Positions 1 to 64,000 are shown, numbered from the stretch's first letter. The stretch is DNA of 64,000 nt from an uncultured Oligoflexia bacterium (GCA_913058265.1 CAJXPQ010000005.1:124001-188000); one strand, 5' to 3'. Numbers and translations: made by a program. The notes: generated by a model not told the origin, from the letters alone.

Positions 1-630
1 TTTATTCAGCACTTTGTAAAAAAATATCCTAAAGTGAACCTTATGCTAGAAGAGGCCAAGACTGAAGATATCATCGAAATGCTCAAAAAAGATGAGGTTG
101 ACGCGGCCTTGCTAGCGACACCTCTTGAAGAGAAGCATATTGAAGAGAGAGTTTTGTACTACGAACCGTTCTATCTTTTTGTTCATGCAAAACATCCCCT
201 TGCCAATAAGGTCAAAGTCAAAGAAGAAGAACTTGATATAAATGATATATGGTTACTAAATAAAGGAAATTGTTTCAGAGAACAAGTTCTTAATATATGT
301 GCTCAAAAAAGAGGAAACTCTACTAACGAGCATATTAACTTTGAGAGTGGAAATTTTGAAACTCTTAAGAATATGGTCCTTAAGGGCTTTGGCTACACCA
401 TCCTTCCTCATATGGCAGTCCAGGACCTTTCTAAAGCTCAAAAAAAACTCGTTAGGCCCTTCAAAGCACCTATTCCGACTAGAGAGATTTCTCTAGTATT
501 CAGTAAAGACTGCTTAAAAAGAAAAATTGTTGACGCGCTTGAAGAAGAAATTCTTGGTGATATACCTGATGAATTACGTGATATTCAAAAAAAGAATCTA
601 CAAGTTATTGAATTTTCTGTAGGTCATTAA
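1..630 (+). CDS. oxyR: OxyR-type LysR-family regulator, C-terminal part (5' end outside window)
   Basis: The reading frame is open from the first base, so the DNA-binding helix-turn-helix lies upstream of the window. What remains is the LysR effector domain. Two cysteines (codons at 271-273 and 298-300) sit in the pattern C-x8-C within NCFREQ...NIC. This matches the spacing and surroundings of the redox-active C199/C208 pair of Escherichia coli OxyR, whose disulfide switches the protein on by peroxide. The next gene is a peroxiredoxin preceded by an OxyR-like operator (675-711), which supports the assignment. The C-terminus has a short acidic and Lys-rich extension. Family call is strong; the specific OxyR call rests on the cysteine pair and the context. 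Confidence 0.88.
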   Translation, partial: FIQHFVKKYPKVNLMLEEAKTEDIIEMLKKDEVDAALLATPLEEKHIEERVLYYEPFYLFVHAKHPLANKVKVKEEELDINDIWLLNKGNCFREQVLNICAQKRGNSTNEHINFESGNFETLKNMVLKGFGYTILPHMAVQDLSKAQKKLVRPFKAPIPTREISLVFSKDCLKRKIVDALEEEILGDIPDELRDIQKKNLQVIEFSVGH

Positions 631-674
631 CATTGCACATCATCAATATTATTTAGTTATCTACAGCTAGTATG

Positions 675-711
675 ATAGATAAACTCTATTAGTATAATAG
701 AGATTAACGAT
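675..711 (+). promoter_or_regulatory. OxyR operator in front of the peroxiredoxin gene
   Basis: The OxyR tetrameric consensus is ATAG-N7-CTAT, a 7-base spacer, then ATAG-N7-CTAT. Here ATAG is at 675-678, CTAT at 686-689, ATAG at 697-700 and CGAT at 708-711, so 15 of the 16 core tetranucleotide bases match and all spacings are exact. The site ends at the -35 hexamer, as in OxyR-activated promoters where the regulator contacts RNA polymerase. Confidence 0.75.
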
Positions 712-740
712 TGTATTTTAATTGCTTTTTGAACGATACT
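711..740 (+). promoter_or_regulatory. Probable sigma70 promoter of the peroxiredoxin gene
   Basis: TTGTAT at 711-716 and GATACT at 735-740 are separated by 18 bases and lie directly downstream of the OxyR-like operator. The leader then runs about 45 bases to a TAGGAG Shine-Dalgarno just before the ATG at 789. Confidence 0.5.
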
Positions 741-788
741 CTCAACACAGTAATTAAATTGTTAACTTTTAATTTTAGGAGATAAATT

Positions 789-1379
789 ATGAGCTCATTA
801 GTAACGAAACAAGCACCAGACTTTAAAGCGACTGCAGTGATGGCAGATGGATCTTTCAAAGATGTATCTCTTTCTGACTACAAGGGACAATACGTTGTTC
901 TTTACTTTTACCCACTAGACTTTACATTTGTATGTCCTTCAGAAATCCTTGCTTTTAATAGCAAAGTATCTGAATTCAAAGAAAAAGGTGTTCAACTATT
1001 AGGTTGTTCAATTGATTCACACTTTTCTCACTTTGCTTGGAGAAACACTCCCGTTGAAAAAGGTGGAATCGGTGAGATCGACTACCCTCTAATTGCTGAT
1101 GTAACAAAGAACATCGCCAGAGACTACGGAGTTCTTTTCAATGAATCTGTTGCTTTAAGAGGATTATTCTTAATCGACAAAGCTGGATTAGTTAGACACT
1201 CAACAATTAATGACCTCCCTCTTGGAAGAAATGTTGAAGAAGCTCTAAGAGTTATAGATGCACTTCAATATACTGACGAGCACGGTGAAGTTTGTCCTGC
1301 AAACTGGAAAAAAGGTGAAGAAGCAATGACTCCTACAGCTGAAGGCGTTGCTGCATATCTTTCAAAGAATGCTAAGTAA
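789..1379 (+). CDS. Typical 2-Cys peroxiredoxin (AhpC/Prx1 family)
   Basis: This cytoplasmic enzyme reduces hydrogen peroxide and organic peroxides using a thiol donor such as thioredoxin or an AhpF-type reductase. The protein has 196 residues, the normal family length. The peroxidatic cysteine C49 is in FTFVCPSE, and the resolving cysteine C169 is in GEVCPANW near the C-terminus, which defines the typical 2-Cys class. A good TAGGAG ribosome site precedes the ATG. The gene follows an OxyR-like regulator and carries its operator, so peroxide induction is expected. No ahpF neighbour is present; thioredoxin (5602-5922) is the nearest candidate reductant in the window. Confidence 0.96.
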   Translation: MSSLVTKQAPDFKATAVMADGSFKDVSLSDYKGQYVVLYFYPLDFTFVCPSEILAFNSKVSEFKEKGVQLLGCSIDSHFSHFAWRNTPVEKGGIGEIDYPLIADVTKNIARDYGVLFNESVALRGLFLIDKAGLVRHSTINDLPLGRNVEEALRVIDALQYTDEHGEVCPANWKKGEEAMTPTAEGVAAYLSKNAK

Positions 1380-1406
1380 TTTTTTTATATAATACTTATG
1401 TGACTA

Positions 1407-1432
1407 GGCCCTCAGTTGAGGGTCTTTTTTTT
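1407..1432 (+). terminator. Rho-independent terminator of the peroxiredoxin gene
   Basis: A 7-bp stem (1407-1413 with 1418-1424, one G-T pair, loop AGTT) is followed by a run of eight T (1425-1432). It lies 28 bases after the peroxiredoxin stop. Confidence 0.85.
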
Positions 1433-1436
1433 ACAT

Positions 1437-1461
1437 AAAAAAGGGAGACTACAAGCCTCCC
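1437..1461 (-). terminator. Rho-independent terminator of the Cys-rich lipoprotein gene
   Basis: On the minus strand GGGAG (1461-1457) pairs with CTCCC (1447-1443) across a 9-base loop, followed by a run of T (complement of the A-run 1437-1442). It lies just after the stop at 1489 and faces the plus-strand terminator. Confidence 0.6.
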
Positions 1462-1488
1462 CCTATAAACTATAATTTTATCTAATTA

Positions 1489-1773
1489 CTACTTCTTCTT
1501 TTTTGGAAGATCACAAGACCCAGTCTTACAACATGAGTGATCCGGCTTACACTTCGATTTCTCAGCTTTCTTCATATCACATGATCCATCTTTACAGCTT
1601 GAAACACCATCACAACTTCCACACTTATCTTCACAGCACGATTTATCGGCTTTACATCCTTGCTGGCATTCAGCTTTCTTTGCACAGCATGAATGATCAC
1701 CCTTGCTAAAATGTGAACAAGAAGTAAATACAAATAAAGATAGAACTAAAAATAGACTTGAAAAAAATTTCAT
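1489..1773 (-). CDS. Small cysteine-rich lipoprotein
   Basis: The protein has 94 residues. The N-terminus is a lipoprotein signal (Lys, hydrophobic stretch, lipobox FTSC at residues 16-19), so the mature protein should be anchored to a membrane facing the periplasm or cell surface. The mature part carries 15 cysteines including the lipidated one, many as CC or C-x2-C pairs within repeating units (HSCC, KSCC, HSCC, GSCD three times), and is rich in Lys and Asp with a KKKK end. I recognise no named family. The composition suggests metal binding (metallothionein-like) or a disulfide-dense mini-protein; this is inference. It has its own terminator and is transcribed away from polA. Confidence 0.75.
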   Translation of the reverse strand: MKFFSSLFLVLSLFVFTSCSHFSKGDHSCCAKKAECQQGCKADKSCCEDKCGSCDGVSSCKDGSCDMKKAEKSKCKPDHSCCKTGSCDLPKKKK

Positions 1774-1829
1774 AAAATTTCCTTGGCTTAATAATTTTAA
1801 ATAGATTAATAATCATTTAGTAAAAAATA

Positions 1830-2147
1830 TTAAGAAAGAATTGGAGGCCTAAAGAGCTCTTTTATGATTCTCTTAATTTGTAGATTTGTATACAAGATAT
1901 CGAGTTTATTATAGGAACGATTTATATATGAAAGTTGATCAAAACTATCTACTGTCTTAAGAGAAATATGACAGCAAGGCATTTCACAATTTGTATCTTC
2001 ACTTTCGCTAGACTTGTTATCAGTCTCCTCTGTATGACAACTAGAGCTTAATGGCTCCTTATCAATATTGCTCTCATGGCAAACATCCAAGTGAGCATAG
2101 CTTGGTAAGCTAAGTAGTAAAGTGAATGAAATGATTAAGTTTAGCAT
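1830..2147 (-). CDS. Small exported Cys/His protein, unknown function
   Basis: The likely start is the ATG at 2147, giving 105 residues with a signal peptide ending near SYAHLD; an in-frame start 24 bases upstream at 2171 would add residues that spoil the signal. The mature part has an acidic Ser/Glu-rich middle with scattered Cys and His (VCHES, SCHTE, NCEMPCCH) and a basic C-terminal half ending in RPPILS. Short exported proteins with Cys/His clusters and a terminal RPPI-like motif occur beside heavy-metal efflux genes in other bacteria, but no efflux gene is visible here, so that link is weak. It lies between the Cys-rich lipoprotein gene and polA, all on the minus strand. Confidence 0.6.
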   Translation of the reverse strand: MLNLIISFTLLLSLPSYAHLDVCHESNIDKEPLSSSCHTEETDNKSSESEDTNCEMPCCHISLKTVDSFDQLSYINRSYNKLDILYTNLQIKRIIKELFRPPILS

Positions 2148-2213
2148 TCTCACAAGATCAGTATCGGACAATTCGAGCTTTGAATCAAGCTATTCATGTA
2201 ATTTTTATGTCAA

Positions 2214-4856
2214 TTATTTAAGGTCATACCAATTACAGGCAGTTGCCATATCGACTCTTAAAGGGACTTTAAGACTCACAACGTTTTCCATTTTTTCACG
2301 AATTAGCTCTTCCATCTCTTTGACCTCAGATTTTGGCACATCAAAGATTAACTCATCATGAACCTGTAGAATCATTTTAGACTCAAGCTTTCTTGACTTC
2401 ATCTCACTATCGAGATTGATCATCGCCTTCTTAATAATATCTGCTGCTGTTCCTTGAATGGGACTATTAATCGCCATTCTCTCGGCCACAGATTTAACTT
2501 GGCGGTTTGTCGAATTGATATCTTTTATATAACGTCTACGTCCATAAAGTGTTTCAGAGTAACCAGTTTCTTCACATTTTTCCTTTAAAGAATCCAAGTA
2601 CGCTTTGACCTTATGAAATCGTGTAAAATATTTTTTAATATAATCTCGAGCTTCCCCCTGAGATATCTTAAGCATGTTTGCGAGACCGAATGATGACTGT
2701 CCATACATAAGACCAAAGTTTATCGCTTTAGCATAGCTTCTTTTCTCTGAAGGGACATCGCTTAGAGGGATACCAAAAATTTCACTAGCAGTTTGAGCAT
2801 GAATATCTTCGTCCGCCTTGAAGGCATTAACCATGACATCATCCTCAGAGAAGTGAGCAAGAAGCCTTAACTCAACTTGAGAATAATCTGCGCCAATAAG
2901 TACATTCCCTTTACTTGCTTCAAAGCCCTTTCTTAACTTACGTCCATTATCAGTTCGAATTGGAATATTTTGTAAATTGGGATGCTCTGAAGAAAGTCTT
3001 CCAGTCTGTGCAACGTGCTGATTAAAATGTGTATGTAGTTTACCATCTGAATGCACTAACTCAGGTAAAGCCTTAACGTAAGTAGAGTTTAGTTTTTCAA
3101 TTTCACGATACTTTAATATGAGTCCTGGAATCTCACTCTCTCCCATATCGTCGAGAGCTTCAAGAACAGAAGAGTCAGTAGATGCTCCTGTCTTTGTTTT
3201 TTTGATTATTGGTAAAGCTAGGTCTTCAAATAGAAGCTTACTTACTTGTTTAGGTGACTTCAAATTAACTTCTTCACCTGATATCTCAAGTACTTTTGCT
3301 TTAATATCTGAAGTAATTTCGGTAAATTCCTTTTCTAACTCTCCATAGTATTTCGTATCAAGATGAACACCGTTCCATTCCATTTCGGATAGTATCGGTA
3401 ACAAAGGTGCATCAAACTTATTAAAGATTTCAAGTACTGTCTCTTCTTCTTTTAACTTTCTTTGTAACCAAGGATATATTCTAATCCCGCTATAAAGCCT
3501 TTTTGCAAAGCCAAACTCAAAATTTTTAATACTTGCGATATCCTCAAGATTTTCTTTTCTAAGATCTTTAATCAAAGGAATATTTTCAGATATAAATTCT
3601 AAGCTCATCGATTGTAGATTATGTTTCTTCTCTGGATCACAAACGAAATGTGCCTGAGTTATATCAAAAACCTCAACTTGAGGTGAAACCTTCTCCTTTA
3701 AAAAGCAGCAATGAAGAACTTTTGTGTTAGTGCTGGCAATAAGTAGGTCGTCTATTTCAGCGAGAGCGATCATAGACTGACAAAAATCAAAATCCTCTGT
3801 ATAGAAAATATAATTTCTTTGAACTGTTGCGATACCAAAGGCTTTTGGATCAAGCTTATGATAATCATTATGAGTAAAAAAGGCTTCTACATATAATTGA
3901 TCTTCATCTTTAAAACTATTAAATAATTCATCATATTTTTTTACTTCTTTGATGACTTCATAATCTATAAATGCCTTAGGCTTAGTATTTGTGACAGAAT
4001 TACCTGCTCCAGCAGATACTTTTGCTCTAATCGTTTTAAAGTTGAGTTCATCAAGAAAATCAAGAAAGCCTTCGTGACCTTCCATTGTATATTTTAAATC
4101 ATCTGGCTTATAACCTAAATCAAGATCGGTTACGATCTCAACTAACCCTTTAGAGAGGTGTGCATCTTCTCCATAGCTTTCTAATGCTGTTCTCGCCCTC
4201 TTATTTGTAAGCTTGTCTAAGTTTTTAAAGACAGTATCAAGATCTTGATACTCTTCTAAAAGCTTTGATGCTCCTTTAGCTCCAATGCCTTTTACTCCCG
4301 GGATATTATCCGAACTATCTCCTAGTAAAGATAAATAATCGACCATTTGTTCTGGCCAGACACCCATCTTCTCTTTGACTTCATCCCTGCCATAAATCTT
4401 ATCTTTCATTGTATCAAGCATTTTAATTGGACCATCAATAAACTGCATAAGATCTTTATCACCAGATGCAATTAAAATCTCATCAAAGTCTCCTTTAAAT
4501 TGAGTAACAAATGCACCTATGACATCATCCGCCTCGTAGTTGGGAATACCAAGATGGGGAATTTCCATTTTTTGGATCAGTTCTTCAATAAGTGCAAACT
4601 GTGGAATTAACTCCTCAGGAGCCTCACCTCTATTCGCTTTATACTCAGGATACTTTTCATTTCTAAAAGATCCGCCTTTAACATCTCTCGCCAGTACGAC
4701 ATGAGTTGGGTTGTAGTTTTGCAATAACTTCATAAGCATAGTTAAAACACCATAAACAGCATTCACTGGCTCTCCCTTTGGGGAGGTCATAGGCCTTATG
4801 GCGAAAAATGCTCTAAAGATAAAACTACTGATATCTACGACTATGAGTCTTTTCAT
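2214..4856 (-). CDS. polA: DNA polymerase I
   Basis: Replication and repair polymerase of 880 residues. The N-terminal 5'-3' exonuclease/flap domain shows YEADDVIG, GDKDLMQ and LLGDSSDNIPGVKGIG (helix-hairpin-helix). The polymerase domain has TGRLSS, motif A DYSQVELRLLAH, motif B KRSYAKAINFGLMYGQ and motif C VHDELIFDVP. The central 3'-5' exonuclease domain is present in length but degenerate: where ExoI should read D-x-E there is YVEAF, ExoII lacks its Asp (TNTKVLHCCF) and no ExoIII Y-x3-D is seen. Proofreading is therefore probably lost, as in Thermus aquaticus and Bacillus enzymes. The ATG at 4856 begins the conserved RLIVVDISS strand. Confidence 0.97.
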   Translation of the reverse strand: MKRLIVVDISSFIFRAFFAIRPMTSPKGEPVNAVYGVLTMLMKLLQNYNPTHVVLARDVKGGSFRNEKYPEYKANRGEAPEELIPQFALIEELIQKMEIPHLGIPNYEADDVIGAFVTQFKGDFDEILIASGDKDLMQFIDGPIKMLDTMKDKIYGRDEVKEKMGVWPEQMVDYLSLLGDSSDNIPGVKGIGAKGASKLLEEYQDLDTVFKNLDKLTNKRARTALESYGEDAHLSKGLVEIVTDLDLGYKPDDLKYTMEGHEGFLDFLDELNFKTIRAKVSAGAGNSVTNTKPKAFIDYEVIKEVKKYDELFNSFKDEDQLYVEAFFTHNDYHKLDPKAFGIATVQRNYIFYTEDFDFCQSMIALAEIDDLLIASTNTKVLHCCFLKEKVSPQVEVFDITQAHFVCDPEKKHNLQSMSLEFISENIPLIKDLRKENLEDIASIKNFEFGFAKRLYSGIRIYPWLQRKLKEEETVLEIFNKFDAPLLPILSEMEWNGVHLDTKYYGELEKEFTEITSDIKAKVLEISGEEVNLKSPKQVSKLLFEDLALPIIKKTKTGASTDSSVLEALDDMGESEIPGLILKYREIEKLNSTYVKALPELVHSDGKLHTHFNQHVAQTGRLSSEHPNLQNIPIRTDNGRKLRKGFEASKGNVLIGADYSQVELRLLAHFSEDDVMVNAFKADEDIHAQTASEIFGIPLSDVPSEKRSYAKAINFGLMYGQSSFGLANMLKISQGEARDYIKKYFTRFHKVKAYLDSLKEKCEETGYSETLYGRRRYIKDINSTNRQVKSVAERMAINSPIQGTAADIIKKAMINLDSEMKSRKLESKMILQVHDELIFDVPKSEVKEMEELIREKMENVVSLKVPLRVDMATACNWYDLK

Positions 4857-4939
4857 TTACTGCTCCAAATAGAAAATAATATGTATGCAACATAACATAA
4901 AGGACGAGGTAATGAAATCTGAATTGAATGGGATTCTAA

Positions 4940-5467
4940 CTAAAAAGTAGACTTATTTGCGGGTGACATATTCTTAGCATCGTTGTTAAACCAGGTCTCT
5001 TGCGCCTTACGAATGTCGACACGGTTAGAGTCATTTCCCATAACAGTTGTATCGGCCATAACATCACCTAGCCTATGCCCTGAATCAAGTTTAAATAATA
5101 AATAAACTTCAAGCAGTAGCAATGGCACTATTAAAATGAAAAAGACTAGGATTCCCCACGGTGGAATGATCGCAAATGCGAGAGGAATAAGTATTGGTAG
5201 ATTTCTAATAATAGACTGCTTAACTGAGCATGGCTTTCCATCCTCAAGCGAGATAACGGAAAAACCAATTAGTTTCTTCCCCACAGACTGGCCACCATAA
5301 AGTGAATCCTTAAGAGCAATATAAACTAAAGCTAGCAATAAACTAAAAGGATACTGTAAAATGGCCAATATCATTGCAATAAAAAGATCAATAGCTTTTG
5401 CAATTAATCGGCTAAATTTTGCCGTTCGAATGGTGGATTTTAATAAATATTTTCTTTTCATCTTCAT
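4940..5467 (-). CDS. RDD family integral membrane protein
   Basis: The 175-residue protein has three to four hydrophobic segments (about residues 27-52, 80-100 and 105-128) and RDD-family hallmarks: an N-terminal R-x2-A-x2-ID segment before TM1, GQSVGKKLIGF after TM2, and a closing GHRLGDVMADTTV. The family is widespread and mostly of unknown function; some members take part in ion or osmotic homeostasis. The last 40 residues are soluble and polar. The gene is transcribed divergently from trxA and is probably monocistronic or cotranscribed towards polA (83-base gap). Confidence 0.82.
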   Translation of the reverse strand: MKMKRKYLLKSTIRTAKFSRLIAKAIDLFIAMILAILQYPFSLLLALVYIALKDSLYGGQSVGKKLIGFSVISLEDGKPCSVKQSIIRNLPILIPLAFAIIPPWGILVFFILIVPLLLLEVYLLFKLDSGHRLGDVMADTTVMGNDSNRVDIRKAQETWFNNDAKNMSPANKSTF

Positions 5468-5510
5468 CAGTATTGTACCTAACTTTTAAATGTCTATAAA
5501 TAGGTAAAAA

Positions 5511-5540
5511 TATTGCTTCGCGGTGCGCGTCAAAGCAATA
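5511..5540. repeat. Two-tier inverted repeat between the RDD gene and trxA
   Basis: TATTGCTT (5511-5518) pairs perfectly with AAGCAATA (5533-5540). Directly inside is CGCG (5519-5522), loop GTG, CGCG (5526-5529), then an unpaired TCA. The core is GC-rich in an otherwise AT-rich region. On the minus strand it is followed by ATTTTT, so it could act as a terminator or attenuator in the RDD leader; on the plus strand it lies about 60 bases ahead of the trxA start and could be an operator. Confidence 0.5.
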
Positions 5541-5601
5541 ATCACTACACCTTTTTATTAGTTTATGTTATTTCTTTACCTTAGTTTAAACAGGAGCAAT
5601 T

Positions 5602-5922
5602 ATGAGTAATTTAACGAGCGTTACAAAAGATTCATTCGAAGCAGAAGTACTTAAGTCAGATAAACCAGTGGTTGTTGATTTTTGGGCCGAATGGTGTGGG
5701 CCTTGTAAAGCCTTGGCACCTATCCTAGAGGAAATCTCTGGAGAAATGGCAGATGCAAAGATTGTTAAGGTTAACGTTGATGAAGCCGGTGAATTGGCAC
5801 AACAATACGGTATTAGAGGTATTCCAACTCTTATCTTTTTCAAGGGTGGAGAAGTTAAAAGTACATTAGTAGGTAACCAGCCAAAAGCTGAAATCGTAAG
5901 AAACATTAACGATATTAAATAA
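5602..5922 (+). CDS. trxA: Thioredoxin
   Basis: General cytoplasmic thiol-disulfide reductant of 106 residues. The active site WCGPCK has cysteines C32 and C35, preceded by VVVDFWAEW; the cis-proline loop GIPTLIFF follows. The length and the absence of a signal peptide fit the standard cytoplasmic thioredoxin. Shine-Dalgarno AGGAG sits six bases before the ATG. It may serve as the reductant of the peroxiredoxin at 789-1379. Confidence 0.97.
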   Translation: MSNLTSVTKDSFEAEVLKSDKPVVVDFWAEWCGPCKALAPILEEISGEMADAKIVKVNVDEAGELAQQYGIRGIPTLIFFKGGEVKSTLVGNQPKAEIVRNINDIK

Positions 5923-5941
5923 TTTAGATTACGAATTTTAT

Positions 5942-5967
5942 GGCCATGATTTCTTCATGGCCTTATC
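5942..5967 (+). terminator. Hairpin terminator of trxA, overlapping the gmhA leader
   Basis: GGCCATGA (5942-5949) pairs perfectly with TCATGGCC (5955-5962) around a 5-base loop, followed by a T-rich stretch, 20 bases after the trxA stop. The ATG at 5940 that would extend gmhA upstream lies at the foot of this hairpin, so it is not used as the gene start. Confidence 0.65.
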
Positions 5968-5975
5968 ATTTATAC

Positions 5976-6566
5976 ATGAATTCACAATATATAAAAGAAG
6001 CCCTTGAGTCTGCTCAATCAGTTATAAATAAATTTATTGCTGATGAACAAAATATCGTTCTTATAGATAAAGCGGTTACCGCCTTCATTACGACCATCCA
6101 AAATGATGGACGTATACTTTCATGTGGAAATGGCGGATCGATGTGTGATTCGATGCACTTTGTAGAAGAATTAACTGGGCGCTACAGAAAAGATAGAGAC
6201 CCAATCTCTGCGATTTCTATGGGAGATCCAGGACATATAACATGTGTTGCTAATGACTATGGCTTTGAATATATTTTCTCTAGGCATGTACACGCCTGGG
6301 GAAGAAAAGGTGACACACTACTAGCTATCTCAACTAGCGGAAACTCTTTAAACGTTATTAAGGCCGTAGAAAAAGCTCATGAAAAAGGTATGAAAGTCGT
6401 AGGACTTTTAGGTAAAGACGGTGGAAAACTTAAAGACATGGTAGATATTCCGATTATCGTTGACTGCCCTATTACTGACCGTATTCAAGAGATTCATATA
6501 AAGCTTATTCATATCTTCATTGAAGGCATTGAGCGCACAATTTATCCAAAGCACTACGAAGAATAA
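5976..6566 (+). CDS. gmhA: Sedoheptulose 7-phosphate isomerase
   Basis: First enzyme of heptose synthesis for the lipopolysaccharide inner core: it converts sedoheptulose 7-phosphate to D-glycero-manno-heptose 7-phosphate in the cytoplasm. The protein is a single SIS domain of 196 residues. Seen motifs are SCGNGGS-x-CD-x-MHF-x-EELTGRYR, NDYGFEYIFSRHV, the phosphate loop STSGNS, and the C-terminal RIQEIHIKLIHI, all as in E. coli GmhA. The first motif has Met where GmhA usually has His (GNGGSMCD). I chose the ATG at 5976, because the ATG at 5940 is inside the trxA terminator hairpin; no strong ribosome site is visible. Confidence 0.93.
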   Translation: MNSQYIKEALESAQSVINKFIADEQNIVLIDKAVTAFITTIQNDGRILSCGNGGSMCDSMHFVEELTGRYRKDRDPISAISMGDPGHITCVANDYGFEYIFSRHVHAWGRKGDTLLAISTSGNSLNVIKAVEKAHEKGMKVVGLLGKDGGKLKDMVDIPIIVDCPITDRIQEIHIKLIHIFIEGIERTIYPKHYEE

Positions 6567-6617
6567 CCAACAAACTCAACTATATTCAAGGTCTAAGCAT
6601 TTATAAATAGGCAATAT

Positions 6618-6646
6618 TTGTCTGTTATGTCTCCTAATAATAATAG
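6618..6646 (+). promoter_or_regulatory. Probable promoter of the TolQ/TolR-type motor operon
   Basis: TTGTCT (6618-6623) and TAATAG (6641-6646) are separated by exactly 17 bases, 49 bases ahead of the ATG at 6695, which has AGGAG at a good distance. Confidence 0.4.
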
Positions 6647-6694
6647 CTTACAATAGTAAGTATAAATAAATTACTTTTCAATAGGAGTAGACAT

Positions 6695-7348
6695 ATGGAA
6701 GGTACCAGTATTAGTCTCATCAACCAATTAGCCGGCTTTATTCAAGGTGGCGGTGTGTTCATGGGTGTTATTTTAGTAGTGTGGGGAATCGGGATGGCCA
6801 TTGCGCTTGAGAGATTCAGAAAATTATCCAGAACATATGATGTTGATGGACCATCTTTCATGAATGAAATTGAAAGGTATGTTCTATCAAATGATTTGCA
6901 AGGTGCGATCAGAGTTTGCTCTGGCACAGCAGCTTCTCTTCCAAAAGTTCTAAAGAATGGCTTAAAAAGAGCAAACCAAGGAACAGAACAAATTCAAAAT
7001 GCGTTAGATGCAACAGCTTTAGAAGTTGTTCCTAAGGTAGAATTAAGATTAGGCTACTTATCATTAATAGCCAATATCTTAACTTTATTTGGACTACTAG
7101 GAACTATCCAAGGTCTTATGAATTCATTTGCTGCCCTAGATAGTATTGATCCAGCTCAAAAGGCTGAGTTCTTATCTAAAGGAATTGCAACTGCGATGAA
7201 CACGACTTTCCTTGGCTTAATAACCGCTATCTCAATTATGGTTATTCATGCCTTCCTAACAAGTAAGTCAGAAAAAATCATTAATGAGATTGATGAATTT
7301 AGTGTAAAGCTTTTAGACCTACTAGGTACAAAAGATAAAGCGGAATAA
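6695..7348 (+). CDS. MotA/TolQ/ExbB-family proton channel subunit (AglR-like)
   Basis: The 217-residue inner-membrane protein has a TM near residues 18-38, a cytoplasmic loop, then two adjacent TMs (about 120-150 and 165-190) with GLLGTIQGLM and the polar SKGIATAMNTTFLGLITAI, the conserved TolQ/ExbB core with channel Thr residues. Such proteins assemble with TolR/ExbD partners to turn proton flow into work across the envelope. The two following genes are exactly such partners, and the facing operon encodes Glt-like proteins. The best model is therefore the AglR subunit of the Myxococcus AglRQS gliding motor; the family is certain, the Agl role is inferred. AGGAG precedes the ATG by seven bases. 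Confidence 0.88.
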   Translation: MEGTSISLINQLAGFIQGGGVFMGVILVVWGIGMAIALERFRKLSRTYDVDGPSFMNEIERYVLSNDLQGAIRVCSGTAASLPKVLKNGLKRANQGTEQIQNALDATALEVVPKVELRLGYLSLIANILTLFGLLGTIQGLMNSFAALDSIDPAQKAEFLSKGIATAMNTTFLGLITAISIMVIHAFLTSKSEKIINEIDEFSVKLLDLLGTKDKAE

Positions 7349-7363
7349 TTAAGAGGATCAGGG

Positions 7364-7897
7364 ATGGCATATAAAACTCCAACCAGTAGAAAAACAAAGA
7401 GGAAGCAGGATAAACTTAACCTGATACCCATCTTAGATGCGGTATTTATATTTATCTTCTTTCTTCTCATGTCTACTCAATTTGTAAAAATATTTGAAAT
7501 TGGAAGTGAGATACCTATTGTATCTAACGAACCACCTCCAAAGTCAAAGAAGAAACCACTGGCGCTAACAGTCGTCATTAAAAATAGTGGTTTTGAAGTT
7601 TCTACTGGAGTACCGTCCCGAATCGTTCGAAGAATCAAAAAGAATAGTGAGGGGGAATACGACTTATCTACCCTTCACGATTTTTTAGTAAATTTAAAGA
7701 AGCGTAACCTGTCTGAGTCCTCCGTTGTTCTTGAGCCTGTTGTTGATCTCAAGTATGAAGAGATCATAAAGATCATGGATGCAGTTAGATTACTTAGAAA
7801 AACCGATGACACCTTATTTTTCAAAGACAAAGATGGAATTGATGTTCAGTTAAAAACATTATTTCATAAAATTATCTTTGGAAATTTAATGAGCTAA
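7364..7897 (+). CDS. ExbD/TolR-family protein, first copy
   Basis: The 177-residue protein has a short basic cytoplasmic N-terminus, one TM (about residues 25-46) and a periplasmic domain. The proton-carrying Asp is kept in LIPILDAVFIFIFFLL, matching ExbD/TolR. It starts 15 bases after the TolQ-like gene with a GAGGATCAGGG leader and forms a three-gene operon. As a partner of the channel it should couple proton flow to the periplasmic side, by analogy with AglQ/AglS. The periplasmic part has a basic stretch and a region ending KTLFHKIIFGN that I cannot match further. Confidence 0.85.
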   Translation: MAYKTPTSRKTKRKQDKLNLIPILDAVFIFIFFLLMSTQFVKIFEIGSEIPIVSNEPPPKSKKKPLALTVVIKNSGFEVSTGVPSRIVRRIKKNSEGEYDLSTLHDFLVNLKKRNLSESSVVLEPVVDLKYEEIIKIMDAVRLLRKTDDTLFFKDKDGIDVQLKTLFHKIIFGNLMS

Positions 7898-7908
7898 ACG
7901 AGAAAAAT

Positions 7909-8421
7909 ATGTCGAGATCACGATCAATTAGAAGTAGAAAAAGAAGAAATAAAAAAGATCCTATCGAAGTTGATATTACATCGCTACTTGATATTCTTGT
8001 TATTTTACTTGTATTTCTATTAAAGTCATATAATTCATCTGGCGTAACATTAACAATTCCAAAAGGTATTATTCTCCCCGATTCACAATCAATATCTCTA
8101 AACTCAGCAGGTATAATGATTCAAGTTTCAAAAGAAAAAATATGGGTAGATACTGAAACCGTCTTAGATGTAGAAAATCCACCATCAAGAATTTATGATG
8201 AAGGCGGAAAAAGAATCATTCCATTGTTCAATGAGCTCGTTAAAAAGAAAGAACAAATTAAAAGTATGGCGAAGCAAGCTCCTGTAAAAAAATTCTCAGG
8301 TATTGCTAACCTAATAATTGATAAGAGCTTAAAGTATTCCTATATTAAAAAGATAATGTATACGTGTGCTGCTGCTGGATTTAAAGAATATAAATTCGTC
8401 GTTATGAGTGAAGATCAATAG
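7909..8421 (+). CDS. ExbD/TolR-family protein, second copy
   Basis: The 170-residue protein has a strongly basic cytoplasmic start (SRSRSIRSRKRRNKK), a single TM with the catalytic Asp in DITSLLDILVILLVFLL, and a periplasmic domain with the usual TIPKG strand just outside the membrane. It starts 11 bases after the first copy. Two TolR-type subunits per channel is the arrangement of Myxococcus AglQ/AglS with AglR, which drives gliding. It is the last gene of the operon and converges on the Glt-like cluster. Confidence 0.85.
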   Translation: MSRSRSIRSRKRRNKKDPIEVDITSLLDILVILLVFLLKSYNSSGVTLTIPKGIILPDSQSISLNSAGIMIQVSKEKIWVDTETVLDVENPPSRIYDEGGKRIIPLFNELVKKKEQIKSMAKQAPVKKFSGIANLIIDKSLKYSYIKKIMYTCAAAGFKEYKFVVMSEDQ

Positions 8422-8649
8422 ACACAAGTACTAGCTTACGGCCTGCCCCATATAATGGAGGGCCATTACTGCTAATATTATAAAAGAATAAAATACTATT
8501 AGTTTTTGCATTATAACTTTCCTTACTCCTACTCTCCAATTTCATATTAACATTGAGGCAATTTCGGGTAAATAAGTGCATTTTGACACTATGAAAAACC
8601 GATTAATGAAGGGCCATCAATGTAAGGAATTAACGTATTTCTTTTAAAA

Positions 8650-9060
8650 TCAGATAGATGAGAATGTCAGAGGGAACTTGATAGTAAGATCATGACTTAA
8701 TTGAAGCTCTTTAAAGTCCATTTGTCTAAACTCTTGAGTCAAACACATCTTAAGATCTTTTGGCATTCTACCTTTGGAGTTACTAGTAACCTGAGCAAAC
8801 ACCACCAAACCTGACCTTTTAACAGAGATCTGATTACATGTAGATATCTGCTGCTTCTTTTTTTCTTCAAATTTTAAGTAGTTTTGAAAGCAGTAAGCTA
8901 ATCTAGAAGCCTTTATTTTGGCCGAAATACTTAAGTGCCTCGTAGCAAGGTCATGAGAGGAATTTCCACACTGGCCTGTAACTATAGCTTTAGTAACAGG
9001 CTCGGAAGAAGCACATGAGGAAAGTAGAGCAAATATGATTAAGCTTCTACCTAAGTTCAT
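8650..9060 (-). CDS. Small lipoprotein with AgmX/PglI-like tail
   Basis: The 136-residue protein has a lipoprotein signal with lipobox LSSC (residues 13-16). The mature part has cysteines in AYCFQNYL, STCNQ and KMCLTQEF and ends with a beta-strand-rich segment (LTIKFPLTF). The order Cys-rich helix, strand pair, CL-x-QEF-x2-M-x-F, then a hydrophobic strand mirrors the C-terminal AgmX/PglI (TonB-like) domain of the upstream GltG-like gene, in a shorter and more divergent form. It starts two bases after the GltG-like stop and is the last gene of the minus-strand Glt-like run. The role is probably an accessory envelope part of the gliding machine; inference. Confidence 0.6.
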   Translation of the reverse strand: MNLGRSLIIFALLSSCASSEPVTKAIVTGQCGNSSHDLATRHLSISAKIKASRLAYCFQNYLKFEEKKKQQISTCNQISVKRSGLVVFAQVTSNSKGRMPKDLKMCLTQEFRQMDFKELQLSHDLTIKFPLTFSSI

Positions 9061-9062
9061 TA

Positions 9063-11069
9063 TTAAAGTCGCTTAGGCATGAAATTAAATGGCTGCTTAA
9101 CATCAACTGTTCCACCACCCATTGGCCTTGGAAATTTAATTCCCCTTAGAACATTAACAACACACCTCTTAACTGGAATTGGTAACTTCGTTCGTCCGTC
9201 AACTCCCGCTCTACTTACGTGGCCAGAGGCTCCGATGGAAAAGACAAGTCTAATAGTTCCCGAAATTTTACTTCCGCCACGAGCATCTAGTTCTTTTTGG
9301 TAACATGATCTAAAGAATGGAATATTATCCCTTAGGATCTTTCTAATTATATCTGGATCCATTGAGCCTAAGATAATTGTTTCTGAAGGAATACCTGCTG
9401 TATAAACGCCTGTTTTAGCAGAAAGACCCTTAGTTCCACGACTTTCTCCTAGCTTACCAACTGCAGAACCTGTCAAACTACCCACAGCTGTTCCAGCATT
9501 TGCTGTTTTTAAGTTTGTAGCGACTCCACCAGAAATGCTTGAGTTAGAGATGGAGTTTGAAGAACTCGCAGAAGTTGTAGCACCTCTCAAGCTTCCACCC
9601 TTGGCCATAAGAGTGTTAACAGATGATTTAAAATCAAACGATTTATAGACATCGACTCTTCCCTTATTGGCTGATTTAACATTAGCTCTTCTTGATTGAG
9701 CAGACTTCACAGATTTTTTAGCACCTGGATTCTTAGCAACTCTCTTGCTGCTATTATTCTTTTTAGGAGTTGGATTCTTAACTCTTTTAACTTTTTGAAC
9801 TTTAGTGGCTTTTTTAGAGCCTGGATTCGGTGTGGTCTTAGCTGTTTTGACATTAGACTTTTGTGAAGTGGCTTGTGTCTTCTTTGGCTCAGATTTTTTA
9901 ACGACTTGTTTTTTAGGCGCTGTTTGTTTTTTCACAGGCTTTTTCTTTGTTTGTTCTACAGTCTTATTCTTATTAACCACCATTTTTTGTTTATAAAGTA
10001 TTGTTGCAATACGATCTGGATCTTTCTGATCATCGAGTTTTTCATCAACTTCGAACACACTTAGTGCAGCAACTACTAGAGTAAGAAAAAGTAAAATTAG
10101 CATAATATACTTACCGAGTTCTTTATCTCGACGAAAAATTGGAGCTGGCTTTACTAATGGAGGCGCTGAAACCTTGCGAATATAAATTTCTAATTCGCCG
10201 TTAGATAGCTTAACAATGTCGTGCTCTTGTAAGTTTACAACACCTGTTTTACTTTCATTAATCTTATTATCTGATAGGTGTAATAGTTTATAGTTGTGCA
10301 ACTGAGTAACATTACAGTTTCCATTAGAAACCTCAATAAAATCTACCGTTTCATTCTTAGCTAAATAGGGAAATTCAATCTCTTTACTTTTACTAGTTGA
10401 ACCCGAAATCTTAAAAACACCATCAGTCTCAGGCAAGTAATCGACAGAATACACGCGATCTGAGAAAAGAATAATAACCTCAACTGATTGCTTGTTAAGC
10501 TCATATTTAAAAATAGGATAGAGGTCTTCTGCATCTTCAAAGATATACTGAGAGTAGTCAGACCTAGGATCATTAGAAAGTGGATAAACGATATATGGAA
10601 CTTCATCTACTGGCTCGGCGGCAACTTCTTTTGGGGAAGACAACGGTAAATCCACAGGAGCTACAGGAATAGCTGGCGGATTAGAAATTCTCGCATTTCC
10701 AGATAAAGGTTCCAAACTATCTAGGACAGGAGGAAGAGCCTCTTCTTTGTTATATTCTAGTAATGAAAATTCAATATTTCCAAAGGAAACCTTATCATTG
10801 AGACTCAGCTCAACAGCAACCACCTTCTTTCCACCCTGATGAGTACCGTTCTTGGAGTTCATATCATAAATTTTCACACTATTAGCTGTTACTTCCATAA
10901 CAGCATGAACAGACGAAATAACTGAAGCAGGGATAATAATATCACAGCTTTCTGTACGGCCGATTAAATACCGACCTGTGCTCAATACAATAGGGTGATA
11001 TCCATTAATAGGCTTTACAGCATTAAGTCGAAACAATTTTCTAGCATGGCCGGTTTCAATCTCCATCAT
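9063..11069 (-). CDS. gltG: GltG-like gliding protein: FHA domain, one TM, AgmX/PglI C-terminal domain
   Basis: The 668-residue protein has a cytoplasmic N-terminal FHA domain (about residues 25-105; RYLIGRTESCD, SSVHAVMEV, NSKNGTHQGG), which in known proteins binds phosphothreonine. A single TM lies near 316-340. Next is a long Lys/Pro/Thr-rich periplasmic spacer (about 355-450) suited to crossing the periplasm, then a Ser/Gly-rich stretch. The C-terminal domain (about 570-668; FFRSCYQKEL, GHVSRAG, VNVLRGIKFPRP) is the TonB-like fold of Myxococcus AgmX/PglI. FHA-TM-TonB is the architecture of GltG, which links the inner-membrane Agl motor to the outer membrane. AAGGA precedes a double ATG; the second (11066) is the better spaced. 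Confidence 0.75.
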   Translation of the reverse strand: MMEIETGHARKLFRLNAVKPINGYHPIVLSTGRYLIGRTESCDIIIPASVISSVHAVMEVTANSVKIYDMNSKNGTHQGGKKVVAVELSLNDKVSFGNIEFSLLEYNKEEALPPVLDSLEPLSGNARISNPPAIPVAPVDLPLSSPKEVAAEPVDEVPYIVYPLSNDPRSDYSQYIFEDAEDLYPIFKYELNKQSVEVIILFSDRVYSVDYLPETDGVFKISGSTSKSKEIEFPYLAKNETVDFIEVSNGNCNVTQLHNYKLLHLSDNKINESKTGVVNLQEHDIVKLSNGELEIYIRKVSAPPLVKPAPIFRRDKELGKYIMLILLFLTLVVAALSVFEVDEKLDDQKDPDRIATILYKQKMVVNKNKTVEQTKKKPVKKQTAPKKQVVKKSEPKKTQATSQKSNVKTAKTTPNPGSKKATKVQKVKRVKNPTPKKNNSSKRVAKNPGAKKSVKSAQSRRANVKSANKGRVDVYKSFDFKSSVNTLMAKGGSLRGATTSASSSNSISNSSISGGVATNLKTANAGTAVGSLTGSAVGKLGESRGTKGLSAKTGVYTAGIPSETIILGSMDPDIIRKILRDNIPFFRSCYQKELDARGGSKISGTIRLVFSIGASGHVSRAGVDGRTKLPIPVKRCVVNVLRGIKFPRPMGGGTVDVKQPFNFMPKRL

Positions 11070-11078
11070 ATATCCTTT

Positions 11079-11327
11079 TTATAAAATCGAATCAATCGAT
11101 GATTTCATTTCTCTGTGAAAGTTTTTTCTTTCTGGTATTTTATTCTTAAATATTTTTTTAATTCTAGGTCCAATTGATAAATCGCCAGGTGAACTTGCAG
11201 ACCCTTCAACATCTAAGGCATCAAAATCAAAACGCTCAAATTTCTTATATTTGTACTTAACTTTCTTAGACTGGGAAAAAGCCCCAACCGAAAGGGCTAA
11301 AACAATAAACATGATGATCACTTTCAT
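11079..11327 (-). CDS. Small exported protein, CglF-like
   Basis: The 82-residue protein has a signal peptide (residues 1-18) and a basic, charged mature part containing FDFDALDVEG, a Pro-Gly turn and a C-terminal helix ERKNFHREMKSSID. This resembles the small CglF gliding proteins of myxobacteria in size, in the DVEG-x6-PG core and in the closing R-x2-F-x-REM-x-S helix. I place it there from memory of the family, not from an alignment. It overlaps the end of the TPR lipoprotein gene by four bases and lies nine bases ahead of the GltG-like gene, so it is in the same transcript. Confidence 0.6.
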   Translation of the reverse strand: MKVIIMFIVLALSVGAFSQSKKVKYKYKKFERFDFDALDVEGSASSPGDLSIGPRIKKIFKNKIPERKNFHREMKSSIDSIL

Positions 11328-12217
11328 TTCTTTACTCCCAATATGTCAGCTACTTCAACGCGATAGCTTCTCCAAAGTTTATTCTTATCAATTTCAACAT
11401 CTTCAAATATATCCATTGCCTTTTCTCTTGCACCACTCATATGTAACGCTAGAGCATAATTTATGCCAATGCTAGGTAGCTCATGAAAAGAATCATCTAT
11501 TCTCTCAAAGTCCTTAATCGACCCCTTAAGATCATTTTTCATTAGTTTTGCTGTTGCAGATAAATTTAAGACATCCACATCACTCTTTGATAGGGATCTC
11601 AGTACAGAAATCTCAGATAATGCATCATCATATAGTCCAAAGCTCAAGTATAGATTAGCAAGATTTAATCTTGGCACTCGACTAAAAGTTCTTGTCTTGC
11701 GTGCCCTCTCAAAAGCAACCAAGGCTCTTGGGAAATCTCCCTTCTTTACATACATTATACCTAGGTTATTTAGAGCTGGTGCATAGTTACTTCTTAAAGA
11801 GAGAGATTTATTATAAAACAATAGCGCCTTTCTCAGGTTACCTTCTTGTAGAAAACAAGTTCCAACCTGGTTCCAATAGATTGGATTATTCAAAAAAGAT
11901 CTACTTCCTAAGTCTATAAGTTGATAGGCCTCGCTAAATTTTTTCTCATAGCAAAGCTTCGCCACCTTACCCATAGGTCCAGGTAGTTCTATATCACCAT
12001 CATATTTAAATATACGGTCAATGCTTTCTTTATTAGTCACATCTGAGAATTCACTTTTAACATTCAAGAGAACATCAGTTGCTTTATTATATTTGACTTG
12101 CTTCACTTGCTTAAAATCTTCATCTTTTATGTCTTCAACATTAACGCTTGTCTTCTTTGACGTTGTTGAACACGAAGAGAAAATAACCAAAATGATTAAA
12201 GCGAGTAGGTTTTTCAT
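11324..12217 (-). CDS. gltE: TPR repeat lipoprotein, GltE (AglT)-like
   Basis: The 297-residue protein has a lipoprotein signal with lipobox FSSC (residues 13-16). After a charged linker there are at least four tetratricopeptide units between about residues 85 and 275 (PIYWNQVGTCFLQEG, APALNNLGIMYVKKG and PRLNLANLYLSFG are the clearest). GltE/AglT of Myxococcus is the TPR lipoprotein of the gliding complex at the outer membrane, and both the neighbours and the length agree. The start overlaps the stop of the preceding TPR gene by one base, so translation is probably coupled. Confidence 0.7.
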   Translation of the reverse strand: MKNLLALIILVIFSSCSTTSKKTSVNVEDIKDEDFKQVKQVKYNKATDVLLNVKSEFSDVTNKESIDRIFKYDGDIELPGPMGKVAKLCYEKKFSEAYQLIDLGSRSFLNNPIYWNQVGTCFLQEGNLRKALLFYNKSLSLRSNYAPALNNLGIMYVKKGDFPRALVAFERARKTRTFSRVPRLNLANLYLSFGLYDDALSEISVLRSLSKSDVDVLNLSATAKLMKNDLKGSIKDFERIDDSFHELPSIGINYALALHMSGAREKAMDIFEDVEIDKNKLWRSYRVEVADILGVKK

Positions 12218-15063
12218 TACTTTCCTCCCCTATCCATCAGACTATAGCTTTTCACTCCATAGAATTTGACTGGGTATTTTGTGTTTAAGAAATTAAAATT
12301 CTCTGTACTTAATATTTTATTTTTCTTAATCGCTCGTTTTGCTTCTTCTTGATATTGATTTGCTGCTGCTAAGATTTGATTTCCAACACCATTAAAGTCT
12401 TTCTTAAAAGCAGAGATATATTCCTTCGTTTTATTTATTGGAGTAAAGCTAAAGATTTCTTTCGAGACGTCTCGATAAGTGTTACTTAAAATAGAAAAAG
12501 ATTTAATAATTCCTGATCCCGACCCTACCGACTGGACAGAAGTTGCCTGATCAGTAAGTTTTGTTAGCAGTCCTAACTTATTTTTTTGCTTCTTCGCAAA
12601 GATTGATTCTGGAAAAGAGAACTTAATTGCATTGATTCTTCTAACGGTTTCATTCATCTTACTAAGATAACTTTCAGCAAAATAATCTAAACTTTCAAGA
12701 GAAATACTCGCTCGACTTTTCTTAGCTCTATAGTAATTTTTCCATGCCACTTTTTTAAGGGCACTTGATTTTTTATTATTATTAAATTTTTGATGTAAGT
12801 TACTTAGATTTATGAAGTCATCTATCACTTTATTATAGTATCTAGAGTTATCCTTTAATGAATAAGCATAAAACTCATATTTGTTCCAATTTCTTGCAGT
12901 GTAATACTCCCTCATCAACTCATACTCAACCTCACTTATGAGAGATTTTGGAATTCGACATTCCTTACCGATTTTAAGTAACCGCTCTGTTTCCTTAATT
13001 TTTTTATCTGATAAATATGTGAAGGCTGCATTTTTGAAAGCTATATTCTTCTTTTTGTATTTTGTACGACAAAGCTTTCTTACAAATATCGTCGCTAAAG
13101 CTGCTGATTTCTCAAATTTAAGAGATGTAAATAAGAAATTTGAAATAGTTATAAAGGATGCAGAAAACTTTTTGATATCACTAGAGTTCATTTCATCCAT
13201 TGCAGATAAGGACCATTGATAAGCTTTATCACTATTTCCAAGCTCATAATAAAGAGCAGCTAAATTATATTTCGCATTAATTTTACTACGCTTCGTACTA
13301 TAGGTATCCTTTAAAATTTCATGATAGCCAATAAGGGCAACCCTTTTGTTCCCTTTATTAAGACTTTTTTGAACGTCTTCAATTTGCATTGTTGTTAGTA
13401 ATTCCTGAAGTTTAATTTTGTATTTAGAACTAACTCTGTATTTACCAGCGTCAATTGCTGTAATCCAAGCTCTAATACTATCGTTACGGCCTTTCTTTCT
13501 ATCGATATCCATTAGGTTAGCGATCATGACCTCTTGAGTTTTATCTTTAGGATAGGCCTTTACGTATCTATCCAGTGTACCTTTTGCCTTATTATAGTTT
13601 CCAGTTTCTAAATAATTTTTAAATAGTCGCTGGTAGATATCTTTTGATTTTTTATTTGAAGGCCAACTTCTTAAGTAAGCCTCAAAAACAAAGATATTAT
13701 CTTTATAGTTCGGCTTTTTATTAAGACTGAGTACCGCAAGCATTCCTTCCATCGCCCTCATCTTAAACTTTGAACGCTTATTCTTTTCTGAGTATTCAAA
13801 TGTATCTTTGTAGTACTTATAAGCTTCTCTATTTTGTCTGATAGCAAAAGATGTCTCAGCTTGTAGATACCTGTATTCATCTGATTTATTTGAATCGAGT
13901 AAACTTAAATAACCAAAGTATGTAATTGCTTGGTTTGCCTTAGCTTTTCTAATCTTCGCTAATCTTCTATATGTCTTACTGACAACTTGCTTTTGAAGAA
14001 CTGCTCCAACTTTTCCAAGTTGAAACTTAAACGTAGTCATCTGAGCATCATCTAAAAGGTTTTTTCGTGATGAAATGAATAAACTCTTAGAGGTTTCCGC
14101 ATGCTTACTATACTTTCCATACTTTTGAAATAACCCTAACTGCTCGATTTGGACAAATACTCTTCTCTTCTCGGACTTCTCATTCTTCAGTGCCTGTTCA
14201 AAAGCCTTCTCTGCTCTAGAAAATTGACCTTGCTCCTGCAAACTCATACCAATTTTCACTAATTGCTCAGTGAAGTTAATTCCTACTTTCTTATAGAAGT
14301 TGACTCCTCTTTGAATACTTCCGGCAGTTGCATAAAATAATCCAATATCTCTCTCAACTGGAGCACTCATATCTATATACTTACTGTCTTTAGATTTCTT
14401 ATATACCTCTTCCATTTTGGAAACGGCTTTATTATGGCGATTAACTCTGTGATAACACCACGCTAAATTAAACGCATCTTTTGTCCACCACTTGTCTTTA
14501 TGTTTTGCGAGCGCGTTCTCATAAAGAGGTATCGCTTTTCTGTATTTTTTCTGATTGTAGTATACTTCAGCAAGTGAGATCTGAGACTTCACCTTTGTCT
14601 TAGGATCTCTAGTCTTTTTTGTTGCTAGAGATAAGTACTTGGAAGCTGTTTTCGTTTTATTCGCCTCTTTAGCGTTAAAGCCTAAAATATAATACACTTC
14701 ACCTAGTCGCTTATATCTCTTATATTTTTTAATAATTTTTAAACTAACTGCATTTGCCGCACCATAATACCGGCTTGATTGTTTAAAAAAGTTCTTTTTA
14801 TTTATTCTCGCGCGTTTTTTAGATGGGATAGCAAGAAAGTCCTTATTCTCCTTCTCTCTATATAGTCTGGCTTTTTCAAGATTTAGCTCAGCAATTCTTA
14901 ACAATAAGTCTGGATCTTTTCCACGAGCTTGCTGATCAAGTCTATCAACCTCACGTAATTCCTCGTTTATTATTTTTATAATTTTTTGTCGACGTTCTTC
15001 TACATCGACTGCAAAAGCTCCAGAACTTATTAATATACAAAATATCGCTACAAAAATTTTCAT
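12217..15063 (-). CDS. Large periplasmic TPR protein of the gliding locus (GltD/AgmU-like candidate)
   Basis: The protein is 948 residues from the ATG at 15063. I prefer this start to the upstream ATG at 15087 because it begins directly with a signal peptide (KIFVAIFCILISSGAFA) and has GGAG upstream. The mature protein is Lys-rich and built of many helical TPR-like units (GEVYYILGFNAKEA, ISLAEVYYNQKKYRKA, FNLAWCYHRVNRHNKA, AKYNLAALYYELGNSDKA). Myxococcus GltD/AgmU is a similarly large TPR protein of the periplasmic gliding complex, so this is the best analogue, but TPR proteins diverge quickly and the exact Glt letter is not secure. Confidence 0.6.
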   Translation of the reverse strand: MKIFVAIFCILISSGAFAVDVEERRQKIIKIINEELREVDRLDQQARGKDPDLLLRIAELNLEKARLYREKENKDFLAIPSKKRARINKKNFFKQSSRYYGAANAVSLKIIKKYKRYKRLGEVYYILGFNAKEANKTKTASKYLSLATKKTRDPKTKVKSQISLAEVYYNQKKYRKAIPLYENALAKHKDKWWTKDAFNLAWCYHRVNRHNKAVSKMEEVYKKSKDSKYIDMSAPVERDIGLFYATAGSIQRGVNFYKKVGINFTEQLVKIGMSLQEQGQFSRAEKAFEQALKNEKSEKRRVFVQIEQLGLFQKYGKYSKHAETSKSLFISSRKNLLDDAQMTTFKFQLGKVGAVLQKQVVSKTYRRLAKIRKAKANQAITYFGYLSLLDSNKSDEYRYLQAETSFAIRQNREAYKYYKDTFEYSEKNKRSKFKMRAMEGMLAVLSLNKKPNYKDNIFVFEAYLRSWPSNKKSKDIYQRLFKNYLETGNYNKAKGTLDRYVKAYPKDKTQEVMIANLMDIDRKKGRNDSIRAWITAIDAGKYRVSSKYKIKLQELLTTMQIEDVQKSLNKGNKRVALIGYHEILKDTYSTKRSKINAKYNLAALYYELGNSDKAYQWSLSAMDEMNSSDIKKFSASFITISNFLFTSLKFEKSAALATIFVRKLCRTKYKKKNIAFKNAAFTYLSDKKIKETERLLKIGKECRIPKSLISEVEYELMREYYTARNWNKYEFYAYSLKDNSRYYNKVIDDFINLSNLHQKFNNNKKSSALKKVAWKNYYRAKKSRASISLESLDYFAESYLSKMNETVRRINAIKFSFPESIFAKKQKNKLGLLTKLTDQATSVQSVGSGSGIIKSFSILSNTYRDVSKEIFSFTPINKTKEYISAFKKDFNGVGNQILAAANQYQEEAKRAIKKNKILSTENFNFLNTKYPVKFYGVKSYSLMDRGGK

Positions 15064-15080
15064 TTGAGACCTACTCCATT

Positions 15081-16478
15081 TTAACATTCAGACCTTAACG
15101 CAAATACATAGTCACCAAGTTCATCTGCCCAAAACTCACCATTAAAGTCCCAAAAATATTGTTTATCATTTCTTTGAATAAACTTAATATCTCCACGTTC
15201 TCTAGCTGTCTCATCAAATGAATAAAGCTTTGCCTTACGCTGGGCAAGCACTTCCAGTTTGATATAACTCATACCTTCAAATGCTTTATACAACTTAACA
15301 TAATGAGATAATAACTTACCTCTTACATGACCACCTATGATCTTTTTCTGTGATGAAATTGATTCTTGAATATTCTGTAAAACAAATCTCTTAAATCTTG
15401 TATTAGATTGATTTCTAGCTTTCTCGAATTCACGACTAACACCAACGAGCTCCTTCTTAAGATCTCTAAAAACTTCTTCTTTACTAATACTACTTAGAAG
15501 AGTTTTCATAAGTTCATTCGGAGCTCTTTTATTTTTTTTATACTGTGTAATGAGGTCATGATAATAACCTAAATTTTTTCTATATCTTTTCAAATACGTT
15601 CTCAATGACCTAGCATCTTTTAGATACTTCTTATAAAAATCATTACTAATTTTCTTTGCATCTGGATATAGACAGAGCTTTAAATAACTTAACGCTGATA
15701 AGACATCTATCTCAGGATTGAACATATGAGCAAAAACTGGTGCTTTGTAGCTTACCAACTTTCCAAGAGTTCTATTATAGTCTCTCTTATAATAACTATT
15801 CCATGCTTCTTCAAAAAGAATTTCGGGCCATATCATGGAAGATTTTGGTATATCTAAGTATAGTAGGTCAGCATCAATATGTTCTCTACTTGCGAACTTT
15901 GTTCTCGCTACTCCTAGAACACAATAATCACGGTTTAGTTGTAATCTTCTATTATTCTTATCTCGCTGTAAGGCCCTTAGCGAGGATTGCTCACACTTTC
16001 GGAACTCACTAATCGATTGATCATTTTCTTTTGCCAATGAGTAGATTACGGCTTTCATATTTGATGCAAATGGATAGACAGAATGTGTCGTTGTTATACG
16101 GTTTAATTCTTTTAAAGCACTTGAGTAGCGCTTCTTTCTCATATACTTCTTAGCTAGAATATAGCGTACAACTTGGGACCTGGATTTTTCAAGGTATCGA
16201 AACGGCAGGGTCTCAAATTGCTTTACACCAACCTTGTTGATAATTTTTGCTAGAGTTCGATCCATACTGTTACTTAATTTACCGCTCTTTCTTCCAAGGT
16301 ATTCTTTAACCATTGGTAAAGCTGCAAAGTAATAACCACCCTCTACTAGCTCTTTGATAATTAAACTAAGCTTATTACGGTCCTTATAATTTTTTTGAGC
16401 TGCATCCCAACTCGCAAAACTATTTAAGCTAAACATAAGAACTAAAATTATTGAAATACGTGAGAACATCCTGTTCAT
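15081..16478 (-). CDS. Exported helical-repeat protein of the gliding locus (GltC-like candidate)
   Basis: The 465-residue protein has a signal peptide (about residues 1-22, ending SFASWD). The mature part is strongly basic and helical, with TPR-like stretches (YSSALKELNRI, YPFASNMKAVIYSLAKEN, LFEEAWNSYYKRDYNRTLGKL) and a C-terminal motif DKQYFWDFNGEFWADELGDYVFAL ending in EC. It sits between the beta-barrel gene (18-base gap) and the large TPR gene. Its order and size make GltC the closest named analogue, but I cannot separate it from other TPR proteins by sequence alone. Confidence 0.5.
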   Translation of the reverse strand: MNRMFSRISIILVLMFSLNSFASWDAAQKNYKDRNKLSLIIKELVEGGYYFAALPMVKEYLGRKSGKLSNSMDRTLAKIINKVGVKQFETLPFRYLEKSRSQVVRYILAKKYMRKKRYSSALKELNRITTTHSVYPFASNMKAVIYSLAKENDQSISEFRKCEQSSLRALQRDKNNRRLQLNRDYCVLGVARTKFASREHIDADLLYLDIPKSSMIWPEILFEEAWNSYYKRDYNRTLGKLVSYKAPVFAHMFNPEIDVLSALSYLKLCLYPDAKKISNDFYKKYLKDARSLRTYLKRYRKNLGYYHDLITQYKKNKRAPNELMKTLLSSISKEEVFRDLKKELVGVSREFEKARNQSNTRFKRFVLQNIQESISSQKKIIGGHVRGKLLSHYVKLYKAFEGMSYIKLEVLAQRKAKLYSFDETARERGDIKFIQRNDKQYFWDFNGEFWADELGDYVFALRSEC

Positions 16479-16496
16479 CCTTTATAGTAATTTCTC

Positions 16497-17189
16497 TTAA
16501 AATGTATAATTTAAACCAACGTTAAAATTGTAGTAATGATTCCATCTTTCTTCTGTATCATTAGCATCAATCTGCATTTCAGCATTAATATGTTGTGCCC
16601 TAAAATCAAGTCTTGTACTCCAACTCTCAGAGATGTAAAACCTTACAGCTGTCATCCAAGCCGCCCCGGTATTTGACTCACTAGTTAGATCATCAGAGTC
16701 ACTTCCACCCAAGAGTTCATTTCTATTGTCGAGTGTAGTTGCTGATGTAACACCAACTCCGAACATCCAGTCGTAGTAGAAAATTTTATTAAATGTATTT
16801 ATTTTTGAATAAAAAGGTGACCAAACAATCATCGCACTCATGGCCGTATCTATTTTTCTAAAGATTGCCTTTGAAGCCTGTGCCTTAACTGCATCATGAG
16901 TTTTATTTGTCTCTCCGCTTGCTTTAGTATAACTAAGCTCTAGACCCCAATCCTCACTAAAGAAAAAACCACCAATTAAATTTGCTTCGTTACTATCAAT
17001 GAAGGCTCCATTAACTTGTCGTCCTAAAGTACCACCGAGATAGACTTTACTACTTTTTCTAAACTTCCTATTTTGAAGTACATAAACTTCTTTATCGTTA
17101 TCCAGCCACGAGAAATCATACATGGAATCTTCGGCCGCAAAAACAAAGCCTGAAATGGATAACAGAATAAGTGACAAAATACGTTTCAT
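16497..17189 (-). CDS. Outer-membrane beta-barrel protein of the gliding locus (CglE/OMP_myx-like)
   Basis: The 230-residue protein has a signal peptide (residues 1-18), then SWLDNDKEVYVLQNRKFRK, a segment shared by myxobacterial and Bdellovibrio small barrel proteins of the gliding loci. The rest alternates in amphipathic strands (FFFSEDWGLELSYTKA, WMTAVRFYISESWSTRLDFRAQ) and ends with an aromatic Phe (FNVGLNYTF), the classic BAM-recognised C-terminus. It is the first gene of the minus-strand Glt-like run, placing an outer-membrane component at the head of the operon. CglE, GltA and GltB are all possible names. Confidence 0.65.
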   Translation of the reverse strand: MKRILSLILLSISGFVFAAEDSMYDFSWLDNDKEVYVLQNRKFRKSSKVYLGGTLGRQVNGAFIDSNEANLIGGFFFSEDWGLELSYTKASGETNKTHDAVKAQASKAIFRKIDTAMSAMIVWSPFYSKINTFNKIFYYDWMFGVGVTSATTLDNRNELLGGSDSDDLTSESNTGAAWMTAVRFYISESWSTRLDFRAQHINAEMQIDANDTEERWNHYYNFNVGLNYTF

Positions 17190-17265
17190 AACCTTCCCTG
17201 GTCTAATAAAATTACTAACTTATTAGATTTTAACATTAAATAAATATGGTGCAATATAGATACTA

Positions 17266-20200
17266 CTATTTCTGACAAATATTATTGTACTGACAGTACT
17301 CACAGTGATCCAAGTTAAGTTGATCAGGAGTTTTACATTTTTGAAGTTCATTACTCAAATATTTTTCAACAATTGGCAGTGAAAGGAATTGGTCAACTAC
17401 CTTATCTTCATCCACGAAATAGACAACAGTTTTGATCTGAGATGAAGGTTTTGCAAGTCCAAGCTTAAAACAGGCATAGGCATAACAATAAAGCTGAAAA
17501 TAGTAAGGAGCAAGCTTCTCTTCACTATACTTTCCAGTCTTAAAATCCCACACTTCTAAATCATTTTTGTCAGTTTTTGGTTTTAGTATTAAGTCAGGTA
17601 TACCTGAGATCATATAATTTAATAGCTCGAATTTAATCATCTGTTCTGAAATAAAATCAAAGTTATCCCTATAAACTTTCAACTTATCAACGGCCTGATT
17701 GATGATTACCTGATCTTTCTTATTATCTATATCGACTGTATTTTCAAAGTTTGAAAGAATGATCTCCGATAGAGTTTCATGGATAAAACTTCCCCTACCG
17801 GCCGAACTGAAGGATTTTGAGCTCAACTCTGTATTTTGATCATCTTCTATTATATCTTCAAATGATTGCTCATTTGGGCCAATAAATTTTAGATCGTCGT
17901 CATCGAGTTTAATAATATTTTTCAGATAGAATTTACGAGGACAATCAGCAATCATCGCGAGACGAGTAACGGATAACTCCGGTAGATAATAAAGGTCATC
18001 CGATTTAGGTGTCGTCTCCAATCCCAGATTATCTATATGAAAAAGAGGTTTTGCGAATTCTAAATTTTTCAGGTGTGCTAAGTTATAACTTTTTGCAATA
18101 TCTACTTCTTCAATTGATAGATACTTATCCGAAGCTCCAGAGTCAAGTGACTGTATCCCATTTATCCAAGCACCACTTTGGGACTTGACTCGTTTTATAT
18201 CTCCAAAGTCGATATTTACATATGACAAAGATTCCTCAGCTCTCGTATTTGCAACATAAAAAAGCCTTTTTGACTCAGAGAAATCTTTTTGCTTTCTGAT
18301 ATGATCTTCAACAATGTAATAAGGCGTCTTAAATTTTTTCTTATCATGAATAGTACGGCTCCACTTAAATGAAAGTGGATATTTCCCAACTAAAGATGTA
18401 AAGAGTATGGAGTTCTCGTTTGTATAAATTCCCCCTAAAAAGACATGTTGAAACTGAAGTCCTTTAGAGGCATGAACTGTCATAATTGTAATCAAGCTCG
18501 TGTTATCACCGTACTGAAAATCGAGAGAATACGACATCTTTCGTTGTTTTTTTATCGACTTAAAAAGGACTTCATAATCTTCATTACTATCCTTAATCAA
18601 AGTATCAATATTAGAAAAGTTATTAGTATAATTAGAGTTTTTAACCTTAAATAAATTCAACAAATCTAGAAATGCTTGATACAGGCCATAATAGCGAGAT
18701 GAAACTTTAAATTGTTCTATCTCTTTGAGACTTACTCTATGAGCAGTTGCTCCAGACAACAAGCTCAAATAAGCTTGAATGGTATAGAGTAAATAATCAT
18801 CTTTGGTGGCGTTCGCATTATACTTTGACTCCAATAGAGTATTAAAAATACCCATCAAGGGATCTTCAAGGTATGGAACCTTAATCTGTGCCGTAAAGCC
18901 GATGTTTTTACGAATGAGAAGATCAATCATTATAAGGCTTGGCTTCAATCGCTTATAGAGTATACAGGATGCCTCATCCTGATGATGATTTTTGATTATC
19001 TTGTTCGAAAGTACTAAAGCTTCAATATAATCAATCTCTTGGTTTGAGATCTTTCCTTCCATTTTTAAAAAATCTAGTTTGGTATTCAGCTGTATAACCT
19101 CACCCATTTTATCTTGAGTTGCAGGTATATTTTGTTTTTCAACTGGAACAGTGTGGTTATCAATACCTTTAAAGGAGACACCTTTTGTGAAAAGCTCCTC
19201 GAAGAATAGATTATTATAATTAATGACATTTTGAGTTGAGCGATAATTATTTAAAAGGCTAAGAGACTTTGGAATCTTTTTCTCACAATCTAAAAATACC
19301 TGTAATTCTCCACCACGAAAACCGTATATCGCCTGTTTTAAGTCACCAACAGAAAATAAGCGATTAAAATCACCTTGGATTAATTTTTCAATTATAGAAA
19401 ACTGTATATTAGAAGTATCCTGAAACTCATCGACAATAAAATAGGAAAACTGCTCAGCAATAGCGTTTGCCGTCTTTGGATTAGAAACTCCTTGATGTAC
19501 TAGGTACTCTAAATCTGCGAAAGTAACTCCCTCAGACAGAAGATACCTCTCATCAATAAAGTCAAACAAAGACTTCAGTTTTTCAAACCACGGGACAACA
19601 AATCCATCATAACTCTCATGAAAACTATGGAGGTGTTCTCCTTGTTTTTTCAAAAAGTCTTTCATATTTTTAACATTCTCATAAAATGTTACCATTTCTT
19701 CGGGAACAGTCTTAATGGAGGGCTTATTAGGCATCTTAAAGTCAAGATGATTAAAATATGTAAACAAGTTCACAAGTTCAGAGTAATTGGGTTTAGGACT
19801 TGAGTACTTGTTTAAAAATTCTGATATAAAAATATACCAAGTTTTTTTCTCGAACTCAGAATAATCATTAAGGTTTATTTTTTGATTAAAAAATATTTCA
19901 AGCCCAAAGATATCAATTAACTCAGTAGTCACGGACTCTAAGTCTTCCTCAGATAAAGTTGAAGCCTCTGTATTTTTCCAAGCTAACCTTAACGTAGGAT
20001 CCATAAAGATATCCTGCATCGCCCCTAAGACATTTGAAAAGTCTCGTAATAATAACTCGGTAACAATATTTTCTTCGGAGTAGTTCTCAGCTATCCACTC
20101 ATGAAGGTATTCTTCGATCTGACCTTTAAATTCAGCTTCAGTTAGAATATCTTGTGAAGCCGATATATTTGGAAAGTGCCCTTGCTTGATTAATTTAAAA

Positions 20201-20568
20201 CAAAAACTATGAATGGTTCCAACAGATAAATAATTAATAGAGTCTAAAATTGTACCCCATAATTTAGTATCCTCACCACTTTCAACAGATTTCTCATATA
20301 AGCTTTTAAATTCATTATAAAGCCTAATCTCTAATTCTCCGGCAGCCTTTTTAGTAAATGTCATCAATACGACTTTACGATATTTACTCTTTATAAACTG
20401 TGAGAAGTCCTCGAGAGGATTTCCTTTATACTCATTAATCCATTCTCTCGTTAAATAGATAACATGCTCTTTTAAAACAAAAGTTTTTCCCGATCCAGCC
20501 CCGGCCTTTAGAAGAACTCCCCCTTTATGCTCAATTGCCTTAATCTGTTCAGCGTTAGGTGTTGCCAT
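17266..20568 (-). CDS. addA: AddA-like ATP-dependent helicase/nuclease (UvrD family plus PD-(D/E)XK)
   Basis: The 1100-residue protein is a superfamily 1A helicase. It has a Q motif (NAEQ), Walker A GAGSGKT (residues about 19-25), Walker B FIVDEFQDTSN, motif III SVGDLKQAIYGFRGGE, motif IV NNYRST, motif V TVHASKGLQFQHVF and motif VI YVANTRAEE. The C-terminal nuclease has DFKTGKY and a YFQLYCYAYA helix, bracketed by an iron-sulfur staple: DCPRKFYL and C-x2-C-x5-C at the end. Such enzymes process double-strand breaks for RecA-dependent repair and also degrade foreign linear DNA. It overlaps the AddB-like gene by 14 bases. Confidence 0.85.
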   Translation of the reverse strand: MATPNAEQIKAIEHKGGVLLKAGAGSGKTFVLKEHVIYLTREWINEYKGNPLEDFSQFIKSKYRKVVLMTFTKKAAGELEIRLYNEFKSLYEKSVESGEDTKLWGTILDSINYLSVGTIHSFCFKLIKQGHFPNISASQDILTEAEFKGQIEEYLHEWIAENYSEENIVTELLLRDFSNVLGAMQDIFMDPTLRLAWKNTEASTLSEEDLESVTTELIDIFGLEIFFNQKINLNDYSEFEKKTWYIFISEFLNKYSSPKPNYSELVNLFTYFNHLDFKMPNKPSIKTVPEEMVTFYENVKNMKDFLKKQGEHLHSFHESYDGFVVPWFEKLKSLFDFIDERYLLSEGVTFADLEYLVHQGVSNPKTANAIAEQFSYFIVDEFQDTSNIQFSIIEKLIQGDFNRLFSVGDLKQAIYGFRGGELQVFLDCEKKIPKSLSLLNNYRSTQNVINYNNLFFEELFTKGVSFKGIDNHTVPVEKQNIPATQDKMGEVIQLNTKLDFLKMEGKISNQEIDYIEALVLSNKIIKNHHQDEASCILYKRLKPSLIMIDLLIRKNIGFTAQIKVPYLEDPLMGIFNTLLESKYNANATKDDYLLYTIQAYLSLLSGATAHRVSLKEIEQFKVSSRYYGLYQAFLDLLNLFKVKNSNYTNNFSNIDTLIKDSNEDYEVLFKSIKKQRKMSYSLDFQYGDNTSLITIMTVHASKGLQFQHVFLGGIYTNENSILFTSLVGKYPLSFKWSRTIHDKKKFKTPYYIVEDHIRKQKDFSESKRLFYVANTRAEESLSYVNIDFGDIKRVKSQSGAWINGIQSLDSGASDKYLSIEEVDIAKSYNLAHLKNLEFAKPLFHIDNLGLETTPKSDDLYYLPELSVTRLAMIADCPRKFYLKNIIKLDDDDLKFIGPNEQSFEDIIEDDQNTELSSKSFSSAGRGSFIHETLSEIILSNFENTVDIDNKKDQVIINQAVDKLKVYRDNFDFISEQMIKFELLNYMISGIPDLILKPKTDKNDLEVWDFKTGKYSEEKLAPYYFQLYCYAYACFKLGLAKPSSQIKTVVYFVDEDKVVDQFLSLPIVEKYLSNELQKCKTPDQLNLDHCEYCQYNNICQK

Positions 20569-22942
20569 TAAGCCCCCTTGAACAAATATTGCTTACTGAG
20601 CAATAGGTACAACTTTCTTTATCTCTAGGCATAGGTAAGAAGTCTCTATCAGATAATAAAGCTGTTATATACTTTGACTCCAATTCACTATAAGCACTAA
20701 GGGTATCCTCGAATTCTTCAATTGCTTTAATTTTAGCAGGTGCGAGAAGGGGCTTATATGCCTTTGCCAGTTCTTTAGTTGAAGTAAAAAACATAGAGTT
20801 TTCTAATTTAGACAAGTCAATATAACCAGTAATAATATCACCCGTTTTAATAGCATCCATATCAATTAACTTTGTAAGATAAAACCATAATTGAATCTGC
20901 TTAAACTCTTCTACTGAAGTAAAACTTTTAAAAATATGATTCGATCTTTTAAAATCAATTAATATTGTCGTCCCATCACATTGTGCAAAGAGGTCAACGC
21001 TACCTAAAATCTTAACTTCGTTTGTTAAGTTTAATGGATACTCAAACTGTAGATTAAGTTCTGGAATACTTTCCTTTAAACCTAGCAGCCATTCTATACA
21101 AGAGAATGTATAAGCTTTAACCTCTAAGAGATAATCAGCTTTTCGCTCTATAATTTTTTCTAAAAAGTATGGCGCCATAACTTCGTTGATGAGTCTAGAT
21201 AATATTTCGTCAGATAGTTCTAAGTTTTGCTTAAAAAAATCCTCAATAACCTTATGCTCAATTTGTCCTAATTCCAGTGGCGTTAACTCTGAGTTGAGAC
21301 TTACACTGGGATTAAATTTTGAAATATATTGATGGTAATATTTCCTAGGACATTCAATATATTTTTGCAATTTTGATGCTGACATAGAATTGACTTCGAC
21401 ATTTTCAATATCTATATCGAGGAATGACTTCTCGACTAGATCCTCAGGAACTGCTTCGGCATTTTCCAATTTTAAGTTTGAAAAGATTTTATTTAGGGTT
21501 GTATCGTGATCGATCAGTCCAGATTCGGTAATAATTTCAACGTTATTATCTGAAAAGAACTCTTTCATTTTACACTTAAGTACTTCAAGCTCTAATTCAA
21601 CTCTCCGAATCGGACCAATAGAGGCTAAATACTTTTCAACATTTTCAGAGTGTACTGCTCCCCCACCCTGTAATGCTCCATAATTTGAATTCAAACAAAA
21701 ATAAACATTTTTATTCTTAACCTTTTCAAGGTCTGCAATACTATATAAGTTACAAGTTGATTTAGAATTAAAGCTTGATAAATTTATACGAGGTAAATCT
21801 AATAAAATTGATTCTTTTAAAATAGAAAGATCGAACAAGCCCAGTTCTGTATTTTCGCTTGAAAGAGATTCCCACTCTTCTATTTTTTGTAGGAACAAAG
21901 TAATCACTTTTATTTCTCTAAAACGCTCTTGATTGATTAGTTTAACTGAGTGTTCATTTAAAATCTCTCTTAATTCATCGGAGTTCAAGTCTTCATCATC
22001 AAACATTTCTTCCAGTTGGTTATAGATAAAATTAAACTCAGCTTGAAATAAATCAACTCCCACCTTAAATTTCATATCACTTATTGGGATTTCTTGTAAG
22101 AACTCTCTCGTAAGTTTTTTAGTTCCGAGTAGTATGTCAAAATCGCTCTCTTTTTTGGATAAGTTCTTTATCATTTTACCAAAATAGTTTTTTGAATAAG
22201 AATGAGTTTTTAAACTATTATTAAAAGCAAAATCTTCTGCTATATTTCTTACTTCACACTCATGGTCACCAAACCACTTTATCCAATCAAGATTAGAAGC
22301 ATGTTCATAGGCTTCTTTGTAAAAAGGAATACTCACTTCACATCTTAGAGAGATAGATTTGATTAGATCAACCTGTAATGCTGTTAAGTAGTCGAAGCCA
22401 TAAAATATAATATTACGTTCATCTTCATAGTTAACTGGTAGATCTCCAGCTCGAAGTCTTTCTGAAAGCATATAATAAGAGCGATGCTCATCGACTAAGT
22501 CTAACTCATTCAAAAACCTCTGCTGCAGTAAAACCTGCTCAGCAATTGTTTCATCATAATTTTCTAAAACAGACTCTAATACCTGATCAGAAATCGAAAA
22601 ACTCCTAAATTCTGTCAAGAGACTAAAGGCCCTCTGAAAGGCAATAAAATCTTTAGCACCACCTATTTTTTTCCAGATCGCGCCCAATAGAAGTATAAGC
22701 TCCGATTTGCCCCTAAACCCTGCCAGGTCTTCTGGTTCAAACAAGCTGTTCAGTTCATCTTTAATAAATTTCGATATAGTTATGGCATTAACTTGCTTGC
22801 CCACCGAGTCAAATCTGGCCCTTACTAGGTCGGCCAATTGAGGACTAGGTGCAACAACAGTGAAAGCTCCGTCATTTACATCATCAACGACATAATTGTT
22901 GAAAAAGTCCTGAGTTCTTTTAATAAGATCTATTTTTAACAT
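20555..22942 (-). CDS. addB: AddB-like nuclease subunit
   Basis: The 795-residue protein has a C-terminal PD-(D/E)XK nuclease: MSASKLQKYIECPRKYYHQY, GQIEHKVIEDFF, the catalytic TILIDFKRS, QLWFYLTKL, and a final C-x2-C-x5-C that with ECPRK forms an Fe-S staple. The N-terminal two thirds has the size of a helicase but no Walker A, as in AddB, where it is an inactive motor. It is cotranscribed with the AddA-like gene. The sequence is divergent, so the pairing with AddA is the main support for the name. Confidence 0.75.
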   Translation of the reverse strand: MLKIDLIKRTQDFFNNYVVDDVNDGAFTVVAPSPQLADLVRARFDSVGKQVNAITISKFIKDELNSLFEPEDLAGFRGKSELILLLGAIWKKIGGAKDFIAFQRAFSLLTEFRSFSISDQVLESVLENYDETIAEQVLLQQRFLNELDLVDEHRSYYMLSERLRAGDLPVNYEDERNIIFYGFDYLTALQVDLIKSISLRCEVSIPFYKEAYEHASNLDWIKWFGDHECEVRNIAEDFAFNNSLKTHSYSKNYFGKMIKNLSKKESDFDILLGTKKLTREFLQEIPISDMKFKVGVDLFQAEFNFIYNQLEEMFDDEDLNSDELREILNEHSVKLINQERFREIKVITLFLQKIEEWESLSSENTELGLFDLSILKESILLDLPRINLSSFNSKSTCNLYSIADLEKVKNKNVYFCLNSNYGALQGGGAVHSENVEKYLASIGPIRRVELELEVLKCKMKEFFSDNNVEIITESGLIDHDTTLNKIFSNLKLENAEAVPEDLVEKSFLDIDIENVEVNSMSASKLQKYIECPRKYYHQYISKFNPSVSLNSELTPLELGQIEHKVIEDFFKQNLELSDEILSRLINEVMAPYFLEKIIERKADYLLEVKAYTFSCIEWLLGLKESIPELNLQFEYPLNLTNEVKILGSVDLFAQCDGTTILIDFKRSNHIFKSFTSVEEFKQIQLWFYLTKLIDMDAIKTGDIITGYIDLSKLENSMFFTSTKELAKAYKPLLAPAKIKAIEEFEDTLSAYSELESKYITALLSDRDFLPMPRDKESCTYCSVSNICSRGLNGNT

Positions 22943-23014
22943 CTTTTTTTTTCACCTAAAAAGTTGTATTAAAGTTTACACAATTATCAGCACTTTAACA
23001 ATTGAGCTATATTT

Positions 23015-23854
23015 ATGACTACAAGTAGACAGTACCACTTTATCAGTAATATTCACGGATTCTCTGTTAGTTATATTGAGGGACATTCCACGCTTGAAGA
23101 GTTAAATAAAATTCATAATATAGGGCCTTTTGCTTTTAGTTTTTATCAGAAAACATTGATGAGCTCTTTGCAAATGCTCAGTTTTATTAAAGCGACTGAA
23201 AACATTGGTTTTTATATTGATAGCGAAGATCCGTATTACCGCTTTAAAGTTGAAATATCACCCTCTGGAACTTATAGAACTCTTCTTTTACCTGAAGATT
23301 TTGATGACTTTCCAAAGACCCTAACTGGCAAGTGTAGACTAAGCAAGATGACAGCTGGAAAAACTCCCTATACGTCCATACTTGAATTTAATAATCATGC
23401 CCTTGAAGAAATCGTCAATGAAGTTATTGATAAGTCTTACCAAACAAACGCCAAGATTCAATTATCAAAAGATGAAAATTCAAGCTTAATGGTACTGAAA
23501 CTTCCTCCATCGAATATAAATAAAAAGATTGAAGACTTTAATGATCTAAACTTAGAAGCCATACATAAAAAATATCAAGGATTGTTCGACGAAGCTTTAA
23601 AACTTAAAAAAACAAACGTAGAAGAAGTTGAAAAAATTTTTGCCGCACATGGCTTAAAATACCTAGGTAGTAAGGAAGTTAAGTTTCACTGTCCCTGCTC
23701 AAAGCAGCGAATGGCGGACAACTTACTAACACTCCCTTTAAAAGATCAGGTCGAATTATTTGAAAAAATGCCCGTCATTGAAGTTAGATGTGATTACTGC
23801 AATAGCATATATGATGTCTATGAGAACGATGTTTTAAAGCCAAAAATTCATTAG
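23015..23854 (+). CDS. hslO: Hsp33 redox-regulated chaperone
   Basis: Cytoplasmic holdase switched on by oxidative unfolding. The 279-residue protein has the N-terminal substrate domain and, at the C-terminus, the zinc switch: CPC (C-x-C) near residue 228 and CDYC (C-x2-C) near residue 260. Spacing agrees with E. coli Hsp33 (C232/C234 and C265/C268). The N-terminal region is divergent, with few of the usual Gly motifs. It is divergent from addB with a 72-base shared control region and converges on the CNB gene (7-base gap). Confidence 0.85.
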   Translation: MTTSRQYHFISNIHGFSVSYIEGHSTLEELNKIHNIGPFAFSFYQKTLMSSLQMLSFIKATENIGFYIDSEDPYYRFKVEISPSGTYRTLLLPEDFDDFPKTLTGKCRLSKMTAGKTPYTSILEFNNHALEEIVNEVIDKSYQTNAKIQLSKDENSSLMVLKLPPSNINKKIEDFNDLNLEAIHKKYQGLFDEALKLKKTNVEEVEKIFAAHGLKYLGSKEVKFHCPCSKQRMADNLLTLPLKDQVELFEKMPVIEVRCDYCNSIYDVYENDVLKPKIH

Positions 23855-23861
23855 CAATTTA

Positions 23862-24326
23862 TTAAGCGGCCTTATCATCAAACTGACTAATAAGAGCATT
23901 TAGCCTTTTAATCTCCTCACTAGAACCTTTAAGTCTTTTAGCAAGTAAGCGACACAAGTTTAACATTAGTAGCGAGAATATCTTTGGATTCTTTTTAAAT
24001 ATACTAAAAATTACGTCATAACTAAGTACGAGAACATCCGTATAGGTTTTTGCGACAATGTCTGCAGTACGAATACGCTCATCTAATAAAACCATCTCAC
24101 CAAAAAGGTCTCCCTTTTTCAGCTCTACGAGAGTAACATCACCTTTTTTAACCAAAGCCGATCCTGACAGAATTAGAAAGAGCTCATTGCCCTCATCTCC
24201 CTCTTTAAAAATATAATCCCCTTCTTCAAGGTTAAGCACACCACAGTCTTCAACTATTGATTCAATTTCTTCATCAAATAGTTCGAAAAATAATGGGCTC
24301 CCCTTAATGACATTAATTATACTCAT
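23862..24326 (-). CDS. Cyclic-nucleotide-binding domain protein, stand-alone
   Basis: The 154-residue protein is one CRP-type cyclic nucleotide-binding fold (about residues 10-125) with EEGDYIFKEGDEGNELFLI, a phosphate-binding cassette-like FGEMVLLDERIRTADIVA, and a C-terminal helix; there is no helix-turn-helix. The cassette keeps Gly-Glu and Arg-Thr-Ala, so it may bind cAMP, cGMP or a dinucleotide. Its ATG follows the MotA-like stop codon with no gap, so the two are translationally coupled. It is likely a soluble ligand sensor acting on that channel, which is inference from context. Confidence 0.8.
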   Translation of the reverse strand: MSIINVIKGSPLFFELFDEEIESIVEDCGVLNLEEGDYIFKEGDEGNELFLILSGSALVKKGDVTLVELKKGDLFGEMVLLDERIRTADIVAKTYTDVLVLSYDVIFSIFKKNPKIFSLLMLNLCRLLAKRLKGSSEEIKRLNALISQFDDKAA

Positions 24327-25229
24327 TTATGACGCCTTATCTTCTGAATCATCACTCAGCTTTTTATCTAGTTTATCTAGGACATCAATAAGTTTTTTCA
24401 TCATTGCTTCCTGAGACTTATCCGCATGAACATCTTGTTGAATATGATACCAAAGCATTTGAAGTGAGACTTCAAGCTTTTTAAATACTCTAAAACGAAC
24501 CTCTTTTATTGGAGAAAGAGTATTTAGAACGGTTAAAATAAGTGAAAAGAAAATCCCTGCGATTGATGTCTTCATAGCATAAGTAACACTTAGTACGAAG
24601 TTCATTAATGTATCAGCAGAAGCATCAAGATCATTAAAATCGATTTTAGCAATTTCAGGCAAGGCCATACTAATACCGATAAAGGTTCCAAAAACACCGA
24701 GGATAATAAATAATCCTGGAAGGATATCAATCATTCTTGCCACGCCATCAATAGGAAAATGCTTCATGACCTTGGTCCAACTTGGATCTTGCCCCATTAT
24801 TCTACGAGTTAGTTCAGGAAAGTTAGGAGGTGTTTGATGATGAAAGACGCTACTTTCAGCCTGGATACTCGTAATCAGTCCTTGTTTACCGGATACGTAG
24901 TCTCTTAAGGATAAAACTTTCTTTCCATCATCTTTCTCTTTATCTTCAGTCTTATCAGATCCTCCAAAGCGCACGGATCTTGAAGGTAACTTCTTACTTA
25001 CTCTCCCCATTATTTCAGAGATATAATGATCAATATCCCCAACTTCGGCTCCGGACTCTTTGTCTTTTTCAACATTGAGTTCGAGTTCTCGGGTAAAGGA
25101 CGAATAGTATGCATTATCATTCTTACTAGAACGATAGGCCGCAAATCTAAAGACTAAACCAATGGCGAGAGCTCCCCCCATAAATTCAATTAGGTATGTT
25201 GAAAAAAAACTTAGAACGAGTTCTAACAT
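24327..25229 (-). CDS. MotA/TolQ/ExbB-like channel protein of the coiled-coil locus
   Basis: The 300-residue protein has TM1 at residues 8-30, a long charged cytoplasmic loop (31-160), TM2 at about 165-190 (DILPGLFIILGVFGTFIGIS) and TM3 at about 210-238 (SVTYAMKTSIAGIFFSLILTVL), then a cytoplasmic helix. GVFGTFIG and MKTSIAG are the conserved TolQ/MotA pore-lining segments. The loop is longer than in TolQ and resembles MotA or ZorA-type proteins. AGGAG is seven bases before the ATG, which follows the MotB-like stop by ten bases. The pair forms a stator-like proton or sodium channel, with the CNB protein immediately downstream. Confidence 0.82.
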   Translation of the reverse strand: MLELVLSFFSTYLIEFMGGALAIGLVFRFAAYRSSKNDNAYYSSFTRELELNVEKDKESGAEVGDIDHYISEIMGRVSKKLPSRSVRFGGSDKTEDKEKDDGKKVLSLRDYVSGKQGLITSIQAESSVFHHQTPPNFPELTRRIMGQDPSWTKVMKHFPIDGVARMIDILPGLFIILGVFGTFIGISMALPEIAKIDFNDLDASADTLMNFVLSVTYAMKTSIAGIFFSLILTVLNTLSPIKEVRFRVFKKLEVSLQMLWYHIQQDVHADKSQEAMMKKLIDVLDKLDKKLSDDSEDKAS

Positions 25230-25239
25230 GACTCATCTC

Positions 25240-28200
25240 CTATTCTTGGACCTCTCGGGCCATATTAATTAGTTTATTTATTGATTTAACATCATCTTTT
25301 AACGTAAAACTTAATTCTACTCTTTGAGAAGCGTAACAATCATATGGTCCACACTTACTTCTCTTAACACTTGCGGGACTTCGGTTAATCTTCGGACTTG
25401 CAAAGACTGGTTTTGTAAATCCTTGTCCAATCGCTTTTGTGTATTCTTTTAGAGTTCTCTTATATGGGTAATCTGTAATTCTTTTACCAAAGATAAAGTT
25501 TGTTATACTCGCGGCCCTCTGAGCACTTAGTCTCATATTATATGAGTAAGCTAGATTATTATCTGATAGAGGTTTTACATACCTTCCCTTATGAGATGGT
25601 GAGGCATGTCCTATAACATTAAAAGACTGGATCTTATCCTTCACACTTTCGCTACCAAAAAGGACTTGAGAGTAGATTGGGATGATTGTATTTAAAGTTT
25701 TCTTGGCAGCTTTATTTAGCTTAAAGCTGTTCACGGCAAATCGGAAATTTTTATCCATTAGTAGTACCACGTTTCCAGTCTTACTATCTACATGGACATT
25801 TATATTTGCCTTTTTGAATTCATTGGCCAATTTTGAAGCAATATTTGTTCTTAGTTTTCCCTTAACCTTTGCCACTTTTGTAGCAAAGTCATTAAGAGAT
25901 TCTTTTAAGTCTGTATTTTTACTTTCAAGTAGACCTTTCTCTCTCTTTGCTTGTGCGAGCTTTTGAGCTAAAGCCTTTGAAGCTTCCACATCAACACCTT
26001 GCTTCTCTTTAACTTTACTTTCTAAGTGAGCTATTCGTTGTGAAGAAGCTGACTTATTTTGCTTACATGAAACAATTTGATTTTTAGTAATTAAGTTCTT
26101 TTGTTGTAAGTCGTTCATTCTTTGCTGTAGACTAGCTATTTTTCTTCCAGCTTCAGCACTTTGTAACTGATTATTCTGAGAATGACTCTGTAACCTTTGA
26201 TTTTCTTGTACTAAACCGCTATTTCTACTCTTTAGTCCTTCTATCTCGTTACCCAAACCGGCAACTTGTTGACCTAGGCTGCTATTACCTTGCGAAAGAC
26301 TCTCTACCTTTCCTGCCATTCGAGCATTTTCTGCTTGCAAGCGTGAAAGTTGTCCTGCCTGTAGGTCGACTTTTTTGGCTTGAGATTTACTTTGAAGTTT
26401 ACCTGATGCAAGTGCCTTATTAGCACTCTCCAGTCCACGACTTTTATCAGCTAAAGCCTGTTCAAGCCCTCGTTTGGCAGCACCAAGCTGAGCTTTTTCT
26501 TGACCTAATCTCGCAACAGAACCCTGAAGCTGTGAGTTTGAACTATTTAGTTTAGAGTTTTCGTTCTTTAACCCTTTAACTTCAGAATTTAGCCCTGCAA
26601 TTTTTTGTGATTTTGCAGTATTACTTGATTCGGATTTTCCAAGTGCTGACTTCAGCCCTTGGTTCTCGCCAGCAAGACTTTTATTCTGTCCAACAAGACT
26701 AGCAATTTCTCTTGCTTTACCTTGAACATTACCCGTTAGGCTTTTCTTATCTGTAGAGAGTGCCTTATTAGCCTGGGCCAATTTAGAAGCCTCGCCTTGT
26801 AAGTTTTTATTTAATTGAGATTTTTGTGAGTTCTCTGACTGTAATTTTTTAACTTGAGACTGTAGTCCCGCAATACTTTGGCTTTTAGCTTTATTCGTAT
26901 TATTAGACTTAGCTAAACTTGCTGTTAGGTTCTGGTTCCTAGTATTTAGATCCTTAGCTTCTCGCTTCATCCCTTCTATCGTCTGAGCTTTATTTCTAAC
27001 ATTTTCAGAGAGGCTCTGCTTAGCCTGAGAGAGATCACTATTTTTTTGATTTAACGCCGCAATTTGCTGCTTCGCCTGTTGATTAATCATTTTGGATTTC
27101 TCTAATGTTTGATTCTTTTGAACCACTTCCTTTGAAATCTTTTGATTTAAAGCTATTTGATTTTTAAGCTTTTGTTTTTTTTGATGTAGGTCATTTTCAA
27201 TAACTTCGATATGTTTTGATTTTTGTGCTTTCCACTCTGATAGGCTTGCAACCTTATTTTTTGTGATTTGTATTTCTTTTTGTTTCGTTTTTATTTCATG
27301 ATTATTGTTACTGACTGTACTTTCAAGTTTTACGACATCTGATTTGAGTTTATCAATATTTTTTGCTTTTACTGTTAAGTCTTTTGATTGGTCAGTAATT
27401 AATGTACTCTTTTCTACAATATTTTGTTCTAATTTTTTAATATCTTTCTTTAGGCTCTGCTCCGTCTTAACAAGTTCTTGCTTTTTTTGCTCTAGATTTT
27501 TAGATATTTTTTCTATTTTCTCTTGTCTCTTTTTAACGAGTTGATTTTGTTGCTCAAGCTTCATTGAAACTTCTTCTAACTCTTTTGATTTTTCTTCTTT
27601 TACTTTTGTCTCAAGATTAAGTTGTTGATTTTTCTCAACAATTGTCTTTTCTCTCAGTTGAACTTTCTTTGATACCTCAGTAAGTTGTTTTTCTTGAACC
27701 TCTGAAACTTCTGTCTTCTTCTTGAGGCTCTCGCTCATCTTTTGAAGTTCTTCTATTTTAGCTTCTTTTTCTGTAGTTTCTTTATCCAGTTTTTGCTCTT
27801 TTTCTTTCAATTTATCATTCAGCTCTGCAAGTTGTAATTTTAACTGGTCATGAAGTTGATCCATTTTAGTAATCTCTTCAATCTTCTCATCAAGAGTTTT
27901 TTCTAGTTTAAACTTGCTCTTTTTCTCTTCTTTTAAGTTCTTATCTAGCTCTGTAAATTTCTGACTTACTACAGTCAACTGAGCCTCTTTACGCTTTTGA
28001 TCTTTAATTAAGTCTTTCATTATCTTTTTGTTTTTCTTTAGACTTCCTACAAACTTGTTCATCTCTTTCATCTTACTATCAATAAGATCTTCGTACTCTC
28101 CAATTTCCTCTATGGATTCACTGACTTTATTTATTTTCTTATCTGTTGATTTCTTAACTTTTTTAGAAACAATACCTTGAAGTTCTTGTTCATGAGTTTT

Positions 28201-28350
28201 CTTCTCTGCTACAGATTGCATTTTTGAAACACTTGATTTAATCAAGGCAAATACAAACATAACTAAGAAAATCACAGCTACTGTTGTAAAGAGATCTGAG
28301 TATGAAGTCCATACACTTCCATCGTCTTTATGTTCTTCATCATCATACAT
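25240..28350 (-). CDS. MotB-like stator protein with giant coiled coil and OmpA-like C-terminus
   Basis: The 1036-residue protein has an N-terminal YSDLFTTVAVIFLVMFVFAL segment (residues 17-36) that matches the MotB transmembrane helix with its proton-carrying Asp (D19). Residues about 45-830 are an almost unbroken heptad coiled coil: Lys/Glu-rich in the first half, Gln/Asn/Ser/Gly-rich in the second, with tandem 91-residue repeats. The C-terminal domain (about 850-1020) has FNVIGHASPSH and NMRLSAQRAASITNFI, an OmpA/MotB-type peptidoglycan-binding fold. MotB and ZorB lack such a long coil. GAGG precedes the ATG by eight bases. It pairs with the adjacent MotA-like gene. Confidence 0.82.
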   Translation of the reverse strand: MYDDEEHKDDGSVWTSYSDLFTTVAVIFLVMFVFALIKSSVSKMQSVAEKKTHEQELQGIVSKKVKKSTDKKINKVSESIEEIGEYEDLIDSKMKEMNKFVGSLKKNKKIMKDLIKDQKRKEAQLTVVSQKFTELDKNLKEEKKSKFKLEKTLDEKIEEITKMDQLHDQLKLQLAELNDKLKEKEQKLDKETTEKEAKIEELQKMSESLKKKTEVSEVQEKQLTEVSKKVQLREKTIVEKNQQLNLETKVKEEKSKELEEVSMKLEQQNQLVKKRQEKIEKISKNLEQKKQELVKTEQSLKKDIKKLEQNIVEKSTLITDQSKDLTVKAKNIDKLKSDVVKLESTVSNNNHEIKTKQKEIQITKNKVASLSEWKAQKSKHIEVIENDLHQKKQKLKNQIALNQKISKEVVQKNQTLEKSKMINQQAKQQIAALNQKNSDLSQAKQSLSENVRNKAQTIEGMKREAKDLNTRNQNLTASLAKSNNTNKAKSQSIAGLQSQVKKLQSENSQKSQLNKNLQGEASKLAQANKALSTDKKSLTGNVQGKAREIASLVGQNKSLAGENQGLKSALGKSESSNTAKSQKIAGLNSEVKGLKNENSKLNSSNSQLQGSVARLGQEKAQLGAAKRGLEQALADKSRGLESANKALASGKLQSKSQAKKVDLQAGQLSRLQAENARMAGKVESLSQGNSSLGQQVAGLGNEIEGLKSRNSGLVQENQRLQSHSQNNQLQSAEAGRKIASLQQRMNDLQQKNLITKNQIVSCKQNKSASSQRIAHLESKVKEKQGVDVEASKALAQKLAQAKREKGLLESKNTDLKESLNDFATKVAKVKGKLRTNIASKLANEFKKANINVHVDSKTGNVVLLMDKNFRFAVNSFKLNKAAKKTLNTIIPIYSQVLFGSESVKDKIQSFNVIGHASPSHKGRYVKPLSDNNLAYSYNMRLSAQRAASITNFIFGKRITDYPYKRTLKEYTKAIGQGFTKPVFASPKINRSPASVKRSKCGPYDCYASQRVELSFTLKDDVKSINKLINMAREVQE

Positions 28351-28457
28351 TTTAGAGACCTCAATTAAGATTACAAAGCTACTGATGTAATTTATCGGTG
28401 AGTTCTCCTGTGACTAAAGACACTTCAGAAAGATTAAGGTTTCTATTTAGTTTTTGT

Positions 28458-29486
28458 TTATTCGAAGGGGTTAATGATTGAAAACTCAAGGCCTTGCTGC
28501 TTGGCCCCACTAAAAATACGACTTAAGATATTGTTTTGGTTATAAACACCACAGAAATTTTCGGCCCTAGCACCCGTGGCATAAACGTTAGAGACGAGTT
28601 TTGTATTTACAGTTTTTATGTTTTTTGTATATCTTTCAAACCTTCTCCACTCTTTTCCACTTTTCGGAAAATTGAGTTCCTTTACATCTGCAGTAGTTAC
28701 CAATACCAGTGCATCTGAATGTAATTTAGCAAATTCTTGCATTTTCTTAATCGCTGAATTGATCTCAATGAGTTCAGCCTTCGCTTCCTTAAACTTATTT
28801 GCCTGAAGGTAGTTTCGATACTGGAAGTTTCTCACTACATAAACAAAATTCCTTGTATTCTTGCTAAAGCTTTTAAATGTATTCTCTATATTTCGAGATG
28901 ATGTTGTAAAACACTCTCCTGACTTACAAGATTTATCATAATAAATACTTCCCGCTTTATAAGAGTTTTTCTCATTTACGTGAAAGATCTTGCTCTTCTT
29001 ACTGCTCTTACCCATCTTCCAAACAATAGCATCCTTTAGGTATCCCTCTCCCTCATCTTTACAGCTTTGAGAACTGAGAATACTTTGGGTTTTATAGCTT
29101 TCACCTTCAAAAACCCCACTCTTATAACCCTTTAAACCTAGATACGACCATATGGGCTTGTGTTTATAGTCGGTGCAATTTCTCTTTATATTTTTTTTAC
29201 CAGAAACTTGAGTCAAGAATGTTTCTTGCGCAGAAGGTCTTAATTTATAGAGGTTATAATCCCATGCTTGTCCCACACATAGAGATTCTTCAAATGCAGT
29301 CGCTCCAGGCTTAGCAGGACCAGTAAACTTCAACATCGCCAAGTGTTCAGTAGAAAAACCAGCTACTTGAAACCAAATTATCTTTGTGGGTATCTTTCCA
29401 AATTGATGCTTCTTTAAATTTAAGCTTGTTATTTGGGCACAACTTCCAATTAGAAAAATCAAACTATACAAAACAATATTTCTCAA
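28458..29486 (-). CDS. Lipoprotein, possibly of the alkaline-phosphatase fold, unknown function
   Basis: The 342-residue protein has a lipoprotein signal with lipobox IGSC (residues 13-16). The mature part begins with IIWFQVAGFSTEHLAML, which looks like the first strand and helix of the alkaline-phosphatase/sulfatase superfamily but without the metal-binding Asp. Later LVLVTTADVKELNFP corresponds in position to the usual T-x-DH strand, again without ligands, and TGARAENFCGVYNQ resembles the family's C-terminus. If so, it is a catalytically dead member. The start is a TTG inside the TTGA stop overlap with the upstream membrane protein. It is 107 bases ahead of the MotB-like gene. Confidence 0.6.
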   Translation of the reverse strand: MRNIVLYSLIFLIGSCAQITSLNLKKHQFGKIPTKIIWFQVAGFSTEHLAMLKFTGPAKPGATAFEESLCVGQAWDYNLYKLRPSAQETFLTQVSGKKNIKRNCTDYKHKPIWSYLGLKGYKSGVFEGESYKTQSILSSQSCKDEGEGYLKDAIVWKMGKSSKKSKIFHVNEKNSYKAGSIYYDKSCKSGECFTTSSRNIENTFKSFSKNTRNFVYVVRNFQYRNYLQANKFKEAKAELIEINSAIKKMQEFAKLHSDALVLVTTADVKELNFPKSGKEWRRFERYTKNIKTVNTKLVSNVYATGARAENFCGVYNQNNILSRIFSGAKQQGLEFSIINPFE

Positions 29487-30055
29487 CTATTAGCCTTTTT
29501 AAACTTTGAACTAATTAATACTAAATCTAGTATGGGAGAAATCCCAATAATAATCAATATTAAGGTAATATTTAACGCTAGAATCTTATAATCATTAATG
29601 AAATATACAGCCGCAATTGCCGGAATAAGTCTAAGCAACTTCTTTACTAAATAGCCATAATCACCTTTTGCTGAGTATAGAATAAAAGTTGAAACAATCA
29701 GGTACCCAGTACAAATATAAGGAATATAGTTAAATTCAAAGTAAAAACCTGCTAGCGCCCCAACAATAGGCACTTTCCACAAAACTTGTCGCTTCTTCTT
29801 ATTCATGAGTTTTATAGTCAGATAAGTGGTAATCAGTAAAGTATATGAAAAAAGACTTGTAATTAAAACTCTGATTCCTAGATCTGCAGCACGATAAGGT
29901 AGTAAATCCACCAACATTGAGGCCTCAACTAAGACAATACCTAAACCTATGATCAAAAAGCTTGATATAAAAAGATTTAACTCTTTTCTAAGTCTGAAGC
30001 CCACAAAAAATAATGCACCAAATGCTAAAAATAATGAGAGATACTCTTGAATCAT
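29483..30055 (-). CDS. Multi-spanning membrane protein, unknown function
   Basis: I place the start at the ATG at 30055 (190 residues), which leads straight into the first TM; a TTG 45 bases upstream also exists. There are about six hydrophobic segments (YLSLFLAFGALFFVGF, FLIIGLGIVLVEASML, VLITSLFSYTLLITTYL, VPIVGALAGFYF, CTGYLIVSTFILY, ILALNITLILIIIGIS). No family is recognised. It heads the minus-strand set that encodes the lipoprotein, the MotB-like, the MotA-like and the CNB proteins, overlapping the lipoprotein gene by four bases. It is divergent from the Fe-S oxidoreductase at 30144. Confidence 0.65.
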   Translation of the reverse strand: MIQEYLSLFLAFGALFFVGFRLRKELNLFISSFLIIGLGIVLVEASMLVDLLPYRAADLGIRVLITSLFSYTLLITTYLTIKLMNKKKRQVLWKVPIVGALAGFYFEFNYIPYICTGYLIVSTFILYSAKGDYGYLVKKLLRLIPAIAAVYFINDYKILALNITLILIIIGISPILDLVLISSKFKKANS

Positions 30056-30143
30056 ATCAATGACTTCGCTCCATGTTTGTTGTATATTATTAAGGTACAA
30101 TATTTACAATTAATAGTGAACTGATATTCGGTAAGGAGTGAAA

Positions 30144-32144
30144 ATGGATCCTATGCTTGCAACGCGGGAAATATACTGGCTAATTCCAGATAGTTTTAAA
30201 ATTGTAATGTATGCCTTAATGGTGATTGCTTTTGCAGTTCTGATTCAAGGTACTTTTAAAAAGTATCAATTCGTTACTCAAGGTAGAGGGCTAAAGTCCT
30301 TACTTCCAGAAAAACTTAACTGGAAACGCTACTTAGAAACAATTTTCTTTACCGGAAAAGTTACAAGAGATAGCAAGGTTGGAATTTTCCATTCGATGAT
30401 TTACTACGGTTTTGTTGTTTTAACTATTGCAACTGAACTTGTTGCTATCCATGCAGACTCCCCTTTTAAAGTTTACCAAGGAACAACATATATTGTTATT
30501 TCATTCCTAGCTGATTTTGCAGGACTATTCATGCTCATTGGTTTATGTCTTGCCTATAAAAGAAGATATATAGACAAGCCAGACTACCTGTCATCCACAA
30601 ATCCAAAGAGTGAATTATTCATGTATGGAATGCTCTTCTCACTTTTAATCATTGGTTTTCTACTTGAAGGAATGAGAATATACGGAGCGGGAATGCCTAG
30701 CCAAGAGGCACTTTGGTCTCCCCTAGGCTGGTTGGTTGCGAATATGGTTGCAATGACTGGTGTCAATGAACTCACATTAGGTACTGTCTATAAGGGATTT
30801 TGGCTTTTTCATATGGTAAATACCATGGCCTTTATCGCCTGTATTCCTCACTCAAAATTCTTTCACATTTTATCTCTTCCTGCCAATGCACTTCTTACGC
30901 CAGAGCGTAGAGGGGCAATAATGAATCCAATGAACTTTGAAGATGAAACCGCTGAAACTTTTGGTCTTGGCAAGGCAAGTGAGCTTACATCAAAACAAAG
31001 AATGGATTTAATTTCATGTGTTGAATGTGGAAGGTGTACACAAGTTTGTCCGGCCAACCTAGCTGGAAAGCCACTTGATCCGAAAACGATTATAACAAAA
31101 GCGAGAGATGTATTAGATGCAGCGGGCACAGAAGATGTCGACTTCTGGGAAAAACAAGCCTTCTCAGCAACTGAACTCGACTCATGTACTACGTGTGGTG
31201 CATGTATGGAAGAGTGTCCCGCGAATATTGAACATGTCCAAACGATTATGGACCTTAAAAGATATAAAGCACTCACACTTGGAGAAATTCCCGCAGCTGC
31301 AGGTACAGCAGTTAATAATATCAAAATAAATGGAAATCCTTGGGGTGTATCACAAGATGAACGATTTAACTGGGCCGACGGTTTAGACGTTCCTGTTATT
31401 GAAGAGGGCAAAAAAGTTGACTACCTTTATTATGTTGGCTGTGCTGGATCTTACGACTCTAGTAACCAAAAAGTCGTACAGGACACTGTCATGCTTTTAA
31501 AGAAAGCGGGTGTATCTTTTGCCGTAATGGGTAAAACAGAAAAATGTAATGGCGACCCTATTAGACGCTTTGGTGATGAATATTCATTCTTCGAAGTTGC
31601 GATAGAGAATATTGCAAACATGAATAAGTATGACTTTGATAAAGTGGTTACACACTGCCCCCACTGTTTACATACAATTGGTAAGGAGTATGCAAAGTTT
31701 GATGATGGTCAGTTTGAAACCATTCACCATACAGAGTTACTAGCAGACCTTCTAAAGCAAGAAAAACTTAAGCCAACCAAACAAGTTAATGAAGAGTTAA
31801 CTTATCATGATCCATGTTACTTAGGACGCCATCATGGTGAGTATGATGCACCAAGAACAGTGCTGGAAAGTATTCCTGGTATTAAAATTAAAGAAATGGA
31901 AAAGAATAAAGACAAGGCCCTCTGCTGTGGTATGGGTGGTGGGAATATGTGGTACGAAGTTCACGAAGGAAAAGACATTGTCGAGAATAGACTAGAACAT
32001 GTCGGAGAAACCAAAGTCGAAAAACTAGCTACATCTTGTTCTTTTTGTATGATAAACTTTAACTCAGGTAAGGGAAAAGTTAAAGAAACAGAAGAGTTAC
32101 AAATTGAAGATGTTGCATCAATTTTATCAAAATCTATTGAATAA
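30144..32144 (+). CDS. Membrane Fe-S oxidoreductase (HdrDE/EtfQO-like: NarI-type membrane domain, two 4Fe-4S, two CCG domains)
   Basis: The 666-residue protein has an N-terminal membrane part (about residues 15-245, five to six TMs, NarI/HdrE-like). Two 4Fe-4S motifs follow, C-x2-C-x2-C-x3-CP near residues 291 and 347, then two Cys-rich CCG domains (VGCAGSYD...EKCNGDP and HDPCYLGRH...CCGMGGG near 555-595). This arrangement passes electrons between a soluble donor, often electron-transfer flavoprotein from fatty-acid oxidation, and membrane quinone. No etfAB is in the window. AAGGAG lies five bases before the ATG at 30144, which decides against an overlapping GTG at 30138. The function is a family-level call. 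Confidence 0.87.
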   Translation: MDPMLATREIYWLIPDSFKIVMYALMVIAFAVLIQGTFKKYQFVTQGRGLKSLLPEKLNWKRYLETIFFTGKVTRDSKVGIFHSMIYYGFVVLTIATELVAIHADSPFKVYQGTTYIVISFLADFAGLFMLIGLCLAYKRRYIDKPDYLSSTNPKSELFMYGMLFSLLIIGFLLEGMRIYGAGMPSQEALWSPLGWLVANMVAMTGVNELTLGTVYKGFWLFHMVNTMAFIACIPHSKFFHILSLPANALLTPERRGAIMNPMNFEDETAETFGLGKASELTSKQRMDLISCVECGRCTQVCPANLAGKPLDPKTIITKARDVLDAAGTEDVDFWEKQAFSATELDSCTTCGACMEECPANIEHVQTIMDLKRYKALTLGEIPAAAGTAVNNIKINGNPWGVSQDERFNWADGLDVPVIEEGKKVDYLYYVGCAGSYDSSNQKVVQDTVMLLKKAGVSFAVMGKTEKCNGDPIRRFGDEYSFFEVAIENIANMNKYDFDKVVTHCPHCLHTIGKEYAKFDDGQFETIHHTELLADLLKQEKLKPTKQVNEELTYHDPCYLGRHHGEYDAPRTVLESIPGIKIKEMEKNKDKALCCGMGGGNMWYEVHEGKDIVENRLEHVGETKVEKLATSCSFCMINFNSGKGKVKETEELQIEDVASILSKSIE

Positions 32145-34011
32145 AGCTTTTGCGGGAGTACTCTGTACTCTCGCCATATCTTTCAATGTCTACTCCCAAG
32201 GAATCTTTAATAACTTTAAAACATTAAGTGATATTTCAAAAGAGTCTTACAAGACACAAATTAAAATTCTACAAAACCAAGAGTTTAACTTCCAAGATGT
32301 AAAAGATATACAATCAGTTAGCCTAAATATTGATTTTATAAATAACCTTCTTATCAACACTCCTGCACGATATTTTGAAATTAGTAAAAGGGATAAGTGT
32401 ACTTACTATGATCTAATCCTATCAAATATTTTTCAAAGTCCTGAGGGCAAAATCGAATTTATCATTTTTGACTACTTCAACAAAAAGAGTGAACAACAAA
32501 CAGCACTAGCAAAGAAATCGGTCTTTATCGAAAAAGTTATTAATATTCAATGTCCAGGATCAATAAAGCTAAGCAAGTATTTTGACAATAATAATATTAG
32601 AAAGACGCTGCAAAATATAAAGCTTAAGCAGCCTAAAAACTATTCAGATTGTCAGAGCATTATAAATAGTTTTAAAGATGATGTTAAGGCCCCCTACATA
32701 TGTAGCCTTTTAGAAACACTTAATAAAAAGTCTGTTAACAAGAGAAGACTACAAAGCCTTCCCAAGTCTAACTATAGAAAGAGAAAACCAATTGAGCAGG
32801 AAATAAATCTTGCATCAAGCTTAGAAAAAATATTAAAACCTGAAGCCTTAAAATATATAGATCAAATATGTCTCAACATTGATAACACAGAGAAATTCTG
32901 TAATGCTTATTTCTCTGATGACTATTGGAGAAGAGAGTTTATTAGTAAAAATTCTGAAGTCTTAAAATCTTTCTGTGATAAAAGTGACAATAAATCATGC
33001 CTGAAAAAATTTACAAATAAAAACTTTTGTCATTTCCCTCAAACAAAGAAAATAACCGATTCACTTAAGCCTTGGCCAAATTGTGAACATATCTCTTTGG
33101 CACAAAGTTATTCTAGGCTATTCCAGCAGTATAATGATTGTCCTGCCGCCGTGGGGAATAATGATGTTGTCACATGGGGAAGAGTTCTAAACCACTTTAA
33201 AGGCTTAGAGTTTAAGAGCAATAAAAACTGCAAGGTAAATTCAACTCTGCCTACTATAAAATTCACTGAAGAAGCTTCCGACTACAAATCATGGGGGGCA
33301 CATGTATGCTATGATGACAAAATCAAGCGAGAAGAAGTTTGCTACCCAACCTTACTAGATAATAGTGATGAATTAAGTGATTACTCTCTATCCACAACTA
33401 TTGGAAAAATTCTTAAACGACTTAAAGGTTATAATTATACTAATAAAGCCTGTAGAATCGTTTCTGCTGAAAGGTATAAGCCTACTCGGCTTGAGTATAA
33501 GAATGGTTGTATTATACTTAAAGAAATAAATCGATGTTGGGGAACAGATTGCTCCTTCAAAGTTATACTAGATGAACAAGAATTTAAACTCTTCAGTTTT
33601 AAAACTAAAACTGACTTTGAGATCTTACCCACGAGCTACCTAAATGAAAATAAATCCTTTAAGAGCATTCTAGAAAAGGTTGAAAAGCGTACATTCAAGA
33701 GAATCCTAAACATCTCGGCAATAAGAAATATAATGGAAACCCATAGCAATGCTATTCTTTATGGCGTTGGCTGTGCTGAAGATATTTTACCAAACTTCTT
33801 TCTTAGAACTGAAATTAATCGATGTACACCTACACCCTTCATCCTCGATGGACTTATAAGCGTTGATGGTCAAAATTCCTTAGTGACACGTACCTCATTT
33901 GATCATATTCATGCCCCTCGAATAATACCTTGGATGTATATATTCTCTGGAGTAAAGAGTTATCAGAAGCTACATCCACTTAATACATGGGGGTTATATG
34001 CAATCTATTAA
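32110..34011 (+). CDS. Large exported Cys-rich protein, unknown function
   Basis: The protein is about 633 residues. The start lies inside the 3' end of the Fe-S oxidoreductase gene: ATG at 32110, or TTG at 32137, the latter giving a cleaner signal peptide (NKAFAGVLCTLAISFNVYSQ). No clear ribosome site precedes either. The mature part has about 24 cysteines, many in C-x6-9-C spacing (CDKSDNKSCLKKF, CRIVSAERYK, NRCWGTDC), which suggests a disulfide-rich periplasmic or secreted protein. It ends in a hydrophobic, aromatic segment. I recognise no domain. It overlaps the next gene by 14 bases and heads a three-gene block of exported proteins. Confidence 0.6.
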   Translation: MLHQFYQNLLNKAFAGVLCTLAISFNVYSQGIFNNFKTLSDISKESYKTQIKILQNQEFNFQDVKDIQSVSLNIDFINNLLINTPARYFEISKRDKCTYYDLILSNIFQSPEGKIEFIIFDYFNKKSEQQTALAKKSVFIEKVINIQCPGSIKLSKYFDNNNIRKTLQNIKLKQPKNYSDCQSIINSFKDDVKAPYICSLLETLNKKSVNKRRLQSLPKSNYRKRKPIEQEINLASSLEKILKPEALKYIDQICLNIDNTEKFCNAYFSDDYWRREFISKNSEVLKSFCDKSDNKSCLKKFTNKNFCHFPQTKKITDSLKPWPNCEHISLAQSYSRLFQQYNDCPAAVGNNDVVTWGRVLNHFKGLEFKSNKNCKVNSTLPTIKFTEEASDYKSWGAHVCYDDKIKREEVCYPTLLDNSDELSDYSLSTTIGKILKRLKGYNYTNKACRIVSAERYKPTRLEYKNGCIILKEINRCWGTDCSFKVILDEQEFKLFSFKTKTDFEILPTSYLNENKSFKSILEKVEKRTFKRILNISAIRNIMETHSNAILYGVGCAEDILPNFFLRTEINRCTPTPFILDGLISVDGQNSLVTRTSFDHIHAPRIIPWMYIFSGVKSYQKLHPLNTWGLYAIY

Positions 34012-35044
34012 GTACCTCATTTTCTGTCTCCTCATATGTCAGAGTGCCTTTGCATTACCAGAGTTAAAAACAAAGCAGGCACTAGAGAATCTCTTATATA
34101 TATCCGATGATGGGAAAGTTACTTACTATCAGAAAAACTCTGGAGAGCTTCAGTACTCATTCAACTATAAGATTTCAACCATCATGAAAGGACAGAAAAA
34201 CACCCGTTATAAAGTCATTGCAGCGAAAAATGTTAACCATATTGCCATTGAAAGAAATTCTCTTTACCACAATAACAAAAGTCATATTAAGCAGAATGAT
34301 ATCTTTATCGGAAAGTATTTGAGTACGGATGATCCCAAAATCATTGGTAAAGGAATAAATCCTCAGTTTCACCTCAAGGGGAAAATGCTAAGTTTTTATA
34401 ATAAGCGTGATAAGGAAATTAAGATCTACAGCGTTACAAAAGAAAAAATCACACAAACGATTAAACTAATTAATAAATTACAGCCATACTTCGTTCCACA
34501 GGTATCCATATTAACTCCAGATAGTATTCTATATAATGATGTAAACGATAAAGGCTACGAAGCACTATTAATGTATTCCATTATTGATAAAAAATTTACA
34601 ACTATCTACAAAGCACAGCGTCCAGCAATGACCTTATCATACTGTGTCGCTGGAGAGACTGGTTTTATCCTTGAGACTCCATTCGATTCTGTTTTATCTG
34701 GATCTCAAATACTAGGAATCAATCTTTATAATAACCCTGGCTTTAAAAATACATTCCAAGTTTACTCTAGCGAATTCGGAGATTTCCCGTCTATTGTTTG
34801 TAAAAATGATTCTATCTATTTCATTAAAACGACAAATTATATAAGCCAATTGAACTTAAAGCACACTGAGGTTGCAAGAATTAATGCTAAAAAACTTACA
34901 ATACTTACAAAAGAAAAATACCTCACTCAAGTTTACGAGTTTGCGGGCATGATACTAACAAATCTCAACGGCAAGGTTCTGATTGTTGAAAATAATAATA
35001 AACTAAAAAGTGATGAAATAGCTACGCCAGAGGTTAGAGAATGA
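33998..35044 (+). CDS. Exported beta-rich protein, unknown function
   Basis: The 348-residue protein has a signal peptide (residues 1-19, QSAFALPE). The mature part is rich in short strands with turn motifs (LLYISDDGKVTYYQ, FHLKGKMLSFYNKRD, DSIYFIKTTNYISQL, GMILTNLNGKVLIVENN), which suggests a WD40/TolB-like beta-propeller. This is a pattern judgement only. It overlaps the preceding gene by 14 bases and the next by four (ATGA), so the three are translationally coupled. Confidence 0.6.
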   Translation: MQSIKYLIFCLLICQSAFALPELKTKQALENLLYISDDGKVTYYQKNSGELQYSFNYKISTIMKGQKNTRYKVIAAKNVNHIAIERNSLYHNNKSHIKQNDIFIGKYLSTDDPKIIGKGINPQFHLKGKMLSFYNKRDKEIKIYSVTKEKITQTIKLINKLQPYFVPQVSILTPDSILYNDVNDKGYEALLMYSIIDKKFTTIYKAQRPAMTLSYCVAGETGFILETPFDSVLSGSQILGINLYNNPGFKNTFQVYSSEFGDFPSIVCKNDSIYFIKTTNYISQLNLKHTEVARINAKKLTILTKEKYLTQVYEFAGMILTNLNGKVLIVENNNKLKSDEIATPEVRE

Positions 35045-35844
35045 AGCTACTATTCCTTTTTCTTATATCTCTTAATCTTCACGCGGGAAAAATTGACAAG
35101 CTCGTTGTCAATTCTGAGATTAATTCCGACTTATTAAAAGGCATTGCAAGTCATCTAGAAGAAAGCGAGCACAGCGATAAGTATATTCGCAGTATTGAGG
35201 AGTCGATTACATCAATTAATCAAAATGCTAGATACTTCAAAAGATCTGAATTTATTAGCTTTCTCAATATCATATTTTATAAAATGGTCTTAAATTATCA
35301 TAAAGATAAATTCAATCAAGGTGAACAAATAACCTCATCACAAATTTTTATATTGAGAAAAAAATTCAATAAAAATAAGATCGTCTATACTCCATTTTCA
35401 CAGTATATTATTCAAGCACTTATTAACGACTTTGCCCCATATCTAGAAAAAGACTTCATCATACATTACCAAAATAAATCTCGTAGAGAGTCGAAACAAC
35501 TAGAAATGATTCGAGAACTTAAAATAAAAGAAAAATTTCTTCTCCCTTGGATTAATATCGTTATATTAAGGTCTGCGGTTAATTTTAATAATATGATCAA
35601 CAACTTCATTGCTAAATACTTGGTGGCAATTGCAAATCGTATGGCGGTTTACCCGCTTCTTGGAAAAGTGGATTTAGGTAATGGAGCTATTTTTACTGAT
35701 ATAAAGTTTAAAGTAGATATGCCTGCGGAACCGACTGAAAGTATCACCGCAGCACCAGATAATGATGTAAAAATACTAGATGACGTAAAGGATTCGGCCG
35801 CTTCCGAGGTAATCGATAAAATCATTGAAAAAATACCAGAATAA
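35041..35844 (+). CDS. Exported helical protein, unknown function
   Basis: The 267-residue protein has a signal peptide (residues 1-16, LNLHAGKID). The mature part is mainly helical and basic (HKDKFNQGEQITSSQIFILRKKF, NKSRRESKQLEMIREL), then an acidic Pro/Ala-rich tail (DMPAEPTESITAAPDN...). No domain recognised. ATGA overlap with the preceding beta-rich protein shows coupling. It closes the three-gene block of exported proteins. Confidence 0.55.
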   Translation: MKLLFLFLISLNLHAGKIDKLVVNSEINSDLLKGIASHLEESEHSDKYIRSIEESITSINQNARYFKRSEFISFLNIIFYKMVLNYHKDKFNQGEQITSSQIFILRKKFNKNKIVYTPFSQYIIQALINDFAPYLEKDFIIHYQNKSRRESKQLEMIRELKIKEKFLLPWINIVILRSAVNFNNMINNFIAKYLVAIANRMAVYPLLGKVDLGNGAIFTDIKFKVDMPAEPTESITAAPDNDVKILDDVKDSAASEVIDKIIEKIPE

Positions 35845-35946
35845 TACCCTTTTTTTTCTATTTATTGGCCTTTCAACTCTTTGGATACATTAACTTTATG
35901 TGTTTAATTTGCTACAAATTGTAAGATCAATCAAAGGAACTAACAC

Positions 35947-37254
35947 ATGGCACTAAACAAAAAGCCCTATAAAGGTTGTAGAGACTTTTTCCCAAAAGGT
36001 ATGAGAGTAAGAAACTACTTATTTCACCATATGTGTGATGTAGCAGAAAAATTTGGTTTTGAGGCATATGATGGCCCGCTATTAGAAGAAGTAGACTTGT
36101 ACAAAGCTAAATCTGGCGAAGAACTTATCAATGATCAGATATACTCATTCACTGACCGTGGTGATCGTAATGTTGCTATAAGACCTGAGATGACACCAAC
36201 GGTTGCCAGAATGGTGGCCAATATCCATAAACAAGAAACAAAACCAATACGCTGGTATTCAATTCCTAATCTCATGCGATACGAAAAACCCCAAAGAGGT
36301 CGTGTGAGAGAACACTGGCAATTCAATGTAGATATTTTTGGAGCCCCAGAGAACTTGGGTGAGCTAGAAGTTGTATCATTAGTTATCCAGTTTCTAAAAT
36401 CTTTTGGTGCTAAGAGTGACATGTTCGCTATTCTCTTGAATGACAGAACACTTGTTGATGCGGTTTTTAATGACATTCTAAATCTTGAAGCTGAATCTGC
36501 TCTTAAACTATATAAAGTTATCGATAAGGCTAAAAAAGTTAGTCCTGGAAAACTGGATATAATGATCCGTGAAATTCTTCTTACCGAAGAGCAATTTATT
36601 ATTTTTAAAGAGTACCTTGCTCTTAACTCAATTGAATCATTAACAAAATTCGCAACTCAAAATAATATTGCTCAGAAGTCAGAAAGCTTCATACAATTTT
36701 TAACCATGTGTCAGGAGTTGGAACTAAGTGAATTTATCGAATACGACCCAACGATTGTAAGAGGACTTGATTACTATACAGGTGTTGTCTTTGAAATCTT
36801 TGATAAACACCCTGATAATAATAGGGCCATAGCTGGTGGTGGAGCCTACGCAAACCTTTTAAAAATATTCAATGAAGAGCCTTTAGGCGGAATAGGCTTT
36901 GGACTTGGCGATGTTACCTTAAGAGACTTTCTTGAAACACATAAACTTCTTCCGGATCTTTCAAAAGCTTCTCATGATGTCTTTGTTGTAAATGTAGAAG
37001 ATGAACACAATCTTTATAATATGACGATATCAAATCAACTAAGAGAGCTAGGCATAAAGGTTGAGTCTCACCTTGGTAAAATAAAGTTTAATAAGATCTT
37101 TAAACTTGCTCAATCAAAAGGGCATTCAAAAATATTAATAATCGAGGATCAAGGTGATGGTATTGAATTAGAGCTCAAAGATCTCACAACAAATAAAAAC
37201 ACCAAAATAGATATAAACAAAATCAATCAAATAAAAGATTATATTAAGGGATAA
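35947..37254 (+). CDS. hisS: Histidine-tRNA ligase
   Basis: Class II aminoacyl-tRNA synthetase of 435 residues. Motif 1 covers KGCRDFFPKGMRVRNYL; motif 2 has IRPEMTPT and MRYEKPQRGRVREHWQFN; the HisA signature VRGLDYYTGVVFEI and motif 3 GGIGFGLGDVTLRDFLE follow; the C-terminal anticodon-binding domain starts near residue 340 (HDVFVVNVEDE). AAGGA sits ten bases before the ATG. The valS start follows two bases after its stop, so the two synthetases form one operon. Confidence 0.97.
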   Translation: MALNKKPYKGCRDFFPKGMRVRNYLFHHMCDVAEKFGFEAYDGPLLEEVDLYKAKSGEELINDQIYSFTDRGDRNVAIRPEMTPTVARMVANIHKQETKPIRWYSIPNLMRYEKPQRGRVREHWQFNVDIFGAPENLGELEVVSLVIQFLKSFGAKSDMFAILLNDRTLVDAVFNDILNLEAESALKLYKVIDKAKKVSPGKLDIMIREILLTEEQFIIFKEYLALNSIESLTKFATQNNIAQKSESFIQFLTMCQELELSEFIEYDPTIVRGLDYYTGVVFEIFDKHPDNNRAIAGGGAYANLLKIFNEEPLGGIGFGLGDVTLRDFLETHKLLPDLSKASHDVFVVNVEDEHNLYNMTISNQLRELGIKVESHLGKIKFNKIFKLAQSKGHSKILIIEDQGDGIELELKDLTTNKNTKIDINKINQIKDYIKG

Positions 37255-37256
37255 TA

Positions 37257-39929
37257 ATGACTAATCACGAAGAGCTTCCAAAGACTTACGACCCAAATGG
37301 CGTTGAAGATAAATGGTATAAAGCATGGGATGAAGGAAAGTACTTTAAACCTAGACCAAGTAAAAATGGTAAAAAACCCTATTCTATATTAATGCCTCCT
37401 CCCAATGTTACGGGGAAATTACATATGGGTCATGCTCTTAATCATACCTTAATAGATGTTCTGATACGTTTTAAGAGAATGCAAGGGCATGAAACAGTTT
37501 GGATTCCAGGACAAGATCATGCCGGTATTGCAACACAAGCTAAGGTTGAACAAAAAATATTCCAAGAGGGTGGAAAAACCAAACATGATCTTGGACGTGA
37601 AGAGTTTCTAAAAGAAGTATGGAATTGGAAAGAGGAATACGGTGGACATATTCTCGAGCAATTTAAAAAGCTTGGTGACTCTTGTGACTGGGACTACTTC
37701 ACCTTCACTATGGATGAGACGCCAAATAAGGCAGTAAAAAAATTCTTCTGTATGATGTTTGAAGAAGAACTTATTTACCAATCGGATTATATAATAAACT
37801 GGGACCCAGTTCTTCAGTCTGCGATTTCAGATGCAGAAGTTGACCACAAAGAAGTTGATGGTAACTTCTATAACCTACACTATCGTGTAAAAGATTCTAA
37901 TCAAGTACTAGAAATAGCGACAACAAGACCCGAGACTCTTTATGGAGACTCGGCCATTGCTGTAAATCCAAATGATGATCGTTTTGAACACCTGATTGGA
38001 AAATTAGCGATTGTTCCTATTTGTAATAGAGAGATTCCTATCATTGCAGATATGCATGTCGATATGGAAGTTGGAACAGGCTGTCTAAAGGTGACTCCTG
38101 GACATGACTTTAATGATTATGAAATAGGAAAAAGAAATAACCTTGAAATCATTAATATTCTTAATAAAGATGGAACCTTAAATGAAAATGCACAAGCGGT
38201 TCAAGGACTGACCGCTAAAGAAGCCCGCAAGAAGACAGTTCAATTACTCAAAGAATGCGAGCAGTTTGTGAAGATGGAGCCCCATAAGCATCAAGTAGGT
38301 CACTCACAAAGATCACATGCTATTGTTGAGCCAATGGTATCGAAGCAATGGTTTATTAACACAGATAAGATGGCCTCTGACTCCGTTACAGCTGTCGAGA
38401 AAGACGAGATGAAATTCTTCCCTAAGGGCTGGGAGAATACATACTACTCTTATCAAAAAAATCCACGTCCTTGGTGTATTTCACGTCAACTATGGTGGGG
38501 ACATCAAATTCCTGTTTACTATTGTGACTCTGAAGCATGTGGCCATACATGGGCAAGTGAAGAAACACCAGAATCATGTCCAAAGTGTACAAGCTCTTTC
38601 ACACAGGACCCAGACGTTCTAGATACATGGTTTTCATCAGGACTCTTTCCACTTAACACACTTGGATGGCCTGACGAAGAAAAAATGAAGGAATTACAAT
38701 TCGATAAGTTTTATCCATCAAGCGTACTTGTGACCGCATTTGATATTATCTTTTTTTGGGTAGCTAGAATGATGATGACATCCCAAAAAATTACAAACAA
38801 AGTACCATTCCAGGATACATATATTCATGCCATCGTTAGAGATAAAGACGGCGTTAAAATGAGTAAATCACTAGGTAATGTTTTAGACCCACTAGACCTT
38901 ATTAAAGAGTCTGGGTGTGACTCAATGAGATTCACTCTAGCAGTAAGCTCCGGATACAATCGAAATATTAATCTGGATCCATCAAAGATTGAAGGATACA
39001 GAAATTTTGTAAATAAGATTTGGAATGCCTTTCGTTTTATGTACCCACATCTTGAAAATGCAAATGATAAAGGTTTTGAAGTTTCAGATCTACATCACCA
39101 TGAGAAATGGATTCTCTCTGAGCTTAACGAAGTTATTAAGGATGTAACAGCGGCGATTGAAATCTATCGCTTTGATGATGCTTGTAATAAAATTTATCAA
39201 TTTGTTTATGAAAAATTTTGTTCTTGGTTTATTGAACTTTCCAAAGGAATTTTAAACTCTGAAAATGAAGCGATGAAGATTCAAAGAGCTAATGTCTTAA
39301 AATACTGCTTTAAAGAAATCGTGAAGCTTCTTCACCCGGTTACACCCTTTATAACTGAAGAGCTATGGAGTCATCTTAAAAATGAAGATGACGAATTACT
39401 AATCATTCAAGAATACCCTGTTTACAAAACTGAGCATGTTTTCACCTCAGACCAAGAAAACATGGAAAAATTCATGGAAGTGATTACAGCTATTCGAAAC
39501 CTTAGAAATACTGTTCAAATTAAACCAAAAGAAGAAATTGAAGTCCGCTTCTACACTGATGATCAAAGCCTTGCTAAGTACTTCTTTCAGTCACGAGGTT
39601 TTATTAAAGAACTTGCAAGAGTTAACTCTGGAAAGATCAAAGATAAATCTGTTGAGCGTCCAGCCAAATCTATAATGAAGGCCACTTCTCACACTGAGGT
39701 CTTCCTACCTTTGGAAGGTGTTGTTGATTTACAGGTCTTTATTGGAAAACTTCAGAAAGATAAAGAAAAAACACAAAAAGAGTTCAGTAAGATTGAAAAT
39801 AAACTAAAAAATCCAAAGTTTATGAAGAATGCTCCTGACGATGTTGTTGCCAAGGTAAAAGCTGAGGCGAAAGAATTTGAAGATAAGCTTTCTTCCATAA
39901 CAAACAGTCTAGAAAACTTTCAAGCATAA
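37257..39929 (+). CDS. valS: Valine-tRNA ligase
   Basis: Class I aminoacyl-tRNA synthetase of 890 residues. HIGH-type PPPNVTGKLHMGHALNH, CP1 editing domain with TTRPETLYGD, the Cys-rich zinc-knuckle-like CGHTWASEETPESCPKC, KMSKS loop KMSKSLGNVLDPL, anticodon-binding helices, and the ValRS C-terminal coiled-coil arm (VDLQVFIGKLQKDKEKTQ...). All typical parts are present at normal length. It is the second gene of the hisS operon, with a strong hairpin downstream. Confidence 0.98.
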   Translation: MTNHEELPKTYDPNGVEDKWYKAWDEGKYFKPRPSKNGKKPYSILMPPPNVTGKLHMGHALNHTLIDVLIRFKRMQGHETVWIPGQDHAGIATQAKVEQKIFQEGGKTKHDLGREEFLKEVWNWKEEYGGHILEQFKKLGDSCDWDYFTFTMDETPNKAVKKFFCMMFEEELIYQSDYIINWDPVLQSAISDAEVDHKEVDGNFYNLHYRVKDSNQVLEIATTRPETLYGDSAIAVNPNDDRFEHLIGKLAIVPICNREIPIIADMHVDMEVGTGCLKVTPGHDFNDYEIGKRNNLEIINILNKDGTLNENAQAVQGLTAKEARKKTVQLLKECEQFVKMEPHKHQVGHSQRSHAIVEPMVSKQWFINTDKMASDSVTAVEKDEMKFFPKGWENTYYSYQKNPRPWCISRQLWWGHQIPVYYCDSEACGHTWASEETPESCPKCTSSFTQDPDVLDTWFSSGLFPLNTLGWPDEEKMKELQFDKFYPSSVLVTAFDIIFFWVARMMMTSQKITNKVPFQDTYIHAIVRDKDGVKMSKSLGNVLDPLDLIKESGCDSMRFTLAVSSGYNRNINLDPSKIEGYRNFVNKIWNAFRFMYPHLENANDKGFEVSDLHHHEKWILSELNEVIKDVTAAIEIYRFDDACNKIYQFVYEKFCSWFIELSKGILNSENEAMKIQRANVLKYCFKEIVKLLHPVTPFITEELWSHLKNEDDELLIIQEYPVYKTEHVFTSDQENMEKFMEVITAIRNLRNTVQIKPKEEIEVRFYTDDQSLAKYFFQSRGFIKELARVNSGKIKDKSVERPAKSIMKATSHTEVFLPLEGVVDLQVFIGKLQKDKEKTQKEFSKIENKLKNPKFMKNAPDDVVAKVKAEAKEFEDKLSSITNSLENFQA

Positions 39930-39934
39930 ATCAG

Positions 39935-39977
39935 AGCTCTATTTAGAAATACTATGTTTTAAATAGAGCTTTATTTC
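39935..39977 (+). terminator. Hairpin terminator after valS
   Basis: An 11-bp perfect stem, AGCTCTATTTA (39935-39945) with TAAATAGAGCT (39960-39970), and a 14-base loop, followed by TTTATTTC. It ends the hisS-valS operon and lies between convergent genes. Confidence 0.7.
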
Positions 39978-40036
39978 AATTTCGGAATTATCATTTTTGT
40001 CTCACCAATCTTCAGCTCTAAGAGTACACTATGGCC

Positions 40037-40831
40037 TTAAATCTTCTTTCTAAACAAACCTATATCTGAAGTCACTACAGGCTCCATCTCTTTATCTAAA
40101 GAGCTAAAAAGGTTATCGTGGTGGGAAGGGATTACTAATTTCGTTTTAGAGGGTATAATTTGTTTTGTTATGAGTTCATTATAATTTTTTGCATGGGCCA
40201 AACCTTGAATCATAATATCCACATTTATTTTTTTAGTTAAAGAAGGATATGTGGATGCATTTAAGAAAATTGTTTTCCCCTTGTACTTAATAAGAAAACT
40301 ATAAACCTCGTCCATCTTATACGAAAGTGCCGATGAAGGGTAAGAGAAATCATCATCAACTTTTCCTTCAGCAAGAGTAAAATTCATGAAGTGAGTCGGG
40401 TGATTACCTTTTAAAACTTCTATTTCAAACTCACCGACCTTAATTTTCTGATTAATTTTAATCCTATTTAAAAATTTCTTTTTCACTCCACTTGCACTCG
40501 CGATTTTGATAGTTGAATAAGAGCCAAAAACTTTTGAATAACTTTCTTTATGAACTTCACCGATATCTAATAAGTGATCGTAGTGAGAATGAGTGACAAA
40601 TATAGCTTGAATCTTTTTTCTCATTTCAGCTGGCAGCCATTTGTTGACAATTTTAGGGTCTGACTTAACATTTCGAAATAAAATAATATCTGTTAACGAG
40701 ACTCTAGATAAAAAGGGATCAAATAATATCGTAGACTTACCATCTGTTAGGTAAAAATAGCTTGTACCGTACCATGTAATATCTAGTGCACTTACCTTAG
40801 TAAGAAATGAGGAGAATAGTAAAAGTGTAAT
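40037..40831 (-). CDS. MBL-fold hydrolase, exported, with no canonical start codon
   Basis: The zinc-binding motif THSHYDHLLD is clear (near codons 40600-40570), then GNHPTHF and PSHHDNLFS late in the chain. The first ATG (40624) lies only 12 residues before this motif and would delete the first strands of the fold. The frame is open upstream to 40847 and encodes a conserved-looking MBL N-terminus (DITWYGTSYFYLTDG, ILFDPFLSR) preceded by a hydrophobic export signal (TLLLFSSFLTKVSA). Over that stretch there is no ATG, GTG or TTG; the only near-cognate start is ATT at 40831, just after the T-tract of an upstream terminator. Either an ATT start is used or the gene has lost its start and is decaying. 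Substrate unknown. Confidence 0.65.
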   Translation of the reverse strand: MTLLLFSSFLTKVSALDITWYGTSYFYLTDGKSTILFDPFLSRVSLTDIILFRNVKSDPKIVNKWLPAEMRKKIQAIFVTHSHYDHLLDIGEVHKESYSKVFGSYSTIKIASASGVKKKFLNRIKINQKIKVGEFEIEVLKGNHPTHFMNFTLAEGKVDDDFSYPSSALSYKMDEVYSFLIKYKGKTIFLNASTYPSLTKKINVDIMIQGLAHAKNYNELITKQIIPSKTKLVIPSHHDNLFSSLDKEMEPVVTSDIGLFRKKI

Positions 40832-40854
40832 AAAAAATGGCCAGTATTACTGGC
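40832..40854 (-). terminator. Terminator of the 40863-41309 gene
   Basis: On the minus strand GCCAGT-AAT-ACTGGC (6-bp stem) is followed by CATTTTTTATT. It sits nine bases after the stop at 40863 and immediately before the only possible start of the MBL gene. Confidence 0.75.
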
Positions 40855-40862
40855 TGAATTTA

Positions 40863-41309
40863 TTATTTACTACCATCACCATTATCTGGGTGCTCATAAT
40901 ACATTAAAAAGTCATCATCTACTTCCGTATTCAGAATAACTAATGCTACAACATTTTGATTGAGTTTTGTTTTACTAGCATCAAAAACATCTAAGAATAG
41001 ACCAATTTTTTGATCAACATGTTCTTTACCAGAATGGGCAGAATCTGCTTTCGCATTAAAGACAAAGATTCCTGCGTCTGGCATTGATACAGTATAATCA
41101 CCTTTAATATAAGCTGACTTTGCGTTCGTTAATTGTTTTTCTCTTTTCTTTTTAGACATATTAGATCTTTTCTCATTAATCATGAAAGCCGCTTCATTTG
41201 TGCTCCCTCTTCTTAAGTCAAGAATCACATCATCTTTATCACTGAAGCCGCCAAGGTAGTCTCCAGGAAGAAAAGACATTTTCCATGTAGATGTAAAGCC
41301 CTCTAACAA
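40863..41309 (-). CDS. Hypothetical protein, probably an N-terminally truncated gene
   Basis: The frame is open from a stop at 41321 to 40863. The first possible start is TTG at 41309, the first ATG is 41279; neither has a ribosome site or a signal peptide. The product (up to 148 residues) starts mid-domain, is rich in beta-strands and Asp/Lys (AFMINEKRSNMSKKK, MPDAGIFVFNAKADSAHSG, VVALVILNTEVDDDFLMYYE) and ends in DNGDGSK. It lies in a decayed stretch. Probably a 5'-truncated remnant that still has its terminator. No family recognised. Confidence 0.4.
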   Translation of the reverse strand: MLEGFTSTWKMSFLPGDYLGGFSDKDDVILDLRRGSTNEAAFMINEKRSNMSKKKREKQLTNAKSAYIKGDYTVSMPDAGIFVFNAKADSAHSGKEHVDQKIGLFLDVFDASKTKLNQNVVALVILNTEVDDDFLMYYEHPDNGDGSK

Positions 41310-41404
41310 ACATAGTTCCTAGAGGACATTCCATTTCAGAAAATTTTGTGCATTATAATTTTTGCGAAATTGTCGAAATATCCGGAACAACTTAAAATGG
41401 ATAG

Positions 41405-41733
41405 TATGCCGAGCACAATACAAAAGGTGAAAAATCTGAGAATGATAATGCTACTGTACAAATATTTTTTGTACCTAATGAAGATATTTCATTTGATGAA
41501 AGCAAGCATGATATAAGAGGGTATTTCTTGTCTTTAAAGTCTGATACGACTCTATATAAAGTATATGCTCTTGAACGATCAGAAAAATATAGTAATTTTT
41601 CCTCTTATGAAATTAAGAATATTCCAAAACACATTAAGAGTCCAAGTTAATTGGTGAAATTGTTCTTACATCACCATTTATTGCATCTATATTTAGTGAT
41701 ACTGGAATCTTCTTTAAGCATGATGCTGAGTAA
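41405..41733 (+). pseudogene. Remnant of an unidentified gene
   Basis: An 81-codon plus-strand stretch (41405-41647, stop 41648) with protein-like composition (VQIFFVPNEDISFDESKHD, RGYFLSLKSDTTLYKVYAL) has no start codon at its 5' end. A shift of one base near 41641 gives a further 30 codons (KLIGEIVLTSPFIASIFSD) to a stop at 41731. This looks like a broken gene rather than two chance frames. The rest of 41310-41988 holds nothing else I can support, apart from the terminator at 41937. Confidence 0.4.
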
Positions 41734-41936
41734 ACTTTATTACAAATAGACCCAATCTAATGGCTTAAAGGTTGGTACCCTTCAAGCTTATTAAACTCTT
41801 TACTGTCTTATAAACACATCATCGTCTTCACAAACATCAAATATAGTTCAACTCTAAGAGTCATGCTACTTAATTTACAGTTAGTTATACAACCTCCTCA
41901 AGCCTTATGATTATGATGTACCTGAGGATTTAAGAC

Positions 41937-41962
41937 AAAAAAAGCCCCTCAATCGAGGGGCT
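41937..41962 (-). terminator. Terminator of the 41989-42702 lipoprotein gene
   Basis: On the minus strand AGCCCCTC-GATT-GAGGGGCT (perfect 8-bp stem) is followed by a run of seven T. It lies 26 bases after the stop. Confidence 0.9.
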
Positions 41963-41988
41963 GAAGTCTTTTTAATTTTAGCTAATAT

Positions 41989-42702
41989 TTATCTTTGTGT
42001 GAAATCTACTTCCATTCTTTTTCTTAACATTCGACTAAGCTTCTTAAAGATTCTTCTTTTCTTACTTCTCGATACATACTCAGATCTGAATTCAAATGCG
42101 CTCGCATCATAAACAAATTCATCCCATAATGATCCAATATTAGCAAAAATACCGATTCCTGTGCCACCAGCTTCACCAGAGGTAAAAACTCCAGCAGCAA
42201 CATCAAAGCCACCTAAGTTGATGATCGGAAAGATACCTGTGGCATCAGTTGCAAGACCATCTAATTGTTCAATTGCTACAGCAAGTCCGACTAATGTCAT
42301 AGATCCAGACTTGGCCAAATAAACTTTTCCATTAATTTTTTCAATTTCTACTTCTATAATTCCTGCTTGTCCTATTTCAACTGGAATAGGTTGACCATTT
42401 GGTAATGTTCCAAGTCCTGGTCTTACGTCAAGAATACTGGTTAAATTTAAATCGACTCCGATGTAGTTCTCTCCATCAAGTCTCCAACTTCTAAAGACAC
42501 CATAATCTTTTGGAAGTGGGCTACTTATAAAGGGAAGTTCATTTTCCCCTATGTCTAACTTAAAGTCAGAGACTAACCATGACTCATCACCTTGAGTGGC
42601 CGTTTCAACATTAACATCAGTAACCCATTTTTTACTATCGCCACCACAAGACATAAGTACCATCGACGACATGACCATTATTAGCATTTTTAAATTTTTC
42701 AT
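41989..42702 (-). CDS. Lipoprotein, unknown function
   Basis: The 237-residue protein has a lipoprotein signal (lipobox LMSC, residues 16-19, then GGDSKK). The mature domain is hydrophobic and beta-rich with Gly-rich segments (PNGQPIPVEIGQAGIIEVEIEKI, GFDVAAGVFTSGEAGGTGIGIFANIG) and a strongly basic C-terminal helix (SRSKKRRIFKKLSRMLRKR). The Gly-rich part and amphipathic strands suggest association with the outer membrane. No family recognised. It is monocistronic with its own terminator. Confidence 0.65.
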   Translation of the reverse strand: MKNLKMLIMVMSSMVLMSCGGDSKKWVTDVNVETATQGDESWLVSDFKLDIGENELPFISSPLPKDYGVFRSWRLDGENYIGVDLNLTSILDVRPGLGTLPNGQPIPVEIGQAGIIEVEIEKINGKVYLAKSGSMTLVGLAVAIEQLDGLATDATGIFPIINLGGFDVAAGVFTSGEAGGTGIGIFANIGSLWDEFVYDASAFEFRSEYVSRSKKRRIFKKLSRMLRKRMEVDFTQR

Positions 42703-42811
42703 TGAGTTTCTCCTCGTAAATTATCTATATAAATAGTTTAAGGCTTATCTTAGAAGTTTGTAGTCGGTGTAAATTATGCCGGATAAGCCTTCTAACAAGT
42801 ATTTTGTACAA

Positions 42812-44137
42812 TTAGGACTCTTCAAATAAGGTCTTCAACTCAGGGTAAACTTGAGTAAAGTTCTCTGAGCGCATACTATCTAATTTTTTCGTAACGGTTC
42901 TAAATTTTTGAAGTGAGTTTGATAGATCTTTATCATTCATGAAATCGATCTGATTCCTCATTGAGGCTGAAAATTCATCAAAATTTATCTCTGGAAAACG
43001 ATCGTTTAATTGCGTTAGGTAGTTTTTAAGATCCCTAGTCACTATCCTCTTTTTTACTGAAGGTAGTACTTGCGTGCGATAAACTCTTGGGCTTAGTAAA
43101 GTATTAAAGATAAATTCATCAGGCCGAATGAGATCATTTTCAAAAAGAAAAGTATGAATCTCTGGTATACGGTGAATATTGAAGATACTAATGGTGCATG
43201 TAACATTAGTATTAATATTTCCCCTATGCTCTTTAAGTATTTTAAAGTTCTCTAGAAACTTATTCCAGTTTAGCCCTGATCTAAAGTACTCTCCCCTAGC
43301 TCCAATATCATCAATACTTATATTAATTTTAACCTTTGAAAAGTTTGCCCACATTTCTAAAATATTATACTTTTTAAATTTTAGTGTGCTTAGATTTGTA
43401 TTATAGTCAAGATTGACCTCTGTCTTCTTTATCCTAATCAGCTCTGTGATTATTTCGTAATGCTCGTCCGTAATTAAGGGCTCTCCTCCAGCAAAATAAA
43501 TTGTTTCGACTTCAGGTAATAATGTACTGATTTCCTCTTTGACTGTTAAATTATTTTTTAGAACATTCTCGAGTTTTGGCGTTTTAAGTTTTAAATCCCA
43601 GAGTCTTTCATAGTCTTCATACCAACTAGTACTTAAGACGGGTGAACAACCTCTGCACTTAAAATTACAAACATTACTTAACCTCATATCAAAGTATTTC
43701 AACTTTGGATTTTCAATTCCTCCACTAGAGTCCATATCAGAAACAAGTTTATGGTAATGTTCAAAGTCCTTATTGACTCGTAATCGCATGGACTTAATGC
43801 CACTTTCTTCTGTCTCATAACACCTACGACAACCATAAACTTTTTTGTCTTGAGAGAACTTTTTTCTCATGTTTTTAAATTTTTTATTATTCCAAACATT
43901 AGAGATTGAACTCTCCTTTAGGTTTCCATATGGATCATCATAATAACTGTCACAACAGGGCAATACATCGGAGTTAGGAAGTACATGCAAATGTATCCAA
44001 GGCAAAATACAGAAAGACTGGCTATCCCTTATGTCTTGCTTAGAAATGACTTTGTTGCGCTTTGAAAAGGTATGAACTAAGTATTCCTTAAGAAGGAAGC
44101 GTTGCTTACCAAGAAATGCTTTTATTCTTTGATTCAA
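42812..44137 (-). CDS. Twitch-domain radical SAM protein
   Basis: The 441-residue protein has an N-terminal Cys-rich SPASM/twitch-like part (FCILPWIHLHVLPNSDVLPCCDS, then GCRRCYETEESG), followed by the radical SAM core with CNFKCRGC (C-x3-C-x2-C, about residues 156-163) and the GGEPL SAM-binding loop (YFAGGEPLITDEHYEII). The Fe-S cluster cleaves S-adenosylmethionine to start radical chemistry. This subfamily acts on unknown substrates, probably peptides or sugars. It overlaps the GT9-like gene by four bases (ATGA), which suggests a product linked to envelope glycans. Last gene of the fabI operon. Confidence 0.87.
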   Translation of the reverse strand: MNQRIKAFLGKQRFLLKEYLVHTFSKRNKVISKQDIRDSQSFCILPWIHLHVLPNSDVLPCCDSYYDDPYGNLKESSISNVWNNKKFKNMRKKFSQDKKVYGCRRCYETEESGIKSMRLRVNKDFEHYHKLVSDMDSSGGIENPKLKYFDMRLSNVCNFKCRGCSPVLSTSWYEDYERLWDLKLKTPKLENVLKNNLTVKEEISTLLPEVETIYFAGGEPLITDEHYEIITELIRIKKTEVNLDYNTNLSTLKFKKYNILEMWANFSKVKINISIDDIGARGEYFRSGLNWNKFLENFKILKEHRGNINTNVTCTISIFNIHRIPEIHTFLFENDLIRPDEFIFNTLLSPRVYRTQVLPSVKKRIVTRDLKNYLTQLNDRFPEINFDEFSASMRNQIDFMNDKDLSNSLQKFRTVTKKLDSMRSENFTQVYPELKTLFEES

Positions 44138-45114
44138 TTTTCTTCCGTTTGCTTTGTTTTTTCTTCAATATAAGCATAGATATCATCAAAAGCTTGTGCA
44201 TAAGCATTACCTTTGACTGAAAAATCTCTAACATTTCCAGCGAAGTATTCTGCTCCCGTTAGCTTTAAGTTCTCAACCTTATTCAGGTAGAAAACATAAG
44301 CTCCAATATAGGCAGATAAATGCATTATGTATGACTCATGTGTAACTAGGGTTACTGCATAAGAAATTAGTTTTCCAAAATCAATATTAGAATTATATAT
44401 AAATATTTTATAAGAATTTTTTGTTGGTAATTTATTTACATAATCCTGTAAGAAAACATTTTGTTCAACTAGAGGCAATTCTTTGCACAAAAGAACAAAG
44501 GTCTTATTTTCAAAAAGATCAAAAAATTCTATCCACTCAGAGTTGACCTTGCCATCTATTAAGTCCAAGTTGATAACAGTATAGGGCTTCTCACTCCAAT
44601 CTTTATATACAGGGTCCAACTTTCTAGAGGTTGCATTTGGGATTGTAGGCAGCTCATCAGTGAACGCCCGAAGTAAGTTAAAATATTGTACAGACTGATG
44701 CTGCCCTTCTAAAAAATCTATTCTCTTATTAAAAAGCCACTTATTCTTTCCAATCTCAAAGCCTACCTTTGTCTTTATACCCAATTGTTTTCCAAGACTT
44801 GCATCAACAAAACTCTCAGTAGTTGATATATAAATATCTGGGCGGTCAATTTTAAATGTAACACAGGCCCTATGAGCAGAAAAAACATTTTTCACATCAG
44901 TGTCATCTAGCTCATGATAGTAAGCATGAAAGGGCAACAAGTTGAGAATATCTATATCTGCCTTCAAAGATATAAGGTGAAAGTTTAAAACTTCCTCTTC
45001 CTCTTCCTCGTTCTCTTCTATCTTCTTTGCAAAGTATTTATGCAGAGAGTGTAAAAAGGGAAACGTTAGAATACGGTCTCTAGTATTATTTGGTAATTTG
45101 ATAACGATGTTCAT
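44134..45114 (-). CDS. Glycosyltransferase family 9 (heptosyltransferase-like) protein, divergent
   Basis: The 326-residue protein has the GT9 layout: an N-terminal Rossmann half (NIVIKLPNNTRDRILTFPFL), a middle acidic stretch (EENEEEEEE), an IDRPDIYISTTESFVDASLG segment, LGIKTKVGFEIGKNKWLF, and a C-terminal half ending near VTLVTHESYIMHLSAYIGA, the position of the GT9 sugar-nucleotide site (usually T-x-D-S-G-x-MH). The usual D-S-G is replaced by H-E-S-Y, so the donor or activity may differ. It overlaps both neighbours (29 bases with the EI24 gene). Confidence 0.7.
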   Translation of the reverse strand: MNIVIKLPNNTRDRILTFPFLHSLHKYFAKKIEENEEEEEEVLNFHLISLKADIDILNLLPFHAYYHELDDTDVKNVFSAHRACVTFKIDRPDIYISTTESFVDASLGKQLGIKTKVGFEIGKNKWLFNKRIDFLEGQHQSVQYFNLLRAFTDELPTIPNATSRKLDPVYKDWSEKPYTVINLDLIDGKVNSEWIEFFDLFENKTFVLLCKELPLVEQNVFLQDYVNKLPTKNSYKIFIYNSNIDFGKLISYAVTLVTHESYIMHLSAYIGAYVFYLNKVENLKLTGAEYFAGNVRDFSVKGNAYAQAFDDIYAYIEEKTKQTEEN

Positions 45115-45826
45115 TACTCTTCACCCATAGTGTTGTAAAAAAGCTTGTTGCAAGAGATGGAACGATTAAGTTCACTAATGGCATTGCAACTAAAATTAAA
45201 AAAAAGGCCCCTCCAAACGAGTATCCAAGTAAGTTTTTACGGACATCTCCCCTGCATTCCTTAAAAGACATTCCATGCCTTGACCATGAAAAATCTAAAA
45301 ATTCCATTGATAGCAAGATCACCGATACAAAGACACTGATAGGCATCAAAATAGGGACAAAGCTAAATACAACAGCGAATAATGAAAGCCCTAAAATGAA
45401 ACTGACTTTTTTAATTTCATTTAAAAGAGTCGGCACTAACTTAGTAATTGCTCCAGATAAACTTTCCGAAAATGCAGGTAATTCTTCGTTTAAGATTTGT
45501 TTCTCAATACGAGTACTTAGAATATCATTAAAAGGACTTGCCACTATTGATACCAATAAGACGAAGGTCCAGTTTACTATAAAGTAGAGCATAATCATTA
45601 AAATTGTAGCCACTAAATAGTAAACGATACTTCCCAAAGTACCATTTGATAAATACTGTTCGATATATTTATTTCCAAAATCGAGGGCACTACTAAACAG
45701 TGTCTTGCCAACAAGCCAGTAGAGGATAATTCCCATAACAACAGGAACTATTGCCAATAACATATTAATTTTATTTTTGAGAATCATGCTAAAAGAAAGT
45801 GGAAATGATTTTAATGCATTTACCAT
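45086..45826 (-). CDS. EI24/CysZ-family membrane protein
   Basis: The 246-residue protein has about five TMs (LLAIVPVVMGIILYWLVG, YYLVATILMIMLYFIVNWTFV, FILGLSLFAVVFSFVP, ISVFVSVILLSMEFLDF and FGGAFFLILVAMPLVNLIVP) and the family signature SPFNDILSTRIE after TM2. CysZ imports sulfate in E. coli; other EI24 members are of unknown role. The last gene of cysteine synthesis is not near, so sulfate transport is not supported by context. It lies three bases after fabI and overlaps the GT9-like gene by 29 bases. Confidence 0.82.
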   Translation of the reverse strand: MVNALKSFPLSFSMILKNKINMLLAIVPVVMGIILYWLVGKTLFSSALDFGNKYIEQYLSNGTLGSIVYYLVATILMIMLYFIVNWTFVLLVSIVASPFNDILSTRIEKQILNEELPAFSESLSGAITKLVPTLLNEIKKVSFILGLSLFAVVFSFVPILMPISVFVSVILLSMEFLDFSWSRHGMSFKECRGDVRKNLLGYSFGGAFFLILVAMPLVNLIVPSLATSFFTTLWVKSNEHRYQITK

Positions 45827-45829
45827 GCT

Positions 45830-46600
45830 TTAGAACCCTCCCAAGATACTAAGGCCGCTATCAACATATATCACTTGTCCCGTTACACCTGTTGAAAGGT
45901 CACTAGCAAGGTATGTCGCAGTTCCCCCTACATCTTTAGGAGTAACATTTTTTCTCATCGGCGCAACTTCCTCAACTTTCGATAGCAGTGATCTAAAACC
46001 TGATATGCCAGAAGCTGCCAGTGTTTTGATAGGCCCAGCAGAGATACAATTTACACGAATATCTTTTTGACCTAAATCATTAGCAAGATACCTGGTACTA
46101 GACTCTAAAGCTGCTTTTGCCACACCCATTACATTATAATTTGTAATAACTTTTTGTGAACCATAGTAAGTCATCGCCATAATAGAGCCCCCCTCATTCA
46201 TCATTGGGTAGAGGGAGTTTGAAAGCCCTACAAGTGAGAAGGCAGACACATCACAGGCAAGCTTATACCCGGCACGTGATGTTTTAACGAATGAATCCTT
46301 TAAGTCTTCTCTATCGGCAAATGCAATAGAGTGAACGATGATATCAAAAGAATCCCAATGCTCTTTAATTTTTTCTGGTAGTGAACCGTAGTGATCATCA
46401 TTTAAAACGTCCATTTCAAATGTAAAGTCTGCCCCAAGTTTCTCCGCTATAGGCTCAACTCTTTTTTTAATAGCATCATTAACATATGAGAGAGCAATAC
46501 TTGCACCTTGATTCTTAAACTCTTCTGCAACTCCGTAGGCTATAGACCTATCATTTGCAATACCAAAGATTAGTGCTTTTTTTCCTGCTAAAATACCCAT
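45830..46600 (-). CDS. fabI: Enoyl-[acyl-carrier-protein] reductase (NADH)
   Basis: Last step of the fatty-acid elongation cycle in the cytoplasm. The 256-residue SDR protein has the FabI N-terminus GKKALIFGIANDRSIAYG, HSIAFA, and the catalytic Tyr-x6-Lys YNVMGVAK, then RVNCISAGPIKTLAASGI and DVGGTATYLASDLSTGVTG. All features match the standard family. It is the first gene of the fabI-EI24-GT9-radical SAM operon. Confidence 0.96.
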   Translation of the reverse strand: MGILAGKKALIFGIANDRSIAYGVAEEFKNQGASIALSYVNDAIKKRVEPIAEKLGADFTFEMDVLNDDHYGSLPEKIKEHWDSFDIIVHSIAFADREDLKDSFVKTSRAGYKLACDVSAFSLVGLSNSLYPMMNEGGSIMAMTYYGSQKVITNYNVMGVAKAALESSTRYLANDLGQKDIRVNCISAGPIKTLAASGISGFRSLLSKVEEVAPMRKNVTPKDVGGTATYLASDLSTGVTGQVIYVDSGLSILGGF

Positions 46601-46674
46601 ATTTACTTCCTATTCTAGTGTGTTTCTGACTTGGGTTATTCTCTCAAATGAACCCAACAATGCAACCTAATTTT

Positions 46675-46687
46675 AGCTACTGTAGCT
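46675..46687. promoter_or_regulatory. Short inverted repeat in the fabI-hisC intergenic region
   Basis: AGCTAC-T-GTAGCT is a perfect 6-bp inverted repeat 75-87 bases ahead of fabI. A second, wider repeat (TGGGTT...AACCCA) lies at 46632-46656. They could be operator sites in the 244-base divergent control region, where no gene is seen. Confidence 0.25.
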
Positions 46688-46844
46688 CCATATGGGTTCA
46701 AGCCTCATTTCTGTTATTGGTTTGTATTATTACTTTCTTAGATTTTCGCTACGCACACAAAAGCAGAAGGAAACAGACAGAGCTTTTCCTTGCAAAAATG
46801 CATCTAAGTGGATAATTTACTTAATAATTTAAAGGTTGGTTGCA

Positions 46845-47972
46845 ATGCAAAAAAGATTAATTCCAGAGTATATTGAGAAGCTTAAGGTATATCAATCGGG
46901 TAAACCAATTGAAGAGGTTGCACGAGAAAAAGGCCTTACAAAAATATCAAAACTAGCAAGTAATGAAAATCCCCTGGGTCCAAGCCCTTATGCAATTCGA
47001 GAAATGACAAATGCCTTATGGGATGTTCATCGTTACCCTGATATGCACGCAACTGATTTAAAAAAGAAACTATGTGAGCTTTATAATGTTAAACCTGCAA
47101 ATATCATTTTAGGGAATGGTTCTGAAGGGATAATGGCATATATCGCCAGAGCATTCATTCAGCCAGGAGATGAAGTTCTTACTGCTGAAAAAACATTTAT
47201 CGGATTTCATATACTAGCAACTGGAGCTGGTGCAAAAATTGTAACCTGTCCCAGAACACATGACATGCGCTACGATGTTAAGGCCTTAGCTGAAGCTGTA
47301 AATGAAAACACAAAAGTTCTCTATATCGCTAACCCAGATAATCCAACTGGAACCTATATTACTGAGCACGAGTTCGACTATCTTATGCAGTACGTGCCAA
47401 AGCATACCCTCGTTATTTTAGATGAGGCTTATTTTGAGTTTGCCCAGTCAACTTGGGACTATCCTGATTCGATGAAGTATAGATATGATAACGTTATTAC
47501 TTTAAGAACATTCTCTAAAGCATTCGGCCTATCTGGAATTAGAGTTGGTTATGGTTTTGCTAATGAAGAGTTTATAACAGCCTTACACAAAGTAAAACTA
47601 CCTTTTGAGCCTAATCTAATTGGACAGAAGGGTGCTCACGGTGCCTTATCAGACTACCCACATTTAGAGCGTACGATTAGAAATAATACAAAAAGATACT
47701 ATGAAATTTTAAAGTTTCTAGATCAAAAAGGTTTTAATCCTGTAAGATCTATCACAAATTTTATATGCTTTAAAACCGGTTCCCTTGAGGCAAGCGATTA
47801 CCTATTTGATGAACTACTTAATCGTGGAGTTATTATTAGACCTTTGAAGGCAAACAATATGCCTGACTGGGTAAGAGTTTCCATTGGCTTAAAAGAAGAA
47901 TTAAAACATTTTTTTGATGCTATGGAAGAGATTCTTCCTGAGTATGATAAGAAGTATGGTCGTCCTGACTAA
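46845..47972 (+). CDS. hisC: Histidinol-phosphate aminotransferase
   Basis: PLP enzyme of histidine synthesis (or a related aromatic aminotransferase) of 375 residues. Signs are KLASNENPLGPS, NPDNPTGTY, VILDEAYFEFA, and the PLP lysine in LRTFSKAFGLSGIRVGY. The ATG at 46845 with AAAGG nine bases upstream is preferred over a TTG nine bases further up. No other his gene is near. The next gene on the opposite strand is the GMC pseudogene, which starts right after the stop. Confidence 0.93.
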   Translation: MQKRLIPEYIEKLKVYQSGKPIEEVAREKGLTKISKLASNENPLGPSPYAIREMTNALWDVHRYPDMHATDLKKKLCELYNVKPANIILGNGSEGIMAYIARAFIQPGDEVLTAEKTFIGFHILATGAGAKIVTCPRTHDMRYDVKALAEAVNENTKVLYIANPDNPTGTYITEHEFDYLMQYVPKHTLVILDEAYFEFAQSTWDYPDSMKYRYDNVITLRTFSKAFGLSGIRVGYGFANEEFITALHKVKLPFEPNLIGQKGAHGALSDYPHLERTIRNNTKRYYEILKFLDQKGFNPVRSITNFICFKTGSLEASDYLFDELLNRGVIIRPLKANNMPDWVRVSIGLKEELKHFFDAMEEILPEYDKKYGRPD

Positions 47973-49934
47973 CTAAAAATCAGAAGAACTCGCTATAATA
48001 TCCTCAGCTGCTTTCTCTGCAATCATATAGATAGGTCATACAATAAAGAGTCCTGGAATTCGATTAAAAGAGGAAGCATCAACAACCCTAAGACCAGTTG
48101 TCCCATGAACTCGAAACTTTGAATCAATAACGCTTAATGGATCATCTGCGGTTCCCATCTTACTTGTACAGGAAGCATGATGCCCCCAAGCTTCGTTTTC
48201 AATCCAATTTCGAATGTCATTGTCTGAAACGTTTTTTTTCCTGGCAAGACTTCTTCTTTTTAAAAACGTTTCATGACTTTATTCATACGTCTGACTGTTT
48301 TAACACCTTCTAACACAGCATTTATGTCATCGATATAATCAGAATTACCTTCTTTAAAATATCTAAATTTTATATAAGGAGTGTCCTGAGGGGAATTAGA
48401 TCTTAGTCTAACTTCACCTCCGGCATTATCTGTATGTGATTTCAAAATGGCTCAAGTAAAATAGTTAGACTGTATAGCATCTTTTGACCAGCCCTTATAA
48501 TAGCCATTGAATTTACCTGGTAGTCCAAAGATAAAAAGATTTGGATCTTTTCTTTTCGTTGAGGATTTTTTTATAATACCACCAAGGACCCCATTGGTGC
48601 CATAGACTTCCCTAGTTGGATTTTCTTTGTATTTCTTCATACAGGGATCATTAGGCTCTCCGAATGTACAATCTTTTAAAAGCTTAAAGTCACCTACCAA
48701 TTCGGTTACAACAGAGGTTTCATAACGATCTTGTAGATTTTTGCCAACGCCAGGCCTATTAATCAGTGTCTCAATTCCATGTTCACGAAGTTGAAGTGGA
48801 TCTCCGATCCCAGAAAGCATCAGAATCGGAGGTGTATTATAAGCTCCACCAGATAAAATAATTTCTTTATTTGCTCTATGATATATTTGCTTACCTTTTA
48901 CACTCGCATCAAATTTTGGTGAAGCCTTATAAAGGTTTTTTCCCTCAAGTACTTCAACTCCAGTCGCCCTATTCTCTTTATTTGAAACAACTTTGCTTAC
49001 AAGTGAATGGGTTTTAATTGTTAATAAATCATGGAATTGCTTCTCCATATCTAATAGCAATTCTCGTGTGGAACTTCTCTTTCCGTTTCTAGTTGCCTTA
49101 GGGACATTGAAAACACTATCTAACTTATTCTGCACATAGCTCCATGTATTTGGATCTAATTTTTAATTTTTTGTATTAGAAAGGACATCAGATATTTCAT
49201 TTATGATCCCTTCCTCCTTCAATGCTTAAAAAAACAGTCGAAGGAATTTTTTATCTTTTAAAAGAAGCAATGGTGAGGTTTGCTCAGTACTTAGCCATCC
49301 ATTAAGTCCCATCTTCTCTCTGTTAAAAAGCCCTCTTTTTGAACGACTTTCTAAAGGCTTATCGTAATAATTATTTCGCTTCATTCTTTGAAAATACTTT
49401 CTCATTGATCTAGGGTTCCAAGATTCATCCCCAGTAACATTTACAAGATCTTCCCAGTCACTATTATTTGGATACATAGTGATCATTGCATTATGAATAG
49501 TACATCCGCCAAGACCAGTTGCTCTTGGATAGAAGATCCCCCCATTTGTTTGATCATATTTAGAGCTTAAAAATTGCTTAGTTCTATTTTCATAGTGCTG
49601 AACAAAGAACTCCCAGCTATAAGTAGGATCTTCCGTAGATAGGCCGTGAAATGCTGGAACTTCAATCACCTCACTTGTCTCTCTTCCCCCTGCCTCTAAT
49701 AATAAAACTCTAAAACCACCTTGAACTAATCTTGCTGCAACAGGACCACCGCCAGCACCAGATCCAACAACGATATAATCATAAGTTTGGTCTGATGAAT
49801 AACTTCTATAATTATCTGAAATATTTTTTTGAACTAACTCTATTTAGACTACAGCCAGGAAAGAGGGCGGAAGACAGTGCGACTCCAGCAGATAATTTAA
49901 CAAATTTCCGGAGTGAAAAATCTTTCTTTTTCAT
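47973..49934 (-). pseudogene. GMC-family oxidoreductase, exported, heavily decayed
   Basis: The fragments in order spell one FAD-dependent GMC oxidoreductase. There is a Tat-like lipoprotein signal from an ATG at 49934 (RKFVKLSAGVALSS, lipobox FPGC), the FAD site YDYIVVGSGAGGGPVAARL, GGCTIHNAM, a middle with GGAYNTPPILMLSGIGD, and the C-terminal NEAWGHHASCTSKMG. The chain is broken by a frameshift at an A7 tract (about 49820-49840), a frameshift near 49225, TAA at 49163-49165, TGA at 48452-48454 (Trp expected), a frameshift near 48255, and TGA at 48036-48038 (Trp expected). The substrate class (alcohols, sugars, sterols) is unknown. The gene abuts the hisC stop. Confidence 0.88.
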
Positions 49935-50092
49935 TTGTACTCCACAGTTTATCTAACTAGAATTTTCTGAAATAAAGTCACCCTTTATTCTAGTCTAATA
50001 CACCACGACTTCTTAGAAGGTAAATATTTCGCTTAAGAAACCTACATGCTGCACAGCAAAAGCCCTCGTAATTACTGACACTTATACAAGTT

Positions 50093-50098
50093 TATAAT
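50093..50098 (+). promoter_or_regulatory. Consensus -10 hexamer (TATAAT) upstream of the FAH operon
   Basis: A perfect TATAAT lies 57 bases ahead of the ATG at 50155. The -35 side is weak (ATTACT at 50071-50076, 16-base spacer), so an activator may be needed. The rest of the 220-base divergent region holds a 7-bp hairpin (AATAAAG...CTTTATT, about 49975-49995) with no evident role. Confidence 0.4.
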
Positions 50099-50154
50099 AT
50101 AGAGCAGCTTGTTTAATTACCTTTTAATGGGTAATTTATTTGAAAGGATCGATC

Positions 50155-51168
50155 ATGAAAATATGCACTTATATTCGCAGTACACCTCTGGGTGAATTTA
50201 ATAGACTTGGGGTTTTCTTCAACGAATCTACAATTATTGATGTTAATTTAGTGTGGCAAAAGCAGTTTGAAATGGATGGCTATTTTCATGCCAAAGCTAA
50301 GGCGCAAGATACTGCACCTTCAAGCTTAAGTCTTATTCTAAAAAATTATCAAGAAGCTTCCATTGAGTTCTTGCTTGAAACCATAGATGTTTTTAAGGAG
50401 ATGAGTTCAAATGGAATACTTAAAACACTGGATGGTGCTGACCTTAGCTTTGACTTAAAAGATGACAAAAAAATAAAGCTCGGCTGCCCGATAGATTCCA
50501 TTAATTGTTACCGTGATTTTTACGCCCATGAAAAGCATGTCGCTAAGGGTTTTGAAAAAAGAAATGAACCCATCCCTCCTTCTTGGTATGAAATTCCTGC
50601 ATATTATAAAGGTCCGACTACCGGCTTCATCGGTAACGATGAAATTGTGCCCTGGCCTTCTTATACAGAAAAGCTAGATTACGAACTAGAGTTTGGACTT
50701 GTTATAGGGCGAGATGGGAAAAATATTAAAGCTGAAAATGCTATGAATCATATTTTTGGTTATACAATTTTTAACGATATTTCAGCGAGAGATATTCAAA
50801 AGAAAGAGATGGCCATTCGCTTAGGTCCAGCAAAAGGAAAAGACTTTTGTTCTGTTCTAGGTCCTGTCATTGTTACTGCCGATGAGTTTGATTTCAAAGA
50901 GCCTAATCTACGCATGCAAGCCATTATAAACGGTGAAATATGGTCAGAAGGCTATACAGGTGACTCCCACTATACATGGGCACAAATGATAGAACATGCG
51001 TCTAAAGAGGAATGGCTTCTTGCTACAGACTTTATGGGAAGTGGCACAGTTGGTACTGGTTGTGGGCTTGAAATTGATAAATGGATTCAGTCCGGAGATA
51101 TAGTAGAATTAGAAATTGAACGAATTGGAAAATTGAAGAATATAATTGGAACACCCAATAAACGATAA
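50155..51168 (+). CDS. Fumarylacetoacetate hydrolase (FAH) family protein
   Basis: The 337-residue protein has a C-terminal FAH domain with CYRDFYAHEKHVAKG, the metal ligands in LDYELEFGLVIG (two Glu) and FNDISARD (Asp), and MGSGTVGTGCGLE. FAH enzymes cleave C-C bonds in breakdown of tyrosine and other aromatics. GAAAGGA before ATG 50155 decides the start against a TTG at 50140. It heads an operon with a VOC-family and a flavin reductase-family protein, a set seen with catabolic dioxygenases; here the ring-cleavage dioxygenase itself is not present, so the substrate is open. Confidence 0.87.
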   Translation: MKICTYIRSTPLGEFNRLGVFFNESTIIDVNLVWQKQFEMDGYFHAKAKAQDTAPSSLSLILKNYQEASIEFLLETIDVFKEMSSNGILKTLDGADLSFDLKDDKKIKLGCPIDSINCYRDFYAHEKHVAKGFEKRNEPIPPSWYEIPAYYKGPTTGFIGNDEIVPWPSYTEKLDYELEFGLVIGRDGKNIKAENAMNHIFGYTIFNDISARDIQKKEMAIRLGPAKGKDFCSVLGPVIVTADEFDFKEPNLRMQAIINGEIWSEGYTGDSHYTWAQMIEHASKEEWLLATDFMGSGTVGTGCGLEIDKWIQSGDIVELEIERIGKLKNIIGTPNKR

Positions 51169-51177
51169 GAGAGAATT

Positions 51178-51729
51178 ATGATTGAATTAAAAAGAATTCA
51201 CCATGTGGCCTATAGGTGTCATGACGCTAAAAAAACTGCTGACTTTTATAAAGAAATGCTAAATATGGACCTCACTGTTTCTATTTCTGAAAGCCATGTT
51301 CCTTCCACAGGTGAGCCAAATCCCTATATGCATATTTTTTTAGATGCTGGCATGGGAAATGTTCTCGCTTTTTTTGAGCTTACTGGCCAAGAGGAAATGG
51401 GACGTGACGAAAACACTCCACAGTGGGTTCAGCATATCGCTTTTGAAGTGGAAAATGTCCAAAGTCTTGAAGAGGCAAAAGCCCACTTACAAAGTAAAGG
51501 TATCGATGTTCTTGGCATTACTAATCACGGGGTTTTTAAATCAATTTATTTCTTTGATATTAATGGCCATAGAATCGAGCTAGCAGCGAATGTTGGAACG
51601 AAAGAACAAATGAAAAAGTTACAAGAAATTTCAAGCGAAATGTTAGAAGAATGGTCAACAACAAAAACTCCTCCTAAACAAGCGGCTTGGTTACACGATG
51701 AAGAGTTTCTAAATAAAGGTGTTAAATAA
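51178..51729 (+). CDS. VOC-family (glyoxalase/dioxygenase superfamily) protein
   Basis: The 183-residue protein has the paired beta-alpha-beta-beta-beta modules of the vicinal-oxygen-chelate fold: IHHVAYRCHDAKKTADFYKEML in the first half, and WVQHIAFEV and GHRIELAAN in the second, giving a His-His-Glu metal site. A 45-residue C-terminal tail follows. Members include ring-cleavage dioxygenases, glyoxalases and epimerases, so the reaction is not fixed by sequence. It starts ten bases after the FAH gene. Confidence 0.82.
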   Translation: MIELKRIHHVAYRCHDAKKTADFYKEMLNMDLTVSISESHVPSTGEPNPYMHIFLDAGMGNVLAFFELTGQEEMGRDENTPQWVQHIAFEVENVQSLEEAKAHLQSKGIDVLGITNHGVFKSIYFFDINGHRIELAANVGTKEQMKKLQEISSEMLEEWSTTKTPPKQAAWLHDEEFLNKGVK

Positions 51730-52356
51730 ATGTTAAGCTTTACTACTGACGAAGACTATACTCAAAATTATAAATTTCTTATTGGATCAATCCTTCCGCG
51801 CCCAATTGCTGTCATTTCAACAAAGAACGAAAATGGTACCAATAATCTTGCACCTTTTTCTTTTTTCAATGGCTTTAGTGCCAAGCCAATGATTGTGGGT
51901 TTTGCTCCTATTAGACGACCTAATAGCGGTGAAAAAAAAGATACTCTTGTAAATATTGAACGTGAAAAAGAATTTGTTGTGAATTTTGTCACTGAAAAAA
52001 CCGCTGACCTTGTGAATCTCTGTTCAACAGAGTTGGCCGTTGGTGAAGATGAATTTGAATTTTCAGGATTAACGCCACTTCAATCCGAAGTGGTCAAAGC
52101 AGCACGAATGGCCGAGAGTCCAATACAGTTTGAATGTGTTCTTCGAGATATCGTATCTTACGGTGATGAGCCAGGAGCTGGAACACTTATTACGGGCGAG
52201 GTAGTTAGAGTTCACGTTGACGAATCTGTATATGAGGAAGGTCGAATTAATACTGCAGACTGGCTCCCTATGGGCAGAGGCGCAGGTAATGACTGGTTTT
52301 CAACTAAAAATCCCGTAGAAAAGAAAAGACTTACGAAGGCACAAATTCAGAAGTAG
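51730..52356 (+). CDS. Flavin reductase-family (FMN-binding split-barrel) protein
   Basis: The 208-residue protein has the split-barrel signature with PRPIAVISTKNENGTNNLAPFSFFNGFS and VNIEREKEFVVNF. Family members bind FMN as flavin reductases, often delivering FMNH2 to a monooxygenase or dioxygenase. Its ATG directly follows the VOC stop codon with no gap, so the three genes form one transcript. Coupled use with the FAH and VOC enzymes in an aromatic or heterocyclic degradation route is inferred. Confidence 0.84.
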   Translation: MLSFTTDEDYTQNYKFLIGSILPRPIAVISTKNENGTNNLAPFSFFNGFSAKPMIVGFAPIRRPNSGEKKDTLVNIEREKEFVVNFVTEKTADLVNLCSTELAVGEDEFEFSGLTPLQSEVVKAARMAESPIQFECVLRDIVSYGDEPGAGTLITGEVVRVHVDESVYEEGRINTADWLPMGRGAGNDWFSTKNPVEKKRLTKAQIQK

Positions 52357-52392
52357 TTGTGTTTAATTTAGAACTCCCTATAATATAAATAT

Positions 52393-53160
52393 ATGATAGC
52401 TCGAATACTCATCCTATTTACTCTTCTTTCGTGTACTAAGTACAACGAAGTTAAAAAAGGCAACGGTCTTCACTATATCGAGAACATGTACTCCAAAATT
52501 GATCAAGTCAAAGAGGTTAACTGGAAAGTTGGCCGTAAAAAGAATGTTGATATATCAAAGGGCCTAAGACTCTATGTGAGCATGCCTAATATCTCTCCTG
52601 ACGGAAGAGAATTACTAGAAATGAAGTATGGGATTAACTCATTAATCTATCGCCTAAATAGAGTAAGGAGAGGCGCATCTGAACCGCTTGGATACTTTTT
52701 TTTTCGCCTAGGAAATATGACTAGGACCTCTAAAAACTTTACGCTAAGTCTTTACTATCATGCAGCTTCAGTATCAAAAAGCTTTAGGATGTTTCATTGT
52801 CCTGCCTTTAATCATAAGTTTAAACTTGAAAACTTTGAAATCAATTCATCCCGTATGGGAGATCCACAAGATATGTATGTTCGTGGTGTAGGAAATATTG
52901 CAGCAAAGGCTACAAGGCTTAGGTTTGCACCTATGATTACGAGTGGAGGCCTTTCACTAAAGGGTAAGTATACTTTAGACTTTGCACTCTATAATGAAAA
53001 AACGAAAAATCGCTATTCTAAATGGCAACGTGTAGACGGAGTGCTAGACATTACAAAAGAAGTCACTAAAGCACTTCCATCATGCCTTGGAGTCAAGGAA
53101 GAGCTAAGGCCTCTTCCTGAAAGTAGACTCCGAAGTATAAGAGATCTTGAAATTAAATAG
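52393..53160 (+). CDS. Lipoprotein, unknown function
   Basis: The 255-residue protein has a lipoprotein signal (lipobox TLLSC near residues 10-14). The mature part is basic with beta-strand-like stretches (FFFRLGNMTRTSKNFTLSLYYH, GGLSLKGKYTLDFALYNEKT). No family recognised. It lies 36 bases after the flavin reductase gene on the same strand, so it may be transcribed with the operon or on its own; it converges on the E1 gene (two-base gap). Confidence 0.65.
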   Translation: MIARILILFTLLSCTKYNEVKKGNGLHYIENMYSKIDQVKEVNWKVGRKKNVDISKGLRLYVSMPNISPDGRELLEMKYGINSLIYRLNRVRRGASEPLGYFFFRLGNMTRTSKNFTLSLYYHAASVSKSFRMFHCPAFNHKFKLENFEINSSRMGDPQDMYVRGVGNIAAKATRLRFAPMITSGGLSLKGKYTLDFALYNEKTKNRYSKWQRVDGVLDITKEVTKALPSCLGVKEELRPLPESRLRSIRDLEIK

Positions 53161-53162
53161 AC

Positions 53163-55334
53163 TTAATAAGAAATTAGCTTCTTAAGTTCGTTATAAACAT
53201 CACTAGTCTGAGGTAGAATTAACTCCTCCATCCCAGGATTATAAGCACAATGAACATCCTTACCTGCAACTCGCATAATAGGCGCATCTAGATCTTCAAA
53301 GCACTCTTCATTTATCCGTGCAGCAATCTCACCTGCAAAGCCCGAAGTTTTATGTTCTTCGTGACATATTAAAATTCTATTTGTTTTAGCAAGAGAGACC
53401 TTAACGGCTTCCATATCAAAAGGAGCAATTGTTCGTGGGTCGATAACTTCTATCGTCTTCCCTGTTTCATCTTCAATCTTTTTAGCAGCATCAACAGACT
53501 TTTGAACTAAGGCACCCCATGCAATAATAGTTGCATCAGCTCCCTCTTTAACGACTCTGGCCTTTCCAAAAGAAATCATAAAGTCCTCACCCGGATCAGC
53601 TGATCGATTATAACCTTGGTAGTATAAATGTTTATGCTCTAAGAATAGAACCGGATCATCACAACGAATGGCAGTTCTAAGAAGACCAGCTGCATCCGCA
53701 GCATTAGACGGATAAACAACACGAATACCAGGGCAGTGAGTAAATAAAGATTCACCGGACTGAGAGTGATAGATTGATCCACCCTTTAAGTATCCACCAA
53801 TTGGAACTCTAACGACCATTGGACACTTATAATCCCCACCTGATCTATATCTCGTTGTTCCCATCTCATTTTTCAGTTGCATATATGCTGTCCAGATATA
53901 ATCAAAAAATTGAATCTCAACAACTGGCTTAATACCTCTCATGGCCATACCAATTGCACGGCCAATAATATTTGCCTCAGCAAGAGGTGAGTTAAAAACC
54001 TGCCCCTCTTTACCAACTCTTTGAACTCCAGCAGTAACTTTAAATACTCCGCCTTTACCTTTGAGTTCTTCATTATCTAGTTTTTCTAATTCCGAAAAAT
54101 CAGCAACATCCTCTCCGAACATTCTCATCATAGGATTTTTTTGGATCTCTGACTTTAAAACGCTATTAATTGCGCCGGCCATAGGAACATCCTCTTTTCC
54201 AGAAAACTGAGCTTCAGTATCAAAGTCACTTGAGGTTGGATCTACATCTTCAGAATATAGGTGATCCATATATGTTGTAGGATCAGGCCACTCAGTATTA
54301 ATTGCTTTTTGAATGGCTTCCTTAACCTCTGTATCAATCTTTAAGTTAATAGCTTTCTTTTCATCACTAGTTAAAAATCCGGCCTGTATTAAAAATTCAG
54401 GATAAGTATTTAATGTATCGATTTTTGCTTCTTGATCTAACTCTTCTTTCGTTCTGTAAAATGAGTGATCATCAGACAAAGAGTGAGAGTACGGTCGCGT
54501 TACATGTGCATGAACAAGTGCAGGTCCATTACCACCACGGATGTATAGCTCAGCCGCCTTAACCGTATCGTAAGAGTCAATAGGACAAGTTCCATCACAC
54601 TCAAAAACCTTTAAACCAGGTACAGCTGCTAAACATTTTGAAATTGAGCCGCCTGGTGTTTGAACTGCTGTAGGAACAGAAATTGCAAAACCATTATCTT
54701 GAATCATAAACATAACTGGAAGCTTGTTTACACAAGCGGTAGTCATACCTTCCCAGAATTCCCCCTGAGAAGTCGTTCCATCTCCTGAACTTACATAAAC
54801 AATTTCATCTTTATGGTAAGCATGAGAATGATCAACACCATCCTTAGATAGTTTTGCATAAAATAATCCTGCTTCAGCTGTTCCACATGCTTGTAAAAAT
54901 TGTGAGCCAGTACAACTTGAACGAGAAACAATATTCAGAGCTACGTTTGCAAAGTGAGCTGGCATTTGACGGCCATGGCTTGCAGTGTCTCCAATATTGC
55001 CATTTGCCTGGCAAAGCATCTCGTAAGGAGTTACTCCTAGGCCTAAGCATAGTGCCCTATCACGATAGTATGTTAAAAAGTAATCATATTTTGGTTTTAA
55101 AATTTGAGAGGTTGCAGAAAGAATTCCCTCGTGACCAGCACCACTGATTTGAAAAAATGCCTTAGACTGTTTTTTCATTGTGATTTCCGCATCATCAACT
55201 TTTCTAGAAAGATAAGAATTTTTATACATCGAAACTAAAGTTTTCTTAGTTAGCTTATTCTTTTTAATAAGATCTAATTTTGCTTGAAAAGCTTTATCTG
55301 ATTTAGAGTGTGCACTTGATTCTGTTCTGGCCAT
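53163..55334 (-). CDS. 2-oxoacid dehydrogenase E1, fused alpha and beta subunits
   Basis: The 723-residue protein joins the E1-alpha (about residues 30-360) and E1-beta (about 385-723) chains of a thiamine-diphosphate 2-oxoacid dehydrogenase. The alpha part has the TPP motif GDGTTSQGE...QDNGFAIS. The beta part has GEDVADFSELEKLD, FNSPLAEANIIGRAIGMA, and EHKHLYYQGYN. Fused E1 proteins usually act on branched-chain 2-oxoacids with E2 and E3 elsewhere; no lipoyl E2 is in the window. AGGGGA is eight bases before the ATG. A 20-bp palindrome lies 76-95 bases upstream, indicating dedicated control. Confidence 0.93.
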   Translation of the reverse strand: MARTESSAHSKSDKAFQAKLDLIKKNKLTKKTLVSMYKNSYLSRKVDDAEITMKKQSKAFFQISGAGHEGILSATSQILKPKYDYFLTYYRDRALCLGLGVTPYEMLCQANGNIGDTASHGRQMPAHFANVALNIVSRSSCTGSQFLQACGTAEAGLFYAKLSKDGVDHSHAYHKDEIVYVSSGDGTTSQGEFWEGMTTACVNKLPVMFMIQDNGFAISVPTAVQTPGGSISKCLAAVPGLKVFECDGTCPIDSYDTVKAAELYIRGGNGPALVHAHVTRPYSHSLSDDHSFYRTKEELDQEAKIDTLNTYPEFLIQAGFLTSDEKKAINLKIDTEVKEAIQKAINTEWPDPTTYMDHLYSEDVDPTSSDFDTEAQFSGKEDVPMAGAINSVLKSEIQKNPMMRMFGEDVADFSELEKLDNEELKGKGGVFKVTAGVQRVGKEGQVFNSPLAEANIIGRAIGMAMRGIKPVVEIQFFDYIWTAYMQLKNEMGTTRYRSGGDYKCPMVVRVPIGGYLKGGSIYHSQSGESLFTHCPGIRVVYPSNAADAAGLLRTAIRCDDPVLFLEHKHLYYQGYNRSADPGEDFMISFGKARVVKEGADATIIAWGALVQKSVDAAKKIEDETGKTIEVIDPRTIAPFDMEAVKVSLAKTNRILICHEEHKTSGFAGEIAARINEECFEDLDAPIMRVAGKDVHCAYNPGMEELILPQTSDVYNELKKLISY

Positions 55335-55409
55335 ATTATGGTTCCCCTATACATTTATATTTGGGCTAACCTTATAAAATTATTGATTATTTGACCAGTG
55401 GTGGAGTAT

Positions 55410-55429
55410 TAATTTCACATGTGATATTA
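55410..55429. promoter_or_regulatory. Palindromic operator upstream of the fused E1 gene
   Basis: TAATTTCACATGTGATATTA is a 20-bp palindrome with one mismatched pair around the perfect core TCACATGTGA. It lies 76-95 bases ahead of the ATG at 55334, in the right place for a repressor or activator of the dehydrogenase. The core resembles half-sites of CRP-like or GntR-like regulators but lacks the usual CRP spacer. Confidence 0.5.
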
Positions 55430-55477
55430 GCGACTTAGGCGCCAGCATCAAGAGATTTATCTAAGACGCCATAGGAA

Positions 55478-56005
55478 TTACTTAAATAGCACTCCGAATT
55501 GCTTAGAGAGACAAACAAGCCCATCATCATTAAGTTTTGAACAGTTCTTAGTATTAATCCCACTCGTTTGCAGACTCTTAATAGGTTTTAGCTTTGCAGA
55601 CTTCAATATTCGTCCAATAGTTCTTTTAAGTTTAGGATAGTAATCATCGTTTGGATGCACAATGTATTCTCCAAGCTTGATATAATTCTGGTGTTTAAAG
55701 CTATTCTCACTTGGCGGTGAGGTTTGAGTGAGTTTACTAATTTTAACTAGTGCTAGGTAGTGACGCTTAAAAATAGCAAAATCTTTTTTAAAGCTATCTT
55801 TATTTACCAAAATGAACTCACCAATGTCCTTTGATAGATCAAACTTATTTGTGTTTTTAAAAACCTTTACTGTTTTATCATTCATGACGATCGCATATTG
55901 AAGTTTTCCAAAATTGATGTCTTTTTTCTCAATAGAAAATGACAGATTTGCGAAGGCTGAAGTTGAAAGACAGAACATAAAGATTACTGAATAGAATTTA
56001 GCCAT
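55478..56005 (-). CDS. Exported protein, unknown function, coupled to the metalloprotease
   Basis: The 175-residue protein has a signal peptide (residues 1-19, TSAFANLS). The mature part is basic with a Lys-rich middle and three cysteines late in the chain (TKNCSKLND, LVCLSKQ). Its ATG lies inside the last 22 bases of the metalloprotease gene, so the two are cotranscribed and coupled. It could be a partner, inhibitor or substrate-side factor of the protease; no family recognised. Confidence 0.6.
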   Translation of the reverse strand: MAKFYSVIFMFCLSTSAFANLSFSIEKKDINFGKLQYAIVMNDKTVKVFKNTNKFDLSKDIGEFILVNKDSFKKDFAIFKRHYLALVKISKLTQTSPPSENSFKHQNYIKLGEYIVHPNDDYYPKLKRTIGRILKSAKLKPIKSLQTSGINTKNCSKLNDDGLVCLSKQFGVLFK

Positions 56006-57939
56006 AATGCTTCATCCTTACAATAATCTGGTCGCTCGTCGCAACTATCTTCCAATCTAACATAGGAGTACTTTCCACACTCGCTATACCTTGTCGCCGC
56101 AGATTCGCAATCACCCGAGATTATCCTTTCAAAGTGTGCATTCCTAAGTATGGCATTATTATTTTCCGTAGGTGGAACAGCAATATAGGTTCCGTTACGA
56201 GGCTCATGCTTTAAATCTTCACCATCTGCCTCGACCATAAATATAGGACAAAATTTTGTACCGGCTAAGTGAGGTTCTCTATTTACTCGATTTATAGCTT
56301 GTTCCAAGTCTTCACAAGCTTTGTTATTCTCAGGTGTTGAGCAGTCGCATGTTTGTTCAAACATCCACATGACGCCAAAATCACCTTCTTCTGCTCTTAA
56401 AGAATTCTTAACCACAACTAAACTAGACCCCACTCTTCTCAAACTTTTATAATAAGAATAGTTTTTAACCTCATCATATGAACCTAAGGAATGTCTTGTT
56501 GTTTTACTTCCATTCAGCTTACATAGCTTAATATAGTCGACATTACTAAAGATTGCCAAAGGTGAATCAATAACTGAACTTGTAGAGTTAACTGAGAACT
56601 CTAAGTTTTTTGCAGGAACAGTTCCATAGTGATCCCGACAATCTTGATAAGTGTCACGCGGCTTATAGCCTCTATCGCTTACGGGAAAATCTGACTGACA
56701 ACGACAAGTTCTTGTTGGTGGGTTTACCTTTAAGAATGCCTGACGGTCACTTGCCATAACAGATGGGGTTTCTGCAATTGCTCGGCAATGATTATAATCT
56801 GGAGTAAAGTTATACTCTTCAGGTGATTCAGGTTTCTCATCACCGACTAACCTTCTTCTAACGATATGGCCTGTTTCAGTGTGAACATACTGACCAAAAG
56901 CTGTTTCTTCATACTCATCATAAAGACCGGTAAGGTGAAGTATTTCATGAATAACCGTTGAACACTCAATATCTGATGTATACCTTTTACTGTGAGCCCT
57001 TGTATTTTCAAAATCGATACCAATATTCACTTGTGGTGGACGTACAGACCTGGGTAGTTCGGCAGTTTCCTCTGGTATAAGAATTTCTAGATTTAAACTA
57101 TTTCCTCTATCATCTTTTAAATATTTATTGTTATCGGCGACACAGTTTCGAACATGGTCGACCATATTTTCTCTCTCAGCACCTGTAACTTGTCTGTCAC
57201 CACTAGATTCTGAGTTAAAAAAGTTCAAATTAAAACTTGCAGTGTAGGACTTAGGACTATCCCTTCTTACAGTATACTTTTGTGTAACACCATTCAAGCT
57301 GTTATTAACAACTCTCGACTCATCTGTATTTAATTCAAAGCATTTATTTATTTCAGAAATATTTGATATCAGTTCTTCCACATCACTATTATCAATAATT
57401 TGATCCTTCTCTTCACAATAAAGTTTTACTTTTCTTGAACCATACTGATCAAAAACTAAATCTGCCACTCCTTCTTCAAAGTCTGCATAAACGGCATTTA
57501 TTAAGTTACAGTCATTTCTTTTACAGTATACATTTTCTCTAGGATCATCTTGTACATATTTAACTTTTAAGTATTCGGTTAAAATCTTCTTCTTACATTT
57601 CGAATCTATATTTTTTGAGTTAAGCATTGCTTCGCGAAATTCACGATCAAATGAAAATGTATCTCTATATCCCTTACTCCATTTAGCAACACGACCAACG
57701 CATGCTTTCCCTTGGGTAATTTGTTTATTTATTCTCTCAAGATCTTTACTTTTTACTAACTCAAACTTAGAGTTTTCCAAAATATCCATCTGCTTTTCAT
57801 AGCTCTCATAACTACTCGAAGATAGATTTTCTGACTCAATTCCAAATTGATTTAAATATACATTAATATCTCCCTGACTTAGGGAGTAGGCCGGTAAGCT
57901 CACAAAAAGAAGAATGAGTAAAAGGGTGTTTATATTCAC
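55984..57939 (-). CDS. Secreted zinc metalloprotease, HExxHxxGxxD type
   Basis: The 651-residue protein starts at a GTG (57939) and has a signal peptide (LLILLFVSLPAYS). The zinc motif HEILHLTGLYDE at residues 331-342 gives HExxHxxGxxD, the metzincin layout with Asp as third ligand, known from snapalysin-like enzymes. There are many cysteines, probably in disulfides, including a C-x-C cluster (RTCRCQ) and YCEEKD. The remaining chain has no domain I recognise. It is probably active outside the cell or in the periplasm, for example on prey proteins. A 12-bp hairpin lies only seven bases before the start codon, with no Shine-Dalgarno. Confidence 0.75.
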   Translation of the reverse strand: MNINTLLLILLFVSLPAYSLSQGDINVYLNQFGIESENLSSSSYESYEKQMDILENSKFELVKSKDLERINKQITQGKACVGRVAKWSKGYRDTFSFDREFREAMLNSKNIDSKCKKKILTEYLKVKYVQDDPRENVYCKRNDCNLINAVYADFEEGVADLVFDQYGSRKVKLYCEEKDQIIDNSDVEELISNISEINKCFELNTDESRVVNNSLNGVTQKYTVRRDSPKSYTASFNLNFFNSESSGDRQVTGAERENMVDHVRNCVADNNKYLKDDRGNSLNLEILIPEETAELPRSVRPPQVNIGIDFENTRAHSKRYTSDIECSTVIHEILHLTGLYDEYEETAFGQYVHTETGHIVRRRLVGDEKPESPEEYNFTPDYNHCRAIAETPSVMASDRQAFLKVNPPTRTCRCQSDFPVSDRGYKPRDTYQDCRDHYGTVPAKNLEFSVNSTSSVIDSPLAIFSNVDYIKLCKLNGSKTTRHSLGSYDEVKNYSYYKSLRRVGSSLVVVKNSLRAEEGDFGVMWMFEQTCDCSTPENNKACEDLEQAINRVNREPHLAGTKFCPIFMVEADGEDLKHEPRNGTYIAVPPTENNNAILRNAHFERIISGDCESAATRYSECGKYSYVRLEDSCDERPDYCKDEALWLNSIQ

Positions 57940-57945
57940 TTAACT

Positions 57946-57977
57946 ATTCTAGCATTTATAGGTTTAAATGCTAGAAT
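57946..57977. repeat. Perfect 12-bp inverted repeat at the metalloprotease start
   Basis: ATTCTAGCATTT (57946-57957) and AAATGCTAGAAT (57966-57977) form a 12-bp perfect stem with an 8-base loop, between the stop of the radical SAM gene at 58012 and the GTG at 57939. There is no T-run after it on the minus strand, so it is not a classic terminator; it may be a leader hairpin or operator that governs the protease. Confidence 0.6.
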
Positions 57978-58011
57978 GCAGATTTTTCAAATAAGCCTAA
58001 AAAGTGTTCCA

Positions 58012-60720
58012 CTACTGCTCTATCAGGTTAGCGGCGGCCCTAATTGGTCTCTCAACCTTAAAGCCGAGAGCTTCAAGACTACGCTTTAACTCCATAGGTC
58101 TGACACTTGTCCCACTTTCCACAAAAGTCTTAATCAAAAGTCCCTCTCCCTTACAAGGAGATACCTCATCAATTACATCAAGTAATTCTGATTCTATAGC
58201 AAGAGTTCCAAGAGTAACCGACTTAATCTTTGGCTTAAGATCTTTTTGAATATACTTCTTTTTCTTCTTATTAAAGGATTCAATAAGAAGAGGCTCTTTA
58301 GAGTTTAATAAGTCCATCGCCTTAATCGCCTGCTCTTTATCATCAACTTGAACATAGTATGTGAACTCTGAAATTGCCTCTTGTATAGAAATTTCTTTTG
58401 AATCAATCACTCTTATAGAATTAAAGAGTAAACCCTTTTCACTTTGATCCTGTAGTAACTTTAAGATACCTTGTTGATCTTCCCAAGGCTCTTCTACCCG
58501 AACATCGAAGTATTCAGTCAGAGAACTTACTCCTAATGTAAGTGCTGGCCCGAATGCCATAAGTGGTCTAAGTCTAAAACCTTCGGAATATAGAACTTCT
58601 ATATCGGCCCTTTTAAAGATTCGCATAATAATTTTTTGAAGGTCTAAATGAGATATAAAACTCAGGGGACCTATTTTTGAAAATCCAATCCTATATTTAT
58701 AACCAATGAATGTTCCTCGTCTTTCTCGAGTTTCAACGATTGTTTTTCTTTCCGGACGAACATATGGTTTATCCTCAATAGCATCTACTCGTTGCAAAAA
58801 GTCTCGTCTCTCTTCGACCATTCCGCCAAGATCACACTCAACACCACAGTGATAACACACAAGTCTTTTCTTATCGATATCAAAAGTTTTCTCTAATGTT
58901 TCTAGGTTAGAATGGTGAACAATCATTCCCGCAACCTTACCACAAGGTGGAGAGATTCTATTTTTTGTTGCTTTAACCCATTCACGCTTAAGAAATTTGT
59001 CTTCAAGGCCTACATCTATATGGTCCCAAGGAAGGTTTCCGTCCATAGGAATAGTTCGGAGGTAATAATCTTGTTCTAATCCAGCCTCGTTAACCGCCTC
59101 AATCCAAAGATCATAATTAAAGGTTTCCCCCCAACCATCAAAGCGGCAGCCCTTTTCCCAAGCAAGATAAATAGCTTTACCTACTCTTCTATCTCCTCGA
59201 CTAACGATTCCTTCTAAGTGAGAAATTTTTGACCAGTGTTTTCTAAAATTTAATCCATACTTAACAGCATGATCTTTCAAAAGGTTTTGTTTACGGATAA
59301 TTTCATCAAGCGTTATCATATTTGCCCACTGAAATGGGGTGTGAGGTTTTGGTACAAAAGATGACACTGCAATTGTGATAGCAGGATTTCCAACTCCACA
59401 TTTTTGCTGTCCAATTTGCTTTGCCTTGCGACCAGTCTCCATGATACCAATAACGTCTTCGTCTTCCTCGGTTGGAAGGCCGATCATGAAGTATAATTTC
59501 ATTTTTTTCCAGCCACGACTAAAAACATCTTCAGCTGTTTGAAGCATATCTGATTCTTTGATATTTTTATTTATAACTTTTCTCATTCGCTCACTACCTG
59601 CCTCAGGAGCAAAAGTAAGTGATGAATTTTTAACCTCGGCCAGTTTATCAAGGACACGATTATCTAAACCGTATGCACGCAATGAACTAATTCCAAGGGT
59701 TGCTTTCTCCGCTGCCAACTTATCGATAAGATCAACAACTAAAGGAGTAACTGCAGAATAATCAGCAGTTGAGAGACAAGTTAAACTCGCTTCATCAAAG
59801 CCTCCATTCTTAAGTCCATCCATGACAATCTTTACGACATCATCAGGCTTTCTTTCTCTAACAGGTCTATAAATCATTCCTGCCTGACAAAAGCGACAAC
59901 CTTCCGTACACCCACGACTAAGCTCAACTGAAAAGCGATCAAAGATAGCTGTCATATGAGGTATAGGTGACGTTGTTGGAAATGGATAATCTTTAAGACT
60001 ATCTACAAAGTATCTCTCTACTCTATCAGGAATCTCTCCATCAAACTCTGGCTTAGGCCCTGTGACATACTCTAAATTGGTCTTGTCACAAACTTCTACA
60101 TCATAAAAGCTTGGAACATATATTCCCTTTTGCTTAGCAAGTTCAAAAAGAATTTGATCTCTTTTCATGCCATCTGTTCTGGCGCGTCCAATAAAACGTG
60201 CAATTTTGGTAAAGATTTTCTCTCCATCTCCAATAACGAAGAAATCACAAAATTCTGCAAGAGGCTCAGGATGTGTTGCACATGGACCACCGGCAATAAC
60301 AAATGGTTCCTCTTCTCTACGATCAGCTTGATGAATAGTAATTCCACCAAGATCAAGCATGTTTAAAATATTTGTATAACTCATTTCATATTGTAGAGAA
60401 AATCCCACAATATCAAAGTCTGACAATGGTCGAAAATTTTCCAAAGAAACCAGAGGAAGCTTTCTTTCACGCATCTCTTTTTCCATATCAATCCATGGAC
60501 AAAAAGCGCGCTCAGCACAGATATCATCGTTTTGATTAAGCTCTTGATAAAGTATTTTAAAGCCAAGGTGACTCATTCCGATTTCATATGTATCAGGAAA
60601 ACAAAGAGCGACTTTACCAGTTAAGGTATCCCAATCTTTCTTAATGATGAAGTGTTCACCACCAATATATCGTGCAGGTTTTTCTAATGATTCTAAAAAA
60701 GATGCGTAAGGATTTTGCAT
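58012..60720 (-). CDS. Fused B12-binding radical SAM (TIGR03960) and DUF2344 (TIGR03936) protein
   Basis: The 902-residue protein starts at the ATG at 60720 (AGGAG five bases upstream); an ATG at 60804 has no ribosome site and adds no family sequence. The N-terminal part has YIGGEHFIIKK and a B12-binding-like ALCFPDTYEIGMSHLGF region, then the radical SAM core with SRGCTEGCRFC (C-x3-C-x2-C, about residue 271). The C-terminal part (from about residue 690) is the DUF2344 domain (GPLSFISHLDLQKIIMRIF, SEGFRLRPLMAFGPALTLGV). The two are separate genes in many bacteria and are fused in some delta-type lineages. Its reaction is not known to me. Confidence 0.88.
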   Translation of the reverse strand: MQNPYASFLESLEKPARYIGGEHFIIKKDWDTLTGKVALCFPDTYEIGMSHLGFKILYQELNQNDDICAERAFCPWIDMEKEMRERKLPLVSLENFRPLSDFDIVGFSLQYEMSYTNILNMLDLGGITIHQADRREEEPFVIAGGPCATHPEPLAEFCDFFVIGDGEKIFTKIARFIGRARTDGMKRDQILFELAKQKGIYVPSFYDVEVCDKTNLEYVTGPKPEFDGEIPDRVERYFVDSLKDYPFPTTSPIPHMTAIFDRFSVELSRGCTEGCRFCQAGMIYRPVRERKPDDVVKIVMDGLKNGGFDEASLTCLSTADYSAVTPLVVDLIDKLAAEKATLGISSLRAYGLDNRVLDKLAEVKNSSLTFAPEAGSERMRKVINKNIKESDMLQTAEDVFSRGWKKMKLYFMIGLPTEEDEDVIGIMETGRKAKQIGQQKCGVGNPAITIAVSSFVPKPHTPFQWANMITLDEIIRKQNLLKDHAVKYGLNFRKHWSKISHLEGIVSRGDRRVGKAIYLAWEKGCRFDGWGETFNYDLWIEAVNEAGLEQDYYLRTIPMDGNLPWDHIDVGLEDKFLKREWVKATKNRISPPCGKVAGMIVHHSNLETLEKTFDIDKKRLVCYHCGVECDLGGMVEERRDFLQRVDAIEDKPYVRPERKTIVETRERRGTFIGYKYRIGFSKIGPLSFISHLDLQKIIMRIFKRADIEVLYSEGFRLRPLMAFGPALTLGVSSLTEYFDVRVEEPWEDQQGILKLLQDQSEKGLLFNSIRVIDSKEISIQEAISEFTYYVQVDDKEQAIKAMDLLNSKEPLLIESFNKKKKKYIQKDLKPKIKSVTLGTLAIESELLDVIDEVSPCKGEGLLIKTFVESGTSVRPMELKRSLEALGFKVERPIRAAANLIEQ

Positions 60721-60846
60721 CCAGACTCCTAGGTTGTTTGTTGGCCAAAGCGAAGCTTGGGAGGGGGTTAAACCCTCGATATAGTAATGTTGATTAATTA
60801 CCAATTGATAATATCATTGGCAAGGGATAGGATTTTTTACAGAGTA

Positions 60847-63768
60847 CTACTTTGTAAAAAAGATCTTATGATACCTGTTTTTTATAATTTTAAAGAGATC
60901 TAAGTCTTTGTTTTCATTAATATCACTCATATCAACCTTATAATCCGCTAAACTCTGTTCCTTGGTTGCTGAGCCCTGAATTGTGTTTGCTCTAGTGAAC
61001 TTTTCGATATTTTGGCCCACAGACGGTTTCTCAGCAATTTCTGGACTGCCTTTTTCTTTCCCTACAGTGTCTAGAGAATCGTAAACATCACTTTTCTTTA
61101 ACTTACTCAGATCAATTTTTGCACCTTTAAATTTTTTAAGCTCTTCAAAAGCATTGTTTTGTAATGAAGCGACTAAACGCTTTGAGTGCTTGATCATATT
61201 AAGCTCTGGCATATTATGTAATTTAAAGTTTGCGTCTAAATTGTTGGCCGCCACAATCGGATCTAGTTTAGGACTTAATGAGCGCAGTGTATTCTCCAAA
61301 GAGGTATAATCTTGTTCTCTAACTTTTCCAACACTCATCTTTTTAACAAAGCTCATTTGCGCTCTCGTAAAATTTAAAAAGGCCGGATCTCCTTCAAATA
61401 TTTCAGTTCGCAAAGGAGAAAATTGAGTAATTCGATTTCCACAGCTATTTGTTTTTAAACACTCACATGTAAGGTCGAACTTAGCCCCCTTCATACATAG
61501 CGGTTGAAGATTATTTGCCACAACATTTGCATGTGCACTTTGAATAGGACTAAACTTGTAAAAGAATTTCTTTTTAAAGGGAATTCCCATAGATGTCTGA
61601 CCACCACTTTCCTCTTCAATCATTTTTTCAACGACTTTTAAATTATCCCCAATACGAGATATTTTTTTCTTTGTTGTATCAAGATTTATTTTCGCCATAA
61701 AATAACTTGCTAGATAATAGATCCCTCTTCTCATGGGGTTTCTCTGTAGAACAGTCGTTAGCTTCATACCTTTCTTTATAAACTTAGGAAAAAGAAACAT
61801 TCCCACGACACCTAGCCCAAGTCCAGTAAATGCTGTGACCTCATTAGTTGTGCTAGTGAAGTCTTTCTCACTTTTCAGGGCATCATCTACTTGTTTTTCT
61901 TTTTCTTCTGCTGTTAACTCTTCTGCATAGGCACTACTTATTAACAAATTACTTTTCAAAGATTTCATAGCATCAGCAAGTAATCTTAATACATCTTCTA
62001 CTTGCATTTTTCCGTCAAGATCTAAGCTATCGTATTCGACGGAAAGTTTCGAGTTATTAAACATTAACTTCACAACCTCTGATCTTTCTTCAGGGGAGTT
62101 ATTATTTAAAGCTTCACTCCAATCCTTAGCAAGTAGCTCTTCAAACTTCATGGACTCACTTTTAAATAGTTGCATATGCTTATTGATACTTGCAGATACT
62201 GGAGGTGCTTCCTTGATTTCATCTTCATTAAGAAAATCAAATGCCGACGAGCACTCTAAATCATGACGAATAATCCAATTTGTATAATCTATTCCACAGG
62301 TATTATCTTTTCTTAAGTTTTCCCTTGCATCTGCTGACTTCTGATCATCTACAGCCCATTTTTCATTAATCTGATCATTAGTAAGATCTTTGTCAGCATC
62401 TAATTCTAAATCAATATCCATGTAATCAGAGTTCCATGCCCCTGACACTTCAGCCAGTAGATCATCAGCACCTGCATCTGTTGCCATGGTATCTAATAGC
62501 TTTTCGTCTTCTAATAAGTCGCTAGTTAGGCTTAAGTTTGCAACCATCTTTTTGAGTGCTGGAGCCACTTTAGCTGTGTTTCGAACCATACAAACACAGT
62601 TCTCCTTTTGTAGAAATGACTTTAGCGCACAGCTTGCAGAAATCGCTGCAGGACAAGCTGTACCAAGAGTTGATGCGGCACAAGTATCTACAAAGACTGA
62701 TGCTGCCACATTTTTGGCCGTAGTCTCAGCTACTTCATTGACTCCTTCTGTAATACATTTTCTTGGTTCACTTTTCACTATCTCCTGAAGGCTTGAGCCC
62801 GGATCTGTTTTAAGAAACTCTATGTTTTCAGCAATAGCATCCGCCACTTTAGCTCCAACTTTTTTACCAATAAATACTCCAGTACCTGCCCCTGCTATTT
62901 GAGCGGCTTTACCACCACCGGCTTTCTCAGTAATTTTTTTACCAATAATTCCTCCGACAGCAGATGAGACACCTTTGACAACGGTATTTGTTACGGTTGA
63001 CTTCGCTGTACTGATTAAAGTTTGCGCACTTGCAATCGTTTGAAATTTTGCCATACATTTGTTTGTAGCTTCCCCTACCAAGGCCGCTCCTGTAGTGGTA
63101 CTATTTGCAGCTGAAGTTCCGATAACTGGGCAAGATGCTAAGTCAACTTGAGATTTAAGACACATGGTCGCTTCAGCACCTTGTTTATATCCACTCCAGA
63201 TACCAAAGGCCGCACTCATTCCGATATCAATAGCGGCCGAAGCTCCAAATCCCATATTGGATAATTTTAAAACTTTTAATTTTTTCTTAGCTGCATCTTG
63301 CTTAGCTTGATAAACTTTTTGAAGTGCTAAAAGCTTTGGAAGTTGTCCCTCAACTTTTGCGCTATCACTATATTCTTTATCAAGTTTCCTAAGAGTTATG
63401 ACGTTTTGAATTTCCGCGTAGATATAGATAAGTGCTGCAAGTTTATGTATCCAATGGGTGATACCTGCAGTGTATGATTTAGGCTTTAGTTCTTTTCCAC
63501 TTTTAGTAACTTCACACTTACTATCAATAAGAGTTAGAGTCATCGTAAAAAGTAGAATCATGTTTACGACCTCATTAAGTAATTCGGGATCATCAACAGC
63601 GGTATCGAGAACAGTACAACCAAAACCTTCCGTTGAATCACAAGCAAGACCTGTTACCATTTTGTTGGCCTTCTTTTGAAAAGTTTTCTCGACCCCTGCG
63701 TGTACATTTTGTATTTGAAATACAAACACTAACTGCAGCACAATAATAGAGCTTAATAACCTGATCAC
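60847..63768 (-). CDS. Large exported membrane-associated protein, unknown function
   Basis: The 973-residue protein has a signal peptide (about residues 1-24, QNVHAG). Hydrophobic segments lie near 66-82 (LLNEVVNMILLFTMTLTLID), 107-128 (KLAALIYIYAEI) and 645-660 (FTGLGLGVVGMFLF), and a Gly-zipper-like stretch near 265-325 (VGGIIGKKITEKAGGGKAAQIAGAG) can insert in membranes. There are about 20 cysteines and a helical, charged remainder. The Gly zipper and cysteines recall pore-forming or envelope-spanning proteins. No family recognised. The transcript would run on towards the radical SAM gene (126-base gap). Confidence 0.6.
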   Translation of the reverse strand: MIRLLSSIIVLQLVFVFQIQNVHAGVEKTFQKKANKMVTGLACDSTEGFGCTVLDTAVDDPELLNEVVNMILLFTMTLTLIDSKCEVTKSGKELKPKSYTAGITHWIHKLAALIYIYAEIQNVITLRKLDKEYSDSAKVEGQLPKLLALQKVYQAKQDAAKKKLKVLKLSNMGFGASAAIDIGMSAAFGIWSGYKQGAEATMCLKSQVDLASCPVIGTSAANSTTTGAALVGEATNKCMAKFQTIASAQTLISTAKSTVTNTVVKGVSSAVGGIIGKKITEKAGGGKAAQIAGAGTGVFIGKKVGAKVADAIAENIEFLKTDPGSSLQEIVKSEPRKCITEGVNEVAETTAKNVAASVFVDTCAASTLGTACPAAISASCALKSFLQKENCVCMVRNTAKVAPALKKMVANLSLTSDLLEDEKLLDTMATDAGADDLLAEVSGAWNSDYMDIDLELDADKDLTNDQINEKWAVDDQKSADARENLRKDNTCGIDYTNWIIRHDLECSSAFDFLNEDEIKEAPPVSASINKHMQLFKSESMKFEELLAKDWSEALNNNSPEERSEVVKLMFNNSKLSVEYDSLDLDGKMQVEDVLRLLADAMKSLKSNLLISSAYAEELTAEEKEKQVDDALKSEKDFTSTTNEVTAFTGLGLGVVGMFLFPKFIKKGMKLTTVLQRNPMRRGIYYLASYFMAKINLDTTKKKISRIGDNLKVVEKMIEEESGGQTSMGIPFKKKFFYKFSPIQSAHANVVANNLQPLCMKGAKFDLTCECLKTNSCGNRITQFSPLRTEIFEGDPAFLNFTRAQMSFVKKMSVGKVREQDYTSLENTLRSLSPKLDPIVAANNLDANFKLHNMPELNMIKHSKRLVASLQNNAFEELKKFKGAKIDLSKLKKSDVYDSLDTVGKEKGSPEIAEKPSVGQNIEKFTRANTIQGSATKEQSLADYKVDMSDINENKDLDLFKIIKNRYHKIFFTK

Positions 63769-63863
63769 ACTTTCTCCTCAAAGTTCGTTCTTTTCTATTT
63801 TATCGTACTAAATGTGACTCTGATTAAGAAAAACTTAAGATTCTATAATTTCAAGTACTTAGT

Positions 63864-64000
63864 TTAAAGACCAAATGACATGGATAAGACAGATCGCCTA
63901 TCTTCTTCTTCACGATAGCCATCATCTGAGGCCTCAATAGCATAAGTGGTTAAATCAAATTGGAAGCTTTTATTACGCACACCAATTCCACCGGATCCCC
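63864..64000 (-). CDS. C-terminus of a probable outer-membrane protein (partial)
   Basis: The frame is open to the window edge and codes for 45 residues (GSGGIGVRNKSFQFDLTTYAI...EEDRRSVLSMSFGL) ending at TAA 63864-63866. The Gly-rich alternating strand pattern and the closing aromatic-containing SMSFGL fit the last strands of a beta-barrel. The gene body and start lie outside the window. Confidence 0.45.
   Translation of the reverse strand, partial: GSGGIGVRNKSFQFDLTTYAIEASDDGYREEEDRRSVLSMSFGL

Follow-up and report, generated by a model that had tools for sequence, protein, structure and literature searches.

A pair of MotA/MotB-like motor subunits and a stand-alone cyclic-nucleotide-binding (CNB) protein, encoded by three adjacent genes of an uncultured Oligoflexia bacterium, form one evolutionary unit, as gene comparisons across the order Bacteriovoracales demonstrate. 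Judged by its sequences, this trio is rated as a sensor-coupled branch of the 5:2 motors, on the same side as ZorAB, and the evidence tilts somewhat towards its being a second-messenger-gated proton motor that performs mechanical work on the wall. Known ion-driven 5:2 motors serve in swimming and gliding, in Ton/Tol work and in phage defence.

The window, which is the whole 64,000-nt stretch of DNA analysed (GCA_913058265.1 CAJXPQ010000005.1:124001-188000), contains the locus at 23862-30100. Five minus-strand ORFs of 154, 300, 1036, 342 and 205 a.a. encode the CNB protein, the channel (A) subunit, the B subunit, a lipoprotein and a polytopic protein, respectively, and the coordinates and lengths given for them in an earlier note on this DNA proved correct. 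The features are as follows.

23862..24326, minus strand: stand-alone CNB protein, third gene of the trio, 154 a.a. (PF00027, 2e-18)
24069..24101, minus strand: phosphate-binding cassette GEMVLLDERIR of the CNB protein (alignment; G76, E77 and R86 invariant in 40/40)
24327..25229, minus strand: ZorA/TolQ-like channel (A) subunit, second gene, motA, 300 a.a. (ZorA models, 1e-9)
24525..24581, minus strand: TM3 of A, with invariant T221, S222 and G225 at polar ring positions (alignment, hydropathy)
24660..24716, minus strand: TM2 of A, with invariant G178, G181, T182 and G185 (alignment, hydropathy)
25240..28350, minus strand: ZorB/MotB-like (B) subunit, first gene, motB, 1036 a.a. (ZorB match, 9.5e-29)
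25240..25866, minus strand: OmpA-like peptidoglycan-binding domain of B (GHASP, N..LS..RA, C-x4-C and RV motifs conserved)
25867..28230, minus strand: coiled-coil linker of B, 788 residues with no Pro (3.5-residue periodicity)
28237..28311, minus strand: single TM helix of B, WTSYSDLFTTVAVIFLVMFVFAL, near-invariant in a 35-sequence alignment
28294..28296, minus strand: Asp19 of B, candidate proton carrier, invariant; the PADLOC alignment offset places it opposite ZorB D24
28458..29486, minus strand: lipoprotein, outside the system, 342 a.a. (weak alkaline-phosphatase similarity, 4e-5)
29483..30100, minus strand: polytopic protein, outside the system, 205 a.a., which goes with the lipoprotein (neighbourhood comparison)

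The order of transcription is polytopic, lipoprotein, motB, motA and CNB. The spacings between successive genes, counted upwards from CNB, are 0, 10, 107 and -4 bp, so that CNB, motA and motB are packed together and the 107-bp gap sets off the lipoprotein and polytopic genes. Promoter and terminator sites were no more numerous in the locus than in shuffles, and a transcript boundary therefore could not be placed.

To define the recurrence of the trio, we used the A subunit as the query against 129 Bacteriovoracales genomes. The matches fell into two classes: some 40 loci were close orthologues (E < 1e-50), and the second class scored near 1e-25. The 40 orthologue loci were taken with their flanks for gene calling and comparison; the window and L141, a further trio from another family of the phylum, were added to give 42 loci. 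motB, or a piece of it, lay directly before motA in all 40 orthologue loci, and a CNB gene lay directly after motA in 39 of them (inverted in L044), mostly with a small overlap or a gap of up to about 50 bp. The motB-motA-CNB order and strand were the same in 40 of the 42 loci, the exceptions being L044 and L081, the latter with no CNB gene beside the motor and one elsewhere in the same genome. The inverted CNB of L044 (L044:3479-3973) is 45-47% identical to those of its neighbours, with motors about 70% identical, and is possibly a sensor replacement. Altogether the trio was found in 20 genera, with A subunits 36-69% identical to that of the window, a recurrence far beyond chance. The bacteria that carry it are related to the predatory Bdellovibrio. 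A scan of named genomes returned four loci, labelled Halobacteriovoraceae, Bacteriovoracia or Bacteriovoracaceae.

When the CNB protein was searched separately at E 1e-20, homologues were found in exactly the 39 motor-bearing genomes and in 0 of the 90 others (Fisher p 6e-34, counted on genomes that are mutually related; 20 of 48 genera at the genus level). CNB identities track motor identities (r 0.85), and in the five two-copy genomes the CNB pair had diverged about as far as the motor pair. The pairing of a MotA/B-like motor with a cyclic-nucleotide sensor, proposed in the earlier note, was thus borne out; a lack of co-conservation, which it had named as refuting its view, applied to the lipoprotein and polytopic genes and clearly did not apply to motB, motA and CNB, present in an identical set of genomes. 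A second CNB gene of this family, at G000:C7:44468-44896 (L162, ~6457-6900; 52% identity), is broken, with an in-frame stop and no adjoining motor, and is likely a remnant of a lost second trio.

The A subunit matched Pfam MotA_ExbB only at 0.028, below the cut-off, and the Zorya ZorA models at 1e-9, although its 35.8 bits lie far under the NCBIfam curated cut-off of 100. Hydropathy predicts three TM helices, and the protein ends about 65 residues past the last of them; nearly all of the 40 orthologues are likewise ~300 a.a. long, without a long cytoplasmic tail. The pore-lining polar residues T182, T221 and S222 are invariant in the 40 sequences. A profile of the subunit matched only ZorA among solved structures, and its AF2 model (pLDDT 76) matched ZorA and then TolQ/ExbB in the PDB, weakly (E 3e-3, TM 0.3-0.4). 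This modest-confidence model has only two 2-residue strands; the cytoplasmic domain of ZorA carries an extra beta-sheet (PMC12505986).

The C-terminal domain of the B subunit matched ZorB at 9.5e-29, but with 27.5 bits the ZorB match falls far short of the NCBIfam curated cut-off of 400. The N-terminal TM stretch, which carries a W..YSD motif, is among the most conserved of the system, and D19 within this motif is present in 35/35 aligned B N-termini. At the other end, the wall-domain profile found ZorB 8vvi at 1.2e-11, and Foldseek with a homologue returned ZorB first (4.6e-10), followed by other OmpA-like and MotB domains. GH.SP, N..LS..RA and RV are invariant in this domain, where H, S, N, L and R correspond to wall-binding residues by motif and alignment. 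In ZorB, the H, L and R of the wall site (and S in type II) are required for peptidoglycan binding (PMC11890865).

Between these two ends lies the coil. In the window its 3.5-residue periodicity was 6.9, compared with 2.9 in shuffles (sd 0.34). Among 30 complete orthologues the linker ranges from 311 to 1487 residues; as one straight coil, this would correspond to 46 to 221 nm across the family and to ~117 nm in the window. The linkers contain 40 prolines in 17682 residues (0.23%, versus 3.25% in neighbouring proteins), located mostly beside the membrane or the end domain, and show strong heptad periodicity. The longest B subunit (L052:4978-10254; 1758 a.a.) has many Gly/Lys-rich tandem repeats, and coils seem to lengthen as repeats expand. 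A hairpin fold of the coil is possible, because in the AF2 model of a short homologue a low-confidence break splits the helix midway into residues 63-230 and 238-370, and this model does not discriminate between a rod and a hairpin. We placed the coil in the periplasm on the basis of homology, the wall domain and the conserved Cys pair. The window's B subunit has an acidic N-terminus and a lysine-rich coil, for which the positive-inside rule alone would predict a cytoplasmic coil; this charge pattern argues mildly against the periplasmic placement. Several orthologues (L053, L056, L057) do have lysine-rich N-termini.

The third protein has a normal CNB domain and no DNA-binding domain. Its invariant residues form the Gly-Glu...Arg pattern through which CNB domains classically contact phosphate and ribose. 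The position two after E77 (E+2), usually a small residue, is Val, which could alter ligand binding. Its ligand would be a cyclic nucleotide, with cAMP and cGMP as the likely choices. A class III cyclase of 749 a.a. (L164:1938-4187, G000:C9), the only PF00211 match in the window's own genome, has an N-terminal part that is CHASE2-like by eye, and is a candidate source of the ligand. Other CNB proteins of the phylum are Bd1971, a cAMP-binding EAL enzyme, and Bd2879 (PMC12750041). They have the CNB fold in common with the trio's protein, but carry catalytic or DNA-binding domains, whereas the latter is stand-alone and tied to a motor.

We compared the trio with known motors. Zorya ZorAB (types I and II; 8qyd, 8vvn, 8vvi) are the best relatives of both subunits in sequence and fold. 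They too have a three-TM A subunit and polar TM residues, and their B subunit likewise carries a single Asp in its TM helix and ends in an OmpA-like wall-binding part. However, ZorA is ~700 a.a. long with a long cytoplasmic tail, which is needed for defence (PMC11890865), whereas the A subunit of the trio is ~300 a.a. without one. The trio motor instead has a giant coil on B, between the TM helix and the wall domain, as well as the gene order B-A and a CNB partner in place of ZorC/D/E. The ZorA and ZorB matches and the B coil agree with the earlier note, which had related the genes to Zorya and pointed out that the long part sits on the B instead of the A subunit. Membership in Zorya was rejected, since two of its defining features, the ZorA tail and, among the neighbours scanned, recurrent effector genes, are missing, even though ZorA and ZorB homologues adjoin. 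The flagellar stators MotAB/PomAB have the proton-path logic and an OmpA-type wall domain in common with the trio motor. MotA, however, has four TM helices and a torque-generating interface, and the plug and linker of MotB are short (~50 residues for the E. coli protein taken as reference in PMC12505986). Identity with a flagellar stator was ruled out by the three-TM topology, with Pfam MotA_ExbB below its cut-off. TolQR, ExbBD and AglRQS also have a three-TM A subunit, but their B subunits are short, without an OmpA domain or a long coil (PMC12505986, PMC3169522).

A 2025 survey of MotAB-type motors describes the periplasmic regions of non-flagellar B subunits as shorter and without OmpA homology, and the words "cyclic" and "coiled" are absent from its main text (PMC12505986). 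The literature searched, whose coverage left out most subscription journals and preprints, held no description of a CNB-linked motor, and the libraries searched held no family model for a motor with a giant wall-anchored coil and a CNB sensor. Within this literature and these models, the system lies outside those described, as the earlier note had supposed.

In a tree of 86 A subunits, the CNB motors form one clade (95/99), and the second class of the genome search, linked to FHA proteins, forms another together with a few others (98/95). These sister motors resemble the CNB motors in gene order (motB, motA, third gene), W..YSD TM helix, coil, GxASP wall domain and a sensor-type third gene; they differ in that the third gene encodes an FHA domain and a long coil instead of a CNB protein, and in being spread through the phylum (L084-L101, L143-L159 and L142, the last at L142:2306-7198; G131, 1,107,724-1,112,616). 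The third protein is ~700-1370 a.a. long, matched PF00498 at ~2e-14 in three of the four tested, and in several cases has a C-terminal hydrophobic segment. No existing name was found for the sister motor. A third motor class (L160:3923-7421, G061) comprises a B subunit of 835 a.a. and an A subunit of 325 a.a., with no CNB or FHA gene after them.

The comparisons establish the gene unit, the family relations, the conserved functional residues and the continuity of the coil at the sequence level, and from these it is reasonable to read the trio as a ligand-gated motor. As in ZorAB, a B dimer would sit in the inner membrane within a ring of five A subunits, and the passage of protons by way of Asp19 would drive the relative rotation of A and B; the conserved proton path argues for proton use. 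On the periplasmic side, the B dimer would continue as a stiff coiled coil ~117 nm long. The periplasm is 20-30 nm deep, so a coil of this length is too long to stand upright and should either follow the wall or double back, and beyond it the OmpA-like end would bind peptidoglycan. The CNB protein would bind the cyclic nucleotide and switch the motor, presumably at the cytoplasmic face of A, and the output may be torque, tension or stiffness exerted on the wall over 50-200 nm upon a second-messenger signal. More tentatively, we suggest that a cyclic-nucleotide-switched proton motor turns or tensions a wall-anchored periplasmic rod of 50-200 nm, with the force lateral along the wall, and that together with the FHA sister it represents a sensor-coupled wall-motor family characteristic of Bdellovibrionota. 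If so, 5:2 motors would be under direct control of a second messenger (CNB) or a phospho-signal (FHA sister), and a physical puzzle would arise, namely the role, between motor and wall, of a rod whose length is several times the depth of the periplasm.

A non-rotary alternative is that the trio acts as a proton channel gated by a ligand, or as a sensor of wall strain. The coil would then be a passive tether sensing wall position, with the signal carried by the CNB protein or a proton leak. The fivefold variation in coil length is more tether-like than expected of a fitted gear, and no downstream effector is conserved past CNB; nevertheless, the full conservation of the proton-path residues and motor core favours energy conversion, as in the characterised relatives, and we regard this alternative as doubtful.

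A Zorya-type anti-phage defence, activated in Pycsar fashion through the cyclic-nucleotide sensor and not in the usual way, appears improbable. ZorA and ZorB being the nearest relatives, the presence of CNB modules in Pycsar effectors, and the patchy distribution of the trio through gain or loss (the empty site described below and the broken CNB remnant) are consistent with it. Against it, neither ZorC/D/E nor a helicase or nuclease recurs beside the trio. PADLOC scans and a motif search of 123 neighbour proteins revealed no recurrent ZorC and ZorD, ZorE, or ZorF and ZorG; the PADLOC matches were isolated, with no Zor family among the matches listed, and no protein had both Walker A and DExx motifs, in line with the earlier note's remark that neither a Zorya helicase nor a Zorya nuclease adjoins. 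In addition, the upstream neighbours c2-c3-c4 are constant across six genera, unlike a defence island. The locus had no plasmid match, which also counts against defence; a plasmid origin of the trio was likewise dropped.

An accessory motility motor, either a flagellar stator variant or an AglRQS-like gliding motor, is a shade less probable still. Bdellovibrio glides, its genome has four sets of an expanded Agl/Glt core complex (PMC3169522), and the window's own genome has ten MotA/ExbB-type genes. However, the CNB and FHA motor clades stand apart (99/100, on long branches) from six MotA/ExbB proteins that this genome also encodes, no gene cluster recurs beside the trio beyond closely related genera, and AglQ/S are of the ExbD/TolR type, not OmpA-ended (PMC3169522).

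Although the five genes lie on the same strand with short gaps and occur together in the window and a few near relatives, a five-gene envelope system is very improbable and was ruled out by co-occurrence and the empty site, since the lipoprotein gene is present, as a single copy, in 124 of the 129 genomes of the order compared with 39 for the motor, and its neighbourhood is constant without the motor. The lipoprotein and polytopic protein, which the earlier note had counted as parts of the system, are consequently left outside it. The lipoprotein adjoins the trio in only four of the 129 genomes, those of the window and three near relatives. In ten genomes examined around it, a heterodisulfide-reductase-like (HDR) gene, a polytopic-like gene and the lipoprotein gene follow one another, and then, in genomes lacking the trio there, usually hsp33. 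The lipoprotein gene is directly followed by hsp33 in several relatives, two genus-mates among them, and in the window the trio sits between the two genes. By this empty-site comparison, the lipoprotein and polytopic genes form a neighbourhood of their own into which the trio was inserted (or from which it was lost elsewhere). The polytopic protein had no family match in the library scans. The lipoprotein represents an unnamed conserved family of Bacteriovoracales with its own constant neighbourhood.
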